From the IMG/VR virus record IMGVR_UViG_3300047388_000215, positions 1 through 51,073 of that record: a stretch of DNA of 51,073 bases, one strand, 5' to 3'. This DNA comes from a virus. The notes under the pieces are model-generated. The model worked only from the letters and a program-made list of their open reading frames with translations, was not told the DNA's origin and made no database searches. Positions 1 through 51,073 of this stretch are shown here, piece by piece. Position 1 is the stretch's first letter, and the number at the start of each line of letters is the position of its first letter. The position numbers were made by a program, and so were the translations under genes.

Positions 1-7
1 CCGACCG

Positions 8-1288
8 TCAGAACGCGATGGCGTTGCTGTCGAGCTCGCCGAGCGTGGAGTTGTTGAGCGTCAGGAACGCGTACTTCGTGGCGCTTTGCAGCGTCCAGGT
101 GGTCAGCCACGTGGCCGGGGTGACGGCGTGCTCGATGCCCCGGATGAACACGTCCCGGGTGATGGTGCCGCCGCCGGGGGGCCGGCGGATGAGGGTGATC
201 CGGTCCCCGATCTCCCGGCCCAGCACCTGCGGGTACAGGGTGGCCGGGGACCGCAGCGGGTTGACGACGATCTGCGAGAACCGGTACTCCGGGTTCGTGG
301 ACTGGTACAGCACGTACTGCGCCCACGACAGCGCTGCCGCGTCGGTCTGCATGAGCAGGTCGGAGCGGTTCGGGCCGGTGTGGGTCAGGTACACAGCGGC
401 GGAGGTGGTGTCCTGGACCGTCTGCACCGCCCCGCCGACCCGGGCGGCCTGCACCAGGTTGGCCAGTTGGGTGTCGTCGTAGTCCGGGGTCACGTCGGTG
501 TACGGCAGCTCGGCGCCGCCACCATCCCCAAAGGTCGCCTGCGAGGTGGACGAGCGCGCGTCGGAGATCAGGGCCTGCCGGTTGCGGAACACGACCCGCC
601 CGGCGCCATCGACGTACAGGTCACCGATCTCGGTGTCGGCGACCAGCTGCAGCTCGGCGAGCGCGGTCCCGGACAGGGTGGTGGCCTGCAACGTGGTGTT
701 CCCGACCGCGACGGCCCGGTCGGTGGCCGGCCAGCCGACCGAGTTGAGGACCCGGGTGACGCGGGCGCCGGAGTCCTCCCCCGCGCCGACCGGCGCGGAC
801 GCGGTCCGGTCGTAGGAGGCCAGCACCTTGAACGCGTCGGTGTAGTTGAGGGTCGTCTCGGAGTACGACGGTGCCTGGTAGGTGATGGGCCAGGAGTCGG
901 CGAACCCGCGCAGCACGTCGTAGGTCGTCCCGGCCCAGGTGGCGCGGAACCGGACCGCGCGCATCGGCGTGACCTGCGTGGCGCCGGCCGCCACGTATGG
1001 GCCGGACAGGTTGGTGGGGTCGAACCGGCGATCGGAGTTGTTGAGGACCGCGCTGCCGGTGCCGGCCTCGTACCGCAGCAGCGGCCCATCCAGCCGGGAC
1101 ACCCCGCGTTTGGTGGTGAATGCCGTTGTGGCGTAGGCGGTCACGTCGGTCCACACCGCGCCGCCGGCCAGCGTGCCGGTTCCGAGCAGCCCCCGGTCAG
1201 CGTCGTTCAACGCCAGGTACGTGGAGGTGGTCGCGCCGCCGCTGAACCCGATCTCCAGGATCGGGATGGGCATGGTCACGAACGCCAC
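8..1288 (-). CDS. Minor tail protein (baseplate/distal-tail type)
   Basis: The 426-residue product lies directly downstream of the tape measure gene, where siphophages encode distal tail or baseplate proteins. It is beta-rich, with no signal peptide or membrane segment; a segment near residue 85 (NNSDRRFDPTN) and the general pattern resemble actinophage minor tail proteins. The GTG start overlaps the tape measure gene by 13 bases; an in-frame ATG at 1273, just past the tape measure stop, is an equally good start. Function is assigned from position and general resemblance, not from a catalytic motif. The gene ends just inside the window, and further tail genes are expected to the left. Confidence 0.75.
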   Translation of the reverse strand: MAFVTMPIPILEIGFSGGATTSTYLALNDADRGLLGTGTLAGGAVWTDVTAYATTAFTTKRGVSRLDGPLLRYEAGTGSAVLNNSDRRFDPTNLSGPYVAAGATQVTPMRAVRFRATWAGTTYDVLRGFADSWPITYQAPSYSETTLNYTDAFKVLASYDRTASAPVGAGEDSGARVTRVLNSVGWPATDRAVAVGNTTLQATTLSGTALAELQLVADTEIGDLYVDGAGRVVFRNRQALISDARSSTSQATFGDGGGAELPYTDVTPDYDDTQLANLVQAARVGGAVQTVQDTTSAAVYLTHTGPNRSDLLMQTDAAALSWAQYVLYQSTNPEYRFSQIVVNPLRSPATLYPQVLGREIGDRITLIRRPPGGGTITRDVFIRGIEHAVTPATWLTTWTLQSATKYAFLTLNNSTLGELDSNAIAF

Positions 1289-4200
1289 CGCGTCCCGGAA
1301 CGCTTCTCATACTCGCCGATGGCCTGCACGATCTGCCGGCCCGCCTCCGCCGGATGTCCGCCGGGGGCGATGTTGACGGTGATGTTGTAGGTGTTCCCGC
1401 CGCCGCTCCGACCGGCCACGGCACCCACTGAGGCGGGGATCTGGGGCACGATCATCCCGTCGGTCTTCGGGACGAACAGCTCCGGGCGATGCTCCCCCAC
1501 GACGTACGGCTGCCCGGCGCGTACTGGGCCGCCGCTAGCGCGGGCCTGCGGGCCGGTGCCGAGCCGGCCGACCGTGATACCGGTCGGGCTGTGCACCACC
1601 ACGTTGACCGTCGCGGTGCGGGTCCCGCCGAAGGCGTTCAGCTGGTTGATCGTCTGCTGTAGGAACTTCCGTAGTGACGAGTTCGGCGCCAGCCCTGCCG
1701 CCAGCTTGACGAGTTCCGCCCGCTCCGCCGCCGCCCCGGCCGCGGCAACGTGGGCCGATGACCCTGTCTTGTCGTTGGCCTTGGCGGCCTCTCCCGCAGC
1801 GGTCGCAGCCCCGAGTATCTGGCCCTTCAGCGCGTTCTGCTGCGCCGCGAGGGCGGCACTGGCTTCTTTGGCCTGCGTCGAGTTCTTGCCGTACCGAGCC
1901 ACCTGATCGGTGACCAGCGCCGTAGCGCTGGCTACTCCCAGTTCGCCCTGCCGGACGCTGATCTCCTGCCCGGCCAGTTGCACGCTCGAACTCGCCGCCG
2001 CGATCACCTTGTCGGTATAGTCGGCCAGGGACTGCGTGGACTTGGCGGTCGCATCCCCGAGTGCGAGTTGCAGAATCCGCTGATCCTGCAACGCCGCGTT
2101 GAACGGGATTTGCGCGGCGGCGGCTTCCGCACTCGCCGGGCCGAACTTGTGAATTGCGATCGCTAGGTTGTTCTGGGTCGCGGTGACCTGTACGCCAACC
2201 TTATCCAGTTCACTAAGCGACTGGTAGGCAGCGTCGCCGGCCTGGAATTCAGCGAGCATCGCCCGTCCAGCCGCGCCCGCTTCGCCAGAACCCTTACTGA
2301 AGTCCGACAGTGCGCTAGTGAGCCCGTCGATGGTGTGCCGGGCATCCTGCCCAGCCTGACCACCCTGATGCAGCGTGTCGTACAGCTTCTTTGCCTCCGC
2401 CGTGTTCGCGGCGGCTTCCTGCGCGTCCTTCTGGTGGGCGTAACCGACCGCCAGAACCGCGATACTGGCGGCCACTGCGGCGCCACCGAGCAGCGTGAAC
2501 GCGGTCCGACTGGCCGTCATCGCCGTCGCCCCAGCCGAGGCGGCGGTGTTCAGGTCTTTGCCGAGGGCCTGACCCAGCCGCTGCGTGACGGTGCCGGCCG
2601 CGAACGATGCCTTGTCGGCCATCGCCCCGTAGGAGGCGGTGACCTTCCCGACCACACCCGACACCGCGCTGAACCCGGAACTGGCCAGCGAAATACCCTT
2701 GATCGCCGAAGCGGCCAGCAGAGCGTCCCCGGCGAACGGAGCGAGGATCGCCGCCGCCCCGGACAGCGACGTCACCAGGACGTTCGCCGCGCCCGCCGCC
2801 CCCGCCAATGCGACCTTCAGCACCGGGAGGACGTCATGGGCGGCGTGGCCGGCGCTGGTGGCGATCCCGCCCAGCGACTGACCAAGCGACCGGGAGTTCA
2901 GCTCGAACCCTTGCGCAACCTTCGCGGTGGCGTCGATCCCGGCCCGCAGGCCGGAGTCGATCGCGTGCCCGGCGGCCTCAGCCCTGGGGGCGAGGCCCTC
3001 CAGGATGTTCCCGATCCCCCGCAACGCCGGGCCGGCAATGGCCTCGGCGGCGTGGCCTGCCAGTTCCAGCTTGCCCTGGACCCAGGTCTGGACGGCCGGG
3101 CCGAACCGCTCCACCGCCGCCTGCGCGATGGGAAAACCCTTCTCGGCCAGCGAGGTGAGCCGGTCCAGACCCCGCAGGCCGGCGTCGGCGGCGGCGGGGA
3201 GCTTGGCGGACAGCAGCCGCACGAACGCTTCGAGGTGCGGGGCTTCCTTGGTGAAGATATCGATCTTCACGGTTTCGATCTGCGACTGGAGGCCCTGGAA
3301 CGCCCCGCCGAGGCCCTTCATCTGCGCGGCGGCGACCTGCGCGGCCCCGCCCTGCCGGCCGATCGACGCCGACATCTTGTCGAACCCGGCCGCACCAGCG
3401 TTGGCCAGCACGCCGGCGGTGCGGACGGCGTCAGTGCCGAACGCGGTCGCGGCGGCGGCGTTGAACGCCTGCTTGGTCATGTGCTGCTGTGCGTCGGCGA
3501 GCTGCCCGGACAGCTTCGACAGTCCCTCGAAGTGCCCGCCCGCGTCGAACGCGGTGATGCCGAGGTGCTTGAACGCCTCCGCCGACTGCTTCGACGGGTG
3601 CACCATCGCGATCAGCGTGGTTTTGAGGCTGGTACCAGCGTCGGAGCCCTTGATCCCGGCGTTCGCCAACTCGGCCAGCGCGGTGACCGTGTCGTCCAGG
3701 GAGATCCCGAACTGGTGCGCGACCGCGGCGGACGCCTGCATGCCAAGCGCGAAGTCGGAGATGTCGCCGGTCGCCGAGTCCGCCGCGTTGGCCAGGACGT
3801 CGGCGACGTGGCCGGCCTGCGAGGCGGCCAGCCCAAAGGCGTTGAGGGCGTCGGCCTCGTCGGTGGCAGCGGTCGCCCCGTCGATCTGCGCGGCGGCGGC
3901 CAGTTGCAGGGTGCCCTTGGCGGCGGCCATCGCCTGGTCTGCGGTGAGGTTGCCCTTGGCCAGTTCGACCATCGCGTTCGCCGCGTCCGCGGCGGAGGTG
4001 GCCGGGAGGGTGAGGTCGTTACCGAGGTCGCGGGCGGTCTTGGCGACCTTGACCATCTCCGCGTCGGTGGAGTGGGTGACCGCCTGCATCGAGTTGAGCG
4101 AGGTCTGGTACTGGGTGCCGACGGTGACGACCGACTTGCCGAATCCGACCAGCGCCGCCACACCGACCACGGCGGTGGCAGTGGCCGCGACCGCCAGGCC

Positions 4201-4353
4201 CTTCATCCCGGTGCCGAGGATTCGCAGCCCACCGGCGGAGGCCCGGCCGGTGATCGACAGGTGCCCGAGGGCGTCGTCGGTGTCCTTGACGGCCTTCTTC
4301 GCGCCCTTCGCGTCGCCGAGAAGCTCGACCGTGACCCGGCGGGTACCGGCCAT
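1276..4353 (-). CDS. Tail tape measure protein
   Basis: The 1025-residue product is the longest structural protein here and sits after the tail chaperones, the canonical place. It is Ala-rich and helical; residues about 60-350 look like the TP901-type tape measure core (conserved run near TLIAMVHPSKQSAEAF), followed by hydrophobic helices around 520-640 and a helical tail. The C-terminus carries the tape-measure hallmark GEHRPELFVP. At about 1.5 angstrom per residue (rule of thumb for the family) the tail would be roughly 150 nm. A G-rich stretch precedes the ATG. The same GEH-PELFVP motif recurs in the capsid protease gene at 11.8 kb. Confidence 0.95.
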   Translation of the reverse strand: MAGTRRVTVELLGDAKGAKKAVKDTDDALGHLSITGRASAGGLRILGTGMKGLAVAATATAVVGVAALVGFGKSVVTVGTQYQTSLNSMQAVTHSTDAEMVKVAKTARDLGNDLTLPATSAADAANAMVELAKGNLTADQAMAAAKGTLQLAAAAQIDGATAATDEADALNAFGLAASQAGHVADVLANAADSATGDISDFALGMQASAAVAHQFGISLDDTVTALAELANAGIKGSDAGTSLKTTLIAMVHPSKQSAEAFKHLGITAFDAGGHFEGLSKLSGQLADAQQHMTKQAFNAAAATAFGTDAVRTAGVLANAGAAGFDKMSASIGRQGGAAQVAAAQMKGLGGAFQGLQSQIETVKIDIFTKEAPHLEAFVRLLSAKLPAAADAGLRGLDRLTSLAEKGFPIAQAAVERFGPAVQTWVQGKLELAGHAAEAIAGPALRGIGNILEGLAPRAEAAGHAIDSGLRAGIDATAKVAQGFELNSRSLGQSLGGIATSAGHAAHDVLPVLKVALAGAAGAANVLVTSLSGAAAILAPFAGDALLAASAIKGISLASSGFSAVSGVVGKVTASYGAMADKASFAAGTVTQRLGQALGKDLNTAASAGATAMTASRTAFTLLGGAAVAASIAVLAVGYAHQKDAQEAAANTAEAKKLYDTLHQGGQAGQDARHTIDGLTSALSDFSKGSGEAGAAGRAMLAEFQAGDAAYQSLSELDKVGVQVTATQNNLAIAIHKFGPASAEAAAAQIPFNAALQDQRILQLALGDATAKSTQSLADYTDKVIAAASSSVQLAGQEISVRQGELGVASATALVTDQVARYGKNSTQAKEASAALAAQQNALKGQILGAATAAGEAAKANDKTGSSAHVAAAGAAAERAELVKLAAGLAPNSSLRKFLQQTINQLNAFGGTRTATVNVVVHSPTGITVGRLGTGPQARASGGPVRAGQPYVVGEHRPELFVPKTDGMIVPQIPASVGAVAGRSGGGNTYNITVNIAPGGHPAEAGRQIVQAIGEYEKRSGTRWRS

Positions 4354-4370
4354 CAGTTCACCCCCCCCGG

Positions 4371-4882
4371 TCAGCGGTCAGCGGGCAGAGCGGCGATGAA
4401 GGTGGCGATCTCGGCCGGCGGCATAGAGTCGATATCCCGCCAGTCCCAGCCGGGGAAGTAGTGCGCGAGCGCCGGCAGCAACAGCCGGTACGCCCGCCTC
4501 AGGCGTTTGGGGAGACAGCCTCACCGTCGCGGACGACCGGGTCGGTCGGCGTAGAGGTCGCGGGCACCCCGTCGACGGTCGCCTGGGTGTTCAGCATGAT
4601 GCTGTCCAGTACCGCGTCCAGCGGGATGTCCTCGCCGCCGACGACCCGGGCCAGCCACACCACGATCGCGACGAGGTCAAGGTCGTAGCCGTCGCCCAGC
4701 GCGGCCATGAGCTCGTTCCAGCTCATCCCGGACTGCTTGCGCAGGGCGAGCCCGAGACGGGCCGAGATCTCCCCGACGTGGACGGTGTACGCGGTGCCGT
4801 CCATGGTGACCCGGATACCCGGGCCGACCGCCTCGGCGCGTTTCAAGTCAGCGTTCAGCGTTGCCCGTGCCTGTCCCGCCAT
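4371..4882 (-). CDS. Tail assembly chaperone, -1 frameshift product (gpGT type)
   Basis: The shorter chaperone frame ends in ...SPN-A-stop over the sequence C CCA AAC at 4505-4511, a canonical X XXY YYZ slippery heptamer. A -1 slip there bypasses the stop and adds 44 residues, giving a 170-residue fusion that ends at 4371, just before the tape measure start. The added segment begins RLRRAYRLLLPALAHYF and includes a WDWRDID stretch, the Trp/Tyr/acidic composition typical of the T domain in actinophage chaperones. By analogy with lambda gpG/gpGT both products would be needed to load tail-tube subunits onto the tape measure. The frameshift is inferred from the site, the open -1 frame and the genomic position. 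Confidence 0.85.
4499..4882 (-). CDS. Tail assembly chaperone, short form (gpG type)
   Basis: This is the zero-frame product of 127 residues between the gp10-like gene and the tape measure gene. It is small and acidic, without membrane or catalytic motifs, and its size and location fit lambda gpG-like chaperones. The reading frame stops directly behind a slippery heptamer, so this protein is expected to be the abundant form and the longer -1 product a minor one. The start ATG at 4882 is preceded by a GGGGGA stretch. Confidence 0.85.
   Translation of the reverse strand: MAGQARATLNADLKRAEAVGPGIRVTMDGTAYTVHVGEISARLGLALRKQSGMSWNELMAALGDGYDLDLVAIVVWLARVVGGEDIPLDAVLDSIMLNTQATVDGVPATSTPTDPVVRDGEAVSPNA
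4505..4511 (-). promoter_or_regulatory. Programmed -1 ribosomal frameshift site
   Basis: Read on the minus strand the heptamer is C CCA AAC in the chaperone frame, two codons before its TGA. The alternative frame is open for 44 codons and ends just upstream of the tape measure gene. Both observations match programmed frameshifting in siphophage tail chaperones. No downstream pseudoknot was evaluated. Confidence 0.85.
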
Positions 4883-4893
4883 CTAGTCCCCCG

Positions 4894-5325
4894 TCACTGG
4901 TTGAATGCCTTCTGGGCGATCTGGTCAAGCAGTGCGCTGTACACGAGCACCACCTGCTCGGTTTTCGCGGAGATCGCCGGGTATAGGAACGCCCGCTGCC
5001 GCACCGTGGTCCGACTGCTGCTGGCGTGCCGCCGCAGGGTGCCGCCGAACTCGGTCGGGCCGGCGTGCGGAGACCTCGCCCCACCCATCGCCACCGCGGC
5101 GCGGCGCTGTGCCTGTAATGCCTTAATGGACCGTTTGATCGGGATGATGCTGCCGCTGCCCTGGTGCGGGCCGGCGGGGGCGCGGCGGATCGCCTCGTCG
5201 GCGACGACCTGCGCGGCCTGCTTGTTGGCCTTCGCCAGCTCCTTCGGCCACGCCGCGTCGACCTGTTTCAGGTCGCGGCGGAACTGGTTCAGCCCGACGA
5301 TGGAAACCCCGAACTCGTCGGGCAT
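4894..5325 (-). CDS. HK97 gp10-like head-tail/tail completion protein
   Basis: The 143-residue product has the layout of HK97 gp10-family proteins: an N-terminal GLNQFRRDLKQVD helix, a segment of helical repeats with VVADEAIRRAPAGP, then a central loop and a C-terminal strand region. The RRAPAGP(H)xxG segment is the family signature seen here. It starts immediately after the tail-tube-like gene, with only one base between their coding frames, so translation is probably coupled. Its position after rather than before the tube protein gene is slightly unusual. The exact role, joining or terminator, is inferred. Confidence 0.65.
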   Translation of the reverse strand: MPDEFGVSIVGLNQFRRDLKQVDAAWPKELAKANKQAAQVVADEAIRRAPAGPHQGSGSIIPIKRSIKALQAQRRAAVAMGGARSPHAGPTEFGGTLRRHASSSRTTVRQRAFLYPAISAKTEQVVLVYSALLDQIAQKAFNQ

Positions 5326-5745
5326 CTACGAGGTCGCCCGAGTCAGCGCCCCGGACCCGTTCCAGGAGGTGGAGGTTCCGGCGAGGTCGCCGACAGCACC
5401 GTCCATCGGCGAGTACTCCGACACCAGCACCGACCCGGAGTAGTTGGGGTTGGTCGCCGCGTTCGCCGCGTTGAACGGGTTGATCGAGATGGTGGTGACG
5501 GTGCCGAGCAGCGGCCACAGCGTCGCGTCGACCTTCGACGCGGCGTGGTCCTGCCTCCATTCGATGTCCACGGAGAAGTCGAACAGGCCGCCGGTGCGCG
5601 TCTTGTAGCCGGGCGTGGACCCGGTCTGCATGGCCGTGGTCTCCAACACGTCCGCACCGGTCTTGAGGGTGACTTTCGCAACGTGATCGGATAAATCTAC
5701 CGAATTCAGGACGAGCTTGGCATTCGTGAACGCGAACACGGCCAT
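5326..5745 (-). CDS. Major tail tube-like protein, copy 2
   Basis: The 139-residue product begins AVFAFTNAKLVLNSVDLSDH and carries DVLETTAMQTGSTPGYKTR, the pattern of phage tail tube subunits. A good AGGAG site precedes the ATG by nine bases. Its first ~55 residues are clearly related to the N-terminus of the next protein upstream (244 residues), so two tube-like paralogues are encoded in tandem. This shorter copy lacks the C-terminal Ig-like half of its neighbour. Which copy forms the tube cannot be told from sequence alone. Confidence 0.75.
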   Translation of the reverse strand: MAVFAFTNAKLVLNSVDLSDHVAKVTLKTGADVLETTAMQTGSTPGYKTRTGGLFDFSVDIEWRQDHAASKVDATLWPLLGTVTTISINPFNAANAATNPNYSGSVLVSEYSPMDGAVGDLAGTSTSWNGSGALTRATS

Positions 5746-5810
5746 GCGGCATCGCTCCTACACAGACAGAGGTGACGGCCGCACCCGGCCGGGAATGGAG
5801 GGGGGATCGG

Positions 5811-6545
5811 CTATCCGACGGCGAGGGATGCAGCGACGGTGAACGAACCGGTGATCGCGGTGATCCGATACCGGAACCAGTTATCGGTCAGCGCGCCCGC
5901 GGTGCGGGTCACCCAGGTACCTCCGGCGGTAGTGAGTGGGCCGATGGTCTGCACGGTGGTGGCGGAGGTGAACCCCGAGTTGTCGTCGGATTCCACCACT
6001 ACCGTGATGGTGGTTCCGGCGGAGAAGATGTGCAGCGCGCCGTACAGATACTGGGTGGCGCCGACCGCGCCGAGTTGCTGGCCAGACCCGAGGGCGCCCG
6101 TCGCCGACACCGCGGCCTTGGCTTTGGCGACCTGCCCGCGGACCATGCCGGCGGCGTTGGTGCCCATCGCGTCCACCGTGAACGGTGTCAGTTGCCCGAC
6201 CGCGCCGAACGCCTCGTAGGTGAACTGGCCCAACTGCGCGAGGTACGCCACCGACCCGACCTGGCCGTCCGGGGAGACGGTCCACACCCGGTCGACGGTG
6301 GTCAGGTTCGGGAAGATCTGCGGGTCAGGCGCCAGCAGGGTCGCGGACTGCCAGAATCCGTCCTGTGCCAGCTCCGCCGACCGCAGCCCACCGACCCTCG
6401 TCTTGTACCCGGGGCCGGTGCCGGTGACGAACACCGTCGACTCCAGCACGTCCACGTCCGCCTTCAGCACGATCTTGTTGGTGTCGCCGGTGAAGTCGTA
6501 GCCATCGCCGTAGATCGTGGCGTTGGTAAGCGCGAAGACGCCCAT
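5811..6545 (-). CDS. Major tail tube-like protein, copy 1 (long)
   Basis: The 244-residue product starts GVFALTNATIYGDGYDFTGD and contains DVLESTVFVTGTGPGYKTR, parallel to the shorter downstream copy. Residues ~55-120 form the rest of the tube domain. The C-terminal ~110 residues are Thr/Ser/Val-rich strands (ITVVVESDDNSGFTSATTVQ) like phage surface Ig or discoidin-like domains. The start codon overlaps the stop of the preceding small gene (TGATG), implying translational coupling. A tube protein with an added surface domain is a reasonable reading; it could equally be a secondary tail protein. Confidence 0.7.
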   Translation of the reverse strand: MGVFALTNATIYGDGYDFTGDTNKIVLKADVDVLESTVFVTGTGPGYKTRVGGLRSAELAQDGFWQSATLLAPDPQIFPNLTTVDRVWTVSPDGQVGSVAYLAQLGQFTYEAFGAVGQLTPFTVDAMGTNAAGMVRGQVAKAKAAVSATGALGSGQQLGAVGATQYLYGALHIFSAGTTITVVVESDDNSGFTSATTVQTIGPLTTAGGTWVTRTAGALTDNWFRYRITAITGSFTVAASLAVG

Positions 6546-6742
6546 CAGCTACCGCTCTTGCCCTCTGCGGCCGGCTTGGTCTGCTTCGCAGCCGGCTGGA
6601 CGTGCCCGCCGGAGGTCAGCGCCGCGATGTTGGTCCGCTCCGGGTCCAGGCGCACCGTGCCACCCTTGGCGACGCCCTCGCCGTCCACGCCGACGATCAG
6701 CGAGTCACCGACGACCACGAACGCCTCAGTGTTGTCCGACAT
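6545..6742 (-). CDS. Small protein of the head-tail region, unknown function
   Basis: The 65-residue product begins MSDNTEAFVVVGDSLIVGVD. The start at 6742 is supported by an AAGGAG site overlapping the end of the tail terminator gene; a longer open frame upstream is the shadow of that gene. It is short beta-strands followed by an Ala/Lys-rich tail (PAAKQTKPAAEG). Proteins of this size are common between tail terminator and tube genes in actinophages, but I cannot assign a role. Confidence 0.7.
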   Translation of the reverse strand: MSDNTEAFVVVGDSLIVGVDGEGVAKGGTVRLDPERTNIAALTSGGHVQPAAKQTKPAAEGKSGS

Positions 6743-6750
6743 CTGTCTCC

Positions 6751-7173
6751 TTACCCGGTGCCGCTGGTGTGGACGACGGCGCGGAGCGTGGCGCCGATGT
6801 GGTCGACCTGCGCGGCGGAGAACGCCAGGTTGTAGCCGGTCATCGCCGCGATGTGCGCGTCGGTATCGGTCAGCCCGAGCCCCCGGGCCGCGAAGACGGC
6901 CTGCCGGACCGACGACGACCCGGCGCCGGACACGAACAGGTCCAGCTGGGTCTGCCCGAGGCCCTCGTCGCTGGAGGACACCAGCACGAACACGTCCAAC
7001 TGCCACGTGTCGACACCCCGGCCCATCGCCACGGTGAAGTCGGCCTCGACGGGGATCACCGCGAACGCCGGCAGGTTCGGGGAGCCGGGGATGGTGTCGT
7101 AGCCGGTCAGGGCCGGGATCGCGGCGACGACGGTGTCCCGCAGCGCGGTGCGGATCTGCGCCAGCGACGCCAC
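6751..7173 (-). CDS. Tail terminator / tail completion protein
   Basis: The 140-residue product starts MASLAQIRTALRDTVVAAIPAL and continues with YDTIPGSPNLPAFAVIP, the typical start of actinophage tail terminator (neck) proteins. It contains the central beta-strands WQLDVFVLVSS and QTQLDLFVSG. It lies between the head-tail connector and tube genes, as expected. The GTG start is one base from the upstream gene's stop. Confidence 0.75.
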   Translation of the reverse strand: MASLAQIRTALRDTVVAAIPALTGYDTIPGSPNLPAFAVIPVEADFTVAMGRGVDTWQLDVFVLVSSSDEGLGQTQLDLFVSGAGSSSVRQAVFAARGLGLTDTDAHIAAMTGYNLAFSAAQVDHIGATLRAVVHTSGTG

Positions 7174-7174
7174 G

Positions 7175-7867
7175 TCAGCGCCCGCTCCAGCGGCGGCCGT
7201 GGAACAGCGACTCCCGCTGCGTGTCGTAGGACAAGGTCCGGGGCCGCGTCTTCACGTACGGGCCGAGCAGGCCGGCCACGTCGGGGTCCTGCCGGGCGAT
7301 CCGCATCCCGCCGAGCTCGCCGAACCCGGCGATGCCGAAGGGGGCGTCTTTGCGGCGGAACAGGCCGACCGTGCGGAGGATCGTCGCCATCGCCACGTCG
7401 TCGGGGACCGCGGACCAGCCGTACCGGGCGGTCACCTGAACCGCGGGGAACCCGACCGTCGAGGTCGGCCACATCAGCCGGGTCCCGACCGCGGCGAGCC
7501 GCCAGAAGGCGTACGGGGTGACCGTGTCCCCGGCCGCCACCTGGTCGGCAGACAACGGTTCGGGCCGGTAGTCGGTGTTGAGCGTCCACGCGGTCTCGTA
7601 CGTGCCGTCGCCGCCGGGGTCGGTGGCGACAACCAGCCCGGTGGTGGTGGAGATGTCGTCGGTCCACACCGCCCGGGAGTCGGTGGCCCGGTACACGCGC
7701 GTGGTGACCGCGGCATCCCGCCAGAACCGGCGGAAGCACTGCTGGTCGACCTGCCGCGACGCCGCGTTGATGGCGCGCTCCAGCACGCTGGTGGACAGGG
7801 TGCTGGCACCATCGCCGAGGAAGTCCCGCACGTCCTGCACCGCACAGTAGGCGTTGGTCACCGCCAC
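7175..7867 (-). CDS. Head-tail connector protein (HK97 gp6-like)
   Basis: The 230-residue product begins AVTNAYCAVQDVRDFLGDG and has the LERAINAASRQVDQQCFRRFW helix characteristic of head-tail adaptor proteins. A strand-rich middle (RVYRATDSRAVWTDD) is followed by a second helical segment (AVPDDVAMATILRTVGLFRRK). These are the features seen in phage proteins that join portal to tail. It sits just before the terminator gene. The GTG start is used; no strong ribosome site was seen. Confidence 0.8.
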   Translation of the reverse strand: MAVTNAYCAVQDVRDFLGDGASTLSTSVLERAINAASRQVDQQCFRRFWRDAAVTTRVYRATDSRAVWTDDISTTTGLVVATDPGGDGTYETAWTLNTDYRPEPLSADQVAAGDTVTPYAFWRLAAVGTRLMWPTSTVGFPAVQVTARYGWSAVPDDVAMATILRTVGLFRRKDAPFGIAGFGELGGMRIARQDPDVAGLLGPYVKTRPRTLSYDTQRESLFHGRRWSGR

Positions 7868-7885
7868 GACAGCTCCCCTCGCGGG

Positions 7886-8437
7886 TCAGGACAGGGCGAA
7901 GGAGTAGATGGCGGTGTTCAGCGTCGCGGCCGTCAGGTCCACCGATGCGGGGGCGGTGGTCTGGGATGCGAGGAACACGCTCCGGCGGTTCACGGTGCCC
8001 CGGTTCAGCAGCACGTCCACCGCCGCGGCGTTACCCTTCACTGTCGGCGTGGAGCCGTAGGTGGTCAGTGAGGCCACCCACACGTACCGGTCCGTCCCGG
8101 CGGCGGCGATCGACGCGCCGAGGGCCAGCGACCGCCAGCCGTTGGTGGTCATCCAGGACGCGGTGTCCGCCGAGATGCCGATCCGCGCCCCGGTGTCGTC
8201 GTACACCGCGGCCCTGGTCTCCCCGCCCGGGGTCGCGCCCGCCGTCTTCACCGCGGCCCACACGGTGGCGATGGCGTTGCCGGCCGGCACGAACACCCGC
8301 ACCAGCGCCAGCAGTCCCGAGGCGAGGGTGTAGTCGGTGTTGGCGTCGGCCGGGTCGGTGGTCCACGCCACGAACCCGTACCCGCCCGGCTGGTACAGCC
8401 CCGGCGATGCGCCGCGGGTAGCGCCGGAGACGCCCAT
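7886..8437 (-). CDS. Virion structural protein, beta-sandwich type, unknown role
   Basis: The 183-residue product has no signal or membrane segment. It has repeated strand/loop patterns (DRYVWVASLTTYGSTPTV; VYDDTGARIGISADTASW) like phage surface or decoration proteins that bind carbohydrate or cover capsids. The start overlaps the preceding stop as TGATG. It is one of three small beta proteins between capsid and connector genes. The head location is inferred from position only. Confidence 0.6.
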   Translation of the reverse strand: MGVSGATRGASPGLYQPGGYGFVAWTTDPADANTDYTLASGLLALVRVFVPAGNAIATVWAAVKTAGATPGGETRAAVYDDTGARIGISADTASWMTTNGWRSLALGASIAAAGTDRYVWVASLTTYGSTPTVKGNAAAVDVLLNRGTVNRRSVFLASQTTAPASVDLTAATLNTAIYSFALS

Positions 8438-8721
8438 CAGGCAACCCGGATGGAACCCTCGACCGCACCGGACACGATCTTGACGTAGATGCCGGTAGCC
8501 GCCCAGATCCCGTTCGGGTAGAACTCCCGGGCGGACTCGTTCGCGGCCAGCGCCACGTCATCGATCAGCGTCCCCGACGCGGCGGAGGGGTTGTCGTACA
8601 GGCGCACCACCGCGACGGCGCCGGCGGTCTCCCGGATCACGAACCCGGCATAGATCGCCGGCTTGGCGCTGACCGCCTGGTCGGTCCCGGTCAGCGCCAC
8701 CGCCCCTACCGCTGCGCGCAT
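8437..8721 (-). CDS. Small structural protein, possible decoration protein
   Basis: The 94-residue product starts MRAAVGAVALTGTDQAVSAK. This ATG at 8721 overlaps the upstream stop as TGATG; an upstream extension of the frame is only the shadow of the neighbouring gene. The text GFVIRETAGAVAVVRLYDN resembles small phage proteins that decorate capsids or lie between capsid and connector. No catalytic motif is visible. Confidence 0.65.
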   Translation of the reverse strand: MRAAVGAVALTGTDQAVSAKPAIYAGFVIRETAGAVAVVRLYDNPSAASGTLIDDVALAANESAREFYPNGIWAATGIYVKIVSGAVEGSIRVA

Positions 8722-9128
8722 CAGCGCAGCGTGTACTGGATGACCAGCACCCCGGCGGGGATAACCAGCCCGGTGCCACCGTGGGTCTTCACCATCGACA
8801 CCGCGTCCCCGGAGGTCACCAGCAGGTTCGCGGCAGTGCCACTGAGGGTCATCGACTCGGGCGTGTCGGCCACGGAGTCGGTCGCTGACCACGCCCGGGT
8901 CGCCATCGACGTCGTCCCCGCCCCAGTCCCCTTGTTGGTGAGGGTGTAGGTCGAGAAGTTGGTCGCGTCATGGGTGATGGCCGCGTTCGGCACGAACTTG
9001 ACCCCTGTCACGGTGGCATTGAACTGCGGGTTCCACACCTGCCAGTGGTCGTCGGTGCCGGCAGTGCCCTGCGACGGCAGGTACGTCGTGTGCTGCATCG
9101 TGCCGCCGAGCTCCTTCAGCTGCGTCAT
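8721..9128 (-). CDS. Structural protein, possible head decoration protein
   Basis: The 135-residue product has one of the best ribosome sites in the module (GAGGAGG, seven bases before ATG), placed just after the major capsid protein gene. It is Thr/Ser/Val-rich and beta (WNPQFNATVTGVKFVPNAAI). High expression right behind the capsid gene is the usual signature of decoration proteins. The assignment rests on that and not on a recognised motif. Confidence 0.6.
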   Translation of the reverse strand: MTQLKELGGTMQHTTYLPSQGTAGTDDHWQVWNPQFNATVTGVKFVPNAAITHDATNFSTYTLTNKGTGAGTTSMATRAWSATDSVADTPESMTLSGTAANLLVTSGDAVSMVKTHGGTGLVIPAGVLVIQYTLR

Positions 9129-9165
9129 TGCGGGTCCTCCTCGGACACGAGAGTGAGATTCGGGG

Positions 9166-11949
9166 TCACTGCGTGCCGCGCTGGAACCCGCGGAAGTCGA
9201 TCGGCGTGCCGGAGTAGATATGGCGGATCTTGTAGGTGAGGGTGTCAGCGTTGAACATGCTGCCCACGGTCGGATCGGCCTGGGTGAACAGTTCCGGCTC
9301 CTGCCGGCCCTGGTAGAACCCGATCTCGATGGTCGGACACATGCTCGGATCGGCGACCACGAACCAGTCGTTGGTGTCGGTGAAGTAGTCGATCACCAGC
9401 GGGGTCATGCCGTGGTGGATGTTGGGGGTGTTCGCCGCGCCGGCCGGGGTCGCCGGGATCGCGACCATCGACGTGCACAGCTGCCACGCCAGTTCCTCCA
9501 GCGCCGAGGGCACCACCAGGTACTGGGGGATCAGCGACAGGATGTCCTTGGAGTCGCCGTAGGCAGACTGCCCGCGCATGCTCGCCCGCAGGGCCGACAG
9601 GTTCGTCTGGCTCAACGCCGCGGCGGTGGTGTTGGAGTGGGAGGCGTGGAACAGGGCCACCGAGTCGAACGTGCAGGTCGTGTTCCCAGCCAGCATGTCC
9701 CACACAAACCGGTACAGCGTCTGCGCGGCGGCCAGACCCAGCTTCTTCGGGATGTTCGCGATGGCCCGCAGGTCGTCGTCGGCGATCATCTCCAGGGTCA
9801 GGTCCTCGGTGCCACCCTTCTTGGTGATGCTGTACGTCGCCTCCTCATCAGTCGGGGAGGTCAGCGGCTGGTACGGGGCGCCCTGGTTGACCGTCGGCAG
9901 CGTGCCGTACCCGCCGAGCCGGTCCAGCCGCTGGGTCCTGAAGTCGTTGATCGGGACGGTACTGGACACGATCTGCCGCCACGTCTGGAGGCTGGGCCGG
10001 CCGTAGTCGGCGACCATCCGGCGGGTGATCGAGTCACCGAGGATCACATCCCACGAGGCCGCGGTCAGCGACTCGGTGGACCGGTCGGCGGAGTCGTACA
10101 TGTCCCCGCCGCGCCCGCCGATGGACTCCCGCATCATCCGTCGGTTCAGGTCCTCGCCGAGGCTCTTGGGCCGGTAGCCGGTGATGTCGAGGTAGGCGGA
10201 GCGGAACGAGGTGTAGCCGCTGCCGAAGTCCCCGGCGAACGTCGCGTCCAACGCCTTGATCTTCTTCTCGATCGACTCGGCGGCGACCTGCGCCGTCTGG
10301 GTGGTCGGGACGAGCCCGGACCGCTCGGCGATACCCAGCGCGGCCTTCAGGGTCGCGATCTGCGCGTCCAGGGTGGCCTCGGTGATCCGGTCCGGCAGCG
10401 TCGCGGCCAGCGATTCGACCGTGGCCGCCGGCAGGCCCGCGTCCTCGATCTTGGAGCGGATCATCAGCCGGCCTAGGTAGGAGGTTTTCAGCTCCCCCGC
10501 GGCCTCGGTGACCGGCTCCGGGTCGGGCGTCGGCGGGGGGGTCGACTCGGTTGCGGCGTGCTGGAGACCGTACGCCGCGAGCTGCTCGGGCGTAGCCGTC
10601 TTGAGCGCGCCGAGCACATCGTCGGCAGTCACGGTCATGTCGGATTCTCCTGTGGTCTCCCCCTGCGCGGGGTCGTCTCGGGTTTCGTCACACGTTCCGT
10701 CGTCCGGGTTCAGGCCCCCGGCGACCATGCGGACCGGCTTCCCGCCGGCCGCCGGGTCGGCCACCACGTCGGCGGACAGCACCTGGACGATGGCGGTGGC
10801 CTCCTGTAGCCGCCGGCCCGCCTCCACGACCGGCTTGAAGGTCGCCATCACGTCGTGGGACACGCCGATCAGCGGCGCCAGACCCTCCCCGGCCAGCGCC
10901 AGGGAAGCGTCAAGGGCTTCGGCGACCCGGCCGGCGGACGGCAGCAGGTACAGGTCTGCTTCCAGGCCGTCGGCGGTGGCCTCGACGTTGCGCCAATACC
11001 CGACCAGCGTCTCCACGCTGGAGGAGGCCAGGGCATCCTTGCTGCGGTGCCCGTCGAAGGCGCGGGTGCCCTCGTACAGCGGCGCGGCGGCACGCATGAC
11101 CGCCTCGGGGTAGCGGCGGGCGTTCGCCGAGTCGCCGTAGGCGATGATCCGGGACCGGAAGATCCGGCCACCGTCGGTCGCCTTGCCCTTGGCCTCGATG
11201 ACCCGACCCGACAGGGTGACCTGGACGGCCTCGTACGCCATGTCGTCGTCCATGGAGCCGGGCATGCCGGGCGCGTCGTCGTCCGGGGGCATCCCGGCCG
11301 GCGCCGGGGCGTAGGTGCGGACCACCCGCGACGGCTCCCCCAGCGTCACGTTCCCGGGGACGTCGACGGCGTAGGAGCACTGCCACAGGTCGTCGCAGTC
11401 CAGGTCGTCGGCGTACACCACGTCGGTGTCGGTGAGGTCCGCCACCCAGACGTACACGTAGGTGCCGGACGCCGCGCGGGCGCGGGCTCGCAGGGCGTCG
11501 CGGACGAGGTCGGCGGTGTCGTTGTAGGACCGCTTCCCGTCGATCATCGCCTCGGTGGCCTCCGGGACGGCCACACCGAACCGGCGCAGCGCCGCCCGCA
11601 CCCGGCCACGCACGGCGGGGCCGGCCTCGGCGACCGCCGACCATGCCGCCCGCGCCCGCGCCTCGGTGTCCAGTGGCCACCGCTTGCCCGGGTCGGCGTA
11701 CTCCACCTGCACGACCACCGGAGCGGCCTCGGTGACCCGCACCGGGCCAACCGGGGCGAAGAGGTGGCCACAGGCAGGACAGGTCACCGGCCGCACGATC
11801 ACCCCGTTCTGGCTGGGTACGAACAGTTCCGGACCGTGTTCCCCCGCGATGCCGTGGTAGCCGGTCAGCATCGCCTCGCTGACGCACTGCGGGCACGCCG
11901 GAAGCCCTGGGCACGTCTGCGTGTCGTGGCCGGTCGGGTCCTCGGCCAT
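9166..11949 (-). CDS. Fused capsid maturation protease and major capsid protein
   Basis: The 927-residue product combines several parts. Residues 13-60 hold two CxxC pairs (CPQC, CPAC) around a tape-measure-like GEHGPELFVP motif. Residues ~115-215 are a small domain (YNDTADLVRDALRARA; YVYVWVADLTDTDVVY) seen in phage head proteins. Residues ~235-420 form a prohead-protease domain with candidate catalytic His in FDGH and Ser/His in IGVSHDV. Residues ~440-580 are a helical, scaffold-like delta region. The C-terminal ~300 residues are a major capsid domain related to Mu gpT/HK97-fold proteins (LFHASHSNTTAAALSQTNL). A perfect internal ribosome site and ATG at 10638 would also yield a 490-residue capsid product. 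Confidence 0.9.
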   Translation of the reverse strand: MAEDPTGHDTQTCPGLPACPQCVSEAMLTGYHGIAGEHGPELFVPSQNGVIVRPVTCPACGHLFAPVGPVRVTEAAPVVVQVEYADPGKRWPLDTEARARAAWSAVAEAGPAVRGRVRAALRRFGVAVPEATEAMIDGKRSYNDTADLVRDALRARARAASGTYVYVWVADLTDTDVVYADDLDCDDLWQCSYAVDVPGNVTLGEPSRVVRTYAPAPAGMPPDDDAPGMPGSMDDDMAYEAVQVTLSGRVIEAKGKATDGGRIFRSRIIAYGDSANARRYPEAVMRAAAPLYEGTRAFDGHRSKDALASSSVETLVGYWRNVEATADGLEADLYLLPSAGRVAEALDASLALAGEGLAPLIGVSHDVMATFKPVVEAGRRLQEATAIVQVLSADVVADPAAGGKPVRMVAGGLNPDDGTCDETRDDPAQGETTGESDMTVTADDVLGALKTATPEQLAAYGLQHAATESTPPPTPDPEPVTEAAGELKTSYLGRLMIRSKIEDAGLPAATVESLAATLPDRITEATLDAQIATLKAALGIAERSGLVPTTQTAQVAAESIEKKIKALDATFAGDFGSGYTSFRSAYLDITGYRPKSLGEDLNRRMMRESIGGRGGDMYDSADRSTESLTAASWDVILGDSITRRMVADYGRPSLQTWRQIVSSTVPINDFRTQRLDRLGGYGTLPTVNQGAPYQPLTSPTDEEATYSITKKGGTEDLTLEMIADDDLRAIANIPKKLGLAAAQTLYRFVWDMLAGNTTCTFDSVALFHASHSNTTAAALSQTNLSALRASMRGQSAYGDSKDILSLIPQYLVVPSALEELAWQLCTSMVAIPATPAGAANTPNIHHGMTPLVIDYFTDTNDWFVVADPSMCPTIEIGFYQGRQEPELFTQADPTVGSMFNADTLTYKIRHIYSGTPIDFRGFQRGTQ
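10636..10651 (-). promoter_or_regulatory. Internal ribosome binding site and start for the major capsid protein
   Basis: Within the fused protease-capsid frame an AGGAGA site (10646-10651) lies seven bases before an in-frame ATG (10638), between the protease domain and the helical scaffold-like region. Initiation here would give a 490-residue capsid precursor in excess over the fusion. This would parallel nested starts in other phage protease/scaffold genes. The site is seen directly; its use is inferred. Confidence 0.7.
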
Positions 11950-12317
11950 CAGCTCGCCGGCGTCTTACCGCCGCGGGCCGGCCGGGGCTTGTCCGCCGGC
12001 GGCGGGCTGTCGGCAGGGTCCGGGTCGGGGGTGGGCTCGGGCTCGGCGGCCTGCGGGCCGGTGTCGTCCAGTTCGGCGGCGGTCGGCGGTGCCGCGCCCA
12101 CCGGTGCCGTCTGCCACGACCGCAGCGCCCGCGACCGGGCTGCCGCCGCGGTGTCCCGCAGCGCCGGGCAGCGGGTCATCCGGTACCGACCCGTGCCGTC
12201 CAACTCGAACTCGGTGCCGTCCAGCAGGACGGCGGTCGTGCCGTCCCAGGAGGTCACCTCCGACTGCTTCATGCCCAGGAGGTGGGCGACATCCAGACCG
12301 CTCAGCTTGCTGCTCAT
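11949..12317 (-). CDS. Small acidic protein between portal and protease
   Basis: The 122-residue product has an ordered N-terminal half (KLSGLDVAHLLGMKQSEVTSW, GTEFELDGTGRYRM) and a disordered Pro/Asp/Glu-rich C-terminus. It starts directly after the portal stop and overlaps the protease gene as TGATG. Its place between portal and protease is typical of small head morphogenesis accessory proteins, but no specific family is recognised. Confidence 0.6.
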   Translation of the reverse strand: MSSKLSGLDVAHLLGMKQSEVTSWDGTTAVLLDGTEFELDGTGRYRMTRCPALRDTAAAARSRALRSWQTAPVGAAPPTAAELDDTGPQAAEPEPTPDPDPADSPPPADKPRPARGGKTPAS

Positions 12318-13763
12318 CTACGCTCCCTGCGTTCCAGCGACCGGCTGGAGCCGGCGGGATTTTGGTGTGGTGTCGATGGCCGTGGCGATGTCGTCACGGT
12401 TCGCGTCCGGGGAGTCCAGGTCGGCGGTGTACGGGACGCCGACGAAGTCCTCCCACGCCTTGCGGGCCGCGATCCGGGTCGCCTCCGGGGACAGGGCACC
12501 GATCGAGGACAGGTTCTCCAGGCCCGTGGACAGGTTCAACAACACCTGCGCGGTGATCTCCGCGTCAGCCGCCGCGATCTCCGGGCCGGTGACGGTCACA
12601 CACTGCGCCGCCCGGATCTGGTAACTCTGGCCCGTCCTCGGGTCCGCCGCGGTCACCATCTCCGGCAGCCGCTTCGCCGCGACCGCCCGGTCCACCACGA
12701 ACCGCACCAGCTCGGTCTGGTAGCCCAGCCACATCTTCTGCACACCTTGCACACGGCGCCGAACCGGCTCGGCCATCGTCTGCCCCGTCGCCCTGTTCGT
12801 GTGCTCCGGCTCGGCCAGCCAGTGCTTCGCCAGCCCCGACCCGCCGGCGATGAGGGTGAGCGCGGACCCGGCGGCGGCGGCGTCCTCGAACGCCCCGGAC
12901 GGCGCGGACTTCTGCTCCCACGTGACGTTCTCGTTGTGCACCTCGACCGACCCGGACGGTGGCGGGTGGAGGCCGCCGCGGGCGTCCACGAACGCATTCA
13001 CCGCGGTCTGGTCGCCCTTCACCGTGACGTCCCACACCAGATACCGGGCCAGCGCGGTCCGGTCGATCAGGTTGGACAGGATCTGGTCGTAGTTGTCCAG
13101 CCAGTCCAGGATCGGCGTCAGGAACGGCATCGAATGCTGGTCGGTGACCAGCGTCTTCCATGGCGTCCAGAACTGTGCCTGGCCTGCCCGCAGGCCGGTG
13201 GCGTCGTCGACCTGCACCACCTTGTACGGCCGGTACTCCCCGTCCTGCCCGGCCACCAGTAGCTCGTCCGGCCACAGCGGGTTCCCGTTCAGCCACGACA
13301 CCCGCTGGATCGCCGTCACGTTCATCGGGGCGAACCGCACCACCCCGGAGACGGCGCCCTCCAGCATCTCCAGCGCCGACTCGCCGTTGAGGATCTGGTC
13401 CCGCAGCAGCAGTTCCTGGATGCCGCCGACATTGTTCCGCGGATCGGACCAGAATTGGTCCACGACCTCCCGCACCTGCGGGTTCGTCACCTGGTACGAC
13501 ACGCCCTTGTCGCCGACGATGAACGACGTGTAGGTGTCCACGATGGCCCGGCCCATCGGGTTGGCCCGGTACGCGGCCACCGAGCTCGCGCGGGCCTTCT
13601 CGGTGGTCCACGGAGGCATCTGCCGGCCGATCGACCCCAGCGGCTTGAACCCGACATCCCCGTCCACCGGGTCGACGCCGTAGTTGCCCACCGCGCCGGT
13701 CGCCACCAACTGCCCCGTGGTAGCCTCCACGGTGCGACGGGCCAGCGCCCGGGCGATCGTCAC
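12318..13763 (-). CDS. Portal protein
   Basis: The 481-residue length matches siphophage portals. The sequence shows portal-like features: an N-terminal arm with RASSVAAYRANPMGRAIVDTY, the DQFWSDPRNN segment, a stem/wing region (DWLDNYDQILSNLIDRTAL) and a long helical C-terminus. It is encoded between the terminase and capsid genes. The GTG start overlaps the preceding small membrane protein gene as GTGA. It forms the dodecameric DNA channel at one head vertex. Confidence 0.9.
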   Translation of the reverse strand: MTIARALARRTVEATTGQLVATGAVGNYGVDPVDGDVGFKPLGSIGRQMPPWTTEKARASSVAAYRANPMGRAIVDTYTSFIVGDKGVSYQVTNPQVREVVDQFWSDPRNNVGGIQELLLRDQILNGESALEMLEGAVSGVVRFAPMNVTAIQRVSWLNGNPLWPDELLVAGQDGEYRPYKVVQVDDATGLRAGQAQFWTPWKTLVTDQHSMPFLTPILDWLDNYDQILSNLIDRTALARYLVWDVTVKGDQTAVNAFVDARGGLHPPPSGSVEVHNENVTWEQKSAPSGAFEDAAAAGSALTLIAGGSGLAKHWLAEPEHTNRATGQTMAEPVRRRVQGVQKMWLGYQTELVRFVVDRAVAAKRLPEMVTAADPRTGQSYQIRAAQCVTVTGPEIAAADAEITAQVLLNLSTGLENLSSIGALSPEATRIAARKAWEDFVGVPYTADLDSPDANRDDIATAIDTTPKSRRLQPVAGTQGA

Positions 13764-13999
13764 GCCGCGGCGTCCTCATCGAGAGCCTCGACCCACGCCG
13801 ACCGAAGCGCCCGGGCGGCCGCCGCCAGACGTGACGGGCGGACACTGGCGCGCACCGGGGCACGGTTGCGGGAACGCAGGTTCACCTCAACCAGCAGCGC
13901 CATGCTGGCCACCAGTAGGGCTGCGGGCAACCAGATGAGGCCCGCGAACACCACCAGCCCGGCCAGACCGGCGAACTCGCCCACGTCGTAGCGGTCCAC
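13760..13999 (-). CDS. Small membrane protein between terminase and portal
   Basis: The 79-residue product has one or two hydrophobic helices in residues ~8-40 (FAGLAGLVVFAGLIWLPAAL) and a basic C-terminal half ending in acidic residues. A strong GAGGAGG site lies four bases before the GTG start. A membrane protein inserted between large terminase and portal is unusual. A role in superinfection exclusion or in early infection is possible but speculative. Confidence 0.7.
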   Translation of the reverse strand: MDRYDVGEFAGLAGLVVFAGLIWLPAALLVASMALLVEVNLRSRNRAPVRASVRPSRLAAAARALRSAWVEALDEDAAA

Positions 14000-14008
14000 G
14001 GTGCCTCC

Positions 14009-15688
14009 TCAGATGCCCAGCCGCGAGCTCGGCCGGAACATGCTCCGGTCGTCGGGCTTACCTCCGGTCGCTTTCGCGGTGGCCGGCTCGGCCGACGGCG
14101 TCGGCGGGACGACGGTCAGGACCCACACGCCCATGCACATCGAGATGCACGCGTCGATGTGGCGGCGGCTCTTGCCCTTGCTGAGAGTGAAGCCGCGTTC
14201 CTGTTCCCGCTTCACCGCGGCCTTGACCTGATCCGCGAACTCCGGGTCCCCGTCGTGCACGACCTGGCCGTTAATGATCAGGTCGAAGGTCTGCCCACAG
14301 GCGGGCGCCATCCGCTGCGGTGACTGGTCGAACTCGATGACCTCGATGCCGTCGTCTTCGAGCAGTCGTGCCGGGAGTTCGAAGAACCGCGGGTCGTACA
14401 CCACGCCCCGGAACCCCGGCCCGGTAGCCAGCGCCCGCACGTGCTTGAAGACGTCCACGTGGTCGATCCGACCGCCAGCCGGTGCCCAGATCCGTGCCGT
14501 TACCGCCACCCGGCCGTCCGGCAGCAGCTCGCACCGGTCCACCGCCACCGTGTCCCGCTTCAGCGCCATGTCCACCGCGACCGTGAACGGGTTCGTCGGG
14601 TCCGACCGCCACGTTCCCTGACAGTCAGCCCATGCGGCCGGGTGGTCCTTCAGCCACGAGTCCGCGGCCAGTTCCACCCACCGGTTGCCGTAGTAGCGAA
14701 TCCACTCGTGCGGCGGCATGTCCGGCTTGCCCCACGCATTGACCCGGTCGACCACCGACCAAAGCACCCCGGCGGCCTCGGAGGCGGCGCGGACAGCGAT
14801 CTCCCGGTCGCGGGGCTTCCGGTAGTCCAGGCCGTCCGGCGCCTCATGCCAGTCGAACAGGTACCGGGGCGATACCCGCGGGTCCCGGATCACCCGCCGA
14901 CCTAGCTTGACCATCTCCCCGAGCAGGGAGTGGTCGAGGTCGAACCCGGCCGTCGACAGGCTGATCTGCCGGCCGCAGCCCCGCGGGGTACGGCGTTTGC
15001 GGGTCGACTTCCCGATGACCGTCTTCACCCGGGCCTTGCGGTCCGGGTTGTCGCCGCCCTCGCCCCACTCGTGCAGCTCGTCGCACACGAACAGCGTCGG
15101 CAGACCGCCCTCGTTCGTGCCGGCCACAGCCGCGACCCGGAAGATCCGACCCGCGCGGCCGTCGGTGAACTTGATCTCGGTGTCGTACACCTCGAAGAAC
15201 CCGCGTAGCGGCGAGGCGTCCGCGAGCTGGTCCCGGCCGCCGGCCATCGTGGCCACCGCCGAGAACAGCAGATCGGCCTGCTCGAAGCTCGCCGCGGCGA
15301 TCGGGATGTTCGGCGACGGAACCGCGATCTCGCTCGGCCCAGCGAATTCCAGCATGACGACCGCGGCGATGAACTGCGTCTTCCCATCGCCGGTGGCCGC
15401 CCCGCGCAACGCCTCGTCGTAGTGCCACTGCCCGCACTCCGGGCAGTACTCGTACCAGCGCCACAGGAACCGTTTCTGATCATCCCGCAGGACGATCAGC
15501 TTGCCTTCCCAGTCCCCCTCGCCGCAGACGCAGTTGTCCTCGATCCACCGCACCGCCGTGTCGCCGTGCGACGGCCACAACACCCCCGCCGCGGGCCGCC
15601 ACCCGCAGCCCTGGCAGCCCGGATCAGGTGCCGGCTTCGATGACCCGCGGGTCCGGCGCCGCGACCGCGGCCTGGTCGGAGCGGACAT
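14009..15688 (-). CDS. Terminase large subunit
   Basis: The 559-residue DNA-packaging motor has an N-terminal region with Cys pairs (CQGC, CVC, CPEC). The ATPase domain has a Walker A-like GAATGDGKTQ near residues 97-106 and Walker B TLFVCDELHEW near 198-208. The C-terminal RNase H-fold nuclease shows acidic residues in FTVAVDMALKRD, GVVYDPRFFELP and RRHIDACIS. The ATG at 15688 is preferred over a GTG two codons upstream because a GGGGGTGG stretch precedes it. It overlaps the small terminase gene by 65 bases. Confidence 0.95.
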   Translation of the reverse strand: MSAPTRPRSRRRTRGSSKPAPDPGCQGCGWRPAAGVLWPSHGDTAVRWIEDNCVCGEGDWEGKLIVLRDDQKRFLWRWYEYCPECGQWHYDEALRGAATGDGKTQFIAAVVMLEFAGPSEIAVPSPNIPIAAASFEQADLLFSAVATMAGGRDQLADASPLRGFFEVYDTEIKFTDGRAGRIFRVAAVAGTNEGGLPTLFVCDELHEWGEGGDNPDRKARVKTVIGKSTRKRRTPRGCGRQISLSTAGFDLDHSLLGEMVKLGRRVIRDPRVSPRYLFDWHEAPDGLDYRKPRDREIAVRAASEAAGVLWSVVDRVNAWGKPDMPPHEWIRYYGNRWVELAADSWLKDHPAAWADCQGTWRSDPTNPFTVAVDMALKRDTVAVDRCELLPDGRVAVTARIWAPAGGRIDHVDVFKHVRALATGPGFRGVVYDPRFFELPARLLEDDGIEVIEFDQSPQRMAPACGQTFDLIINGQVVHDGDPEFADQVKAAVKREQERGFTLSKGKSRRHIDACISMCMGVWVLTVVPPTPSAEPATAKATGGKPDDRSMFRPSSRLGI

Positions 15689-16133
15689 CGCCACCCCCGT
15701 ACCGTGCGTTCATGTCCGCCAGCGACCGCCGCTCGGTCAGCACCGCGATGCCCAGGTTCGACCGGTTCAACCCGCCCGCGCCGATCTGCCTCTCGCAGCG
15801 CTCCACCACATCCAGCGCCCGGTACGCGATCCTGTACAGCGGGTTCTCGACGTCCTGCCCCGTAGACCCGGCCACCACCGGATTCCGGTCCGCCTCAGCA
15901 ACCGTCCGCAGGTACCGGTCCAGCTCCGTCACCCACCGCACCAGGAGCGCCCGGTCCACCGGAGTGCCCACCGAGGCCACCGCATCGGCCCAGTACGAGT
16001 CCCAGGCGGCCACGGCCTCATCGCAGATGTCCGGCGGGGCCCCGAACCGCTGCCCGGCCACCGCGGTCAGGTCCACGCGGCGTCCGTTGCGGCGGTCCAC
16101 TGTCGACCCGGCCGGCTTCTTCGTGCGCGGCAT
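15624..16133 (-). CDS. Terminase small subunit (P27-like)
   Basis: The 169-residue product resembles P27-family small terminases: N-terminal GQRFGAPPDICDEAVAAWDSYW, a middle helix with VDRALLVRWVTELDRYL, and a C-terminal NRSNLGIAVLTERRSLADM. The ATG at 16133 is chosen because GGAGG lies five bases upstream, so the longer open frame (to 16208) is not used. It would recognise the packaging site, and the gene-poor 186-base stretch just upstream is a candidate for that site. Confidence 0.8.
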   Translation of the reverse strand: MPRTKKPAGSTVDRRNGRRVDLTAVAGQRFGAPPDICDEAVAAWDSYWADAVASVGTPVDRALLVRWVTELDRYLRTVAEADRNPVVAGSTGQDVENPLYRIAYRALDVVERCERQIGAGGLNRSNLGIAVLTERRSLADMNARYGGGDVRSDQAAVAAPDPRVIEAGT

Positions 16134-16319
16134 GAACACCTCCGACCGGAAATGCGCCCCTCCAGGCAGAAACTGGCCACAGGCGAAACGGGCCAGTCGT
16201 GGTACCACGGATCGGGGGGCCGGGACGCGGGGGCGAGGCAGGGCCTGTTGATCACGACATTGACCCCGGGGGTCACGGTGTGTGACTCGCGGCCGGCCTC
16301 GGCCCGAGGATCTGGAGAC
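16134..16319. other. Intergenic region, candidate packaging (cos/pac) region
   Basis: No gene was seen in these 186 bases between the small terminase and HNH genes. They contain a perfect 15-base palindrome (TGACCCC-G-GGGGTCA, 16261-16275) immediately followed by a GTCAC/GTGAC inverted repeat. In many actinophages the packaging site lies next to HNH and terminase genes, so this is a reasonable candidate, but no cleavage site can be identified by eye. Confidence 0.4.
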
Positions 16320-16682
16320 TCAGGTCACTCTGTGTGCTGTCGCGCCGCGTCTGCTGTTGGCTGAGCGGCACAGCACCCGTAGTGCACCGGCCTCTGCCCC
16401 ACCCTGCGCCACCGTAGCCATGTGGTCAGCAGTCAGGTCGGCGCTCGGGTGTGGTGCGTGGTTCAGGTCCACTGCTCCGGGGCACAGCCAGCCGTAGACA
16501 CTGACGTGGTCGGCGACTGCCTGCCGTCGGCGTTGCTGCTCGGCCCAGGTGCGGCGCTCCGGTCGGCGGGCGTCCTTGGCCCGCTGCCTCTCGGCCTCGC
16601 AGTCGGGACAGCGGTTGCCGTCGCGGACCAGCGTGTGGCCGGGTTCGTGCCGGCCACCACCGAGGCAGGGTCGCAGCGGCAC
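16320..16682 (-). CDS. HNH endonuclease, packaging-associated
   Basis: The 120-residue product has the phage HNH layout: a CPDC pair near residue 25, a basic helical linker, the ADHMATVAQGG motif with the central His, and LCRSANSRRG at the end. In the last motif the usual second Cys of the CxxCN zinc pair is Ala, and Asn is kept. The His and Asn are present, so it may be active. Such nucleases commonly accompany terminases and are required for cohesive-end cleavage in HK97-like phages. The start is GTG with an ACAGG site upstream. Confidence 0.85.
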   Translation of the reverse strand: MPLRPCLGGGRHEPGHTLVRDGNRCPDCEAERQRAKDARRPERRTWAEQQRRRQAVADHVSVYGWLCPGAVDLNHAPHPSADLTADHMATVAQGGAEAGALRVLCRSANSRRGATAHRVT

Positions 16683-16709
16683 ACGGTCACCTGTGCGCCA
16701 TAGCGTGGG

Positions 16710-17396
16710 CTACTGCCACACCGAGCAGCTCGTACCCCAGCCGGGCACGCTCGGAGTAGCACCCTCAGCCACTACCTCAGCGGCGGCCATCAGGGTGTCG
16801 CTGGCGGACTGCCGGTCCTCGGCGGTGATCTGCCCCGCGTACAGCACCGACAGGCCGTCGTCGGCGATGGTCGTGGTGGTGACCGTGGCCTGGTCGGCGG
16901 TGAGGTCGGGGATGCTGGTCCGCGGGGTCGGGGTCTCGGCGCCGGACCAGTCGATGGTCACCGAGAAGCCCCAGACCTGCGGGCCGGTAGCGGCCACGGA
17001 TTCGATGGAGCCGGGCGCGAGGCCGCCGTGGCCGTCGTCCACCTCCACCACGATGCGGCGGATCGAGGAGCCGGGCGGGACCACGCCGGCGGTGGCGAGG
17101 GCTGAGACCAGCGCATCGTGCTCGGAGGTCATGCCGGCTTCTCTCCCTCTGGTGGTCCGGTCGGTGGGGAAGTTGTCGTCGTCGTCAGCCAGCAGTTCCG
17201 GGATGACGTGGCCCGGTACCCGGTGGCCCGCGCTGAGGTGCTCACCCAGATGACTGATCATCTCGCCCGTGTTATGGCCGCGGAACGAGTGCTGTGGAGG
17301 TGCTGCCAGAGAGCAGCTGTTGCACTCCAGGTAGCCGTCGACGTGCATGTACAGGTAGATGTCGCTGCCCGGGTCGGCACGCCGGGCGTAGCTCAC
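16710..17396 (-). CDS. Zinc-finger-like hypothetical protein with C-terminal extension
   Basis: The 228-residue product has an N-terminal ~75-residue domain common in actinophages: a DIYLYMHVDGYLECNSCSL segment with a CxxC, then MISHLGEHLSAGHRVP with two His, probably a C2H2 zinc site. A separate C-terminal part (from an internal Met at 17132 with a GGGAG site) is beta-rich and includes FSVTIDWSGAETPTPR. The two parts could be translated separately. The GTG at 17396 is preferred because GGAGG lies seven bases upstream; an ATG six bases earlier is too close to that site. Function unknown. Confidence 0.65.
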   Translation of the reverse strand: MSYARRADPGSDIYLYMHVDGYLECNSCSLAAPPQHSFRGHNTGEMISHLGEHLSAGHRVPGHVIPELLADDDDNFPTDRTTRGREAGMTSEHDALVSALATAGVVPPGSSIRRIVVEVDDGHGGLAPGSIESVAATGPQVWGFSVTIDWSGAETPTPRTSIPDLTADQATVTTTTIADDGLSVLYAGQITAEDRQSASDTLMAAAEVVAEGATPSVPGWGTSCSVWQ

Positions 17397-17556
17397 ACAC
17401 ATTCCTCCAGCTCACGGCTGGGTGACCGGAGGCCCACCGCCCCTGGGTGCTATACCAGGGCTCTCGCCGCAGGATGGGCGGGCGCCTTGACGGTGAGCGC
17501 ACGGCTCTCGACTATCCCGCCTAGGACGGGAGAAGGACCGGCCCGGGGCTCTCCGG

Positions 17557-18657
17557 TCAGGTGCATGGCGAGGCGATGGCCTGCCCGGTGTCAAGCACGT
17601 TGCCGCTCCACTGCACTCCGTCGGTGCCGTCGTAGGCGTGCGCGTTGGCGCATTCGGCCAGCCCGAACTGCCACGTCCCGGCGGCCACCGTGTTGTCCCG
17701 GATGTCCGCTACCACGCCCGGGTAGTTGCCCGAGATGCCGCTACCGGTGTCGTTGATGCGGACCGTGAACTGGCCGCAGGCGAAGCGGTCGTGGACGGCC
17801 GTCAGCGTGCTGTTCGGGCCCGGGTGGTCGCTCCAGAACAGGGCGCTGTTGCCCTTGTCCGTGCTGTTGCCCGCACACCCGGACAGGCTGTCGTGGTCCA
17901 GGGTGACATGGACGGTGCTGCCAGGCCCGTACTGCTGGACGCCGTCCGGGTGCTCGCCGCTGGCGAAGCACAGCCCGTCGGACAGCGAGTCGGTGATCGT
18001 GACCGTGCCGGCGCTGGTGCGCGGGCCGTCCTGCCAGTTGTGGACGTGGACGCGCAGCAGGCTGTAGCTACCTCCGGTAATCGGCGGGAAGTCGCCTGTG
18101 CTGCAACTCTGACCCGGGTTCGCGGTGATCTCGGTATCGGTGAGCTGGGTTCCGGTGTGCTCGCCGTTGAACACCACGCCGTGGACACGGGTGCGGGTGA
18201 CGTGCACGTTGTCGCCATCGATGATCAGCGAGCCCTGGACGTCCCGACTGTCCAGGGTCGCGCCGGCAACCAGGTGCACGTCCCCGGAGACCGTGGTCAG
18301 GGGCACGCCGAGCGGCACGCCGGTCGTGGCCGCTGTGGGGAAGCACGCCGGCCACGCACAACCGCCCGCGGGGGATGTAGGAGGCGGTGTGGTTGTAGCC
18401 GGCGCGCTGCTCGTGGTGGGCGGGGGTGGAGTCGTCGGGGGCACGGTCGGCGGGGCGGTACACAGAACGCGGCGAGGGGCGGCCGTGCCTGCGCCGAACA
18501 GGCAGGCTTGGTAGGCGTTGCCGTCGATGCGGTCCAGCTGGGACTGCTGGCCGGAGTCGGCCACCTGCGGCCGGGACAGCGCCACCGCCGTCCCGGCTAC
18601 ACCCAGGATGGCGGCGGCGGACAGTGCTGTGACCGCCAGCCACCGCCAGCTGGTCAT
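17557..18657 (-). CDS. Secreted right-handed beta-helix protein
   Basis: The 366-residue product has an N-terminal signal peptide or membrane anchor (WRWLAVTALSAAAILGVAG) and a Pro/Thr-rich linker (residues ~68-98, PPTTPPPPTTSSAP). A C-terminal ~250-residue parallel beta-helix follows, with pectate-lyase-like turns such as SLIIDGDNVHVTRTRVHG and VHVTLDHDSLSGCAGNS. Several Cys residues could form disulfides outside the cell. Such a secreted or wall-spanning protein is unusual for a phage; a host-surface or lysogenic-conversion role is possible. No catalytic residues were confirmed. Start overlaps the upstream gene (ATGA). Confidence 0.75.
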   Translation of the reverse strand: MTSWRWLAVTALSAAAILGVAGTAVALSRPQVADSGQQSQLDRIDGNAYQACLFGAGTAAPRRVLCTAPPTVPPTTPPPPTTSSAPATTTPPPTSPAGGCAWPACFPTAATTGVPLGVPLTTVSGDVHLVAGATLDSRDVQGSLIIDGDNVHVTRTRVHGVVFNGEHTGTQLTDTEITANPGQSCSTGDFPPITGGSYSLLRVHVHNWQDGPRTSAGTVTITDSLSDGLCFASGEHPDGVQQYGPGSTVHVTLDHDSLSGCAGNSTDKGNSALFWSDHPGPNSTLTAVHDRFACGQFTVRINDTGSGISGNYPGVVADIRDNTVAAGTWQFGLAECANAHAYDGTDGVQWSGNVLDTGQAIASPCT

Positions 18658-18968
18658 GCCGGCTGGTCCTGCGCCGTGCCCAGGTCGATCTCCACCGCGG
18701 TCACGCTGCCGGCGAGCACGTCGATGCTCACCGACCCGGCGAACTGGTCGCCGCTGGTCTCGGCGTCGGTGACGCTGAGCACCGCGGTGCCGAGCGTGCC
18801 GGTCGCGGCGACCGTGCCGGTGCCGTCGCCGTTGTCGGTGAGGGTCAGCACGTTGGTGTTGTCAACGGCGAACACCGGAGTGCCGGTCAGCGGGGCCGGG
18901 TTGCCGCGGGCATCCTTGCCGGCGACGGCGAAGGAGACCTGCTGGTTGTCGGTCAGGGTGAAGCTCAT
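18654..18968 (-). CDS. Ig-like (Big_2-type) domain protein; N-terminus uncertain
   Basis: From the ATG at 18968 the product is 104 residues and one bacterial Ig-like domain: SFTLTDNQQVSFAVAGKDA, then GNPAPLTGTPVFAVDNTNVL, then GDGTGTVAATGTLGTAVLSV. The frame is open further upstream to an ATC codon at 19142 that has a perfect AGGAGG site six bases before it, which would add 58 residues (IPATPAYIDLGDAALLIEV...). No ATG or GTG exists in that extension and a TTG at 19067 lacks a site. Ig-like domains are common add-ons of phage surface proteins. Confidence 0.65.
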   Translation of the reverse strand: MSFTLTDNQQVSFAVAGKDARGNPAPLTGTPVFAVDNTNVLTLTDNGDGTGTVAATGTLGTAVLSVTDAETSGDQFAGSVSIDVLAGSVTAVEIDLGTAQDQPA

Positions 18969-19093
18969 GGCGGGGGTGGCCTTCCGTGTCGAGGGGGTTG
19001 CGGCGGGTCGTGGGGTGGCCGGTGTGCGCTGCTCGGCGACGGGGCCGATCCGCCAGGCCACGTCCAAGCGGCCGGGCGGGATGCGGACCTCGA

Positions 19094-19333
19094 TCAGCAG
19101 GGCGGCGTCACCGAGGTCGATGTAGGCAGGGGTGGCGGGGATGGCGGGCCTCCTGGTGGTTCAGGTGGAGGTGTTGCAGGCCCCGAGGTGGCTGGTTCGG
19201 CGTGTAGCTTGCACCGGTCGCTGTCCTGCTCCGGCCATGCCCGGCAGCGGAAGCCGTCCGGGAGTGTGTAGGTGCAGCGCTGGCGGCGGTAGGTGCGGCG
19301 GGACTGGCGCATCGTGCGGTTGTCCCGGGCCAT
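19094..19333 (-). CDS. Small Cys/His zinc-binding-like protein
   Basis: The 79-residue product has a compact metal site RCTYTLPDGFRCRAWPEQD followed by DRCKLHA (Cys-x7-Cys, Cys-x2-His), a pattern seen in small actinophage proteins. The C-terminal 30 residues are Pro/Ser/Thr-rich and overlap the 5' part of the downstream gene by 49 bases if that starts at the ATC codon. The start overlaps the preceding stop (TAATG). Function unknown. Confidence 0.65.
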   Translation of the reverse strand: MARDNRTMRQSRRTYRRQRCTYTLPDGFRCRAWPEQDSDRCKLHAEPATSGPATPPPEPPGGPPSPPPLPTSTSVTPPC

Positions 19334-19416
19334 TACTTGACCCAGCAGTAGTTGCAGCGGTCACAGACCACACCGTTCCAGCGGTGAAGGCCCAGCCAGC
19401 AGAGGATGCAGTCCAT
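19333..19416 (-). CDS. 27-residue zinc-ribbon peptide
   Basis: The small frame encodes MDCILCWLGLHRWNGVVCDR followed by CNYCWVK: CxxC, then CxxCxxC spacing, which is consistent with a minimal zinc ribbon. It fits exactly between neighbours (the upstream stop lies four bases before the ATG, and its stop overlaps the next start as TAATG), which supports it being translated. No ribosome site of its own was seen. Function unknown. Confidence 0.6.
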   Translation of the reverse strand: MDCILCWLGLHRWNGVVCDRCNYCWVK

Positions 19417-19420
19417 AGGC

Positions 19421-19630
19421 TCAGTCGTCGAAGTCCACGGGCGGGGGGTGCTCGGCATCAATCGGGTACGGCACCGACACGGGCGTCATTTTGACCACCT
19501 GCACCATGGCATCGCCGCAGCCGCAGCCGTCCACGCAGCATCGCGGTGACTCGTCCTCGTAGTCATACACGTCGTGCAGCACGGAGCCGTGCGGGCAACG
19601 CGGCGAGTTAGGACACAGCCACCACGCCAT
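19421..19630 (-). CDS. Small Cys-rich protein
   Basis: The 69-residue product starts MAWWLCPNSPRCPHGSVLHD and contains CCVDGCGCGD, so six or more Cys residues could bind zinc. The acidic C-terminus ends PPPVDFDD. The ATG at 19630 overlaps the upstream membrane protein stop (TGATG), which sets the start; the longer open frame is a shadow of that gene. The CPNSPRCPHG opening recurs in actinophage small proteins. Function unknown. Confidence 0.65.
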   Translation of the reverse strand: MAWWLCPNSPRCPHGSVLHDVYDYEDESPRCCVDGCGCGDAMVQVVKMTPVSVPYPIDAEHPPPVDFDD

Positions 19631-19791
19631 CAGCCGATGCTCAGCGAGGTCAGCACCTGAACCAGCACCCATGCGGCCAGTCCGGCGCCGAGCAGGTTGA
19701 TGCGGGCGCTGGACACGTTGAACGCAGCCAACAGAAACAGCACCAGCGCCAGCAGGAGCAGGAAGAGGTACAGCGGGTGGGTGACGGTCAT
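19630..19791 (-). CDS. Small two-helix membrane protein (holin-like candidate)
   Basis: The 53-residue product consists of two hydrophobic helices: residues ~7-24 (LYLFLLLLALVLFLLAAF) and ~33-50 (LLGAGLAAWVLVQVL), joined by a short polar turn with one Arg. This length and topology fit small phage holins, but it also fits generic phage membrane peptides, and no endolysin is beside it. It begins one base after the cysteine peptidase stop, behind a GAGGGG site. Membrane location is certain from the sequence; the holin role is a guess. Confidence 0.65.
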   Translation of the reverse strand: MTVTHPLYLFLLLLALVLFLLAAFNVSSARINLLGAGLAAWVLVQVLTSLSIG

Positions 19792-19792
19792 G

Positions 19793-20716
19793 TCACAGCC
19801 CCCTCGCCGCGAGCCACACCTTGGCGGCGTCCGCGGCGTGCTTGTTGCCGCCGTGGTGGCGCTCGATCACCCACGGGTGCAGGACCGCGGCGAAGGCTTG
19901 GTCGGCGTCGGTCGGCGTCGGAGTGGGTGCGGGCGTCGGGGACACCGGGATGACGACCTTGCCACCCGTGATCTGCTTGACCGCGGCGGCAAACCCTGGC
20001 AGGTCGAAGTGGGCACGGAAGTCCGGCCGGTCCACATGCGCCTGCACCAGCACGAACCACAGTTCCTCGACCTGATGGGCGTCGAAGCTGCCGGTGACCT
20101 GGAGCAGCTTCGCCCACGACACGTCACGCCAGCGGGCGCCACCGTAGCCGACCCGGGCGATGCAGTGGCCGCCCTCTTCCGGTGACCCCGGCGCGTAGTC
20201 CCATACACCTTCATCGAACTGGTCGGTCATCTGCGCCTGATCCACGACGCAGCCGACCATCAGACCGAGGCCGAGGTAGACGGCGGCCTGCGTTTCCTGC
20301 GCGTCGCGGTGGTCTACCTTCGCGAACCCGAGGATCAGCCCGGTGGCCACCAAGTGCTCCAGGAACGTCTGGATCACCATGCCGCCGTCCGCGGCCGACC
20401 CGGGGCCGTTGGTGTCTGCGGTGCCGGCCGGGTCGAAGTCGGGGTTCTGGGTGCGGTACAGGTCGAGGATCTGCTGCTCGGTCAGGTTTGCGTAGGAGCC
20501 GCCGAGCAGGGTGTGGATGGCTTGGAGGACATGGTCCCAGCAGGCGACGACGCAGTCGCCCCAAGCGTCGTTGAGGTCCATCGGGTAGTCGAACTGGCCG
20601 GCGTCGAGATCGACGGTGGGGTGTTCGGGGGCGGCGGTGAGGAACCGGCCGAACGGGACTGCGGCGCGGCCGGGGATCGGTGGGCGGCGACCGGTCTTCC
20701 GGGTCGGGTGTGGCAT
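19793..20716 (-). CDS. Papain-like cysteine peptidase fold protein
   Basis: The 307-residue product has the layout of a papain/C39-like fold frequent in actinophage genomes. It shows an N-terminal DLNDAWGDCVVACWDHVLQA with the candidate nucleophile Cys, a central LTEQQILDLYRTQNPDFDP, and GGHCIARVGYGG with the candidate His. A VSWAKLLQVTGSF strand and an Ala/Pro/Thr-rich linker precede the C-terminal HPWVIERHHGGNKHAADAAK. No signal peptide is present. It may cleave phage or host proteins or wall peptides; the substrate is unknown. It begins a group of small genes read leftward after a stem-loop region. Confidence 0.75.
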   Translation of the reverse strand: MPHPTRKTGRRPPIPGRAAVPFGRFLTAAPEHPTVDLDAGQFDYPMDLNDAWGDCVVACWDHVLQAIHTLLGGSYANLTEQQILDLYRTQNPDFDPAGTADTNGPGSAADGGMVIQTFLEHLVATGLILGFAKVDHRDAQETQAAVYLGLGLMVGCVVDQAQMTDQFDEGVWDYAPGSPEEGGHCIARVGYGGARWRDVSWAKLLQVTGSFDAHQVEELWFVLVQAHVDRPDFRAHFDLPGFAAAVKQITGGKVVIPVSPTPAPTPTPTDADQAFAAVLHPWVIERHHGGNKHAADAAKVWLAARGL

Positions 20717-20952
20717 AAGCGGGCAGCCCTCCAGGCTCTACGCGGCGATCCCTGACGGCGGACTCACTTCGGTGTCCCGGGTTTGGCTAGGCGGCAACCC
20801 CGCAGCACGGGGGGTCCGCAGGGTTGCCGCGTCCCTGGGAAAGGGGGGGTCAGACAGCAGGAAGCCCCGGGCCGGGTCGAATGGCTCGAGGCTTCGGGGC
20901 GCTGGCGTTCTGATCTCTCAGACAGCTCAAACACCCTACGGTGATCTTTTTC
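20717..20952. other. Intergenic region with strong inverted repeats
   Basis: These 236 bases are the largest non-coding gap on the left side. A perfect 10-bp stem (GCGGCAACCC 20791-20800 with GGGTTGCCGC 20821-20830) has a 20-base loop. A second weaker pair (GAAGCC/GGCTTC) lies at about 20870-20900. The gap separates the early operon from the structural-side genes, so a terminator plus a late promoter are expected here. No convincing -35/-10 pair or T-tract was found. Confidence 0.5.
20791..20830 (-). terminator. Stem-loop, likely end of the early operon
   Basis: The perfect 10-bp stem with a 20-base loop lies 120 bases past the last early-operon gene. There is no T-tract, which is not required in high-GC actinobacteria. 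It could also be an RNA structural element or a recombination site. Confidence 0.4.
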
Positions 20953-21915
20953 TCACGCGGTGGGCCGTTCGTCAAGCGCGGCGCGCCGGGCTGTCACCGC
21001 CGCGTCCACTTCTTCGGCGCAGTACAGCATCGAGGGGCGGCCCACGCTCACCCAACCCACGGTCGTCCAGCGGCGGACCTGCCAGCGGTCCTCGGTGGCC
21101 CACCGGTACAGGGTGGACAGCGCCACACCGTGCAGCTGCGACAGGGCGGCCATGGTCAGCCACTCCTGCCGGCCGGGCAGCGTCTTGCGCAGCGCCCGCC
21201 ACGTGTCGGCCATCCAGGTGTGGTCCGGGTCGTCGGTGCAGATCACCCGGTCCGGGAGCAGCTCGTCCCAGGAGCCGACCGTGGCCCGCAGCCGGCCCCC
21301 GCAGCCGGCAGCGGGACAGTCCGCGACGACATGCCACGTCCGGCCCGACGGGTACGCGCACGACCATGCCACCGAATGCAGATCAGCCAGATCCTGCGCC
21401 CAGTCGTCCACGTACGCCTGAGCCAACAGCCAGGGATGCCACGTGGTCAGCCAGTCGGTGAGCACCTGGACCTCGGTCACCTCGCGCGGGATGGCGGTCA
21501 GGCGGGTGATCATCTCGACCTTGCCGGTGCGCGGGTTGATGACGTTGTACTTGCGGCGTCGCGGCACCAGCACGGCGGCAGGCCGGGCTTCCGGGGACAG
21601 GTCCGGGGCGGTCGCCTTCGCCTCCTCGGCAACCATCAGCGCCCAGGTGGCCAGCTTGTGCCGGATCGCGTCCCGGACGGTACTGACTTGGGTTCGCAGG
21701 TCCAGGCCGACATCGCGGGTGCCGGACACCACCGGGCCACCGGACAGGTCCCCGGTGGCCAGCGCGTACTCCAGGACAGCGTGTAGCGGCGCCAACTGCC
21801 GCAGCCACCTGGACAGGCCCGCCTCATGGCCGGCGCACACCAGCAGGCCGTCCAGGGCACGGCGCGGACGCTCTGGGTCGTGGTGGTGCGGGACGACGCA
21901 CAGGGTGTCCGTCAT
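20953..21915 (-). CDS. HTH DNA-binding protein, actinophage type
   Basis: The 320-residue product has a C-terminal winged-helix or MerR-like domain (residues ~245-310: LTMAALSQLHGVALSTLYRWATEDRW). Upstream of it is a zinc-ribbon-like ADCPAAGCGGRL. The N-terminal half is helical. The ATG at 21915 has a GGAGG site five bases upstream and overlaps the preceding gene by ATGA, so the longer frame is not used. It is the last gene of the early operon; a regulatory role is likely but the target is unknown. Confidence 0.7.
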   Translation of the reverse strand: MTDTLCVVPHHHDPERPRRALDGLLVCAGHEAGLSRWLRQLAPLHAVLEYALATGDLSGGPVVSGTRDVGLDLRTQVSTVRDAIRHKLATWALMVAEEAKATAPDLSPEARPAAVLVPRRRKYNVINPRTGKVEMITRLTAIPREVTEVQVLTDWLTTWHPWLLAQAYVDDWAQDLADLHSVAWSCAYPSGRTWHVVADCPAAGCGGRLRATVGSWDELLPDRVICTDDPDHTWMADTWRALRKTLPGRQEWLTMAALSQLHGVALSTLYRWATEDRWQVRRWTTVGWVSVGRPSMLYCAEEVDAAVTARRAALDERPTA

Positions 21916-22166
21916 GGCGACCTCCAGTACCGGAACCGCTGCCAAGCCGTCGCCGGCCGCCACTTCGCACCGACCATGCACTGCCCCCGGGTGTATGTCC
22001 CGACGCCGTACGCGTCACACCAATCGCAAGCGTCCCCGACCCGCCACAAGCGGCGGCAGGCGCAGCGCCAGATCGAGCCGTGCGCACCAACCGGTGGGAG
22101 AACGCAGCGGTTGACCGGAGTCGCCGACCGGCCACTGACCCAGTTGCCTGCCGGAGTGTCCGTCAT
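21912..22166 (-). CDS. Small Cys-rich protein
   Basis: The 84-residue product contains GSIWRCACRRLWRVGDACDW followed by CDAYG, giving a C-x-C...C-x2-C pattern typical of small zinc-binding actinophage proteins. Both ends overlap the neighbours (ATGA), placing it firmly in the operon. Function unknown. Confidence 0.7.
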   Translation of the reverse strand: MTDTPAGNWVSGRSATPVNRCVLPPVGAHGSIWRCACRRLWRVGDACDWCDAYGVGTYTRGQCMVGAKWRPATAWQRFRYWRSP

Positions 22167-22453
22167 CGCCGCCCCCCGAGTGCCAACAGCTCAGCAGGGA
22201 CAGGCGCGGTCAGCGGCACCACCAACACCGGCTCCACCGCCGCTTCCCGCGTGGCCGGGTCCATGTACCGCCGGCCGTCACGGAGGGCGTAGCGGTCAAA
22301 CTCGACGTGGCCGTCACCGTCGGCGAGGACGCGGAGCCCGAACACCACACCCGGGTCCACGCCGAGCGCCCGTATCCAGTCACACAGGACCGAGGAGCCG
22401 CGCCATTGCCGGCAGTCGGGGTCGTGCACGCTGAGTTCCAGCACCACCGTCAT
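22163..22453 (-). CDS. Hypothetical protein
   Basis: The 96-residue soluble product contains DCRQWRGSSVLCDWIRALGV and a strand region GHVEFDRYALRDGRRYMDPA. It resembles unnamed actinophage proteins. Overlaps on both sides (ATGA) support expression. No known domain is recognised. Confidence 0.65.
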   Translation of the reverse strand: MTVVLELSVHDPDCRQWRGSSVLCDWIRALGVDPGVVFGLRVLADGDGHVEFDRYALRDGRRYMDPATREAAVEPVLVVPLTAPVPAELLALGGRR

Positions 22454-22680
22454 CGCCGCTCCCCGTCGTCGTGCCAGGCGTGCTCATGCGGGCCGTACGC
22501 ACACGACCAACACGCCGCCAGATACCGCACCACGGCCGGGCTCCAGCGGGCCACGGCGGTCCAGTTGTCGCAGCCACCCCAGTCGCAGGTTGCAGGTAGA
22601 TCCCCATCCATATGGGCGGGGTCAAACTGCTCAGCCACCGCCAGCGTGACGACCTCGCCGTGGACCGGCGCGGCGGTCAT
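22450..22680 (-). CDS. Small Cys-containing hypothetical protein
   Basis: The 76-residue product has CDWGGCDNW and later CWSCAYGPHEHAWH, two CxxxC/CxxC groups with nearby His that could bind a metal. It overlaps both neighbours by ATGA. Function unknown. Confidence 0.65.
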   Translation of the reverse strand: MTAAPVHGEVVTLAVAEQFDPAHMDGDLPATCDWGGCDNWTAVARWSPAVVRYLAACWSCAYGPHEHAWHDDGERR

Positions 22681-22772
22681 AGCCGCTCCCCTCGCCGGGC
22701 CTTACGTCGTTCCCGCCACGTCGCCGACAGCGTGCACGCCGCTGCGATCCCCCACGCCACAAGCTCAGCCAC
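22677..22772 (-). CDS. 31-residue membrane peptide
   Basis: The GTG-initiated frame encodes a hydrophobic helix followed by a very basic tail (WRERRKARRGERL). It overlaps the upstream stop by eight bases and ends in an ATGA overlap with the next gene, which is strong context for a real gene too short for ordinary gene finders. The topology would be a single anchor with a cytoplasmic basic tail. Function unknown. Confidence 0.55.
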   Translation of the reverse strand: MAELVAWGIAAACTLSATWRERRKARRGERL

Positions 22773-23145
22773 CGTCCACCCACCTACTCCCCGTCTCGGT
22801 CTCCTCGTGCGGTCCTCCGCGGGCCACAAATCCGGCTGCTCGAAGCTGGGCACCGCTCACCTCGGTCACGTCGTTGAACAGAATCACGTCGGGGAACCGC
22901 TCGCGCAGGACGCCGCGCGCCGCCGGGTTGATCTCGACCGCAGCGACGACCCGGAACCCGGCCCGCTCCAGCGCGGCGTCGATACCGCCCACGCCGGCGA
23001 ACAGAGACACTGCGGTCGGTCGGTCGTCGCCGAACGCGGGCATCGGGTGTCCGCAGGGGCAGGCGCACGGCCCGGACCACCGCAGCCGGCACACCTTATG
23101 CTGACCGGTGCCGCAGAAGCCGGTGAGATATTGGCGGGCGGTCAC
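22765..23145 (-). pseudogene. Cys-rich domain fused to a truncated C5 cytosine methyltransferase
   Basis: The 126-residue product starts with a small Cys domain (GFCGTGQHKVCRLRWSGPCA, CPC). It continues into a C5-methyltransferase N-terminus: AVSLFAGVGGIDAALERAGF is motif I for AdoMet, then VAAVEINPAARGVL. It stops after ~80 residues of the enzyme; the catalytic PCQ motif and the target-recognition region are missing. The GTG at 23145 has a GGGAGG site and a GTGA overlap. The gene still seems translated, so it is either a decaying methyltransferase or a small AdoMet-binding relic. Confidence 0.65.
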
Positions 23146-24224
23146 GACGCCTCCCGCTGGTCCAGCGCAACGCCGGCACGCTTGCCGCACTCACCGCACA
23201 GCGACCCGTCCGCCGCTGGGTCAGCGCGGTAGCTCACCCAGGCGTCCTCGGCCAGCATCTCCAGGTCGCACAGCGTGTGGCCGAGGACAGCGCCGGGCGG
23301 GTACTGCGCCACAACCGCCCGGCCTTCGAGCTTCACCGGCATCGGACACTCCGGCCGGCTCGCGTCGGTGACGTGCACGACCGCGCCGAGTTTCGCCGCC
23401 GGCACGACGTAGCCCGCCGGGGCGGTCGGCTTGGCCGGGCGCGGCCGGCGGCGCGGCTTCGGGTCGCCGGGTAGCCCCTTCACCGCCAGCCCGGCCGCAC
23501 GGGCGTCAACGCAACGCAGGCAGCGGGTCTCCTGGTGGGCGCACCACACACGGTTCCGGTGGTACGCATCAGCGCCGGGGCAGTCCGCAGCTTGGGTGCA
23601 CTCCCAGCCGTCCTCGTGCCGGCGGTTCTCGCCCGAGCATTGCAGCCGCCACCGCCGTCCCGGCTCGGCGGGCACCCAGTGCCGCTCGTACTTGATCGCC
23701 CAGTGGAAGCACTGGGCGCGCAGGTGGAACACCGGGCTCGGCGCCGTGGGCGCGTCGAGGTTCATGCCGTCGAAGACGACCGACTTCTGCCGCGTCGTGA
23801 CCGGCTCGCCGCAGGCCATGCAGCCGAGCTCCGCCTTCGCGGCCTTCGCAGCGGCCCGCGACGCTGACTTCTCGGCCTCCCGGCGCGCCATCGTGTCCCG
23901 GCACGGCGTCGGCTCGCCGCACTCCACGCACGCCGGGTAGTGGCCGTCCTCGTACACCTGCCACTCCATGTACACGCTGACCGACAGGCTCACGTCGTAG
24001 TCGCGGTCCCTGACATCGTCACCACGGCCCGCCGGCCGCAGGATCACGTGGACCTTCGGGCGCTTGACGTCCTGAAGGTCGGCCGGATAGTCCCGGATCT
24101 CGACCACCCGCCACACCATGTGCCGCAAGGCGACCAGCGTGCCGGGCTCCGGCGTCTTCAAAACGAGCCGGGTGCCGTGCGCATCCCACGGATACGGCAG
24201 CGCCGGTGGCCAGTGCCCGCTCAC
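23142..24224 (-). CDS. Cys-rich hypothetical protein
   Basis: The 360-residue product has an SH3-like start (GTLVALRHMVWRVVEIRDYP), then Cys pairs CVECGEPTPC and CMACGEPV, a His/Cys region CFHWAIKYERHWVP, CLRC, and a C-terminal CGECGK. Several zinc sites are likely. A Lys/Arg/Pro linker lies near residue 255. I recognise no enzyme family. It overlaps both neighbours in the early operon. Confidence 0.65.
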   Translation of the reverse strand: MSGHWPPALPYPWDAHGTRLVLKTPEPGTLVALRHMVWRVVEIRDYPADLQDVKRPKVHVILRPAGRGDDVRDRDYDVSLSVSVYMEWQVYEDGHYPACVECGEPTPCRDTMARREAEKSASRAAAKAAKAELGCMACGEPVTTRQKSVVFDGMNLDAPTAPSPVFHLRAQCFHWAIKYERHWVPAEPGRRWRLQCSGENRRHEDGWECTQAADCPGADAYHRNRVWCAHQETRCLRCVDARAAGLAVKGLPGDPKPRRRPRPAKPTAPAGYVVPAAKLGAVVHVTDASRPECPMPVKLEGRAVVAQYPPGAVLGHTLCDLEMLAEDAWVSYRADPAADGSLCGECGKRAGVALDQREAS

Positions 24225-24496
24225 GCCGCACCGCCCCGCTCGATCGGCGGCACGTAGGTCGGGTCAAGTGCCGCTGATCGCCCCGCGTCAGTCAGCCACA
24301 CCAGCAGCGTCCGTGGCATGACACCCGACGTCGCCCTCACCAACCCGAGCCGCGCCAAAGCGTCCACCGCCTTGCCTGCCGACGTCGGGAAGGTCCAGCC
24401 GTGCTCGCCGAGCCGGTGCCGGGCGGCCAGCACCTCCAGCACGAGGTACTGGGTCAGCGGAAGCCGGTCCACATCCACGCCAGCCGGGGCGCTCAC
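24221..24496 (-). CDS. Winged-helix-like hypothetical protein
   Basis: The 91-residue product reads RLPLTQYLVLEVLAARHRLG, WTFPTSAGKAVDALARLGLV and LLVWLTDAGRSAALD, an arrangement of helix, turn helix and wing like small winged-helix proteins. The GTG at 24496 is chosen from the GTGA overlap. DNA-binding is probable from fold only. Confidence 0.6.
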   Translation of the reverse strand: MSAPAGVDVDRLPLTQYLVLEVLAARHRLGEHGWTFPTSAGKAVDALARLGLVRATSGVMPRTLLVWLTDAGRSAALDPTYVPPIERGGAA

Positions 24497-24681
24497 GCCG
24501 CACCGTCCAGCACTGGCCGGCCGTACTCCCGGGCCAGACGTTCCAGCCACGACAGGTCACGCCCATACTCGGCCAGGTCCGCCAGCGTCAGGTTCGAGGT
24601 GACCTCCCGGACCTCGCCGTCCACCACGACACGGTGCACGTGGATGCGGGTCAGCTTCGCCGGGGCCTTGAACTCGCCCAT
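24493..24681 (-). CDS. Small hypothetical protein
   Basis: The 62-residue soluble product begins GEFKAPAKLTRIHVHRVVVD and has a helical C-terminus (ADLAEYGRDLSWLERLAREY). It directly follows DnaB, overlapping it (TGATG). Function unknown; a replication accessory role is only suggested by location. Confidence 0.6.
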   Translation of the reverse strand: MGEFKAPAKLTRIHVHRVVVDGEVREVTSNLTLADLAEYGRDLSWLERLAREYGRPVLDGAA

Positions 24682-26072
24682 CAGGACGCCTCGCGCTCAA
24701 TGTCGTCCCAGTACCGCTTCGCCGCGGGCGGCATCGGCTGGCTCATGCACACCAGCCGGGAGTAGTGCCCGTACATCGCCATCGTCACCGTGCAGTGCTT
24801 CGGGCCGTGCCGGTTCTTCTCCACGATCACATCCACCTCGCCGGCGCGCTCCTCCTCCTTCGGGTCGTGCAGGAACACCACGACGTCGGCATGGTTCTCG
24901 ATGTCGCCGGACTCGCGCAGGTCGCTGAGCATCGGCCGGCGGGTGTCGGCAGCGCGACCGACCTGCGCCAGCGCCACCACCGGCACGTGCAGCTCCTTCG
25001 CCAGTTCCTTCAGCCGCAGCGCGTTTCGACCCACCTGCTCGTACCGGGCCCGCTCCCGCGACCGGTGGGTCGCGGCCTCGTCGGCGACGATCTGGAGGTA
25101 GTCGACCACCACCATGCCCAGCGGGTGCCGGGCGGCGACGTCACGGGCGTTCGCGCAGATGTCCTCCACCGTCTGCTGCTCGGTGCAGTCCACGTACAGC
25201 GGCAGGTCCAGCAGCGACACGTGCACGTCAACGGCGCGGCGGACGGTGTCTTCCGGCACGTGCTGCCGGCCGATCTGCAGGTCGGTCAGGCTGATCCCGC
25301 CAACCATCGACAGCAGCCGCTGGTTGTAGTCGTGCTGGCCCATCTCCAGCGACGCGACGTACGCGGCTAGGTGCTCGCCGCCGCGGCGGTGGTCGACGGT
25401 GTGCTTGGCGACCTGCGCGCCGACGATCGACTTACCACCGCCCGGCCGGCCGGCGAAGATGTACAACCGGTCCGGGTAGAAGCCAGTGATGATGTGGTCC
25501 AGGTCCGGCCACGGCGAGCGGATGAACCCGTCCGGGACGGTGCCGATCAGGTCGATCGTCTCACCCATGTGCTCGCCGACGATCCGCAGCCGCTCCCGGG
25601 TGTGGACGGGGGCGATAGCGTCGATGTCCTGCCGGGCGCGGGTCAGGGCGTGTGCGAGGTCGTCGGGGAACGCGCCGGCCGCAGTCGCGGTCTGCTCGAT
25701 GCGGTGCCCGGCCTCGGCGAGCCTGCGGAGCCGGCCGGCGGCGGCGACCTGCCCGGCGTACCAGCCGAGCGACCCGACTGCGGCGCCAAGCTGGTACAGA
25801 TCGAACAGGTACGCCGCGGCGTTGCCTCGCTCCGCTGGCACCAGTAGGCCGCAGCGCTCCCACTCGGCGCGCGCCACGAACGGGTCCACCGGCGAGCCGG
25901 CGGCCGCGGCGCGGCGCAGCGCGGTCAGTAGCGCGCCGAGGACCGTCAGCTCGAAGTCGGCTTCCTGCACCGTCTGGCACTGCTCCAGCCCTGCGGCCCC
26001 GGCGTGCATGAGAGTGCCGATCAGGATCTCCTCGGCGCCGGTCTGCCGGCCGATGTCCTGCGCGGCGGTCAC
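24681..26072 (-). CDS. dnaB: Replicative DNA helicase, DnaB family
   Basis: The 463-residue product has an N-terminal helical domain (residues ~10-150). Its RecA-type motor shows Walker A FAGRPGGGKS (~206-215), a DnaB-type YVASLEMGQHDYNQRLLS, Walker B VVVDYLQIV, and a later ALAQVGRAADTRRPMLSDLR region with arginine-finger-like residues. It ends in a conserved EKNRHGPKHCTV strand. It unwinds the template at the phage fork. The GTG start at 26072 overlaps the loader-like gene by GTGA; the long upstream frame is a shadow. Confidence 0.95.
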   Translation of the reverse strand: MTAAQDIGRQTGAEEILIGTLMHAGAAGLEQCQTVQEADFELTVLGALLTALRRAAAAGSPVDPFVARAEWERCGLLVPAERGNAAAYLFDLYQLGAAVGSLGWYAGQVAAAGRLRRLAEAGHRIEQTATAAGAFPDDLAHALTRARQDIDAIAPVHTRERLRIVGEHMGETIDLIGTVPDGFIRSPWPDLDHIITGFYPDRLYIFAGRPGGGKSIVGAQVAKHTVDHRRGGEHLAAYVASLEMGQHDYNQRLLSMVGGISLTDLQIGRQHVPEDTVRRAVDVHVSLLDLPLYVDCTEQQTVEDICANARDVAARHPLGMVVVDYLQIVADEAATHRSRERARYEQVGRNALRLKELAKELHVPVVALAQVGRAADTRRPMLSDLRESGDIENHADVVVFLHDPKEEERAGEVDVIVEKNRHGPKHCTVTMAMYGHYSRLVCMSQPMPPAAKRYWDDIEREAS

Positions 26073-26542
26073 TGGGTCACCGCCCGCTGCGACGCCCGGC
26101 CGAGCTGGCGGCGGCGGTAGTCGGCGAGGTCCAGCCCGGAGGCCCGGTAGGCGTCCACGTCGGCCGGCCCCCACTCGCCGTCGAGGACCAGCCTCGCCAG
26201 TTCGCGCTGCTCGCCTAGCCAGCGCTCCACGTCCGACTGGTCGGCGGGGATCTCCTGCCGGTGCTCGTTGCGGGTCAACGCGAACGGCCGGTTCGGGTGC
26301 AGCGCGGTGCAACGGTCCATCCGGGCACGGCGGCGCACGTCCACCATCGCCACCAGGTGCGCCGGGGTCAGCCAGTCCGTCGACTGGCTGTGATGCTGGG
26401 CCACCGCGTCGAGGCAGTCGGTCAGCGTGTACCGGCCGATGATCTCGTGCCACGCGGCAACGTCGGCCTCCTCGGGGATCGGGCGGCGGCCGTCGAGGAG
26501 CTGGGCTTTCGCCAGCACGCGGCCGGTGTCTGCGAGGTTCAT
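26069..26542 (-). CDS. Putative helicase loader-like replication protein
   Basis: The 157-residue product resembles small proteins encoded just upstream of DnaB in actinophages: DVAAWHEIIGRYTLTDCLDA, then HSQSTDWLTPAHLVAMVDVR, then a helical Arg-rich C-terminus. No ATPase motif is present. Location between initiator and helicase suggests a role in helicase recruitment. This is an inference from order and family likeness. Confidence 0.65.
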   Translation of the reverse strand: MNLADTGRVLAKAQLLDGRRPIPEEADVAAWHEIIGRYTLTDCLDAVAQHHSQSTDWLTPAHLVAMVDVRRRARMDRCTALHPNRPFALTRNEHRQEIPADQSDVERWLGEQRELARLVLDGEWGPADVDAYRASGLDLADYRRRQLGRASQRAVTQ

Positions 26543-27387
26543 CGGGCCCCCTGTGCTTCGAGACGGGCGATCAGGTCGGCGGTCGGCGCCAAGCGTTCGG
26601 AGGCGCCGGGTGGGTGGCGCGCGCCGTTGCGCGGCGGTGGCAGCCCGACGAGTTCGGTCCGCAGCGTCTCCACGGTCACGCCGCGGCCGTCGGCGGCGAG
26701 GCGCAGCAGGGCGGCGCGGATCTCGTCGTCGGCCCACTTCTCGGCGTGGATCGCCTTCATGACCACGCCGTTGACGGCCGGCCACTTGCACATCGGTTCG
26801 ACCTCGGCGTAGGCGTCGGTCAGGCGCTTGGATCGTTGGGTGACGCTCAGCGGTCCGGGTGGCGCCGACGCGGAGTCGTCGGCAGCAGGACGATAGTCCT
26901 GCTGTCCTTCTGTCTCTGTCTCTGTCTCTGTCTCTGTGTTCAAGCCGACCGAAGCAACCTGCTTAGCACTTTGCTTACCAACTTGCTTCGAGGGTGCTTC
27001 GCGCTTGCGAACCGAACCGCTTCGCGTGCCACCCTTGCGGCCACTCTCAGCGCGGGTCGCGGATAGGGCCTCGACCTCGGCGCGGGACCGGTTGCGCTTC
27101 AGGAACGCGGACACGAAGAAGCCGTCGTCGGTAGCCGCGATCAGCCCGACTTGGGCCAGCAGCCCGACCTGCCGCTCGCCGACCCTCGGCGAGTCGGGGT
27201 AGCACAGCACGCCGACCTGCTCGACAGGTACGAACCCGTCGGTCAGGTTCCGCTTGGCGTACAAGGCCATCTGCACGTACAGGTCACGCGCCGCCCGGGC
27301 GTCCTTCGGCCATCGGGCGAGGGCGGCCACCTTCGGGTCGTCGGCGAAGTTGACCGACAGCTCCAGGTGGATCTCGCCGTTGGCCAT
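26539..27387 (-). CDS. Replication initiator (DnaD/replisome-organiser-like)
   Basis: The 282-residue product has an N-terminal winged-helix region (HLELSVNFADDPKVAALARW; ERQVGLLAQVGLIAATDDGF). A basic linker with SKQVGKQSAKQV repeats and an ETETETETE run follow, then a C-terminal helical domain (SKRLTDAYAEVEPMCKWPAV) like DnaD-type domains. The linker DNA consists of iteron-like repeats at lower GC than the surroundings, resembling lambda O where the origin lies inside the initiator gene. The C-terminal half precedes the loader-like and helicase genes. Confidence 0.75.
   Translation of the reverse strand: MANGEIHLELSVNFADDPKVAALARWPKDARAARDLYVQMALYAKRNLTDGFVPVEQVGVLCYPDSPRVGERQVGLLAQVGLIAATDDGFFVSAFLKRNRSRAEVEALSATRAESGRKGGTRSGSVRKREAPSKQVGKQSAKQVASVGLNTETETETETEGQQDYRPAADDSASAPPGPLSVTQRSKRLTDAYAEVEPMCKWPAVNGVVMKAIHAEKWADDEIRAALLRLAADGRGVTVETLRTELVGLPPPRNGARHPPGASERLAPTADLIARLEAQGAR
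26901..26940 (-). repeat. Hexanucleotide repeat encoding Glu-Thr
   Basis: The plus strand shows several successive GTCTCT units, giving an ETETETETE run in the initiator linker. Unit-number changes would keep frame and only lengthen the linker. The repeats lie beside the 12-base iterons. Confidence 0.8.
26953..26988 (-). repeat. Three tandem 12-base iterons, candidate replication origin
   Basis: Plus-strand units are AGCAACCTGCTT, AGCACTTTGCTT and ACCAACTTGCTT, directly abutting. The consensus AGCAACTTGCTT is itself nearly palindromic (AGCAA/TTGCT). They lie in an AT-richer part of the initiator gene, as in lambda-type origins, where the initiator binds its own gene. Confidence 0.6.
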
Positions 27388-27579
27388 CTACCGCCCCCCG
27401 CGGTCGGCGATGTCCTCGATGCTCTCCCCCGCGAGAGCACGTACCGCGTCCTGGACGTGAGGCTGGCAGCGGGTGCAGAACCGGCGGTGTTGGAGGATCG
27501 ACAGGCCGAGCCGGATCCGGTCACCCTCAGCCGCTGCGGCGGGTCGCGGTAGCGGGACCACGTTGTCCGGGCCGGTCAT
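27388..27579 (-). CDS. Small Cys-containing hypothetical protein
   Basis: The 63-residue product is MTGPDNVVPLPRPAAAAEGD at the start, then LSILQHRRFCTRCQPHVQDA with a CxxC. The ATG at 27579 is favoured since it overlaps the previous stop (ATGA); a TTG 33 bases upstream would add 11 residues. Its stop abuts the initiator start. Function unknown. Confidence 0.55.
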   Translation of the reverse strand: MTGPDNVVPLPRPAAAAEGDRIRLGLSILQHRRFCTRCQPHVQDAVRALAGESIEDIADRGGR

Positions 27580-27761
27580 GCCGGCCGGGCCATATGCCGG
27601 GGTGATACGCAAGGCAGCGATGTGCGAGCATGCAACACCACGGCCTCCTTCCGGGTATACGGTGGGAGGTCCAGGGGCCGCGCGGTGTTGCTAGCACCAG
27701 CGCGGTCCCGCCCATATGAGGGCTCGGCCATCCTAGCGTGGGAGATCACCGGGCGGGTCAT
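27576..27761 (-). CDS. Small hypothetical protein
   Basis: This 61-residue frame is joined at both ends by ATGA overlaps (to the methyltransferase and to the next small gene), which supports it. The product is basic, including SYGRDRAGASNTARPLDLPP and YTRKEAVVLHARTSLP. A perfect 8-base inverted repeat (GCAACACC/GGTGTTGC) lies inside. An alternative short frame with an AAGGAGG site overlaps it. Function unknown. Confidence 0.5.
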   Translation of the reverse strand: MTRPVISHARMAEPSYGRDRAGASNTARPLDLPPYTRKEAVVLHARTSLPCVSPRHMARPA

Positions 27762-28792
27762 GCCGACACCTCGCCGGGCTCTGACTCGAACAGCGCAGGC
27801 TCGTCAGTGGCGGCGCTGTGCTGGTCCACCGCGGCCAGGTTCTTCAGCGTTTGCCGGTAGTAGGCCGGCTTCAGCTCGGCGCCGAGTCCGTACCGGCCCT
27901 GCCGCACCGGCTCGTACACCTCGCTGCCGACTCCCATGAACGGGGTGAACACCCGCTCGGCCGGGTTGGTGTACAGCACCACCGCCCGGGTGATGACGTC
28001 GAGCTGGAGCGGATGGACGTGCTTCTCGTCCTCCTCCTCGCGGGACTCCCGGTACGGCAGCACCGAGCCCTCGTCCAGCCGGCGGTCACCCTGGTTGCCG
28101 CGGATGTCGCCCCACACCGACGAGGCGTATTGCCGCCAGATCCAGTGCGAGTAGCGGTTGAGCTTCTGGTCGCCGGTCCAGCCCCGGAACTTCAGCACCT
28201 CGGCCGGGGGCTTGCGGGCGCCGGCGTACTCCATGAGGCCGGTCGGGTGGGTGACGGGGATGAGGTTGTCGCCGCGCTTGCGGAAGGTGATCAGGTAGTC
28301 GGCGTTGGCCACCATCGACTGAGTGGAGTCGTCCACGATGGTGCGGTGCGCCAGTCCTTTGGTGAGGGTGCGGTTCCGTTCGGCCAGCGGCTCCTTCCAG
28401 ATGGTTCGGCGGCCGGCGTAGCCGAACCCGATCTTCCTGTGTAGCCGGATGATGTCGCCCGGGAAATCCGAGATCGTGTCGCCGCGACCAGTGTTGGAGA
28501 GCGGTACGTCCTTGCAGTGGACGGCGCTGATACGGCCCGGCAAGGTCAGCCGGTACATCTGCTCGATGACGTACCCGTAGTGCTCCAGGAACTCGGCGTA
28601 GGTACGGGCGTTGCTCAGGTCCCGATCACTGCTGGAGTAGTGGTACAGCGCCCCACCGGACTCGGTGGCGAACGGAGGGCTGTACACCGACAGGTGCATC
28701 GACTCGGCCGGTAGCGACGCCATCACTTCGAGGCAGTCGCCGTTGTAGACAGCCCACCGGTCGGTGATCTGCTGGTCTAGGACGCCAGCCAT
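27758..28792 (-). CDS. DNA methyltransferase (N4/N6 amino type)
   Basis: The 344-residue product has the catalytic motif SPPF at residues 38-41, a target-related middle, and a C-terminal AdoMet motif FTPFMGVGSEVYEPV. This order (catalytic motif IV before motif I) is that of beta-class N4/N6 methyltransferases. It transfers methyl groups to adenine N6 or cytosine N4. It overlaps the SNF2-type helicase gene by 16 bases, so the two probably act together, either protecting phage DNA or as a modification/remodelling pair. Confidence 0.85.
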   Translation of the reverse strand: MAGVLDQQITDRWAVYNGDCLEVMASLPAESMHLSVYSPPFATESGGALYHYSSSDRDLSNARTYAEFLEHYGYVIEQMYRLTLPGRISAVHCKDVPLSNTGRGDTISDFPGDIIRLHRKIGFGYAGRRTIWKEPLAERNRTLTKGLAHRTIVDDSTQSMVANADYLITFRKRGDNLIPVTHPTGLMEYAGARKPPAEVLKFRGWTGDQKLNRYSHWIWRQYASSVWGDIRGNQGDRRLDEGSVLPYRESREEEDEKHVHPLQLDVITRAVVLYTNPAERVFTPFMGVGSEVYEPVRQGRYGLGAELKPAYYRQTLKNLAAVDQHSAATDEPALFESEPGEVSA

Positions 28793-30171
28793 TGCGGCAC
28801 CTCCACGGTGGTGTCGTATCGGTCGTTGCGGCGCAGGGTCATGCCGTCGCGCATGTGGGCCACGAGGGCGTCGAACATGCGGTCGGCCTGGACGGCTTTG
28901 CGTTGGGTGGATTCCAGGGCCGCGCGGCCACCGGGGGTGGTGATGTCGTCCACGATCACCGGCTGGGTTTGGCCGAACCGCCAGAACCGGCGGATGGCCT
29001 GGTAACGCTGCTCGTAGCTGTGGGAGGGGAAGTAGGACATGCGGTGGCAGTGTTGCCAGTTGAGGCCCCAGCCGGCGATCGACGGCTTGGTGACTAGAAC
29101 CCGGATCTGGCCGGCGGCGAACGCGGCCAGCTTCTCCTCCTTGGCTTCCACCTGCTCGGCGCCGCGGAGCTCGGTCGCACCGGCGGCCAGCAAGGTCAGG
29201 AGGGACGACTCATCGTTGAGGTGGCACCACGCCACCGCGGGGTCAGCGTCGGCCAGCGCGACGGCCGCGGCCTCGCAGCGTTCGGTGAGCGTCCGGCGCT
29301 GCTCCTCCCGCTCCTCCTGCAACCCGACCGCCGGAAGCTCGAACAGGACCCCCTCCGGGGCGCTGCGCGGGGTGACGAGATGCTGCCGGTACTCCAGCGG
29401 CGGCAGGGCGAACCCGGTGTCGTCGTACCCGAGGTCGGAGGGTCGTCGTATGGCACGCGCCCACGAGGTCACCCACCGCCAGAACGGCTCCTCGGCGTGG
29501 CCCTTGAACCGCCAGAAGCCTTGGTGCACACCGCGGCCAGCCTGGCCGCGGTATGCGGCCCGGGTGCTGGTGGAGTTGCCCTGGGCGTTGATAAAGAACC
29601 TAGACAACATGTCGGTGAATCCGAGGTAACCCAGCGCCTCGCTACTGGTGCCGAGCTCGACGTAATCGTTCGGCGCGGCGGTGGCGGTGTCGAGCAGCCG
29701 GTACGGCAGGGTACGCATGAACTCGGTGACCGCTGCCTTGGTGGCGCCGTCGAAGTTCTTCAGGATCGAGCTCTCGTCGCACACCATCCCGCCGAACTTG
29801 GCCGGGTCGAAGTGATGGAGCCGCTCATAGTTGGTGATCACGATCGGGGCCGGCACGCTGCCGTCGCGGGAGACCGCGGCCTCTACCGCGAACTTCGCGG
29901 CCTCGGCCAGCAGTTGAGCGGCCACCCCAAGCGGGGTGGCGACCAGCACCGGCCTGCCTGTCTTGAGGTAGACGTTGCGCGCCCACACCAGCAGCATCGG
30001 GGACTTGCCGAGCCCGCAGTCCACGAACAACGCATCGCGGCCCATGCGGATAGCCCACTCGGCCAGGGCGCGCTGGAAGTCGAACAGGAAGTCGGGCATC
30101 CACAGCGGCTCGAACCCGGCCGCGGTGTTGGCCTGCGTCTTGCGTTCCAGGAACTCCGCGTAGCCGCTCAC
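28777..30171 (-). CDS. SNF2-type DEAD/H-box helicase
   Basis: The 464-residue product shows motif I DCGLGKSP (~51-58), motif Ia VATPLG (~77-82), motif II CDES (~131-134), and later WGLNWQHCHRM and the motif VI-like QRYQAIRRFWRFGQ. This is a compact phage SNF2-like translocase without accessory domains. It is encoded directly before the methyltransferase; the pair is seen in several phage genomes. Start GTG overlaps WhiB (GTGA). Confidence 0.85.
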   Translation of the reverse strand: MSGYAEFLERKTQANTAAGFEPLWMPDFLFDFQRALAEWAIRMGRDALFVDCGLGKSPMLLVWARNVYLKTGRPVLVATPLGVAAQLLAEAAKFAVEAAVSRDGSVPAPIVITNYERLHHFDPAKFGGMVCDESSILKNFDGATKAAVTEFMRTLPYRLLDTATAAPNDYVELGTSSEALGYLGFTDMLSRFFINAQGNSTSTRAAYRGQAGRGVHQGFWRFKGHAEEPFWRWVTSWARAIRRPSDLGYDDTGFALPPLEYRQHLVTPRSAPEGVLFELPAVGLQEEREEQRRTLTERCEAAAVALADADPAVAWCHLNDESSLLTLLAAGATELRGAEQVEAKEEKLAAFAAGQIRVLVTKPSIAGWGLNWQHCHRMSYFPSHSYEQRYQAIRRFWRFGQTQPVIVDDITTPGGRAALESTQRKAVQADRMFDALVAHMRDGMTLRRNDRYDTTVEVPQWLAS

Positions 30172-30626
30172 GCCGCGTCCTGCAGCACGTAGCGCCCAGC
30201 CGGGATACCGGCGGTACGGCGGGTCTCAGCTACCCGGGGTGCGGTCCAGTCCCCGCCGAGGGTGTGGGCGATCTCCGGGTCGGAGCTGCCCCGGGCGGCG
30301 AGGTCGGCGATCACCTCGACCGGCGTGCGTTCCGGCCGACGTGGTCGCCGCTTGAGCGCGCACCTCTCGTCCTCGCTCATGCCGCCCCAGACGCCCGCGT
30401 CCTGACCGCTGTCAAGCGCCCAGCTCAGGCACTCCGACACGACAGGGCAGCGCCGGCAGACGGCCTTCGCCTCCTCGATCTGCAGCAGGGCGGGACCGGT
30501 GGAGCCGATCGGGAAGAACAACTCCGGGTCCTCTCCTCGGCAGAGGGCACCGTTTCGCCAGTCGCGCGTCTCGCCCGCCGGGGCGGTGTGGTGGGCGTAG
30601 CTGCCCCGGGCGGTCCGGGGGGTCAC
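30168..30626 (-). CDS. WhiB-like transcription regulator
   Basis: The 152-residue product has four Cys (about 29, 57, 60, 66) in the WhiB arrangement (C, then CRRC, then C) for an iron-sulfur cluster. The GVWGGMSEDER turn and a basic C-terminal tail (LKRRPRRPERTP) follow. A C-terminal extension (residues ~100-152) contains an HTH-like AARGSSDPEIAHTLGGDW. WhiB proteins are actinobacterial; phage versions can alter host sigma factor use. The GTG at 30626 follows from the GTGA overlap. Confidence 0.9.
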   Translation of the reverse strand: MTPRTARGSYAHHTAPAGETRDWRNGALCRGEDPELFFPIGSTGPALLQIEEAKAVCRRCPVVSECLSWALDSGQDAGVWGGMSEDERCALKRRPRRPERTPVEVIADLAARGSSDPEIAHTLGGDWTAPRVAETRRTAGIPAGRYVLQDAA

Positions 30627-31111
30627 GACGCGGCCTCCAGACTCCACAAACTGCGCGGCATCGCATCCAGCTCCCGTTGTAGTTTCAGGTGCCACGCGAG
30701 GGCGTACCGGGCACAGTTGGCGCAGTTCATGTGCGTGAGGCAGCCGGGCAGCGGGGCCGCTCGGCGGGCGCCGTAGCTCCAGGCCAGGGAGTCGGCGGAA
30801 GTCAGGTAGTCCCAGTACTTCCGCAGACCCAAGGTTTTCACCCCGAAGCCGTGGAGCCGGATGCCCGCGTCAGCGAGGCTGGCAACGATGGTGGTGATCT
30901 CGCCGGTGGCCTGCCGGCGGCACACCGACCCGACACCGACGACCCGCTCGGCGGTGAGGTCGATACCGGCCCGGGTGTACAGTTCCGCGCGGGCCTGGGC
31001 GAGCTGTTCGGCGGTCGGCTCGGGCTGGCCGGGGTCGAGGCAGACGGCGAGCTCGGGGATGCTGGTGATCCACGGGCAGGTGGCTCGGCGGAGGTCATGC
31101 GGGCACCTCAC
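30623..31111 (-). CDS. Truncated DpdA / tRNA-guanine transglycosylase-like protein
   Basis: Residues ~40-115 match the C-terminal half of phage DpdA/TGT-like proteins: RAGIDLTAERVVGVGSVCRR, then IRLHGFGVKTLGLRKY and SADSLAWSYGAR. A CLTHMNCANC tail follows. The complete domain is ~300 residues; the N-terminal half is absent here and replaced by a ~35-residue Pro/Gln segment. No 7-deazaguanine synthesis genes are in the window. It may be a decaying gene or a minimal nucleic-acid-binding piece. Start GTG lacks a good site and overlaps the upstream gene by 17 bases. Confidence 0.7.
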   Translation of the reverse strand: MRCPHDLRRATCPWITSIPELAVCLDPGQPEPTAEQLAQARAELYTRAGIDLTAERVVGVGSVCRRQATGEITTIVASLADAGIRLHGFGVKTLGLRKYWDYLTSADSLAWSYGARRAAPLPGCLTHMNCANCARYALAWHLKLQRELDAMPRSLWSLEAAS

Positions 31112-31694
31112 TGACGTTCATGTGCGCCGCTATGGCGGTCAGTGCCGAGCACGGCGCGGTGACCGGTACCTCGTACTGACCCTCCCACTCCCCCGCTTCG
31201 GGGCCAGCGAGCACCGAGCACGCCCCGCAAGCAGCGGAACCAAACAGGTCAGCGCACCTGTCGACAGGCTCGTGGTCGCACTCGCCGTCAGCGCAGTCCT
31301 CACGCAGCAGCTGCACAGGCCAGTGCGTCGAGACGGCAACCAGCAGGCGTAGCTCGGCCGCGTTGTCCTCGGGGTCGTGGCCGATCTTGTCGAGTATGAC
31401 TCGCGCGGTCCGCGCGGCCAGGTCGCCGGCAGGGCCGGCGGCGCCGCAGGTGATCCAGTGCTCCAGTTCGGCCGCAGTGGTGCCGCGGTCCAGCGCGACC
31501 GTCCAGGCGCAGGCCGGGCACAGGTGCTCGGTGGATTGCAGCGAGCGGGGTACGCCATCGCGGTACTCGCCCCACTTCGACGCGAAACGGTACGGCGCTC
31601 CGCAGACCGCGCGCGGGCTATCGGCCCCTGCCACGGCGTGCACCTTGGGGGACTCGATGCCGCACAGGTACGTGGTCGTCGTTGTGGCGGTCAT
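31095..31694 (-). CDS. Cys-rich hypothetical protein
   Basis: The 199-residue product begins with a Thr-rich run followed by YLCGIESPKVHAVAG, then CGAPYRF, LCPACAW, and later a C/H-rich CADGECDHEPVDRC and CGACSVL. At least two zinc sites are likely. The ATG at 31694 comes from the ATGA overlap. Function unknown. Confidence 0.65.
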   Translation of the reverse strand: MTATTTTTYLCGIESPKVHAVAGADSPRAVCGAPYRFASKWGEYRDGVPRSLQSTEHLCPACAWTVALDRGTTAAELEHWITCGAAGPAGDLAARTARVILDKIGHDPEDNAAELRLLVAVSTHWPVQLLREDCADGECDHEPVDRCADLFGSAACGACSVLAGPEAGEWEGQYEVPVTAPCSALTAIAAHMNVSEVPA

Positions 31695-32593
31695 ACCGGT
31701 ACCGCCGTCGGGTACTCCCGGTGCTGCAACCCGGCGGGGAACGTGTCGATGTCGTGGTGGTTCTTGCCGCCGAGGACGGTGCCCAACTGCTTCACGAAGG
31801 CCGGGACTCCGGCGGCGCGGCAGTCGTCCACGATGCGCTGTGCCCACTCGGTCCGCATCGGCCGCGCACCAGGGCCGGACTCACCGCCGACGATGACCCA
31901 GTGGATGTTGCCGCCGAGGACGCTGCCGTTGAAGAGCAGCGCCCGGAACCCCGCGCGCCCCGGCACCGGGTACAGCTCGCGCAGCGCCAGCGGGCCGAGC
32001 AGCGGCTCGCAGGACAGAAACCTCACTGCGGCCGGTGTGTCCTGTAGGTGCGGGATGCGTTCCTCGGCGCGCTCCTGGTCCTCCACGCTGACGCCAAGAT
32101 GCACATTTGGCAGCGGCCACGGGATGCCACCCTCCGGCACGGGCCAGCGACCAAGCAGGGAGAATGCCGGCTCCGTCAGGAGTGAGCGGGTGACCATCTC
32201 GGGGAACGCTGGGTCGGCCAGCACTCGGCGCATTCGCAGTGGCCGCTTGGTCAAGATCTGGTAGGTGTGCTGCGGGGTGAGGGACATCGCGGCGAAGGTC
32301 TGCGCCAGGAATGGCCGGGTGGCCTTGGCGTGGAACAGGTCCGACATTGAGTTGACGAACCAGGTCGTCGGCGTCTTCCGCTTCAGCGCGGCCTGCATGG
32401 CGGCCGGGTGCATGGCGAACCCGAACCCGGGACCGCTGGTACGCGGGTCACCGTCGGTCTGGTACTTCGCCTGTCCCATGCCCTTGAGCCGGGCCGCCAT
32501 CGTTTTGGCGTAGCAGTTGTCGCAGCCCGGGGACACCTGATCGCACCCGGTCGATGGGTTGATCGTGCGCTGGGTCCACTCGATGGTGGTCAC
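31691..32593 (-). CDS. DUF5131 (phage Gp37/Gp68) protein, radical SAM-like
   Basis: The 300-residue product begins TTIEWTQRTINPSTGCDQVS and continues PGCDNCYAK, so Cys 17, 24 and 27 form a CxxxxxxCxxC site as in the Gp37/Gp68 (DUF5131) family, which is thought to have a radical-SAM-like TIM barrel. Further conserved parts are WFVNSMSDLFH, ILTKRPLRM, LGVSVEDQERAEERI, FLSCEPLLGP and VIVGGESGPGARPM. The chemistry is unproven; a nucleic-acid or nucleotide modification is plausible. Confidence 0.85.
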   Translation of the reverse strand: MTTIEWTQRTINPSTGCDQVSPGCDNCYAKTMAARLKGMGQAKYQTDGDPRTSGPGFGFAMHPAAMQAALKRKTPTTWFVNSMSDLFHAKATRPFLAQTFAAMSLTPQHTYQILTKRPLRMRRVLADPAFPEMVTRSLLTEPAFSLLGRWPVPEGGIPWPLPNVHLGVSVEDQERAEERIPHLQDTPAAVRFLSCEPLLGPLALRELYPVPGRAGFRALLFNGSVLGGNIHWVIVGGESGPGARPMRTEWAQRIVDDCRAAGVPAFVKQLGTVLGGKNHHDIDTFPAGLQHREYPTAVPV

Positions 32594-33297
32594 GGCTGCG
32601 GCTCCCCCGCTGGTAGGTGGTGGACGGTGGTCCCGAGCGGCGCGTACGTGGACGACCGGACAGGCCGGCCCCCGGCGCCGTTGCAGCGCCCGTCCTCGTA
32701 GTCGTGCGGGCCGATCAGGCCGGCGCGGGTCAGGCCCTGGGCGGTGCCGCACCAGTCGCAGTGGCCGGTGTTCGGCGGCGGCCACGGGCTGAGGGTGGCG
32801 TTGCCGGGCAGGTACAGCGGGTGCCGGGGTGCGCCGTCCTTGGTCACGCCGAGGGCTTGCAGCGCGGTCATGCCGGGCAGGGCCAGGACGGCGGCGACGC
32901 GGTCGGGGCGGGCGTTGGCGCCCCACGCGGCGACCAGCGGCCAGCCTCGGTCCTGCGCACGCTGGGCGGCGCGGGTGAGGTGGGCGTCGTTCTCCGGCCC
33001 GACCGGGTCCGGCACTGTCCACAGGACGCGTGGGCTGGTGGACCGGTAGGCGTACAGGTTCAGCGCCCGCATGCCGGCGCAGCCCCAGGAGCGGGCGAAA
33101 CCGATGTCGCGGCGGATCGTGTTGTCGTCCACTTCGCTGTCCGCTGTGCTCGGGTTGAGCATGAGGAACGTGGCGATGGGGCCGGCGTCGGCCCAGCGGC
33201 GGGTGAGGCTGTAGCGGTACAGCCGGTCGGCGGAGATGGTGGCCGCCCGGTACATGTCGGGCTCGCGCTCGTCGGGGAACAGTGCGGGGGTCGTCAC
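32590..33297 (-). CDS. DUF1643 protein with C-terminal zinc-ribbon
   Basis: The 235-residue product carries the DUF1643 pattern: IATFLMLNPSTADSEVDDNT, then IGFARSWGCAGMRALNLYAY, then VAAWGANAR and LQALGVTKDGAPRHPLYLPG. The last ~60 residues contain CDWCG and a later Cys. DUF1643 proteins have no established activity. It is encoded next to the DUF5131 gene, a neighbourhood that may indicate a common pathway. Confidence 0.8.
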   Translation of the reverse strand: MTTPALFPDEREPDMYRAATISADRLYRYSLTRRWADAGPIATFLMLNPSTADSEVDDNTIRRDIGFARSWGCAGMRALNLYAYRSTSPRVLWTVPDPVGPENDAHLTRAAQRAQDRGWPLVAAWGANARPDRVAAVLALPGMTALQALGVTKDGAPRHPLYLPGNATLSPWPPPNTGHCDWCGTAQGLTRAGLIGPHDYEDGRCNGAGGRPVRSSTYAPLGTTVHHLPAGEPQP

Positions 33298-33617
33298 GAG
33301 GTCACCGCCCTCGGGCCGTAGTGGCCATCGACGGCGTGCTCATACCGGCTGCAGTCACACGGACCGCGCTCGTCGGCGATGCAGCAGTAGGTGACCGCCT
33401 TGCCGCTGGTCTCGTGGTGGCCGCTGACCGGGTGGCCGCAGGTGCACAGCGGCGGATTCCACGGCAGGTACTGGCCGCAGGTGCCGCAGGTCGGCGGCTG
33501 GCCGGGGACGTCGGAGTGGGACAGGATGGCGCCTTGAGCGGGACCGCTGGGTACCGCCGGCAGTTGGGTCACGGGTGCTGCGGGGCTGGCGTGCCCGCCG
33601 GTCCTCTGATAGGTCAC
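33294..33617 (-). CDS. Small Cys/His-rich protein
   Basis: The 107-residue product has CGTCGQYLPW, LCTCGHPVSGHHE and CCIADERGPCDCSRYEH, so two or more metal sites are likely. It overlaps both neighbours (GTGA). Function unknown. Confidence 0.65.
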   Translation of the reverse strand: MTYQRTGGHASPAAPVTQLPAVPSGPAQGAILSHSDVPGQPPTCGTCGQYLPWNPPLCTCGHPVSGHHETSGKAVTYCCIADERGPCDCSRYEHAVDGHYGPRAVTS

Positions 33618-33937
33618 GGTGCCACCGCCTCTACGACGAGAGCGGCGAGGCGATCAGCCAAGCCGAGCCGGTCCGCCGCGACCCCGAGGCATTTCGGGCA
33701 CCACGTCAGGCCGTGGGGCAGCGGGCCGCCGAACGGCAAGCACTCAATCGGCGCGTTGGTGCTCTCCCACCACGACTGACCGCATGCCGCCGACGGTGCG
33801 CCGCGACGCGGGAACGTGCCGTCCGGCGGGATCAGGTGGACGCGGCGTACCTGTCCACCGCGTCCGCTGCCGCCGTAGTACGCCGACGTCTCAGCGGTCC
33901 AGCGGGGCCGTGCGGGCCTCGTGCGGGTGGCGGTCAC
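33614..33937 (-). CDS. Small hypothetical protein
   Basis: The 107-residue product includes HLIPPDGTFPRRGAPSAACG, a TNAPIECLPFGG segment and TWCPKCLGVAADRLGLADR, typical of unnamed actinophage proteins that recite a conserved Cys pattern. The GTG start at 33937 follows from the GTGA overlap. Function unknown. Confidence 0.6.
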   Translation of the reverse strand: MTATRTRPARPRWTAETSAYYGGSGRGGQVRRVHLIPPDGTFPRRGAPSAACGQSWWESTNAPIECLPFGGPLPHGLTWCPKCLGVAADRLGLADRLAALVVEAVAP

Positions 33938-34122
33938 CGCGCCACCGCCGATCCCACGAACTCGGGCTGGACGATGTTTGGCCAGTACGACGCCCACGCC
34001 TCGTCCTGCTGCTGCCGGGCCTGTGCGGCGCGGTCGCGGCGGATGTCGGCGGTGAGTTGTTGGAGTAGCTCGACGTGCTCGGCGGCGGCGGCTTCGTCGC
34101 GGAGCCGGCGGCGGGTCAGCAC
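33934..34122 (-). CDS. Small helical hypothetical protein
   Basis: The 62-residue product is a single long charged helix (DEAAAAEHVELLQQLTADIR RDRAAQARQQ) with an aromatic tail (WASYWPNIVQPEFVG). The GTG start at 34122 overlaps the upstream gene by seven bases. Function unknown. Confidence 0.55.
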   Translation of the reverse strand: MLTRRRLRDEAAAAEHVELLQQLTADIRRDRAAQARQQQDEAWASYWPNIVQPEFVGSAVAR

Positions 34123-34718
34123 GGCACACCGGCCGGGATATCGACGGAGGATCGCTCGGCACCGCAAGCGCTGCACGTGGCCTCGGGGTCCTCGACGTAG
34201 TCCCAGTCGTGCTCGTGGTTGTCGCTGTCCGGGCAGACGCCGGCAGGGATGTGGCTGATGCAGAACGCCCGGCCGTCCGCGAGGACTACAGCCCCTTCGC
34301 CGTCGAGGTCGCTCTCCACGCCTTCACGCTGGCTGTACGCCGTCATGTCACCGAACTCGAACTGGTGCTCCCCCGTGCCGTCGCCGGCACACCAGCCCTC
34401 GTAGTAGGTGACCGGGCGGATGCCGGCCAGCGAGGCGATGCCCATCACTGCAAGGTGCTCGGGCATGCCCATGCCGGGGCCGGTGAGGATGTACGTCACC
34501 CGGACGTTGGTCTCGCGGCCTGTGTAGGCACCGTCTCCGCTGCCCTCGCCGTCCTGCGTCCACTCGCGTAGGTGCAGGGTGTCGCCGACAGCGAAGCGGC
34601 GGTCGATGGTGTGGCGGACCTCGAAGGGCTTCCGGCCGGCCACGACGTCCTCGAAGTACGGCGGGACCGTCTTCAGCTCGTGGACCGTGGGGGCCGGCTG
34701 CTCGGTGGGCTGGGTCAT
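34116..34718 (-). CDS. DUF3850 / ASCH-like RNA-binding domain protein
   Basis: The N-terminal ~75 residues of the 200-residue product match DUF3850: VHELKTVPPYFEDVVAGRKP, FEVRHTIDRRFAVGDTLHLR, YTGRETNVRVTYILTG. The ASCH-like fold is linked with RNA binding. The C-terminal part (FCISHIPAGVCPDSDNHEHD, CSACG) looks like a separate Cys site. Start ATG follows from an ATGA overlap. Confidence 0.8.
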   Translation of the reverse strand: MTQPTEQPAPTVHELKTVPPYFEDVVAGRKPFEVRHTIDRRFAVGDTLHLREWTQDGEGSGDGAYTGRETNVRVTYILTGPGMGMPEHLAVMGIASLAGIRPVTYYEGWCAGDGTGEHQFEFGDMTAYSQREGVESDLDGEGAVVLADGRAFCISHIPAGVCPDSDNHEHDWDYVEDPEATCSACGAERSSVDIPAGVPC

Positions 34719-35113
34719 GCCGCACGCTCCGGGGTGGTCGCGGCGGCCAGCACGGCGGCGATGTCCGGCGGCTGCCAGCCCTCGGGCTTCAGGATCTTTC
34801 CGTCGGCGCGGCGGATCACCTGCTTGTCCGGGCCGCGCTTGGCCATGTTCGAGGCGTGGACCGCATCCCACACCGCGCCGAAGGGGATGCCCTCTTCGGC
34901 CATTGTGCCGAGGACGGTGACGATCACGTCTGCGGCTTCCTTCGCCGACCCGGGCACGTCGCCGGCCTTCAGGGCTTCGATCAGTTCCCGGTACTCCTCG
35001 TCCATGAGGTCCAGGCGCAGCTGTAGCCGGTCGGCGGGTACGGGCTGCGGGTGGTCGGCGACGGGCACACCGAAGGTGAGGTGCCAGGCGACAACGTCGG
35101 TGTAGTAGCTCAT
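34715..35113 (-). CDS. MazG-like nucleotide pyrophosphohydrolase
   Basis: The 132-residue product has the all-alpha NTP hydrolase pattern: DLMDEEYRELIEAL gives the E-x2-E metal site, AKEAADVIVTVLG gives the E-x2-D site, and a WDAVHASNMAKRGPDKQVIR segment completes the PRA-PH/MazG-like family. It would hydrolyse nucleoside triphosphates (possibly modified or alarmone-type) to monophosphate and PPi. ATGA overlaps on both sides. Confidence 0.85.
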   Translation of the reverse strand: MSYYTDVVAWHLTFGVPVADHPQPVPADRLQLRLDLMDEEYRELIEALKAGDVPGSAKEAADVIVTVLGTMAEEGIPFGAVWDAVHASNMAKRGPDKQVIRRADGKILKPEGWQPPDIAAVLAAATTPERAA

Positions 35114-35760
35114 GCCGCGCTCCCCGAGGTCGCCGGGGTACGGGCCGCGTCGTACTGCTGGATGCCCCGCTGGATCGCGTAGCAGCACCACAGGTAGGTC
35201 CAGTCGAATTCACGTAGGTCCCACTCCCATGAGTCCGAAAACTCGAACCGCCGCTGGTCACGGCTGGCGGTCAGCGGATAGTGGAAGTCCCGCAACGCCT
35301 CGTGGGCATGGTCCTCATACGTCATGTCGTAGTCGGGGTAGTCAACCTCGTTGGCCTCTTTCCAGGCGGCTGTGATCCCCGGCCAGTCCTGTTCGGCGTC
35401 GGCCAGCCGTTCGGCCACGTGCTGCTCGAAAACCTCCCGGGAGTACGACCGGCACGACTGCGTGCCGCCGGGGGTCTTCTCCGCCCAGTAGCCGGGGTTG
35501 ATGCGGCTGCCCCGGAAGAACTCGAACATGTCGTCCACGCGGGCGAACATGTAGGAGCCGCAGTCACCTCGGATGGCTAGGTTGCCAGGCCAGGTGATCA
35601 GGTCAAACCAGCACAGCCACGAGTGCGGGCTGGGCTGGGCGAACCGCAGGTGTCGGTACAGGCCATCGTCGTGCAGGACGATCAACTGGTGGCTGGTGGT
35701 GTCAGCGGCGAAGCGTTCGGCGCTCTCCCGGATCGGGTCGCGGGTCTTGGTGTCGCTCAT
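35110..35760 (-). CDS. Conserved actinophage hypothetical protein
   Basis: The 216-residue product has the widespread phage pattern LYRHLRFAQPSPHSWLCWFD, LITWPGNLAIRGDCGSYMFA, DDMFEFFRGS and RINPGYWAEK. It ends with helices and aromatic residues (WTYLWCCYAIQRGI). The family is common in actinophages but has no known role. Confidence 0.75.
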   Translation of the reverse strand: MSDTKTRDPIRESAERFAADTTSHQLIVLHDDGLYRHLRFAQPSPHSWLCWFDLITWPGNLAIRGDCGSYMFARVDDMFEFFRGSRINPGYWAEKTPGGTQSCRSYSREVFEQHVAERLADAEQDWPGITAAWKEANEVDYPDYDMTYEDHAHEALRDFHYPLTASRDQRRFEFSDSWEWDLREFDWTYLWCCYAIQRGIQQYDAARTPATSGSAA

Positions 35761-36091
35761 CGGTATCTCCGTGGTGCTCGTGTCGGGTGGTCTGTGGTGT
35801 GGTGGTGGCGCGGCCCCGGCTTCCCCTCCGGTGCCGCGCCACCAGATCAGGGGGCGGGCGGGTGTAGCAGCGGGGCGAACGATCGAAGGCGGCGATCACA
35901 CAGCCACCGGAGCCGAGGAAGTCGCGCTCCATGCACTGGGCGACCATCCGCCACTGGTTGGCCCGCTCGGTCTCGCCTTGAGCGCGGGCCTGCTTTTCCC
36001 AGTCGCGGTAGTGGTCGGCGCGGCGCTGGATCTTTGCTCTCGCCCACGCGATCGCTGCCGGGTCGCTGTTGTAGTCGGCGGTCTCAGGCAT
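35702..36091 (-). CDS. Conserved actinophage hypothetical protein with odd C-terminal extension
   Basis: The first ~80 residues of the 129-residue product match a widespread family (AIAWARAKIQRRADHYRDWE; MERDFLGSGGCVIAAFDRS) that usually ends just there. The rest is low-quality Pro/Arg/His text that crosses a strong hairpin (35802-35843) and overlaps the next gene by 59 bases, suggesting loss of the original stop or a frameshift. A GGGGGAGAAGGCG stretch precedes the ATG. Confidence 0.6.
   Translation of the reverse strand: MPETADYNSDPAAIAWARAKIQRRADHYRDWEKQARAQGETERANQWRMVAQCMERDFLGSGGCVIAAFDRSPRCYTRPPPDLVARHRRGSRGRATTTPQTTRHEHHGDTDERHQDPRPDPGERRTLRR
35802..35843 (-). terminator. Strong hairpin inside the operon
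   Basis: TGGTGGCGCGGC and GCCGCGCCACCA are a perfect 12-bp inverted repeat with a short loop. The hairpin lies in the poorly conserved tail of a small gene and upstream of the next start. It may be a partial terminator, an RNA processing site or a mobile relic. No T-tract. Confidence 0.5.
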
Positions 36092-36527
36092 CGCCTTCTC
36101 CCCCGTTCGGGGCGGCGTACCGGCCGCCCTCGTCATCCAGCAGGAACCAGCCATCGGCCAGCAGCACCGGGACCGCGGCGGTGTCCTGCCCGCGGTGGAC
36201 AGACCAGCCGTTGCCGTACCGGTCGGTGAAGTGGTCGGCCTCGTAGCCGCCGCGGTCGCAGACGTGCAGCAGCGACGAGGGGCGGTGGATGGCCGGGTTG
36301 CGCGTCGAGCCGCCCATGCCCCGGCGTACGCGGTGCTGGAACTGGGTGGCGCGGTCGCCGTGCAGTTCGCACCGGTCCCCGGACCGCAGCCGCACCACGG
36401 CCTTGGCGAGGGCATAGATACGCTCGGACTGCCGCAGCCGGCCCGTGACGGCCTCGCTCAACGACTTCTGCTTGAGCACCCCAGCCGAACGCAGCGGCCG
36501 GTACCGAGGCAGGGAGCTACGCGGCAT
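36084..36527 (-). CDS. HNH-nuclease-like protein
   Basis: The 147-residue product has the arrangement SGDRCELHGDRATQFQHRVR, RRGMGGSTRNPAIHRPSSLL, HVCDRGGYEADHF of short phage HNH proteins; the metal-binding His are visible, but a first Cys pair is reduced to one Cys. The ATG at 36527 overlaps the exonuclease gene by 11 bases. It could be a nuclease or a structural relic of one. Confidence 0.65.
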   Translation of the reverse strand: MPRSSLPRYRPLRSAGVLKQKSLSEAVTGRLRQSERIYALAKAVVRLRSGDRCELHGDRATQFQHRVRRGMGGSTRNPAIHRPSSLLHVCDRGGYEADHFTDRYGNGWSVHRGQDTAAVPVLLADGWFLLDDEGGRYAAPNGGEGDA

Positions 36528-37428
36528 CGTCGCCGCCCTCCTCGTAGCCGACACCCGGCTGCGGCACGGCGCCGGAGACGAAGTAGATGCCGTTGACGCG
36601 GAAGTCCAGGACGTGCCGGCCGACCTGCACCTTGCCGATCCCCTCGGCCGGCCGGATGGTCTCCAGCGCCTTGCGGCACCGGTACTCCTCGGCCTTCGCG
36701 TCCTTGCGGAGCGCGCGGGCCTGCCACAGCTCCTCCGTCCACGCGACCGCGTCGGGCCGGTCCTCGAACAGGACGCGGCCGGCGGCGCGGGACTCCAGGC
36801 CGTAGTGCCAGCAGATATCGGCGAAGCGGCAGGAGTGGCAGAACGCCGAGTCCGGCATGTAGTCGCGGGGCAGGGCTTCCAGCGGTGCTTCGCGGACGTT
36901 CTTCAGCCACGCCAGCGCGGCCCGGACGTACTCGGGGTTGAACGGCTCCTCCCACGTCCATTCCTCGCCGGTGTCGCGGGCGATGTACTCGATGCGGATC
37001 CGCCGTACCTCGCGGCCGGCCTTGACCAGCGCCGCGCCGTAGGTGTTGCCCTGCCACTTGTGCTGCTCGTCGGCGCCGTGGAGCTTGATGTGCTCTAGCC
37101 ACCGGGAGCTGGTGGTCTTGGTGTCCACCACCGTGCAAGTCGCGGCCTCGTATCGGTCGAGGGTGCCGGGCAGGCCGGCGAACTGGACGCGGTACTCGAT
37201 CAGGTCCCCCGGCTCGGCGACGACGGCCATCTTCGAGGCGACCGCTTCGTGGATCGCGGACCCCATCGCGGCCTGCACCGAACCGCCCACGTTCGAGGGC
37301 GGCACCTGATGCAGCCGGTACCCGGCCCGCCGCCGGCAGCCGCCGATCTCGGAGATGCCCAACTCGACCTGCTTGGACCGTGCCCGGTCTTGGTCGTAGC
37401 GCAGGAGCAGTTCCCCGGTGGTCGTCAC
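36517..37428 (-). CDS. Cas4/RecB-like exonuclease
   Basis: The 303-residue PD-(D/E)XK nuclease shows GSAIHEAV (~56-63), GTLDRYE (~88-94) and VVDTKTT (~100-106), giving the D..D-x-K active site. A Cys at ~31 and a C-terminal CHSCRFADIC cluster suggest a Cas4-type iron-sulfur site. Paired with RecT it would resect DNA ends for recombination. The GTG start at 37428 follows from the GTGA overlap. Confidence 0.85.
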   Translation of the reverse strand: MTTTGELLLRYDQDRARSKQVELGISEIGGCRRRAGYRLHQVPPSNVGGSVQAAMGSAIHEAVASKMAVVAEPGDLIEYRVQFAGLPGTLDRYEAATCTVVDTKTTSSRWLEHIKLHGADEQHKWQGNTYGAALVKAGREVRRIRIEYIARDTGEEWTWEEPFNPEYVRAALAWLKNVREAPLEALPRDYMPDSAFCHSCRFADICWHYGLESRAAGRVLFEDRPDAVAWTEELWQARALRKDAKAEEYRCRKALETIRPAEGIGKVQVGRHVLDFRVNGIYFVSGAVPQPGVGYEEGGDDAA

Positions 37429-38273
37429 CGCTCGCCGCCGGATGCTGCGTAGTGCTGGTGATCGCTGACGGCGTCCTCGGCGGTGGCGAAGCGGGGGCCG
37501 GACCACGGGTTCGGGTCGCAGCGGCACTTCCAGGTGTAGCCGCCGTCCCCGTCGTGCAGGACCGTCATGTCGTGGTCGGGCACCACTTCGGCGTCCACGA
37601 ATTCGGCCTCGATGTCGGCGACCGCGGCGGCGGCGTCCTCATGGCTGATCCGGCCGTCATGCTCGCCGACGGGCTGTACGTCCAGGCGCTCGGCCTCGAT
37701 GCGCTCCCCGATCTCCTCGACCTCGTCCGGGGAGTAGAACCCGAGCGCGATCTCGGGGGCGATGAACCGGCAGCAGGTCGAGACGGCGCGGGCCAGCAGC
37801 ATCGACTTGGTGTGCAGTTCCCACGGCAGAGCCTTGCCCTTCGCCGACCGGGCGTACGGCTTACCCTCTCGCAGCGACACCAGACCGGAGGCGATGGCGT
37901 CGTTGATGGTGTAGGTGACCTTGTGGTCCTCGCCGGTGTCGCCGCGCTTGATGTACACGGTGCACGAGTTCGAGGTGTGTTCCTCGACGGAGACCCGATG
38001 CCCGGCCCGGCGGACCAGCGCCAGCCACAGTTGCGCGGACAGCGACGGCCGACCTTCCACGATGTAGATGCCCTGGATGGCCTGCATCGGCGACAGCCCG
38101 AGATCCTGGCCGTACAGGATCATCGCGGCTACATCGGCCGGCTTACCGCGTAGATCGGCCGGGAGGATCTCGGCGTGCGCGAGGTTGGAGGACAGCCGCC
38201 ACACCTCGTCCCAGCCAGTGATTGGCGCGGAGACGTTGACCGGTACCAGTGCCTTCGAGTTCGGCTCAGCCAT
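37425..38273 (-). CDS. recT: RecT-family single-strand annealing protein
   Basis: The 282-residue product has the RecT pattern: AAMILYGQDLGLSPMQAIQG, IYIVEGRPSLSAQLWLALVR, then WELHTKSMLLARAVSTCCRF and FIAPEIALGFYSPDE. A C-terminal acidic region with CRCDPNPW follows. It anneals homologous strands, using ends generated by the adjacent exonuclease. The ATG at 38273 (TGATG overlap) is favoured over a GTG one codon earlier. Confidence 0.85.
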   Translation of the reverse strand: MAEPNSKALVPVNVSAPITGWDEVWRLSSNLAHAEILPADLRGKPADVAAMILYGQDLGLSPMQAIQGIYIVEGRPSLSAQLWLALVRRAGHRVSVEEHTSNSCTVYIKRGDTGEDHKVTYTINDAIASGLVSLREGKPYARSAKGKALPWELHTKSMLLARAVSTCCRFIAPEIALGFYSPDEVEEIGERIEAERLDVQPVGEHDGRISHEDAAAAVADIEAEFVDAEVVPDHDMTVLHDGDGGYTWKCRCDPNPWSGPRFATAEDAVSDHQHYAASGGER

Positions 38274-38533
38274 CACCGGCTCGCCGCCCCCGGTAGGTAG
38301 GCGGCCAGCACGGACCGACCGAGGGTGGTCAGCCGCAGCGGGTCGCCATACGTGACGTGCTCGATCAGTTCCTCAATCCGCAGCCGGCGGATCGTGGGGG
38401 CGCCGATCGTGACGCCGGATCTGCTGTCGACGTATCGGCCGAATGCGCTCTCGCTGCGGGTGAAGGTCACCTTCCCGGCAGCGAGGGCGGACAACGCCGC
38501 GAGCTGGGCCGGTGCGGGCTTGTAGCGGCTCAC
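38273..38533 (-). CDS. Winged-helix-like small protein
   Basis: The 86-residue product reads QLAALSALAAGKVTFTRSES, GVTIGAPTIRRLRIEELIEH and DPLRLTTLGRSVLAAY, a small winged-helix layout. It immediately precedes recT, so it may regulate the recombination genes. No more specific family recognised. Confidence 0.6.
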   Translation of the reverse strand: MSRYKPAPAQLAALSALAAGKVTFTRSESAFGRYVDSRSGVTIGAPTIRRLRIEELIEHVTYGDPLRLTTLGRSVLAAYLPGAASR

Positions 38534-38937
38534 GAGGCACCGCCAAGGAAGGTGCGGGCCACCGCGAGAGCGGCGGTCCAGGTGTACCGAATGTCGCCGG
38601 CCTCAACCTGCTGCCACGACACGTCCATCTCATGCTCGACAGCGCGAAGCCAGGCAGCGACGGCCAGGGCCACGGCGGGATTCCATGCGGCGATGTGCTC
38701 GGCGTCGGGCTGGAGCAGCCAGTCCTCGGCGTCCCACCCACCGCCCACATCACTGACGCCACTGACGACGGCGACTGCCGATCGCTCGGACTCCGGGTGC
38801 ATGACGGACATGCGCGGAGCGACCTGCCGTTCGTAGTTGCCGGGCTCGACCCGCGCCAGCCATGGCGAGGGCGTCGCCTTCTCGGCCAGCTCGCGCACCC
38901 GCTTCGCTGCCGCCCGCAGTTCCTCGGCCGGGCTCAC
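38530..38937 (-). CDS. Hypothetical protein of a common phage family
   Basis: The 135-residue product begins SPAEELRAAAKRVRELAEKA and TPSPWLARVEPGNYERQVAP, which is typical of an actinobacterial/phage family of unknown function, and ends in a helical segment (AEHIAAWNPAVALAVAAWLR). The GTG at 38937 follows from the overlap. Confidence 0.65.
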   Translation of the reverse strand: MSPAEELRAAAKRVRELAEKATPSPWLARVEPGNYERQVAPRMSVMHPESERSAVAVVSGVSDVGGGWDAEDWLLQPDAEHIAAWNPAVALAVAAWLRAVEHEMDVSWQQVEAGDIRYTWTAALAVARTFLGGAS

Positions 38938-39179
38938 GAGGCACCGCCGGTGAGCAGCAGCGTCCCGATGATGTAGCGGCCGTCCCACAGGTGCCCCCGG
39001 CCGCCGGGGTTGATCACCACGTACACCGGCCGGTTGGCCGGCAGGTCCGGGCGGACGTGGTCGAGGATCGCGGCGATGGTGTCGGCGATGCAGGGCGCGG
39101 CCACGGTCAGCGGGGTGATGGGCAGGCCGGGTACGGCGAAGGTGACCGTGCTCGTGCGCTGGATGGTCCGGGCGGTCAC
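38934..39179 (-). CDS. Small hypothetical protein
   Basis: The 81-residue product is beta-rich (TSTVTFAVPGLPITPLTVAA) with a conserved-looking C-terminal PVYVVINPGGRGHLWDGRYI. The GTG start at 39179 follows from the overlap. Function unknown. Confidence 0.55.
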   Translation of the reverse strand: MTARTIQRTSTVTFAVPGLPITPLTVAAPCIADTIAAILDHVRPDLPANRPVYVVINPGGRGHLWDGRYIIGTLLLTGGAS

Positions 39180-39970
39180 AGGGCACCGCCTCGTGCGGTC
39201 TCGTCCTGCTCGGTCCAGTCCAACCACGGCGGGGAGTCGTCGGCAGTCCGGTCCCAGACCGGCTCTCCACCGGACAGCTGCGTGACCGGCACCTCACGAA
39301 CACCGGAGGCGATGACGAGCACCTCGCGGGCGGCCCGGCCGGTGACCTCCACCAACATCCCCTCGCGGGGCCGGAGCGCGAAGTCCCAGCCGGCGTACAC
39401 CGGCGCCGGGACGACGACCTTCACCGTGTCCGGGTCGGCGTCCTCGATCTCGGCGTCCCGGCCCACCAGGACCAGTTCGACGTACGGGGCGTGGGCGTGG
39501 TTGGCGCGGGGCTCGATGTGGTGGATCCAGCCGGTCACCGTCACCGGCTGGTCGTCGGGCGCAGCGTTGACGATGGCGCTGACCGAGGTGGGGGCAGGAT
39601 CGGCGGGCAGGGCAGGAGTCGCTGCATCGGCCCCACCCTTCCCGGCCAGCCCGACGGGTTGACCCGCCGATCCCAAGTCCAGGGCAGCGACGGCACGCTC
39701 ACTGCACGACCGGTAACCGCGCTGCCAGTCCGTCACGTCCTCGCCGGTGCAGGCCACCCACTCCCGGACCCGCTGTACCGCAGCCTCAGCGACAGCAGCG
39801 CGGGCGGTCAGCTCGGAGAAGTCGGCGAGCAGGGCGGCCAGCGTGCTGTAGGTGAGCGAGTCCCCAGCGTTTTCAACCACGGTTTGCCCGCGGTCCCACC
39901 GCTGAAGGAAGACGTGGACGCGGTGCTCGGGCGAGGCAGTGCCGTGGCGGCGCGTGGTCGGCTCAGGCAT
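39176..39970 (-). CDS. Hypothetical protein with possible OB fold
   Basis: The 264-residue product has a helical N-terminus with coiled-coil-like Ala/Glu text (residues ~45-95). The beta-rich C-terminal half (QPVTVTGWIHHIEPRANHAH, VKVVVPAPVYAGWDFALRPR, GMLVEVTGRAAREVLVIA) resembles an OB fold of the single-strand-binding type. The OB suggestion is tentative. Confidence 0.55.
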   Translation of the reverse strand: MPEPTTRRHGTASPEHRVHVFLQRWDRGQTVVENAGDSLTYSTLAALLADFSELTARAAVAEAAVQRVREWVACTGEDVTDWQRGYRSCSERAVAALDLGSAGQPVGLAGKGGADAATPALPADPAPTSVSAIVNAAPDDQPVTVTGWIHHIEPRANHAHAPYVELVLVGRDAEIEDADPDTVKVVVPAPVYAGWDFALRPREGMLVEVTGRAAREVLVIASGVREVPVTQLSGGEPVWDRTADDSPPWLDWTEQDETARGGAL

Positions 39971-40232
39971 CGGGAGCGCCGCCCTCGAGGTCCTCGTCCG
40001 GCACGTTGTGCGGGTCGTCCTCGATGAGCACTACGCGCGCCATGGCGTAGCGCATGTCCGGCGGCACGGCGAGCAGGTACCGCTGGTGCTGGGCCGCAGC
40101 AGCGCGCGAGCTGTAGATCCGGTTGCCCGGGGCGGTGCGGAGGATCTGGCCATCGCTCCCTACGACGACGAGACAGATCTGGGCAGCTCGGCCGCCGCTA
40201 GTGGCGGCAGTGTCTGGCGAGGCGGTCATCAT
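39963..40232 (-). CDS. Small hypothetical protein
   Basis: The 89-residue product has an [20 protein letters not shown] strand and an acidic C-terminus ([18 protein letters not shown]). It starts by ATGA overlap with the repeat-containing gene. Function unknown. Confidence 0.55.
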
Positions 40233-41257
40233 GCACCCACCGGGTTGATCAGCCGGCCGTACAGGGTGATCGCGTCGTCGGCGGACTCGGCGATCAGGTC
40301 CGCGAATCGCTCCTCGTAGACCGCCCGCACCTTGGCGTACACCGCGTCCCGGATGGCCCAGTAGCGGTCGACAGCGACAGCGTCAGCGGCAGCGTCAGCG
40401 GCAGCGACAGCGACAGTGACAGTGGCAGCGACAGCGTCAGCGGCAGCGGCAGCGGCAGCGGCAGCGACAGCGACAGCGACAGCGTCAGCGACAGCGACAG
40501 CGACAGCGTCAGCGGCAGCGTCAGCGACAGCGTCAGCGTCAGCGACAGCGTCAGCGGCAGCGTCAGCGACAGCGACAGCGACAGTGGCAGCGGCAGCGAC
40601 AGCGTCAGCGTCAGCGACAGCGACAGCGACAGCGGCAGCGGCAGCGTCAGCGACAGCGTCAGCGTCAGCGTCAGCGACAGCGTCAGCGACAGCGGCATCG
40701 GCATCGGCAGCGGCAGCGGCAGCGGCAGCGACAGCGACAGCGTCAGCGTCAGGCAGGTTCGCCAGCGCTTCCCGCACCGCCGCCCTGATGCGCCCGTACC
40801 GCTGCGACCGGATGTCCCAGCAAGCGCCACGGGCTGCTTCGACGGCCGGTCGCGTCGCGCGGTAGGTGTCCTCGTCCACGATCTGCGGGAGGTCGCGGAG
40901 CGTGGACGCATGCTCGGTGAGGCCGGCCTTGTCGAGCCACTTGGGGGTCACGACGCGGATGGTGTGGTCACGGGCCATTGCCCGGCGAACATTGTCCAGG
41001 CCATCGCTGGCGGTGCCGGGCAGCAGCGGGATGTACGGGATCAGCTTCTGCCGGTGCGTGTCGTCAAGCCGGTCGTTGAGGCTGCGGCCAACATCGCCGA
41101 GGAACGGGGATACGCAGGCCGGCCGGTCGGTGTGCTCGATGCCGCGGATGTAGGCGACGGCTTCCATCAGGCACATGCCCGCGTCGGGGCTCTGGTGGGC
41201 GCCTCGGTCGAGGTGCAGGTTGTCGAGCCGGTCGGTGCGGATGGTCGGCGTGCTCAT
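40229..41257 (-). CDS. Actinophage protein with Ala-X repeat domain
   Basis: The N-terminal ~165 residues of the 342-residue product belong to a family frequent in actinophages: [40 protein letters not shown], ... [20 protein letters not shown]. Residues ~169-295 are almost strictly Ala-X (X = Asp, Val, Ala), encoded by GCTGNC hexamers, followed by a short C-terminal domain ([20 protein letters not shown]). The usual family repeat is Ala/Trp/Arg-rich; here it has become a clean microsatellite. AGGAG lies eight bases before the ATG. Function unknown. Confidence 0.75.
40371..40752 (-). repeat. Hexanucleotide microsatellite (GCTGNC)n
   Basis: About 60 units of GCT-GNC on the minus strand. The N is A, T or C and never G, so the second residue is Asp, Val or Ala and never Gly. 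A few units deviate (ACT, GAT). The frame is unaffected by unit-number changes. Confidence 0.9.
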
Positions 41258-41274
41258 GTGGTGCGCTCCTGGAG

Positions 41275-41388
41275 TCATCGGGTGATGTGGTGGTAGGCGA
41301 CGAGACCGCCAGCGATGACGCCGACCCAGATGGCGGCGCCGATCGCAACGACGGCGAGGACCACGAAGCCGATCCGGTGGCGGGTCAC
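41275..41388 (-). CDS. 37-residue membrane peptide
   Basis: The GTG frame encodes [20 protein letters not shown] and [16 protein letters not shown], one transmembrane helix with basic N-terminus. It overlaps the next gene (GTGA) and ends 18 bases before the following start, fitting the operon's spacing. Function unknown. Confidence 0.55.
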
Positions 41389-41609
41389 AGGTCACCGGGG
41401 ATCAGGCCGCAGCAGGACCCGTCTCGGGTGCACAGCGGGACGAGCTGTTCCAGCGGGACCGTCATCCGCCGCTGCTCGCCGCGTTCGGTCCAGGTGATGT
41501 CGGCGGTCGGGTTGCCATCAGAGGCGGCGCCGAGGGCATCGACCTCGCCCATCACGGCGTGCTCGGCGGCCCAGTGGGCGACGGTGTCCCCGACCTGGAT
41601 GGCGGCCAT
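41385..41609 (-). CDS. Small SH3-like hypothetical protein
   Basis: The 74-residue product AAIQVGDTVAHWAAEHAVMG, ADITWTERGEQRRMTVPLEQ, LVPLC has the look of a small SH3/Tudor-like beta-barrel found in phages. It ends in CTRDGSCC. The ATG is placed by TGATG overlap. Function unknown. Confidence 0.6.
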   Translation of the reverse strand: MAAIQVGDTVAHWAAEHAVMGEVDALGAASDGNPTADITWTERGEQRRMTVPLEQLVPLCTRDGSCCGLIPGDL

Positions 41610-41845
41610 CACGCGGCCTCCCCGCTGTCGGCTGCCTCGTGCTCGTCCAGCCAGCCGGCGGCGGAAGCGGCGCGGCGCAGGTCGGCGATCAGGTCCAGGA
41701 CCAGCCGGGCATCGGGCCGGCTGAACTTCTGCACGACGTCGCCATTGGCGTACTGGGTGAGCAGCGTGATGGCTGTGTGCTGCATGCTGACGGTGCGGGC
41801 CGCCTCGACGGCGAGTGCCAGCGCGGGGTGTGGGATGCGGGCCAT
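41609..41845 (-). CDS. Small helical hypothetical protein
   Basis: The 78-residue product is helical (PALALAVEAARTVSMQHTAI; RLVLDLIADLRRAASAAGWL). The ATG at 41845 overlaps the upstream stop (TGATG), favoured over a GTG one codon earlier. Function unknown. Confidence 0.55.
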   Translation of the reverse strand: MARIPHPALALAVEAARTVSMQHTAITLLTQYANGDVVQKFSRPDARLVLDLIADLRRAASAAGWLDEHEAADSGEAA

Positions 41846-42351
41846 CACGCGGCCCCCGGCCCCTCGGGTGCGCGGTGCCGGCCGGGGAATTGCACAACCC
41901 GGTCATTCACACGCACTGCCCGGTGCAGCGCGTCGAACAGCCGGGTCTCGGCGGCGGCGTGCGCGGCAACGTCGGTGCGCGGGTCGTCGGCCGCCGCGGT
42001 CTCTTCCACGACCTCCCGCCACAGCGAGTCGGGACAGTGCGGGGCCAGCCACGTCACCAGCGCCAGCACCTCGGACCGGCCGCCGGGGGTCGCGGTCCAG
42101 TCAGCGTGGTTCTCCGCGATGTGCGACAGCGCCACTTCCCGCTGGCGGGGTGTGGCGTCCAGCGCGAGCCCGATGGTGATGTCCTCGACCTCGGGCCTGG
42201 ACAGCACCAGCCCGTCGGGGTTGGCGGGGTCAGCGATGCGCTGCACCATGCGGATCAGGCCGAGGGAGACGGCGCCGTCGCCGATGTCGCCTTGGGCGCG
42301 GGGCAGCGGGATGACGCCGGCGCCGTCGCGGTGGATCAGGTGGAGGCTCAC
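41845..42351 (-). CDS. Hypothetical protein
   Basis: The 168-residue product includes SLHLIHRDGAGVIPLPRAQG, GLALDATPRQREVALSHIAE and a helical C-terminal half. No known family was identified. The GTG start follows from the overlap. Confidence 0.55.
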   Translation of the reverse strand: MSLHLIHRDGAGVIPLPRAQGDIGDGAVSLGLIRMVQRIADPANPDGLVLSRPEVEDITIGLALDATPRQREVALSHIAENHADWTATPGGRSEVLALVTWLAPHCPDSLWREVVEETAAADDPRTDVAAHAAAETRLFDALHRAVRVNDRVVQFPGRHRAPEGPGAA

Positions 42352-42722
42352 GACCCACCACCGGGGATGTCGTTGCCGAGCGGGGTCCGCCACGACACGT
42401 CCTCGACGGTCTTCGACCCGAGGACCGTCCTCTCGGACACGTCCGGGAGGTGGGCGTTGATGGCGAACTTCGCGCCGATCTCGACGTGCAGCTCATAGCC
42501 GTAGTTCGTCGCGGCCGGCTCCACCTTCTCGCGCAGTGGGACCCCGAGCGTCTGGACGGCGGCGACTGCGGCTAGGGCCTCGTCGCGGTCATGCGCGTAG
42601 ATGACGCACGTGCCGATGGTGCCGTCGTAGGGCAGCGGCACCCCCGGGTTGGTCTCCAGCATGTCGGCGAGGTCCCGCAGGAATGTGATGTACGCGGTGC
42701 GGCGCTCGTCGGGGGCGGTCAT
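42348..42722 (-). CDS. Hypothetical protein
   Basis: The 124-residue product reads RRTAYITFLRDLADMLETNP, GVPLPYDGTIGTCVIYAHDR, a pattern seen in unnamed actinophage proteins of early operons, ending with HVEIGAKFAINAHLPDVSER. ATGA overlaps at both ends. Function unknown. Confidence 0.6.
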   Translation of the reverse strand: MTAPDERRTAYITFLRDLADMLETNPGVPLPYDGTIGTCVIYAHDRDEALAAVAAVQTLGVPLREKVEPAATNYGYELHVEIGAKFAINAHLPDVSERTVLGSKTVEDVSWRTPLGNDIPGGGS

Positions 42723-43126
42723 GCCGTCACCCCGAACAGCTTCGACATCTGCGCGGCGGCGACCCGGAGCGCGTCCACGACGGCGGACTGAGTGGACCGG
42801 TCCTCCCAGTCCGCGATGGCCCGCAAGCTCATCTCGTCGGGGGCGATGCCGAGGTACTGCATCAGCGCGATCTCGGCGGCCCGCTCCGCCGGCCCGGCGT
42901 TGCGGGGGGCGATCGACCGGGCGGACTGGCTGAGCGCGGCGACGACGGAGATACCAGCGTTGCGGCCACGCCACAGGCCGAGAGCCTGGATGGTGCCGGC
43001 GGCGGAGGTCAGTACCTGCGGGATGGCGGCCAGCGGGTGGGCGACTGCCCCTTTGTCCCAAACGCCCGTGTCGGGTGGAGTCTGGCCGGTGGTCTGTGGG
43101 ACCATGGTGGTCGGCATGGAGGTCAT
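42719..43126 (-). CDS. Hypothetical protein
   Basis: The 135-residue product has a polar N-terminus (TTMVPQTTGQTPPDTGVWDK) and a helical rest (ERAAEIALMQYLGIAPDEMS; STQSAVVDALRVAAAQMSKL). An AAGGAG site lies close to the ATG; an ATG four codons later has better spacing. It is the second gene of the early operon. Function unknown. Confidence 0.55.
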   Translation of the reverse strand: MTSMPTTMVPQTTGQTPPDTGVWDKGAVAHPLAAIPQVLTSAAGTIQALGLWRGRNAGISVVAALSQSARSIAPRNAGPAERAAEIALMQYLGIAPDEMSLRAIADWEDRSTQSAVVDALRVAAAQMSKLFGVTA

Positions 43127-43199
43127 GTCTCCTTGCTTTCTGCGGCGCCTCTGCGGGTTGTCTGGACCCTGCGCAGGGGCGCCGCGCCTTGTCTGGGTG

Positions 43200-43406
43200 T
43201 TAGGCAGCGGTCTCGGCGGGAGCCGTACGGTCGGCGCTCTTAAGCAGCCGGTCCAGTTCGACTTGCGGGATGCGCAGGGTGACTCGCCGCCCGGGAAGCT
43301 TCACCGCACGGACGTCGCCCGCCTGCACCCAGCGGTGGACAGTCTTGCGACTGACCTTCAGCGCTGTGGCGAACTCGGTGGTGGTGAGCATCGGCGGTGC
43401 ATCCAT
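43200..43406 (-). CDS. Excisionase/MerR-like HTH protein, first gene of early operon
   Basis: The 68-residue product has a complete small winged HTH: MLTTTEFATALKVSRKTVHR, WVQAGDVRAVKLPGRRVTLR, IPQVELDRLL, as in excisionases and AlpA/MerR-type regulators. It is the first gene of the long minus-strand operon. The ATG lies six bases behind a -10 box (TACAGT 43413-43418), so its mRNA is probably leaderless; an internal ATG at 43391 is an alternative. It may control lysogeny or excision. Confidence 0.75.
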   Translation of the reverse strand: MDAPPMLTTTEFATALKVSRKTVHRWVQAGDVRAVKLPGRRVTLRIPQVELDRLLKSADRTAPAETAA

Positions 43407-43412
43407 GCCACG

Positions 43413-43441
43413 ACTGTAGCTATATTCTCCACATGGGGCAA
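43413..43441 (-). promoter_or_regulatory. Promoter of the early operon, leaderless type
   Basis: On the minus strand TTGCCC (43436-43441), 17 bases, then TACAGT (43413-43418), six bases before the HTH gene ATG. This matches a sigma-70-type promoter with a start at or near the ATG. The -35 box forms one arm of an interrupted palindrome. Confidence 0.55.
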
Positions 43442-43466
43442 GAGGCTTCGCCCGGCCTCTATTGCC
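43437..43466. promoter_or_regulatory. Interrupted palindrome between divergent promoters
   Basis: GGCAAGAGGC (43437-43446) and GCCTCTATTGCC (43455-43466) are inverted arms differing by a two-base insertion. Each arm overlaps one of the two -35 boxes, as expected for a shared operator. Confidence 0.45.
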
Positions 43467-43491
43467 TCAGGTGGCGCAGGTGTCCTATCGT
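43462..43491 (+). promoter_or_regulatory. Plus-strand promoter, leaderless type
   Basis: TTGCCT (43462-43467), an 18-base spacer and TATCGT (43486-43491) lie seven bases before the ATG of the 25-codon ORF, so the mRNA would be nearly or fully leaderless. Confidence 0.5.
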
Positions 43492-43498
43492 GGACCAC

Positions 43499-43576
43499 AT
43501 GACCGAATTGGGAGCGGTAGAGACCGGGGCCCCCACGCCGGCGGGGAAGGTGGTCGCAACCTGGACGGTCCCGTAG
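43499..43576 (+). CDS. Solitary 25-residue ORF in the control region
   Basis: The ORF encodes MTELGAVETGAPTPAGKVVA then TWTVP. It stands alone on the plus strand, seven bases behind a promoter and immediately before a perfect 19-bp terminator, forming a minimal transcription unit. The peptide has no membrane or Cys motif. The same transcript could instead act as a small RNA; the coding call rests on context. Confidence 0.45.
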   Translation: MTELGAVETGAPTPAGKVVATWTVP

Positions 43577-43597
43577 TCGCCACACCCCTACAACGAG

Positions 43598-43640
43598 AGA
43601 CCGGCCTCGCTCCACCGCATTGGTGGAGCGAGGCCGGTCT
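43598..43640. terminator. Perfect 19-bp terminator hairpin
   Basis: AGACCGGCCTCGCTCCACC and its exact complement are separated by five bases (GCATT) and followed on the plus strand by TTGCTGT. It lies between the solitary ORF and the end of the leftward gene at 43670, so it can stop transcription from both sides. Confidence 0.85.
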
Positions 43641-43669
43641 TTGCTGTCCAGAGGGGGGTGCGGGCTGGC

Positions 43670-44002
43670 CTACCCGCCGTCGCCCTGCCACTCACGCCGA
43701 GCCGCCTCCCATTCGGCCTCCATCGCCTGCCGTAGCAGTCCTGACCGGGCGCCGAACCGCTGGGTCACGGAGCTGGCGGACTTGCCGCCGCGAATCTGCC
43801 CTACCTGTGCGTCGCTGAGGCCGCCCACCGTGCGGGCCAGGTTCACGATGCTCTTGAGTGCCCGCTCGGCCTCTTCGTACGCTGCATCCATCCGCCGGAT
43901 GGCCACTTCCCATTCACCGGCCAGGGCGGCGCGGTGCGCTTCGTCCGTCATGTGCTGCACGCGCCGGAGCCTTCCTTGCCATGACCCTGCCGGCGACTCC
44001 AT
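43670..44002 (-). CDS. HTH-like regulatory protein candidate
   Basis: The 110-residue product is helical. Its C-terminal part (IVNLARTVGGLSDAQVGQIR, SSVTQRFGARSGLLRQAM) resembles actinobacterial HTH proteins of the form 'WAQIGAALGMSRQAAHKRF'. The ATG at 44002 follows a divergent promoter region. It is a repressor candidate because of its place opposite the plus-strand operon, but the HTH match is weak. Confidence 0.55.
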   Translation of the reverse strand: MESPAGSWQGRLRRVQHMTDEAHRAALAGEWEVAIRRMDAAYEEAERALKSIVNLARTVGGLSDAQVGQIRGGKSASSVTQRFGARSGLLRQAMEAEWEAARREWQGDGG

Positions 44003-44029
44003 GCGGAGATCGTAGCGGGCCGATCGGAT

Positions 44030-44083
44030 ACGTAAGCTTGCCTCTCGGACGTAAGTGTGCCTTACTAGGTGGGCACAGGCAAG
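44030..44083. promoter_or_regulatory. Operator-like repeats in the divergent region
   Basis: ACGTAAGCTTGCCT (44030-44043) and ACGTAAGTGTGCCT (44049-44062) are direct repeats with two mismatches, 19 bases apart; the second is within the palindrome GTAAG-tgtgc-CTTAC (44051-44065). An inverted AGGCAAG lies at 44077-44083. The minus-strand gene has a TACGAT-type -10 upstream. The repeats are natural sites for the neighbouring HTH-like proteins. Confidence 0.55.
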
Positions 44084-44108
44084 ACCGACCACCCGAGGGG
44101 CACCAGAC

Positions 44109-44411
44109 ATGCCGTTCCGCAGCAAGACCCTTACGCCGCAGCAGACGCAATCGCTCGTCGTCTCCTGCTACCTCAACCACGCCAGCGGCCACAACAACGG
44201 CTTCGTGGCCCTGGGCGAGATGGAGGCCGATCTCAGCGTCGGCCGCACCGTCAAGGGCTCCGTCAGCTTCGACGTCATGGTCAAGCGGCTCGGGGAACTG
44301 GCCGCCTCCGGTCAGGCCACGTTCGGGAACATCAACGCCTCCCGCCGGTACGCCCGGTGGACCGTCACGGTCGGCGGCCGGAAGTACAACGCCGTGAAGC
44401 TGAGCCTCTGA
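44109..44411 (+). CDS. Small protein heading the plus-strand operon
   Basis: The 100-residue product starts MPFRSKTLTPQQTQSLVVSC and has an ALGEMEADLSVGRTVKGSVS segment and a C-terminal WTVTVGGRKYNAVKLSL strand pair that could be a small wHTH. A GAGGGG stretch precedes the ATG at 44109; an upstream in-frame ATG at 44055 falls in the operator region and is not favoured. It begins the transfer-module operon. Confidence 0.6.
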   Translation: MPFRSKTLTPQQTQSLVVSCYLNHASGHNNGFVALGEMEADLSVGRTVKGSVSFDVMVKRLGELAASGQATFGNINASRRYARWTVTVGGRKYNAVKLSL

Positions 44412-44599
44412 TGGCCGGCCAGCCAGCCACCAAGCGCGCCGACCAGCTCAAGCCAGGCGACCGCATCTGGCATCAGGGCGACACCTACACCGTCGAGACC
44501 TCCGGGCCGGCCCACCTCTCCCACTGGTGGCACCTCGACCTCGGCACCCAGGCCGGCGGCGTTCCCGCCAGCCATGTGTTCACGCTGGTGACCAAGTAA
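44411..44599 (+). CDS. Small beta-barrel-like hypothetical protein
   Basis: The 62-residue product has ADQLKPGDRIWHQGDTYTVE, the start of many small SH3/Hint-like actinobacterial proteins. It is coupled to the upstream gene by TGATG and to the next by TAATG. Function unknown. Confidence 0.6.
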   Translation: MAGQPATKRADQLKPGDRIWHQGDTYTVETSGPAHLSHWWHLDLGTQAGGVPASHVFTLVTK

Positions 44600-44865
44600 T
44601 GGCCGGCCAGATGTGGGTGGCGTTCACCGGCCAGACGCTGGCCAAGCGCTGCGACACCACCCAGGCCACCCGCGCACAGGCCGAGGGCAACTACGTGACC
44701 ACCGCCGAGCAGTGGGCCGCCGACCTGCGGACCTACGGCGTGTACACGGTCTCCCGCCCCAACGGCCGCCGGGTCCTTCAGGTCACCCAGGCGGCGGCGG
44801 TGTGGACGCTCAAGCACCGGCCCGGCCTGATCGTGCGCAAGGCCACCGCGACCCGCGCCGCCTGA
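44599..44865 (+). CDS. Small hypothetical protein
   Basis: The 88-residue product AGQMWVAFTGQTLAKRCDTT, RAQAEGNYVTTAEQWAADLR, RVLQVTQAAAVWTLKHRPGL has alternating strand/helix features. No family recognised. Coupled by TAATG to the preceding gene. Confidence 0.55.
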   Translation: MAGQMWVAFTGQTLAKRCDTTQATRAQAEGNYVTTAEQWAADLRTYGVYTVSRPNGRRVLQVTQAAAVWTLKHRPGLIVRKATATRAA

Positions 44866-44895
44866 TCCCACCCCACCACGCCGAAGGAGGACACG

Positions 44896-45963
44896 GTGAG
44901 CAAGCGAGCGACCGCCGCCGCATGGCTGCACAGGCGCGCCGAGCAGGCGCCCCTCGCCGCCGTGTGGGCCGCCGGCGCCGCGCTCACCGCTGTCGGCATG
45001 TACTCCGTCGCCGTCGCCTGCGGCATCCCCGGCAACCTCGCGTGGCTGTACCCGCTGATCTTCGACGGCCTCGCGCTCGTCGCCTACCGCGCCACCAGCC
45101 ACACCATGGACGGCGCTCGCCGGTACGCCGCGTTCGTCGTCATGTTGTGCACCGGCCTGTCCGCCACCGCTCAGGCCGCGCACCTCGCCGCCGGTGACGG
45201 CCTGAGCGCCGGGGCCGATGGTCACCTGAAGGCCGGCGTCGGCGCGGCCCCCGCCATCGCGGTCGCGCTCGCCGCGCATCTGCACTGGCTCACCACCAAG
45301 CCGGCCACCACCCAGACGGACGCCTCCACCCTGCCCGGGGGCGTCACCGGACCGGGGGGAACTGCCAAGATCCCCTCCGGTCCGGTCCCCAGCATCACCG
45401 AGGGTGCCGACGCCGATCCCGGCACCGCCGGGCGGGAGAGGACTGCGTCGCATGGCCGGTCCTCTCTCAGCCCGGCCCCCGAGCTGGTCCCAGCCCTGGC
45501 CCCTCCCGGGGCTGGGACCTCTGACCCCGGCCGGTCGGGTGCGGTGCCCGCCGGCCGGGCCCACGACGAGGTCGCCGAGATGGACAACGTGACCTGGCTT
45601 AAGACACCCCCGGACACCCGCGCCAAGACAGCCGTTCCGGCAGTGTCCGGACAGGGCGCCCGCAACGGTGTCTCGGTCCGCGCGGACACCGGTCAGGACA
45701 CCCCGCCAGGACAGTCGGCAGACAGTCGGACAGCGGGTGTCTTGGTCGCCAGGACAGACACCCAGGACAGCGTGTCCGCCGACCCGGCTGAGACAGCCGG
45801 ACAGCAGGTGTCCGGACAGCCCGACCCGGTGTCTGCGGCGTTGCTGTCCGGGCTGTCTGTTCGGGACGTTGTCCGAGCCACCGGCGCCACCAAGAGCCAC
45901 GTCGAGAAATGTCGCGGGGAACTCGTCGCCGCCGGCCAGCTATCACCGAGAGGACGCGCGTGA
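44896..45963 (+). CDS. DUF2637/SpdB-like membrane protein with motif array
   Basis: The 355-residue product has an N-terminal region with four hydrophobic helices (residues ~15-125; PLAAVWAAGAALTAVGMYSV, GNLAWLYPLIFDGLALVAYR, AAFVVMLCTGLSATAQAA, AAPAIAVALAAHLHW). This is the DUF2637/SpdB type found in actinomycete plasmids, where it helps plasmid spreading. Residues ~130-325 are disordered, and the DNA of residues ~235-325 is packed with GACAC/GACAG motifs. A C-terminal HTH-like stretch (VRDVVRATGATKSHVEKCRG) follows. GGAGG precedes the GTG start. Confidence 0.75.
   Translation: MSKRATAAAWLHRRAEQAPLAAVWAAGAALTAVGMYSVAVACGIPGNLAWLYPLIFDGLALVAYRATSHTMDGARRYAAFVVMLCTGLSATAQAAHLAAGDGLSAGADGHLKAGVGAAPAIAVALAAHLHWLTTKPATTQTDASTLPGGVTGPGGTAKIPSGPVPSITEGADADPGTAGRERTASHGRSSLSPAPELVPALAPPGAGTSDPGRSGAVPAGRAHDEVAEMDNVTWLKTPPDTRAKTAVPAVSGQGARNGVSVRADTGQDTPPGQSADSRTAGVLVARTDTQDSVSADPAETAGQQVSGQPDPVSAALLSGLSVRDVVRATGATKSHVEKCRGELVAAGQLSPRGRA
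45601..45880. repeat. Cluster 1 of GACAC/GACAG motifs
   Basis: By eye roughly 25 copies of GACAC, GACAG or their complements occur in this 280-base stretch in both orientations, including two TGTCCGGACA palindromes (45644-45653 and 45809-45818) and two GACCCGG. Such density is not seen in the flanking DNA. Confidence 0.8.
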
Positions 45964-46232
45964 CCGTCAGGACGTACCACCTGAGGATCTTCTTCCAGGG
46001 CCACCAGAAGGCCCAGTGGGAGGACCAGCTCGACCTCGACAACGAGGCCCGGCTCGGCGAGGTGTTCGTCTCGGCGGCCGACGGCGCCAACCAGACCATG
46101 CGCGTCCGCGACTACGCGGAGTGGCGGATGGACGTTCACCGGATCACCGAGCAGCGCCGCGACCTGCGGGGCGCCCGGCTGGCCCAGGTGACCAAGGACA
46201 ACGCCGGCCGGACGGTGGTGACCCGGCCATGA
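45960..46232 (+). CDS. Hypothetical protein
   Basis: The 90-residue product TVRTYHLRIFFQGHQKAQWE, EVFVSAADGANQTMRVRDYA, RQDLRG-like helix is of a size and style seen in actinomycete integrative plasmids. The GTG start overlaps the spdB-like gene (GTGA). Function unknown. Confidence 0.6.
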   Translation: MTVRTYHLRIFFQGHQKAQWEDQLDLDNEARLGEVFVSAADGANQTMRVRDYAEWRMDVHRITEQRRDLRGARLAQVTKDNAGRTVVTRP

Positions 46233-46543
46233 ACGGCAAGAAGCTACGGGCCGGTGAGGTCGCGGACCGGCGAGCGCGATGGTGGGCCAAGCGGCGGCAT
46301 GAGGCTGCGACGCCGGCTGAGCAGGCCAGGCGCGCGTGGGACCAGATCACATCCGACATAGCGCACCTGCCAGTGGGGGAGCAGGGCGAGGTGTGGATTC
46401 AGGTGGCCGACGCGCTGGACCGGGTGGGTGTCAACTTGACAACCCGTCAACAGCCGCGCCGCGTGGCCCAAGGCACAGCCGCGACGCCTGCGCGCACGCG
46501 AGGCGCTGAGCCTAACACGTCAACAAACAGGAGGGTCCGATGA
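46229..46543 (+). CDS. Hypothetical protein
   Basis: The 104-residue product is basic and helical: DRRARWWAKRRHEAATPAEQ, TSDIAHLPVGEQGEVWIQVA. The C-terminus (TATPARTRGAEPNTSTNRRV) is disordered. The ATGA overlap with the previous gene supports it. Function unknown. Confidence 0.55.
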   Translation: MNGKKLRAGEVADRRARWWAKRRHEAATPAEQARRAWDQITSDIAHLPVGEQGEVWIQVADALDRVGVNLTTRQQPRRVAQGTAATPARTRGAEPNTSTNRRVR

Positions 46544-47022
46544 GCGGTGTCATCACCGCGGCCAGCGCACTGTGGTGCCTGGTGTTCGCGTTCGGGTTGC
46601 ACACCCTGGTGGCCGGCCGGGTGGGGCATCTGGTACCCGGCCGGGTCGGCACCGACGTGCTGCCGCGGGGGGTCTCGGTACTGACGCTGGCCGGTCTCGC
46701 CGGCCTCACCGTGGTCACGGTCGGGGGAGCCCTGAACCGGGCCACCACCGCGACCGCCGGGTGGGCGCTGGGCGGCGTGATCCACATCCCGCTGGCGGCA
46801 CATACCGTAGTCGCCGGGGCGGCGCTGCTGGTGGCCCTCTCGGTCATCACGGCGATCATCGCCGGGCATGCGGTGAGCGGCCGGTTCATGTTCGAGGCGG
46901 TCCTGGCGTCGGCGTTGCTGGCGGCGATCCCCGGGCACGCCGGGCAGTTCATCTCAGCCCTGATCCGGGCCGCCGTCCGCGCCGCCGCGTTCCTGGTGGC
47001 CGTCATCTTCCAGGTGGTGTGA
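46540..47022 (+). CDS. Multi-pass membrane protein of the transfer module
   Basis: The 160-residue product has about five hydrophobic segments (e.g. AASALWCLVFAFGLHTLVAG, VLTLAGLAGLTVVTVGGAL, AGAALLVALSVITAIIAG). It overlaps the genes on either side (ATGA and GTGTGA). In actinomycete plasmids such small membrane proteins (Spd) act with TraB in intramycelial spreading. That role is inferred from position. Confidence 0.65.
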   Translation: MSGVITAASALWCLVFAFGLHTLVAGRVGHLVPGRVGTDVLPRGVSVLTLAGLAGLTVVTVGGALNRATTATAGWALGGVIHIPLAAHTVVAGAALLVALSVITAIIAGHAVSGRFMFEAVLASALLAAIPGHAGQFISALIRAAVRAAAFLVAVIFQVV

Positions 47023-48326
47023 CCGTGATCGGCTATGTCGGCTACGTCCTGCTCGCTGTCCTTGCCTTCCTCGCGCTGTCTGTCTTGGACACCGACGGGA
47101 AGTGGGGGAGAGGTGTCCGCGGCGCTGTCTCCGAGCTACGCGCGGACCAGTCTGGAGGTGTCCGGGGGAAGCTGTCCGCCGCCGCCGAGGGTGCCCGTCT
47201 CGGGTGGCAGGACAAGACACCCAGCACCCGCCGGACAGTCGGCAAGACACCCCCTCAGGACAGCCTGCTGACGAGTGTCTTGGGCAAGCTCGGGAGGGTG
47301 TCTTCACGGGCTGTCCGCAAGATCAGAGACACGGTGTCCGGACAGCCGGAAGACACCTCGACGTCCCCCATGTTGCTGGTCCGCCCGGACGGCACCGCCG
47401 AGCACATCGCCTGGGATGAGAGTTCGTGGTTGCCGCGACTGCGGCCGGGAGAGCGCATCCACTGGCTCGACCGGTTCGGGGCGATCGACGACAGCATCGG
47501 CTCCCCGATCACCTACGACGACCAGATGCCCGGCGGCTTCGACCACAACGCCGACATCAGCGACCTGGCCGACGAGTCGGAGCCCGACACCCTGCCAACC
47601 GGCTGGCTCTCGATGACACTCTCCTGCATGGACCCGTTCTGCGGTGCGGCCCAGACCTTCCGCGCACCGTACGACAGCCGAGCCGGTCTCTCGTGGGAGG
47701 TCATCAAGGCCAACTGGCTGATCGTGGACGACAGCAACGGGTCCGGCTGGTGCCCGGAGCACCGCCCGGACAAGGCCACCTACACCCCGTATGACCCCAA
47801 CGACCCCGAGACGCGGGCCTTCATAGAGCGCGTCCTGGAGGCCAAGCTCGCCCGCCTGGAGCGGTTCGACACCCCGGATGCGGCCATTCGGCCTGCGGCG
47901 GAACAACACGAGGGAGACGGCATGACCCACCCCAGCAACGGCAGCGGCCACGGCAGCACGGCCGGTGCGATCGAGAACCTGCCCGACTACCGGCGCTACC
48001 TCGCCGCCGCCCTGACCCGGGCGCTCGGCGAGCTGGAGGACGCGCAGGCCGGCGCGCAGCGGCACCGCGACCAGGCAGTGTCGATCGCCGAGGGCGTGTC
48101 CCGCCTGATCGCGCTCAAGGCCGACCCGGCAACCGTCGCCGAGGGCAACCGGGTCGCCGAGCAGGCGCAGATGGCGGCGGAGGCGTCCACGAAGCTCGCC
48201 ACCCAACTGTCCGAACTGGTGGATTCGATCAAGGCCGCGATCGACGGCGCCCGCCGGCACGACCAGGTGCAGGAGTCCCACGACTCCGGCGTCCACCTGG
48301 ACCGCGAGGCATACCAGGGCGCCTGA
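47019..48326 (+). CDS. Membrane-anchored coiled-coil protein with second motif array
   Basis: The 435-residue product has one N-terminal helix (IGYVGYVLLAVLAFLALSVL), then a basic disordered segment (residues ~20-115) whose DNA carries the second GACAC/GACAG array. A central domain has Cys (CMDPFCGAAQTF, WCPEHRPDKATYTP), and the C-terminus is an acidic/Ala helical coiled coil (ALTRALGELEDAQAGAQRHR; QMAAEASTKLATQLSELVDS). GTG start overlaps the prior gene. Function unknown; it probably works with TraB. Confidence 0.65.
   Translation: MTVIGYVGYVLLAVLAFLALSVLDTDGKWGRGVRGAVSELRADQSGGVRGKLSAAAEGARLGWQDKTPSTRRTVGKTPPQDSLLTSVLGKLGRVSSRAVRKIRDTVSGQPEDTSTSPMLLVRPDGTAEHIAWDESSWLPRLRPGERIHWLDRFGAIDDSIGSPITYDDQMPGGFDHNADISDLADESEPDTLPTGWLSMTLSCMDPFCGAAQTFRAPYDSRAGLSWEVIKANWLIVDDSNGSGWCPEHRPDKATYTPYDPNDPETRAFIERVLEAKLARLERFDTPDAAIRPAAEQHEGDGMTHPSNGSGHGSTAGAIENLPDYRRYLAAALTRALGELEDAQAGAQRHRDQAVSIAEGVSRLIALKADPATVAEGNRVAEQAQMAAEASTKLATQLSELVDSIKAAIDGARRHDQVQESHDSGVHLDREAYQGA
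47041..47365. repeat. Cluster 2 of GACAC/GACAG motifs
   Basis: About 20 copies of the same motif lie in the 5' part of the 435-residue gene, in both orientations, including the palindrome TGTCCGGACA at 47335-47344 inside a 15-base match to cluster 1 (GGTGTCCGGACAGCC). Confidence 0.8.
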
Positions 48327-48332
48327 CTCGCC

Positions 48333-48367
48333 CCCCGATCTCCGGACGAGGCGCCGGAGGTCCGGGG
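48333..48367 (+). terminator. Stem-loop between two transfer-module genes
   Basis: CCCCG-at-CTCCGG and CCGGAG-gtc-CGGGG form an interrupted stem with an eight-base loop (8 to 11 pairs). It lies directly after the 435-residue gene and 43 bases before the next start; it could be a partial terminator or attenuator. Confidence 0.45.
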
Positions 48368-48409
48368 AGTCGGCCAGGACCCACCACACCAACGAGCAGG
48401 GAGATTGTG

Positions 48410-49096
48410 ATGAGCTACGGGCGCGGGCGGGACCTGTCGCCGCTCGACTGGGTCTCCCAGCCGTACCGGCAGCCGTTGGCATCGCGCGCCGGCCGCGCTG
48501 CCGCGGCGGGCGCCGGCCGGCTGGCCGTGGCCGGCGGGAAGCGCGCCAAGGCGAGGTGGCGCCCCGGTATGCCGCTGCTGGTCGCGCTGTTCGTGCACGT
48601 GTTGGCGGTGCTGCTGCGGGCGGCCGTCCTGGGGATACGGAAGCTCGGCGGCTCCAGCCACACCTGGACCGTTGATCTGGTGCTGGCGACGGTTGCCGTG
48701 GCTGTGCTGCTGCCGATGTGGTGGGTGGCGCTGGGCTGGCCGGTGCCGCGCAAGCACCGCCGTCGCCGGGCGTGGCAGTCGAGCCGGCTGGCCCACCTCG
48801 TGGTCGGGTCGGCGCTGCTGCTGATGTACCTGCCGGTGAGCGTGTGGTGGCTGCCGCCGTGGCGGACCCTCGGTGCGCCGTGGCTGCCGGTCGTGGCCGT
48901 GACCGCCGTGGTGTCGCTGGCCGTGTGGGCGTGGGGCTACTGGGGCTTCTACCGCACCCACGAGGTTGAGGAGGAGCCGGAGCCGGCCGAGGTGTACGGG
49001 CCGGCCGAGCTTTGGGCCGAGGAGATCGGCGCGGCCGGCGGGCTGCTGCCCGGATCAACTCTGGCCGCCGTCCGCGACATCGAGGTGTCGGCATGA
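48410..49096 (+). CDS. Membrane protein encoded before TraB
   Basis: The 228-residue product has a Gly/Ala/Arg-rich N-terminus and four hydrophobic helices (LLVALFVHVLAVLLRAAVLG, DLVLATVAVAVLLPMWWVAL, AHLVVGSALLLMYLPVSVWW, WLPVVAVTAVVSLAVWAWGY), then an acidic tail (YRTHEVEEEPEPAEVYGPAE). Proteins of this design often precede TraB in actinomycete elements. GGGAG precedes the ATG; the GTG one codon upstream is less favoured. Confidence 0.65.
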   Translation: MSYGRGRDLSPLDWVSQPYRQPLASRAGRAAAAGAGRLAVAGGKRAKARWRPGMPLLVALFVHVLAVLLRAAVLGIRKLGGSSHTWTVDLVLATVAVAVLLPMWWVALGWPVPRKHRRRRAWQSSRLAHLVVGSALLLMYLPVSVWWLPPWRTLGAPWLPVVAVTAVVSLAVWAWGYWGFYRTHEVEEEPEPAEVYGPAELWAEEIGAAGGLLPGSTLAAVRDIEVSA

Positions 49097-50466
49097 CCGC
49101 GGTCAAGCGGGAAGTCATCGGCTGGGCCGGTGAGATCACGCTCCGCCCCGGACAGGCCGCCTCTGACGTGTACGGCATGCGCAACAAGCTCGCGTCGGTG
49201 TTCGACGTACACGGCTCCTCGGTAATCCTGACGCCGGGCTCGACGGAGCGCAGGCTTGGTATCGAGGTGTACTCGGTCAACCCGTTGCAGACCGCCCCAC
49301 GGTTTACCGCGCCAACCCTGGATCTCGCCACGGGTCAGTGTGTGGTCGGCTACGACACCATGGGGTCGCCGGTCCACTGGCGGTTCTGGCGGCCGGGTTG
49401 GGGTGCTTGTCACGGCCTGGTATTCGGCACTTCTGGCGCCGGGAAGTCGTCGCTGCTGTCCATGCTGATGACCGAGGTCCGGCATTCCGGTGTGGGTGTT
49501 GTCTGGTTCTTCGATCCGGAAGAGGGATTGTCGGCTCCTCCGTGGATCGACGCCGCGAACTTCTACGCAGGTGTTGACGAGGACGGCGGACTCGGTCCCA
49601 TTACCTCCGGGCTGGGGGCGCTGGCAGCGGTATGGGCGCACCGACGCAAGCAGCTCGCCGCCGCACGGCACACTTGGCAGGGGCCGACAGAGGAATTCCC
49701 GCTGATCTTTGTCCCGGTCGATGAAGCGCCGGACGTGCTCGCGGACCCGGTGCGAGCCGGCATCATGAAATGGCTACTGCGGAAGGGCCGCAAGGTCGGC
49801 ATTTCGTTGGTCGTCATCGCGCAGGTGCCGTCCTTGACCGAGCTCGGCGGGGACCAAGCAATCCGTTCACAGGCGGCTGGCGTGAATGTCCTGGCGTTCC
49901 GTACCAGCGACCGGATGAGTGCGGCAATGGGCATGCCTAAAGCGCTGCCCGTGGACCCAGCTACGTTGCCGGAGGAATGGCCGGACGGTTCGTCAACCGC
50001 AGGCTTGGCTTACGTGAGCGGCGGGCAGATGGTCCGCACGCTTTGGCTGCCCGATGACGACGCTTGGTCATGGGCGCAGTCCGGCGCTCCGGCTGACCTT
50101 GACGAGGGCTCCGCTCGTGCGGCCGGCGGGGACTACCTGCGGGCGTGGCTGCTACGCCACGGTCGTGCCGACGAGGCCGCCGCCGTGCAGGACGCTCCGC
50201 CGGTCCAGCCGGACAACGTGACCGCCATCGAGGACGCCTCCAGCGGATCGCTGCGGGAGCGCCTGGTGCTGCTGCTCACCGACCTGGGCACCGCGACCAC
50301 CGGAGTCCTGCACGCCCGCGTAGCGGTGGACGGCCGGCCTGATCTGACCCAGGTGTCCCGGGCGCTGCGGAAGGCCGCCGACCGCGGGGAGATCCGCGAC
50401 GACGGCCACCGCCGCTGGGGCGCCATCACCACCGACGAAGCCGCCGACGCGGTTGAGGGGAACTGA
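49093..50466 (+). CDS. traB: TraB/FtsK-type DNA translocase
   Basis: The 457-residue product has Walker A FGTSGAGKSS (residues ~111-120), a downstream VVWFFDPEEG, Walker B LIFVPVDEAPDVL (~204-216), and LLRKGRKVGISLVVIAQVPS, the FtsK/TraB motor pattern. The C-terminal ~70 residues (LRERLVLLLTDLGTATTGVL, LTQVSRALRKAADRGEIRDD) form a winged helix. TraB proteins of actinomycetes move double-stranded DNA between cells and use the C-terminal domain to recognise short repeated sites. ATGA overlap with the preceding gene. Confidence 0.85.
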   Translation: MTAVKREVIGWAGEITLRPGQAASDVYGMRNKLASVFDVHGSSVILTPGSTERRLGIEVYSVNPLQTAPRFTAPTLDLATGQCVVGYDTMGSPVHWRFWRPGWGACHGLVFGTSGAGKSSLLSMLMTEVRHSGVGVVWFFDPEEGLSAPPWIDAANFYAGVDEDGGLGPITSGLGALAAVWAHRRKQLAAARHTWQGPTEEFPLIFVPVDEAPDVLADPVRAGIMKWLLRKGRKVGISLVVIAQVPSLTELGGDQAIRSQAAGVNVLAFRTSDRMSAAMGMPKALPVDPATLPEEWPDGSSTAGLAYVSGGQMVRTLWLPDDDAWSWAQSGAPADLDEGSARAAGGDYLRAWLLRHGRADEAAAVQDAPPVQPDNVTAIEDASSGSLRERLVLLLTDLGTATTGVLHARVAVDGRPDLTQVSRALRKAADRGEIRDDGHRRWGAITTDEAADAVEGN

Positions 50467-50468
50467 CC

Positions 50469-50915
50469 ATGGACGACCTACTGATCGACACGCCGACCCG
50501 TCTGGTGTTCACCAACGAACTGGTGCCCGGCTCGGTGATCGTGCAGCCGTGCGAGGGTCACTACAGGGGCGGCCAGTTGAAGTGCGATGTCGAGACGACC
50601 ATCCACGGCGACCGGCACATGCTGACCGTCCAGCGGGTCCGTAGTAACCCGAACGCCTGCGCCATCGTGCTCACCGAGGACGGCGTCGAGAGTCCCTGGC
50701 AGATGGGCGGCAATGGTGTCGTCCGGATTACCGCCGACAGCCCGACGAATCCGCAGCCGGATGAGCGTCTTCGTCGGGACGCCAACCGCGACCTGCCTAT
50801 GTGGAAGAAGGTGCTTGGTGTCGCAGCCGGTATTGCGACCGTTCTGGTGCCGTTCGCGCTGGGTGCGGGTTTCGTGCTGATGCTGGTGCTGGCCAGTCGC
50901 GACGGAAGCCGCTGA
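50469..50915 (+). CDS. Membrane-anchored hypothetical protein
   Basis: The 148-residue product has a beta-rich N-terminal part (DTPTRLVFTNELVPGSVIVQ, HMLTVQRVRSNPNACAIVLT) and a single C-terminal membrane helix (VLGVAAGIATVLVPFALGAG). A GAGGGG stretch precedes the ATG. Function unknown; it follows TraB in the operon. Confidence 0.6.
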   Translation: MDDLLIDTPTRLVFTNELVPGSVIVQPCEGHYRGGQLKCDVETTIHGDRHMLTVQRVRSNPNACAIVLTEDGVESPWQMGGNGVVRITADSPTNPQPDERLRRDANRDLPMWKKVLGVAAGIATVLVPFALGAGFVLMLVLASRDGSR

Positions 50916-50917
50916 CC

Positions 50918-51034
50918 ATGTTCCAATCCCGGACCAAGATGCTGGAGCGGGCCGGCTGGCCGTACGCCCGCACCCTGGCCGACCTCGGCGAGCTGACCGC
51001 CCAGAGGCCCGCGCCACGTAGGCGGCCCGCCTGA
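50918..51034 (+). CDS. 38-residue hypothetical protein
   Basis: The small product MFQSRTKMLERAGWPYARTL then ADLGELTAQRPAPRRRPA is helical and basic. It begins two bases after the preceding stop and overlaps the next ATG (TGATG), fitting the operon. Function unknown. Confidence 0.5.
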   Translation: MFQSRTKMLERAGWPYARTLADLGELTAQRPAPRRRPA

Positions 51035-51073
51035 TGGGCAGGCCACAAGTTGATGACCCGGTGGCGACGGAGC
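51034..51073 (+). CDS. Start of a further gene, cut by the window end
   Basis: An ATG overlapping the preceding stop (TGATG) opens a frame beginning MGRPQVDDPVATE that runs off the right end. In actinomycete elements replication initiator, primase or integrase genes often follow TraB, but nothing can be said from 13 codons. Confidence 0.4.
   Translation, partial: MGRPQVDDPVATE

Follow-up and report, generated by a model that had tools for sequence, protein, structure and literature searches.

The transfer module of a tailed-phage genome (IMG/VR virus record IMGVR_UViG_3300047388_000215; the whole stretch of 51,073 nucleotides that was analysed is referred to as the window) was found to contain about 40 copies of the six-letter site RGACAS (R = A/G, S = C/G), concentrated in two module genes, the first of which encodes an SpdB-type membrane protein. 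The two arrays are real and are selected at the DNA level. Arrays with other motifs recur in the same gene of relatives, and across elements the motif co-varies with the C-terminal HTH of the SpdB-type protein and not with the winged helix of TraB. It seems likely that the arrays are cis-acting sites of the element's SpdB-type protein, one of them lying inside its own gene, and that they would act through HTH binding and docking at the membrane. The window arrays belong to a widespread and apparently undescribed class of SpdB self-arrays.

A Streptomyces-type transfer module in a tailed-phage genome

The minus strand of the window carries genes for a minor tail protein, capsid, portal, major tail protein, terminase and DnaB helicase, and the transfer module occupies 44-50.5 kb of the plus strand. 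Its order is a DUF2637/SpdB-type gene, small genes, a polytopic protein, the protein whose gene holds array 2, a membrane protein with four segments and the TraB motor. The features are:

44896..45963, + strand: SpdB-type gene, 355 aa, with N-terminal membrane domain DUF2637, low-complexity linker and C-terminal HTH
45602..45858: array 1, 23 RGACAS (15 on the + and 8 on the - strand), in the linker-coding part of the SpdB-type gene
45644..45653: palindrome TGTCCGGACA, two sites head to head, with further copies at 45809 and 47335 (array 2)
45826..45930, + strand: C-terminal three-helix HTH of the SpdB-type protein, proposed array reader (AlphaFold2)
46540..47022, + strand: polytopic membrane protein, 160 aa (hydropathy)
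47025..48326, + strand: 433-aa protein with a single N-terminal membrane segment; the gene holds array 2
47056..47356: array 2, 19 RGACAS in both orientations, in gene 47025-48326, next-but-one upstream of traB
48407..49096, + strand: 229-aa membrane protein with about four membrane segments
49093..50466, + strand: TraB-type DNA translocase of the FtsK/SpoIIIE family, 457 aa, motor part without membrane segment
50251..50424, + strand: TraB C-terminal winged helix, residues 387-444, the rival candidate reader (predicted structure and alignment)

The SpdB-type protein matched the DUF2637 profile over residues 21-99 (24 bits against a cut-off of 22.8), and the three helices of its HTH (16-22, 27-34 and 38-50) were modelled by AlphaFold2 with a pLDDT above 90 over most of their length. 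Judged by eye, this HTH is of the same class as those of pJV1 and pWTY27 SpdB2; a structure search with the 60-aa HTH gave weak matches to DNA-binding HTH domains, none of them significant. The protein encoded at 46540-47022 had no match in a Pfam scan.

The initial annotation had pointed, 3 kb downstream of array 1, to a TraB ending in a winged helix, and this was borne out. The predicted structure has the FtsK motor fold (Foldseek E = 2.8×10−14 to 6t8o and 1.2×10−14 to TcpA), the sequence contains the Walker-motif GTSGAGKS together with a Pfam FtsK match that is sub-threshold only, and the predicted winged helix is made up of helices at residues 387-398, 403-410 and 418-430 and strands at 434-438 and 441-444. 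The 229-aa protein occupies the place of the N-terminal membrane domain in other TraBs. TraB appears to be split here into this membrane protein (48407-49096) and a motor-plus-winged-helix protein (49093-50466), whereas a single chain of about 640-710 aa is found in relatives.

The gene order of the SpdB/DUF2637 spread module (small genes, polytopic protein, TraB) is present in the window, and a comparable order was found in plasmids of Streptomyces, Kitasatospora, Nonomuraea and Micromonospora as well as in two other IMG/VR records, in which TraB is 41-42% identical and a terminase is present in both. Direct searches for close relatives of the window TraB, the 46540-47022 protein and SpdB found none. 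The terminase genes in the window and in loci L011, L012 and L013 mark these as tailed-phage genomes with a Streptomyces-type SpdB/TraB module, that is, phages or phage-plasmids with conjugation-like genes. The phage recurs, since a 9.65-kb contig from another metagenome record (L002) matches the window capsid protein at 100% identity.

Two arrays of RGACAS sites

The initial annotation had noticed some 25 GACAC/GACAG motifs within a coding stretch of 280 bases, along with two palindromes and two copies of GACCCGG. Our count for 45601-45880 was 24 GACA/TGTC, 23 of which are GACAC (11) or GACAG (12) on either strand; both palindromes are there, as is GACCCGG at 45781 and 45823, and a third TGTCCGGACA lies in array 2. 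All 23 sites of array 1 fit [AG]GACA[CG], the usual flanked form being [CA][GA]GACA[CG]C. They fall into five of the six frame/strand classes, and the distance between them is irregular, with a mean of 11 b. Array 2, which had been missed, lies just past the coding of the N-terminal membrane segment of the 433-aa protein. The distance upstream of traB is 3.2 kb for array 1 and 1.7 kb for array 2, and no helical phasing of the sites was detected in either (coherence 0.22 and 0.34). Outside the arrays, the density of RGACAS within the 51-kb window reaches a maximum of 6 per 280 b.

A weak third cluster of six RGACAS was observed at 26902-27114, near the DnaB gene. An apparent third array by 5-mer counts, at 40371-40752 in a minus-strand gene, was discarded as a simple low-complexity GACAGC/GTCAGC/GGCAGC repeat, with only 3 RGACAS in 40-41 kb. 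The pSVH1-type repeat GACCCGGA occurs 16 times in the window and 0 times at 44.9-50.5 kb, and is thus not enriched in the module.

Array density against synonymous recoding

When the codons of the array 1 segment were permuted synonymously with the protein fixed, 9.6±2.0 sites were obtained and none of 5000 permutations reached 23. Resampling from the codon usage of the module gave 4.2±1.6 sites and shuffling of the codon order 2.0±1.3. For array 2, where the motif was set beforehand from array 1, synonymous permutation gave 5.7 sites (0/5000 reaching 19) and resampling from module codon usage 3.5. We also used a motif-blind statistic, for which every 5-mer of the gene is considered and the size of the largest out-of-phase cluster is taken, over 20000 recodings. 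No recoding reached the value observed for array 1 (0/20000), and the result was weaker for array 2 (256/20000 with 5-mers and 2/20000 with 6-mers). Among 1110 genes of the loci compared, the window SpdB gene ranks tenth on this statistic.

Codon choice, amino-acid repeats or mutation might have produced the motif density incidentally, the linker being indeed of low complexity and single-frame clusters in some relatives (AAGGAC in L037) being explained in this way. Given that the sites lie in many frames and on both strands, that 0/5000 and 0/20000 recodings reach the observed value, and that arrays are kept in ten plasmid homologues of pJV1 SpdB2, we regard this explanation as extremely improbable. 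For array 1, an origin in codon choice or a repeat peptide, against which the initial annotation had weighed its own reading, is refuted by the synonymous controls.

Arrays in the SpdB-type genes of relatives

The scan for arrays covered TraB loci of plasmids and viral contigs as well as those in 395 Actinomycetes genomes. About 20 elements of actinobacteria, whether plasmid, phage or chromosomal, were found to have in-gene arrays in the linker-coding stretch of an SpdB/DUF2637-type gene; they include pJV1, pSN22 (in whose record the array-bearing gene is split in two) and pWTY27. As in the window, these arrays are dense, in two orientations and in multiple frames, and they are built on a different 6-8-mer from element to element. 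The arrays in SpdB-type genes include:

CCGATCG: L008, in which the SpdB-type gene lies just downstream of TraB
GAGGCC: L013
CGTCACC: L017
GTGAGC: pJV1 (L036)
CGAGAC: L078 and L079
CGGACC: L081 and L080
CGAACC: L082
GTGAAC: L088
CGAAAC/CGAAGC: L007, L046, L010, L037 and L095

The array-bearing proteins share a common plan of a membrane domain, a low-complexity linker (the array at the DNA level) and a C-terminal HTH-like segment. Absence of the motif from related loci, named in the initial annotation as grounds for refutation, does not count against the array: the corresponding gene of relatives holds arrays too, built on motifs of their own. The motif clusters lay in the SpdB-type gene in the loci examined, and in some of them also in a neighbouring gene or its flank. 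In two loci a further array resembles array 2 of the window: that of L081 is found in the gene preceding traB, and that of L017, a small one, in the gene following SpdB. An array can extend beyond the coding region, as indicated by clusters of GGCGGAAC and GTGCCCA at the 3' end of the SpdB-type gene and just downstream (L032 14297-14844 and L035 6771-7149).

Such arrays are not universal. The screen was passed by 15/38 DUF2637-labelled genes, a clear array was seen only in L046 among the SpdB-type genes of L038-L075, and the enrichment was weak (P = 0.004-0.024) in L011 and L012, the nearest TraB relatives. Single-frame clusters (CGCGAG in L004/L005/L009, GCGGAA in L030/L031 and AAGGAC in L037) were not counted because coiled-coil codons can yield them. 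Other repeats were encountered in the same records: two-orientation GTGACA sites, probably in-gene iterons, inside a Rep-like gene of a Micromonospora zamorensis plasmid (L008 3279-3417), and ten GTCGGA in 120 b of a Kitasatospora indigofera plasmid, far from TraB (L005 755-877). One gene of the conjugative plasmid pWTY27 has the annotation 'phage major capsid protein' (L186 10642-12102).

The motif follows the SpdB HTH

Two DNA-binding domains are candidate readers, the TraB winged helix and the SpdB C-terminal HTH. Three HTH families correspond to three motif families, and each motif is enriched in its own family only. In a Mantel test of 17 loci with automatic motif choice and HTH segments cut by hand, the motif was correlated with the SpdB HTH (r = 0.417, P = 1×10−4) and not with TraB (r = 0.011, P = 0.44). 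The partial tests agreed (motif and SpdB given TraB, r = 0.43, P = 1×10−4; motif and TraB given SpdB, r = -0.12, P = 0.91). L037 and L088 have similar TraB winged helices (0.58), yet their SpdB HTHs are dissimilar (0.09) and their motifs differ; L007 and L095 display the reverse pattern. In a table of 18 genes by 8 motifs, the enrichments were nearly diagonal, the one exception being GCGAAC in L082, which overlaps that locus's own CGAACC. These results speak against TraB, which the initial annotation had named as the array reader.

The relation also had predictive value. A 43-aa HMM of one HTH family searched in 35 genomes gave two new clear matches and one marginal match. One clear match was an SpdB-type gene beside TraB whose linker array consists of 11 CGAGAC, the only CGAGAC/CGGGAC cluster in 16 kb, as predicted; the other (L160), degraded and interrupted by runs of N, was left out. 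Ten previously unused plasmid homologues of pJV1 SpdB2 all carried arrays (10/10), HTHs with TGxS[TA]GWVA going with GTGAGC and those with TGWSIGWVS with GTGAAC, while TGWSVAWVS in pWTY27 goes with GCGAAC.

The motif could thus be predicted from the HTH in other families, and close relatives of the window HTH itself were not found. Searches for a close homologue with a known motif found none, the HTH alone as query giving marginal matches only, and for the window the link between motif and reader is therefore drawn by analogy.

Proposed mechanism

We propose that the C-terminal HTH of SpdB, flexibly linked to the membrane domain, binds the repeated RGACAS on double-stranded DNA. Many close sites would let clustered membrane-bound SpdB grip its own genome, and the SpdB cluster would present the gripped DNA to the TraB translocase at the membrane or septum. 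The outcome would be that the element's DNA, and not the chromosome, is spread or transferred. The linker would tolerate amino-acid changes, which may be why its coding DNA houses the array; joint inheritance and co-evolution of array and HTH may account for a separate motif in each element. Array 2, being in a different gene, is not required by a model in which SpdB is the reader, and counts against it.

Alternative readers and functions

The initial annotation had suggested a clt-like transfer locus with a new recognition sequence. The part of this that stands is a coding-embedded cis-acting array in an SpdB-type gene under DNA-level selection; the part that does not is TraB as its reader. 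If the arrays were coding-embedded clt, the TraB winged helix would read RGACAS and load the translocase, as in pSVH1, pJV1 and pWTY27. A TraB with a winged helix is encoded 3 kb away, multiple short repeats lie close to traB (23 and 19 copies), and a clt may overlap a gene, as that of pWTY27 does with 16 bp of traA. The clt repeats CCGCACASS of pJV1 and TGACACC of pWTY27 are experimentally proven (PMC3583192). The window motif CCGGACASC is one letter off the former and shares GACACC with the latter, which is footprinted by its Tra protein, and this resemblance means that TraB, or both proteins, may read the window arrays. However, a motif read by TraB should co-vary with the TraB winged helix, and across the 17 loci it does not follow it (r = 0.01, P = 0.44), the L037/L088 pair giving the same picture. 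Further, the mapped clt repeats of pJV1 and pWTY27 lie outside spdB and differ from the motifs of the spdB arrays in these plasmids (GTGAGC and GCGAAC, respectively), and known clts are about 54-175 bp long with few repeats. Reading by TraB is less likely than reading by SpdB, and we consider the clt explanation improbable, if still to be reckoned with.

Arrays that serve a phage-plasmid as partition site (centromere) or replication iterons, with the cognate partition or initiator protein made from another locus, would be in keeping with many short two-orientation sites, as in a centromere, and with the in-gene GTGACA iterons in the Rep-like gene near the module of L008. This is quite unlikely given that the arrays are tied to the SpdB gene and not to rep/par, that the motif co-varies with the SpdB HTH, that the spacing is irregular, unlike that of iterons, and that ParA/ParB were not recognised among the window proteins scanned. 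Recognition of sites within the same gene would also fit autoregulation, with SpdB or another regulator repressing its own operon from operators, but about 40 sites deep in genes and well downstream of the operon start far exceed the needs of repression, and the clusters are mostly inside the SpdB gene and not at promoters, which makes operators very unlikely.

Relation to known systems

The SpdB arrays resemble the clt/TRS of Streptomyces TraB (pSVH1, pJV1, pIJ101 and pWTY27), which are likewise short repeated element-specific motifs beside traB/spd genes, read by an HTH and able to overlap coding DNA. They differ in that 20-40 two-orientation sites lie inside spdB and in that the motif follows the SpdB HTH across elements. 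FtsK KOPS and the SpoIIIE recognition sequences are also short repeated sites for a membrane-anchored DNA transport machine of the FtsK family and are genome-wide and polar, whereas the window arrays are clustered in both orientations and their proposed reader is SpdB rather than the motor.

A site for a Spd protein inside its own gene has a precedent in pIJ101, where SpdA2 recognises sps inside its own coding region; sps can be removed by synonymous changes and has a role in plasmid stability (PMC4170104). Both are DNA-level sites. However, many plasmids have the same sps, a single conserved palindrome of 12 bp present 2-3 times, and SpdA is small and binds DNA (PMC4170104); the motif of the window class, in contrast, is variable, occurs in many copies and lies in a gene for a membrane protein. 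The spread-module protein SpdB2 of pSVH1 is integral to the membrane, oligomerises, and binds both dsDNA and TraB (PMC4170104). Its DNA binding is described there, in a citation of the original work, as lacking sequence specificity (cited in PMC4170104), which counts against the proposed mechanism, whereas the arrays predict a sequence preference conferred by the C-terminal HTH. According to a 2025 review, it is still to be studied whether TraB assembles with Spd proteins (PMC12857230). In the open-access literature searched, which most subscription papers fall outside, we found no description of SpdB-gene arrays.

Implications for spread and transfer

These findings place a Streptomyces-type transfer module in tailed-phage genomes, and they illustrate that annotation at the protein level overlooks cis-acting loci concealed in linker-coding DNA. 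For decades the known spd genes of Streptomyces plasmids have lacked a mechanism, and the spdB array would give SpdB a concrete target; arrays matched to the protein's own HTH are present in the model plasmids pJV1, pSN22 and pWTY27. We judge it an even chance that actinobacterial conjugative plasmids, integrative elements and phages with transfer modules share an unrecognised self-encoded docking locus, in which element-specific sites inside the gene of the reader membrane protein couple DNA identity to the TraB channel. If this is true, paired HTH and array sequences (e.g. those for GTGAGC, GTGAAC and GCGAAC) would constitute a readable recognition code, and a self-encoded docking locus could explain the specificity of intramycelial spread.
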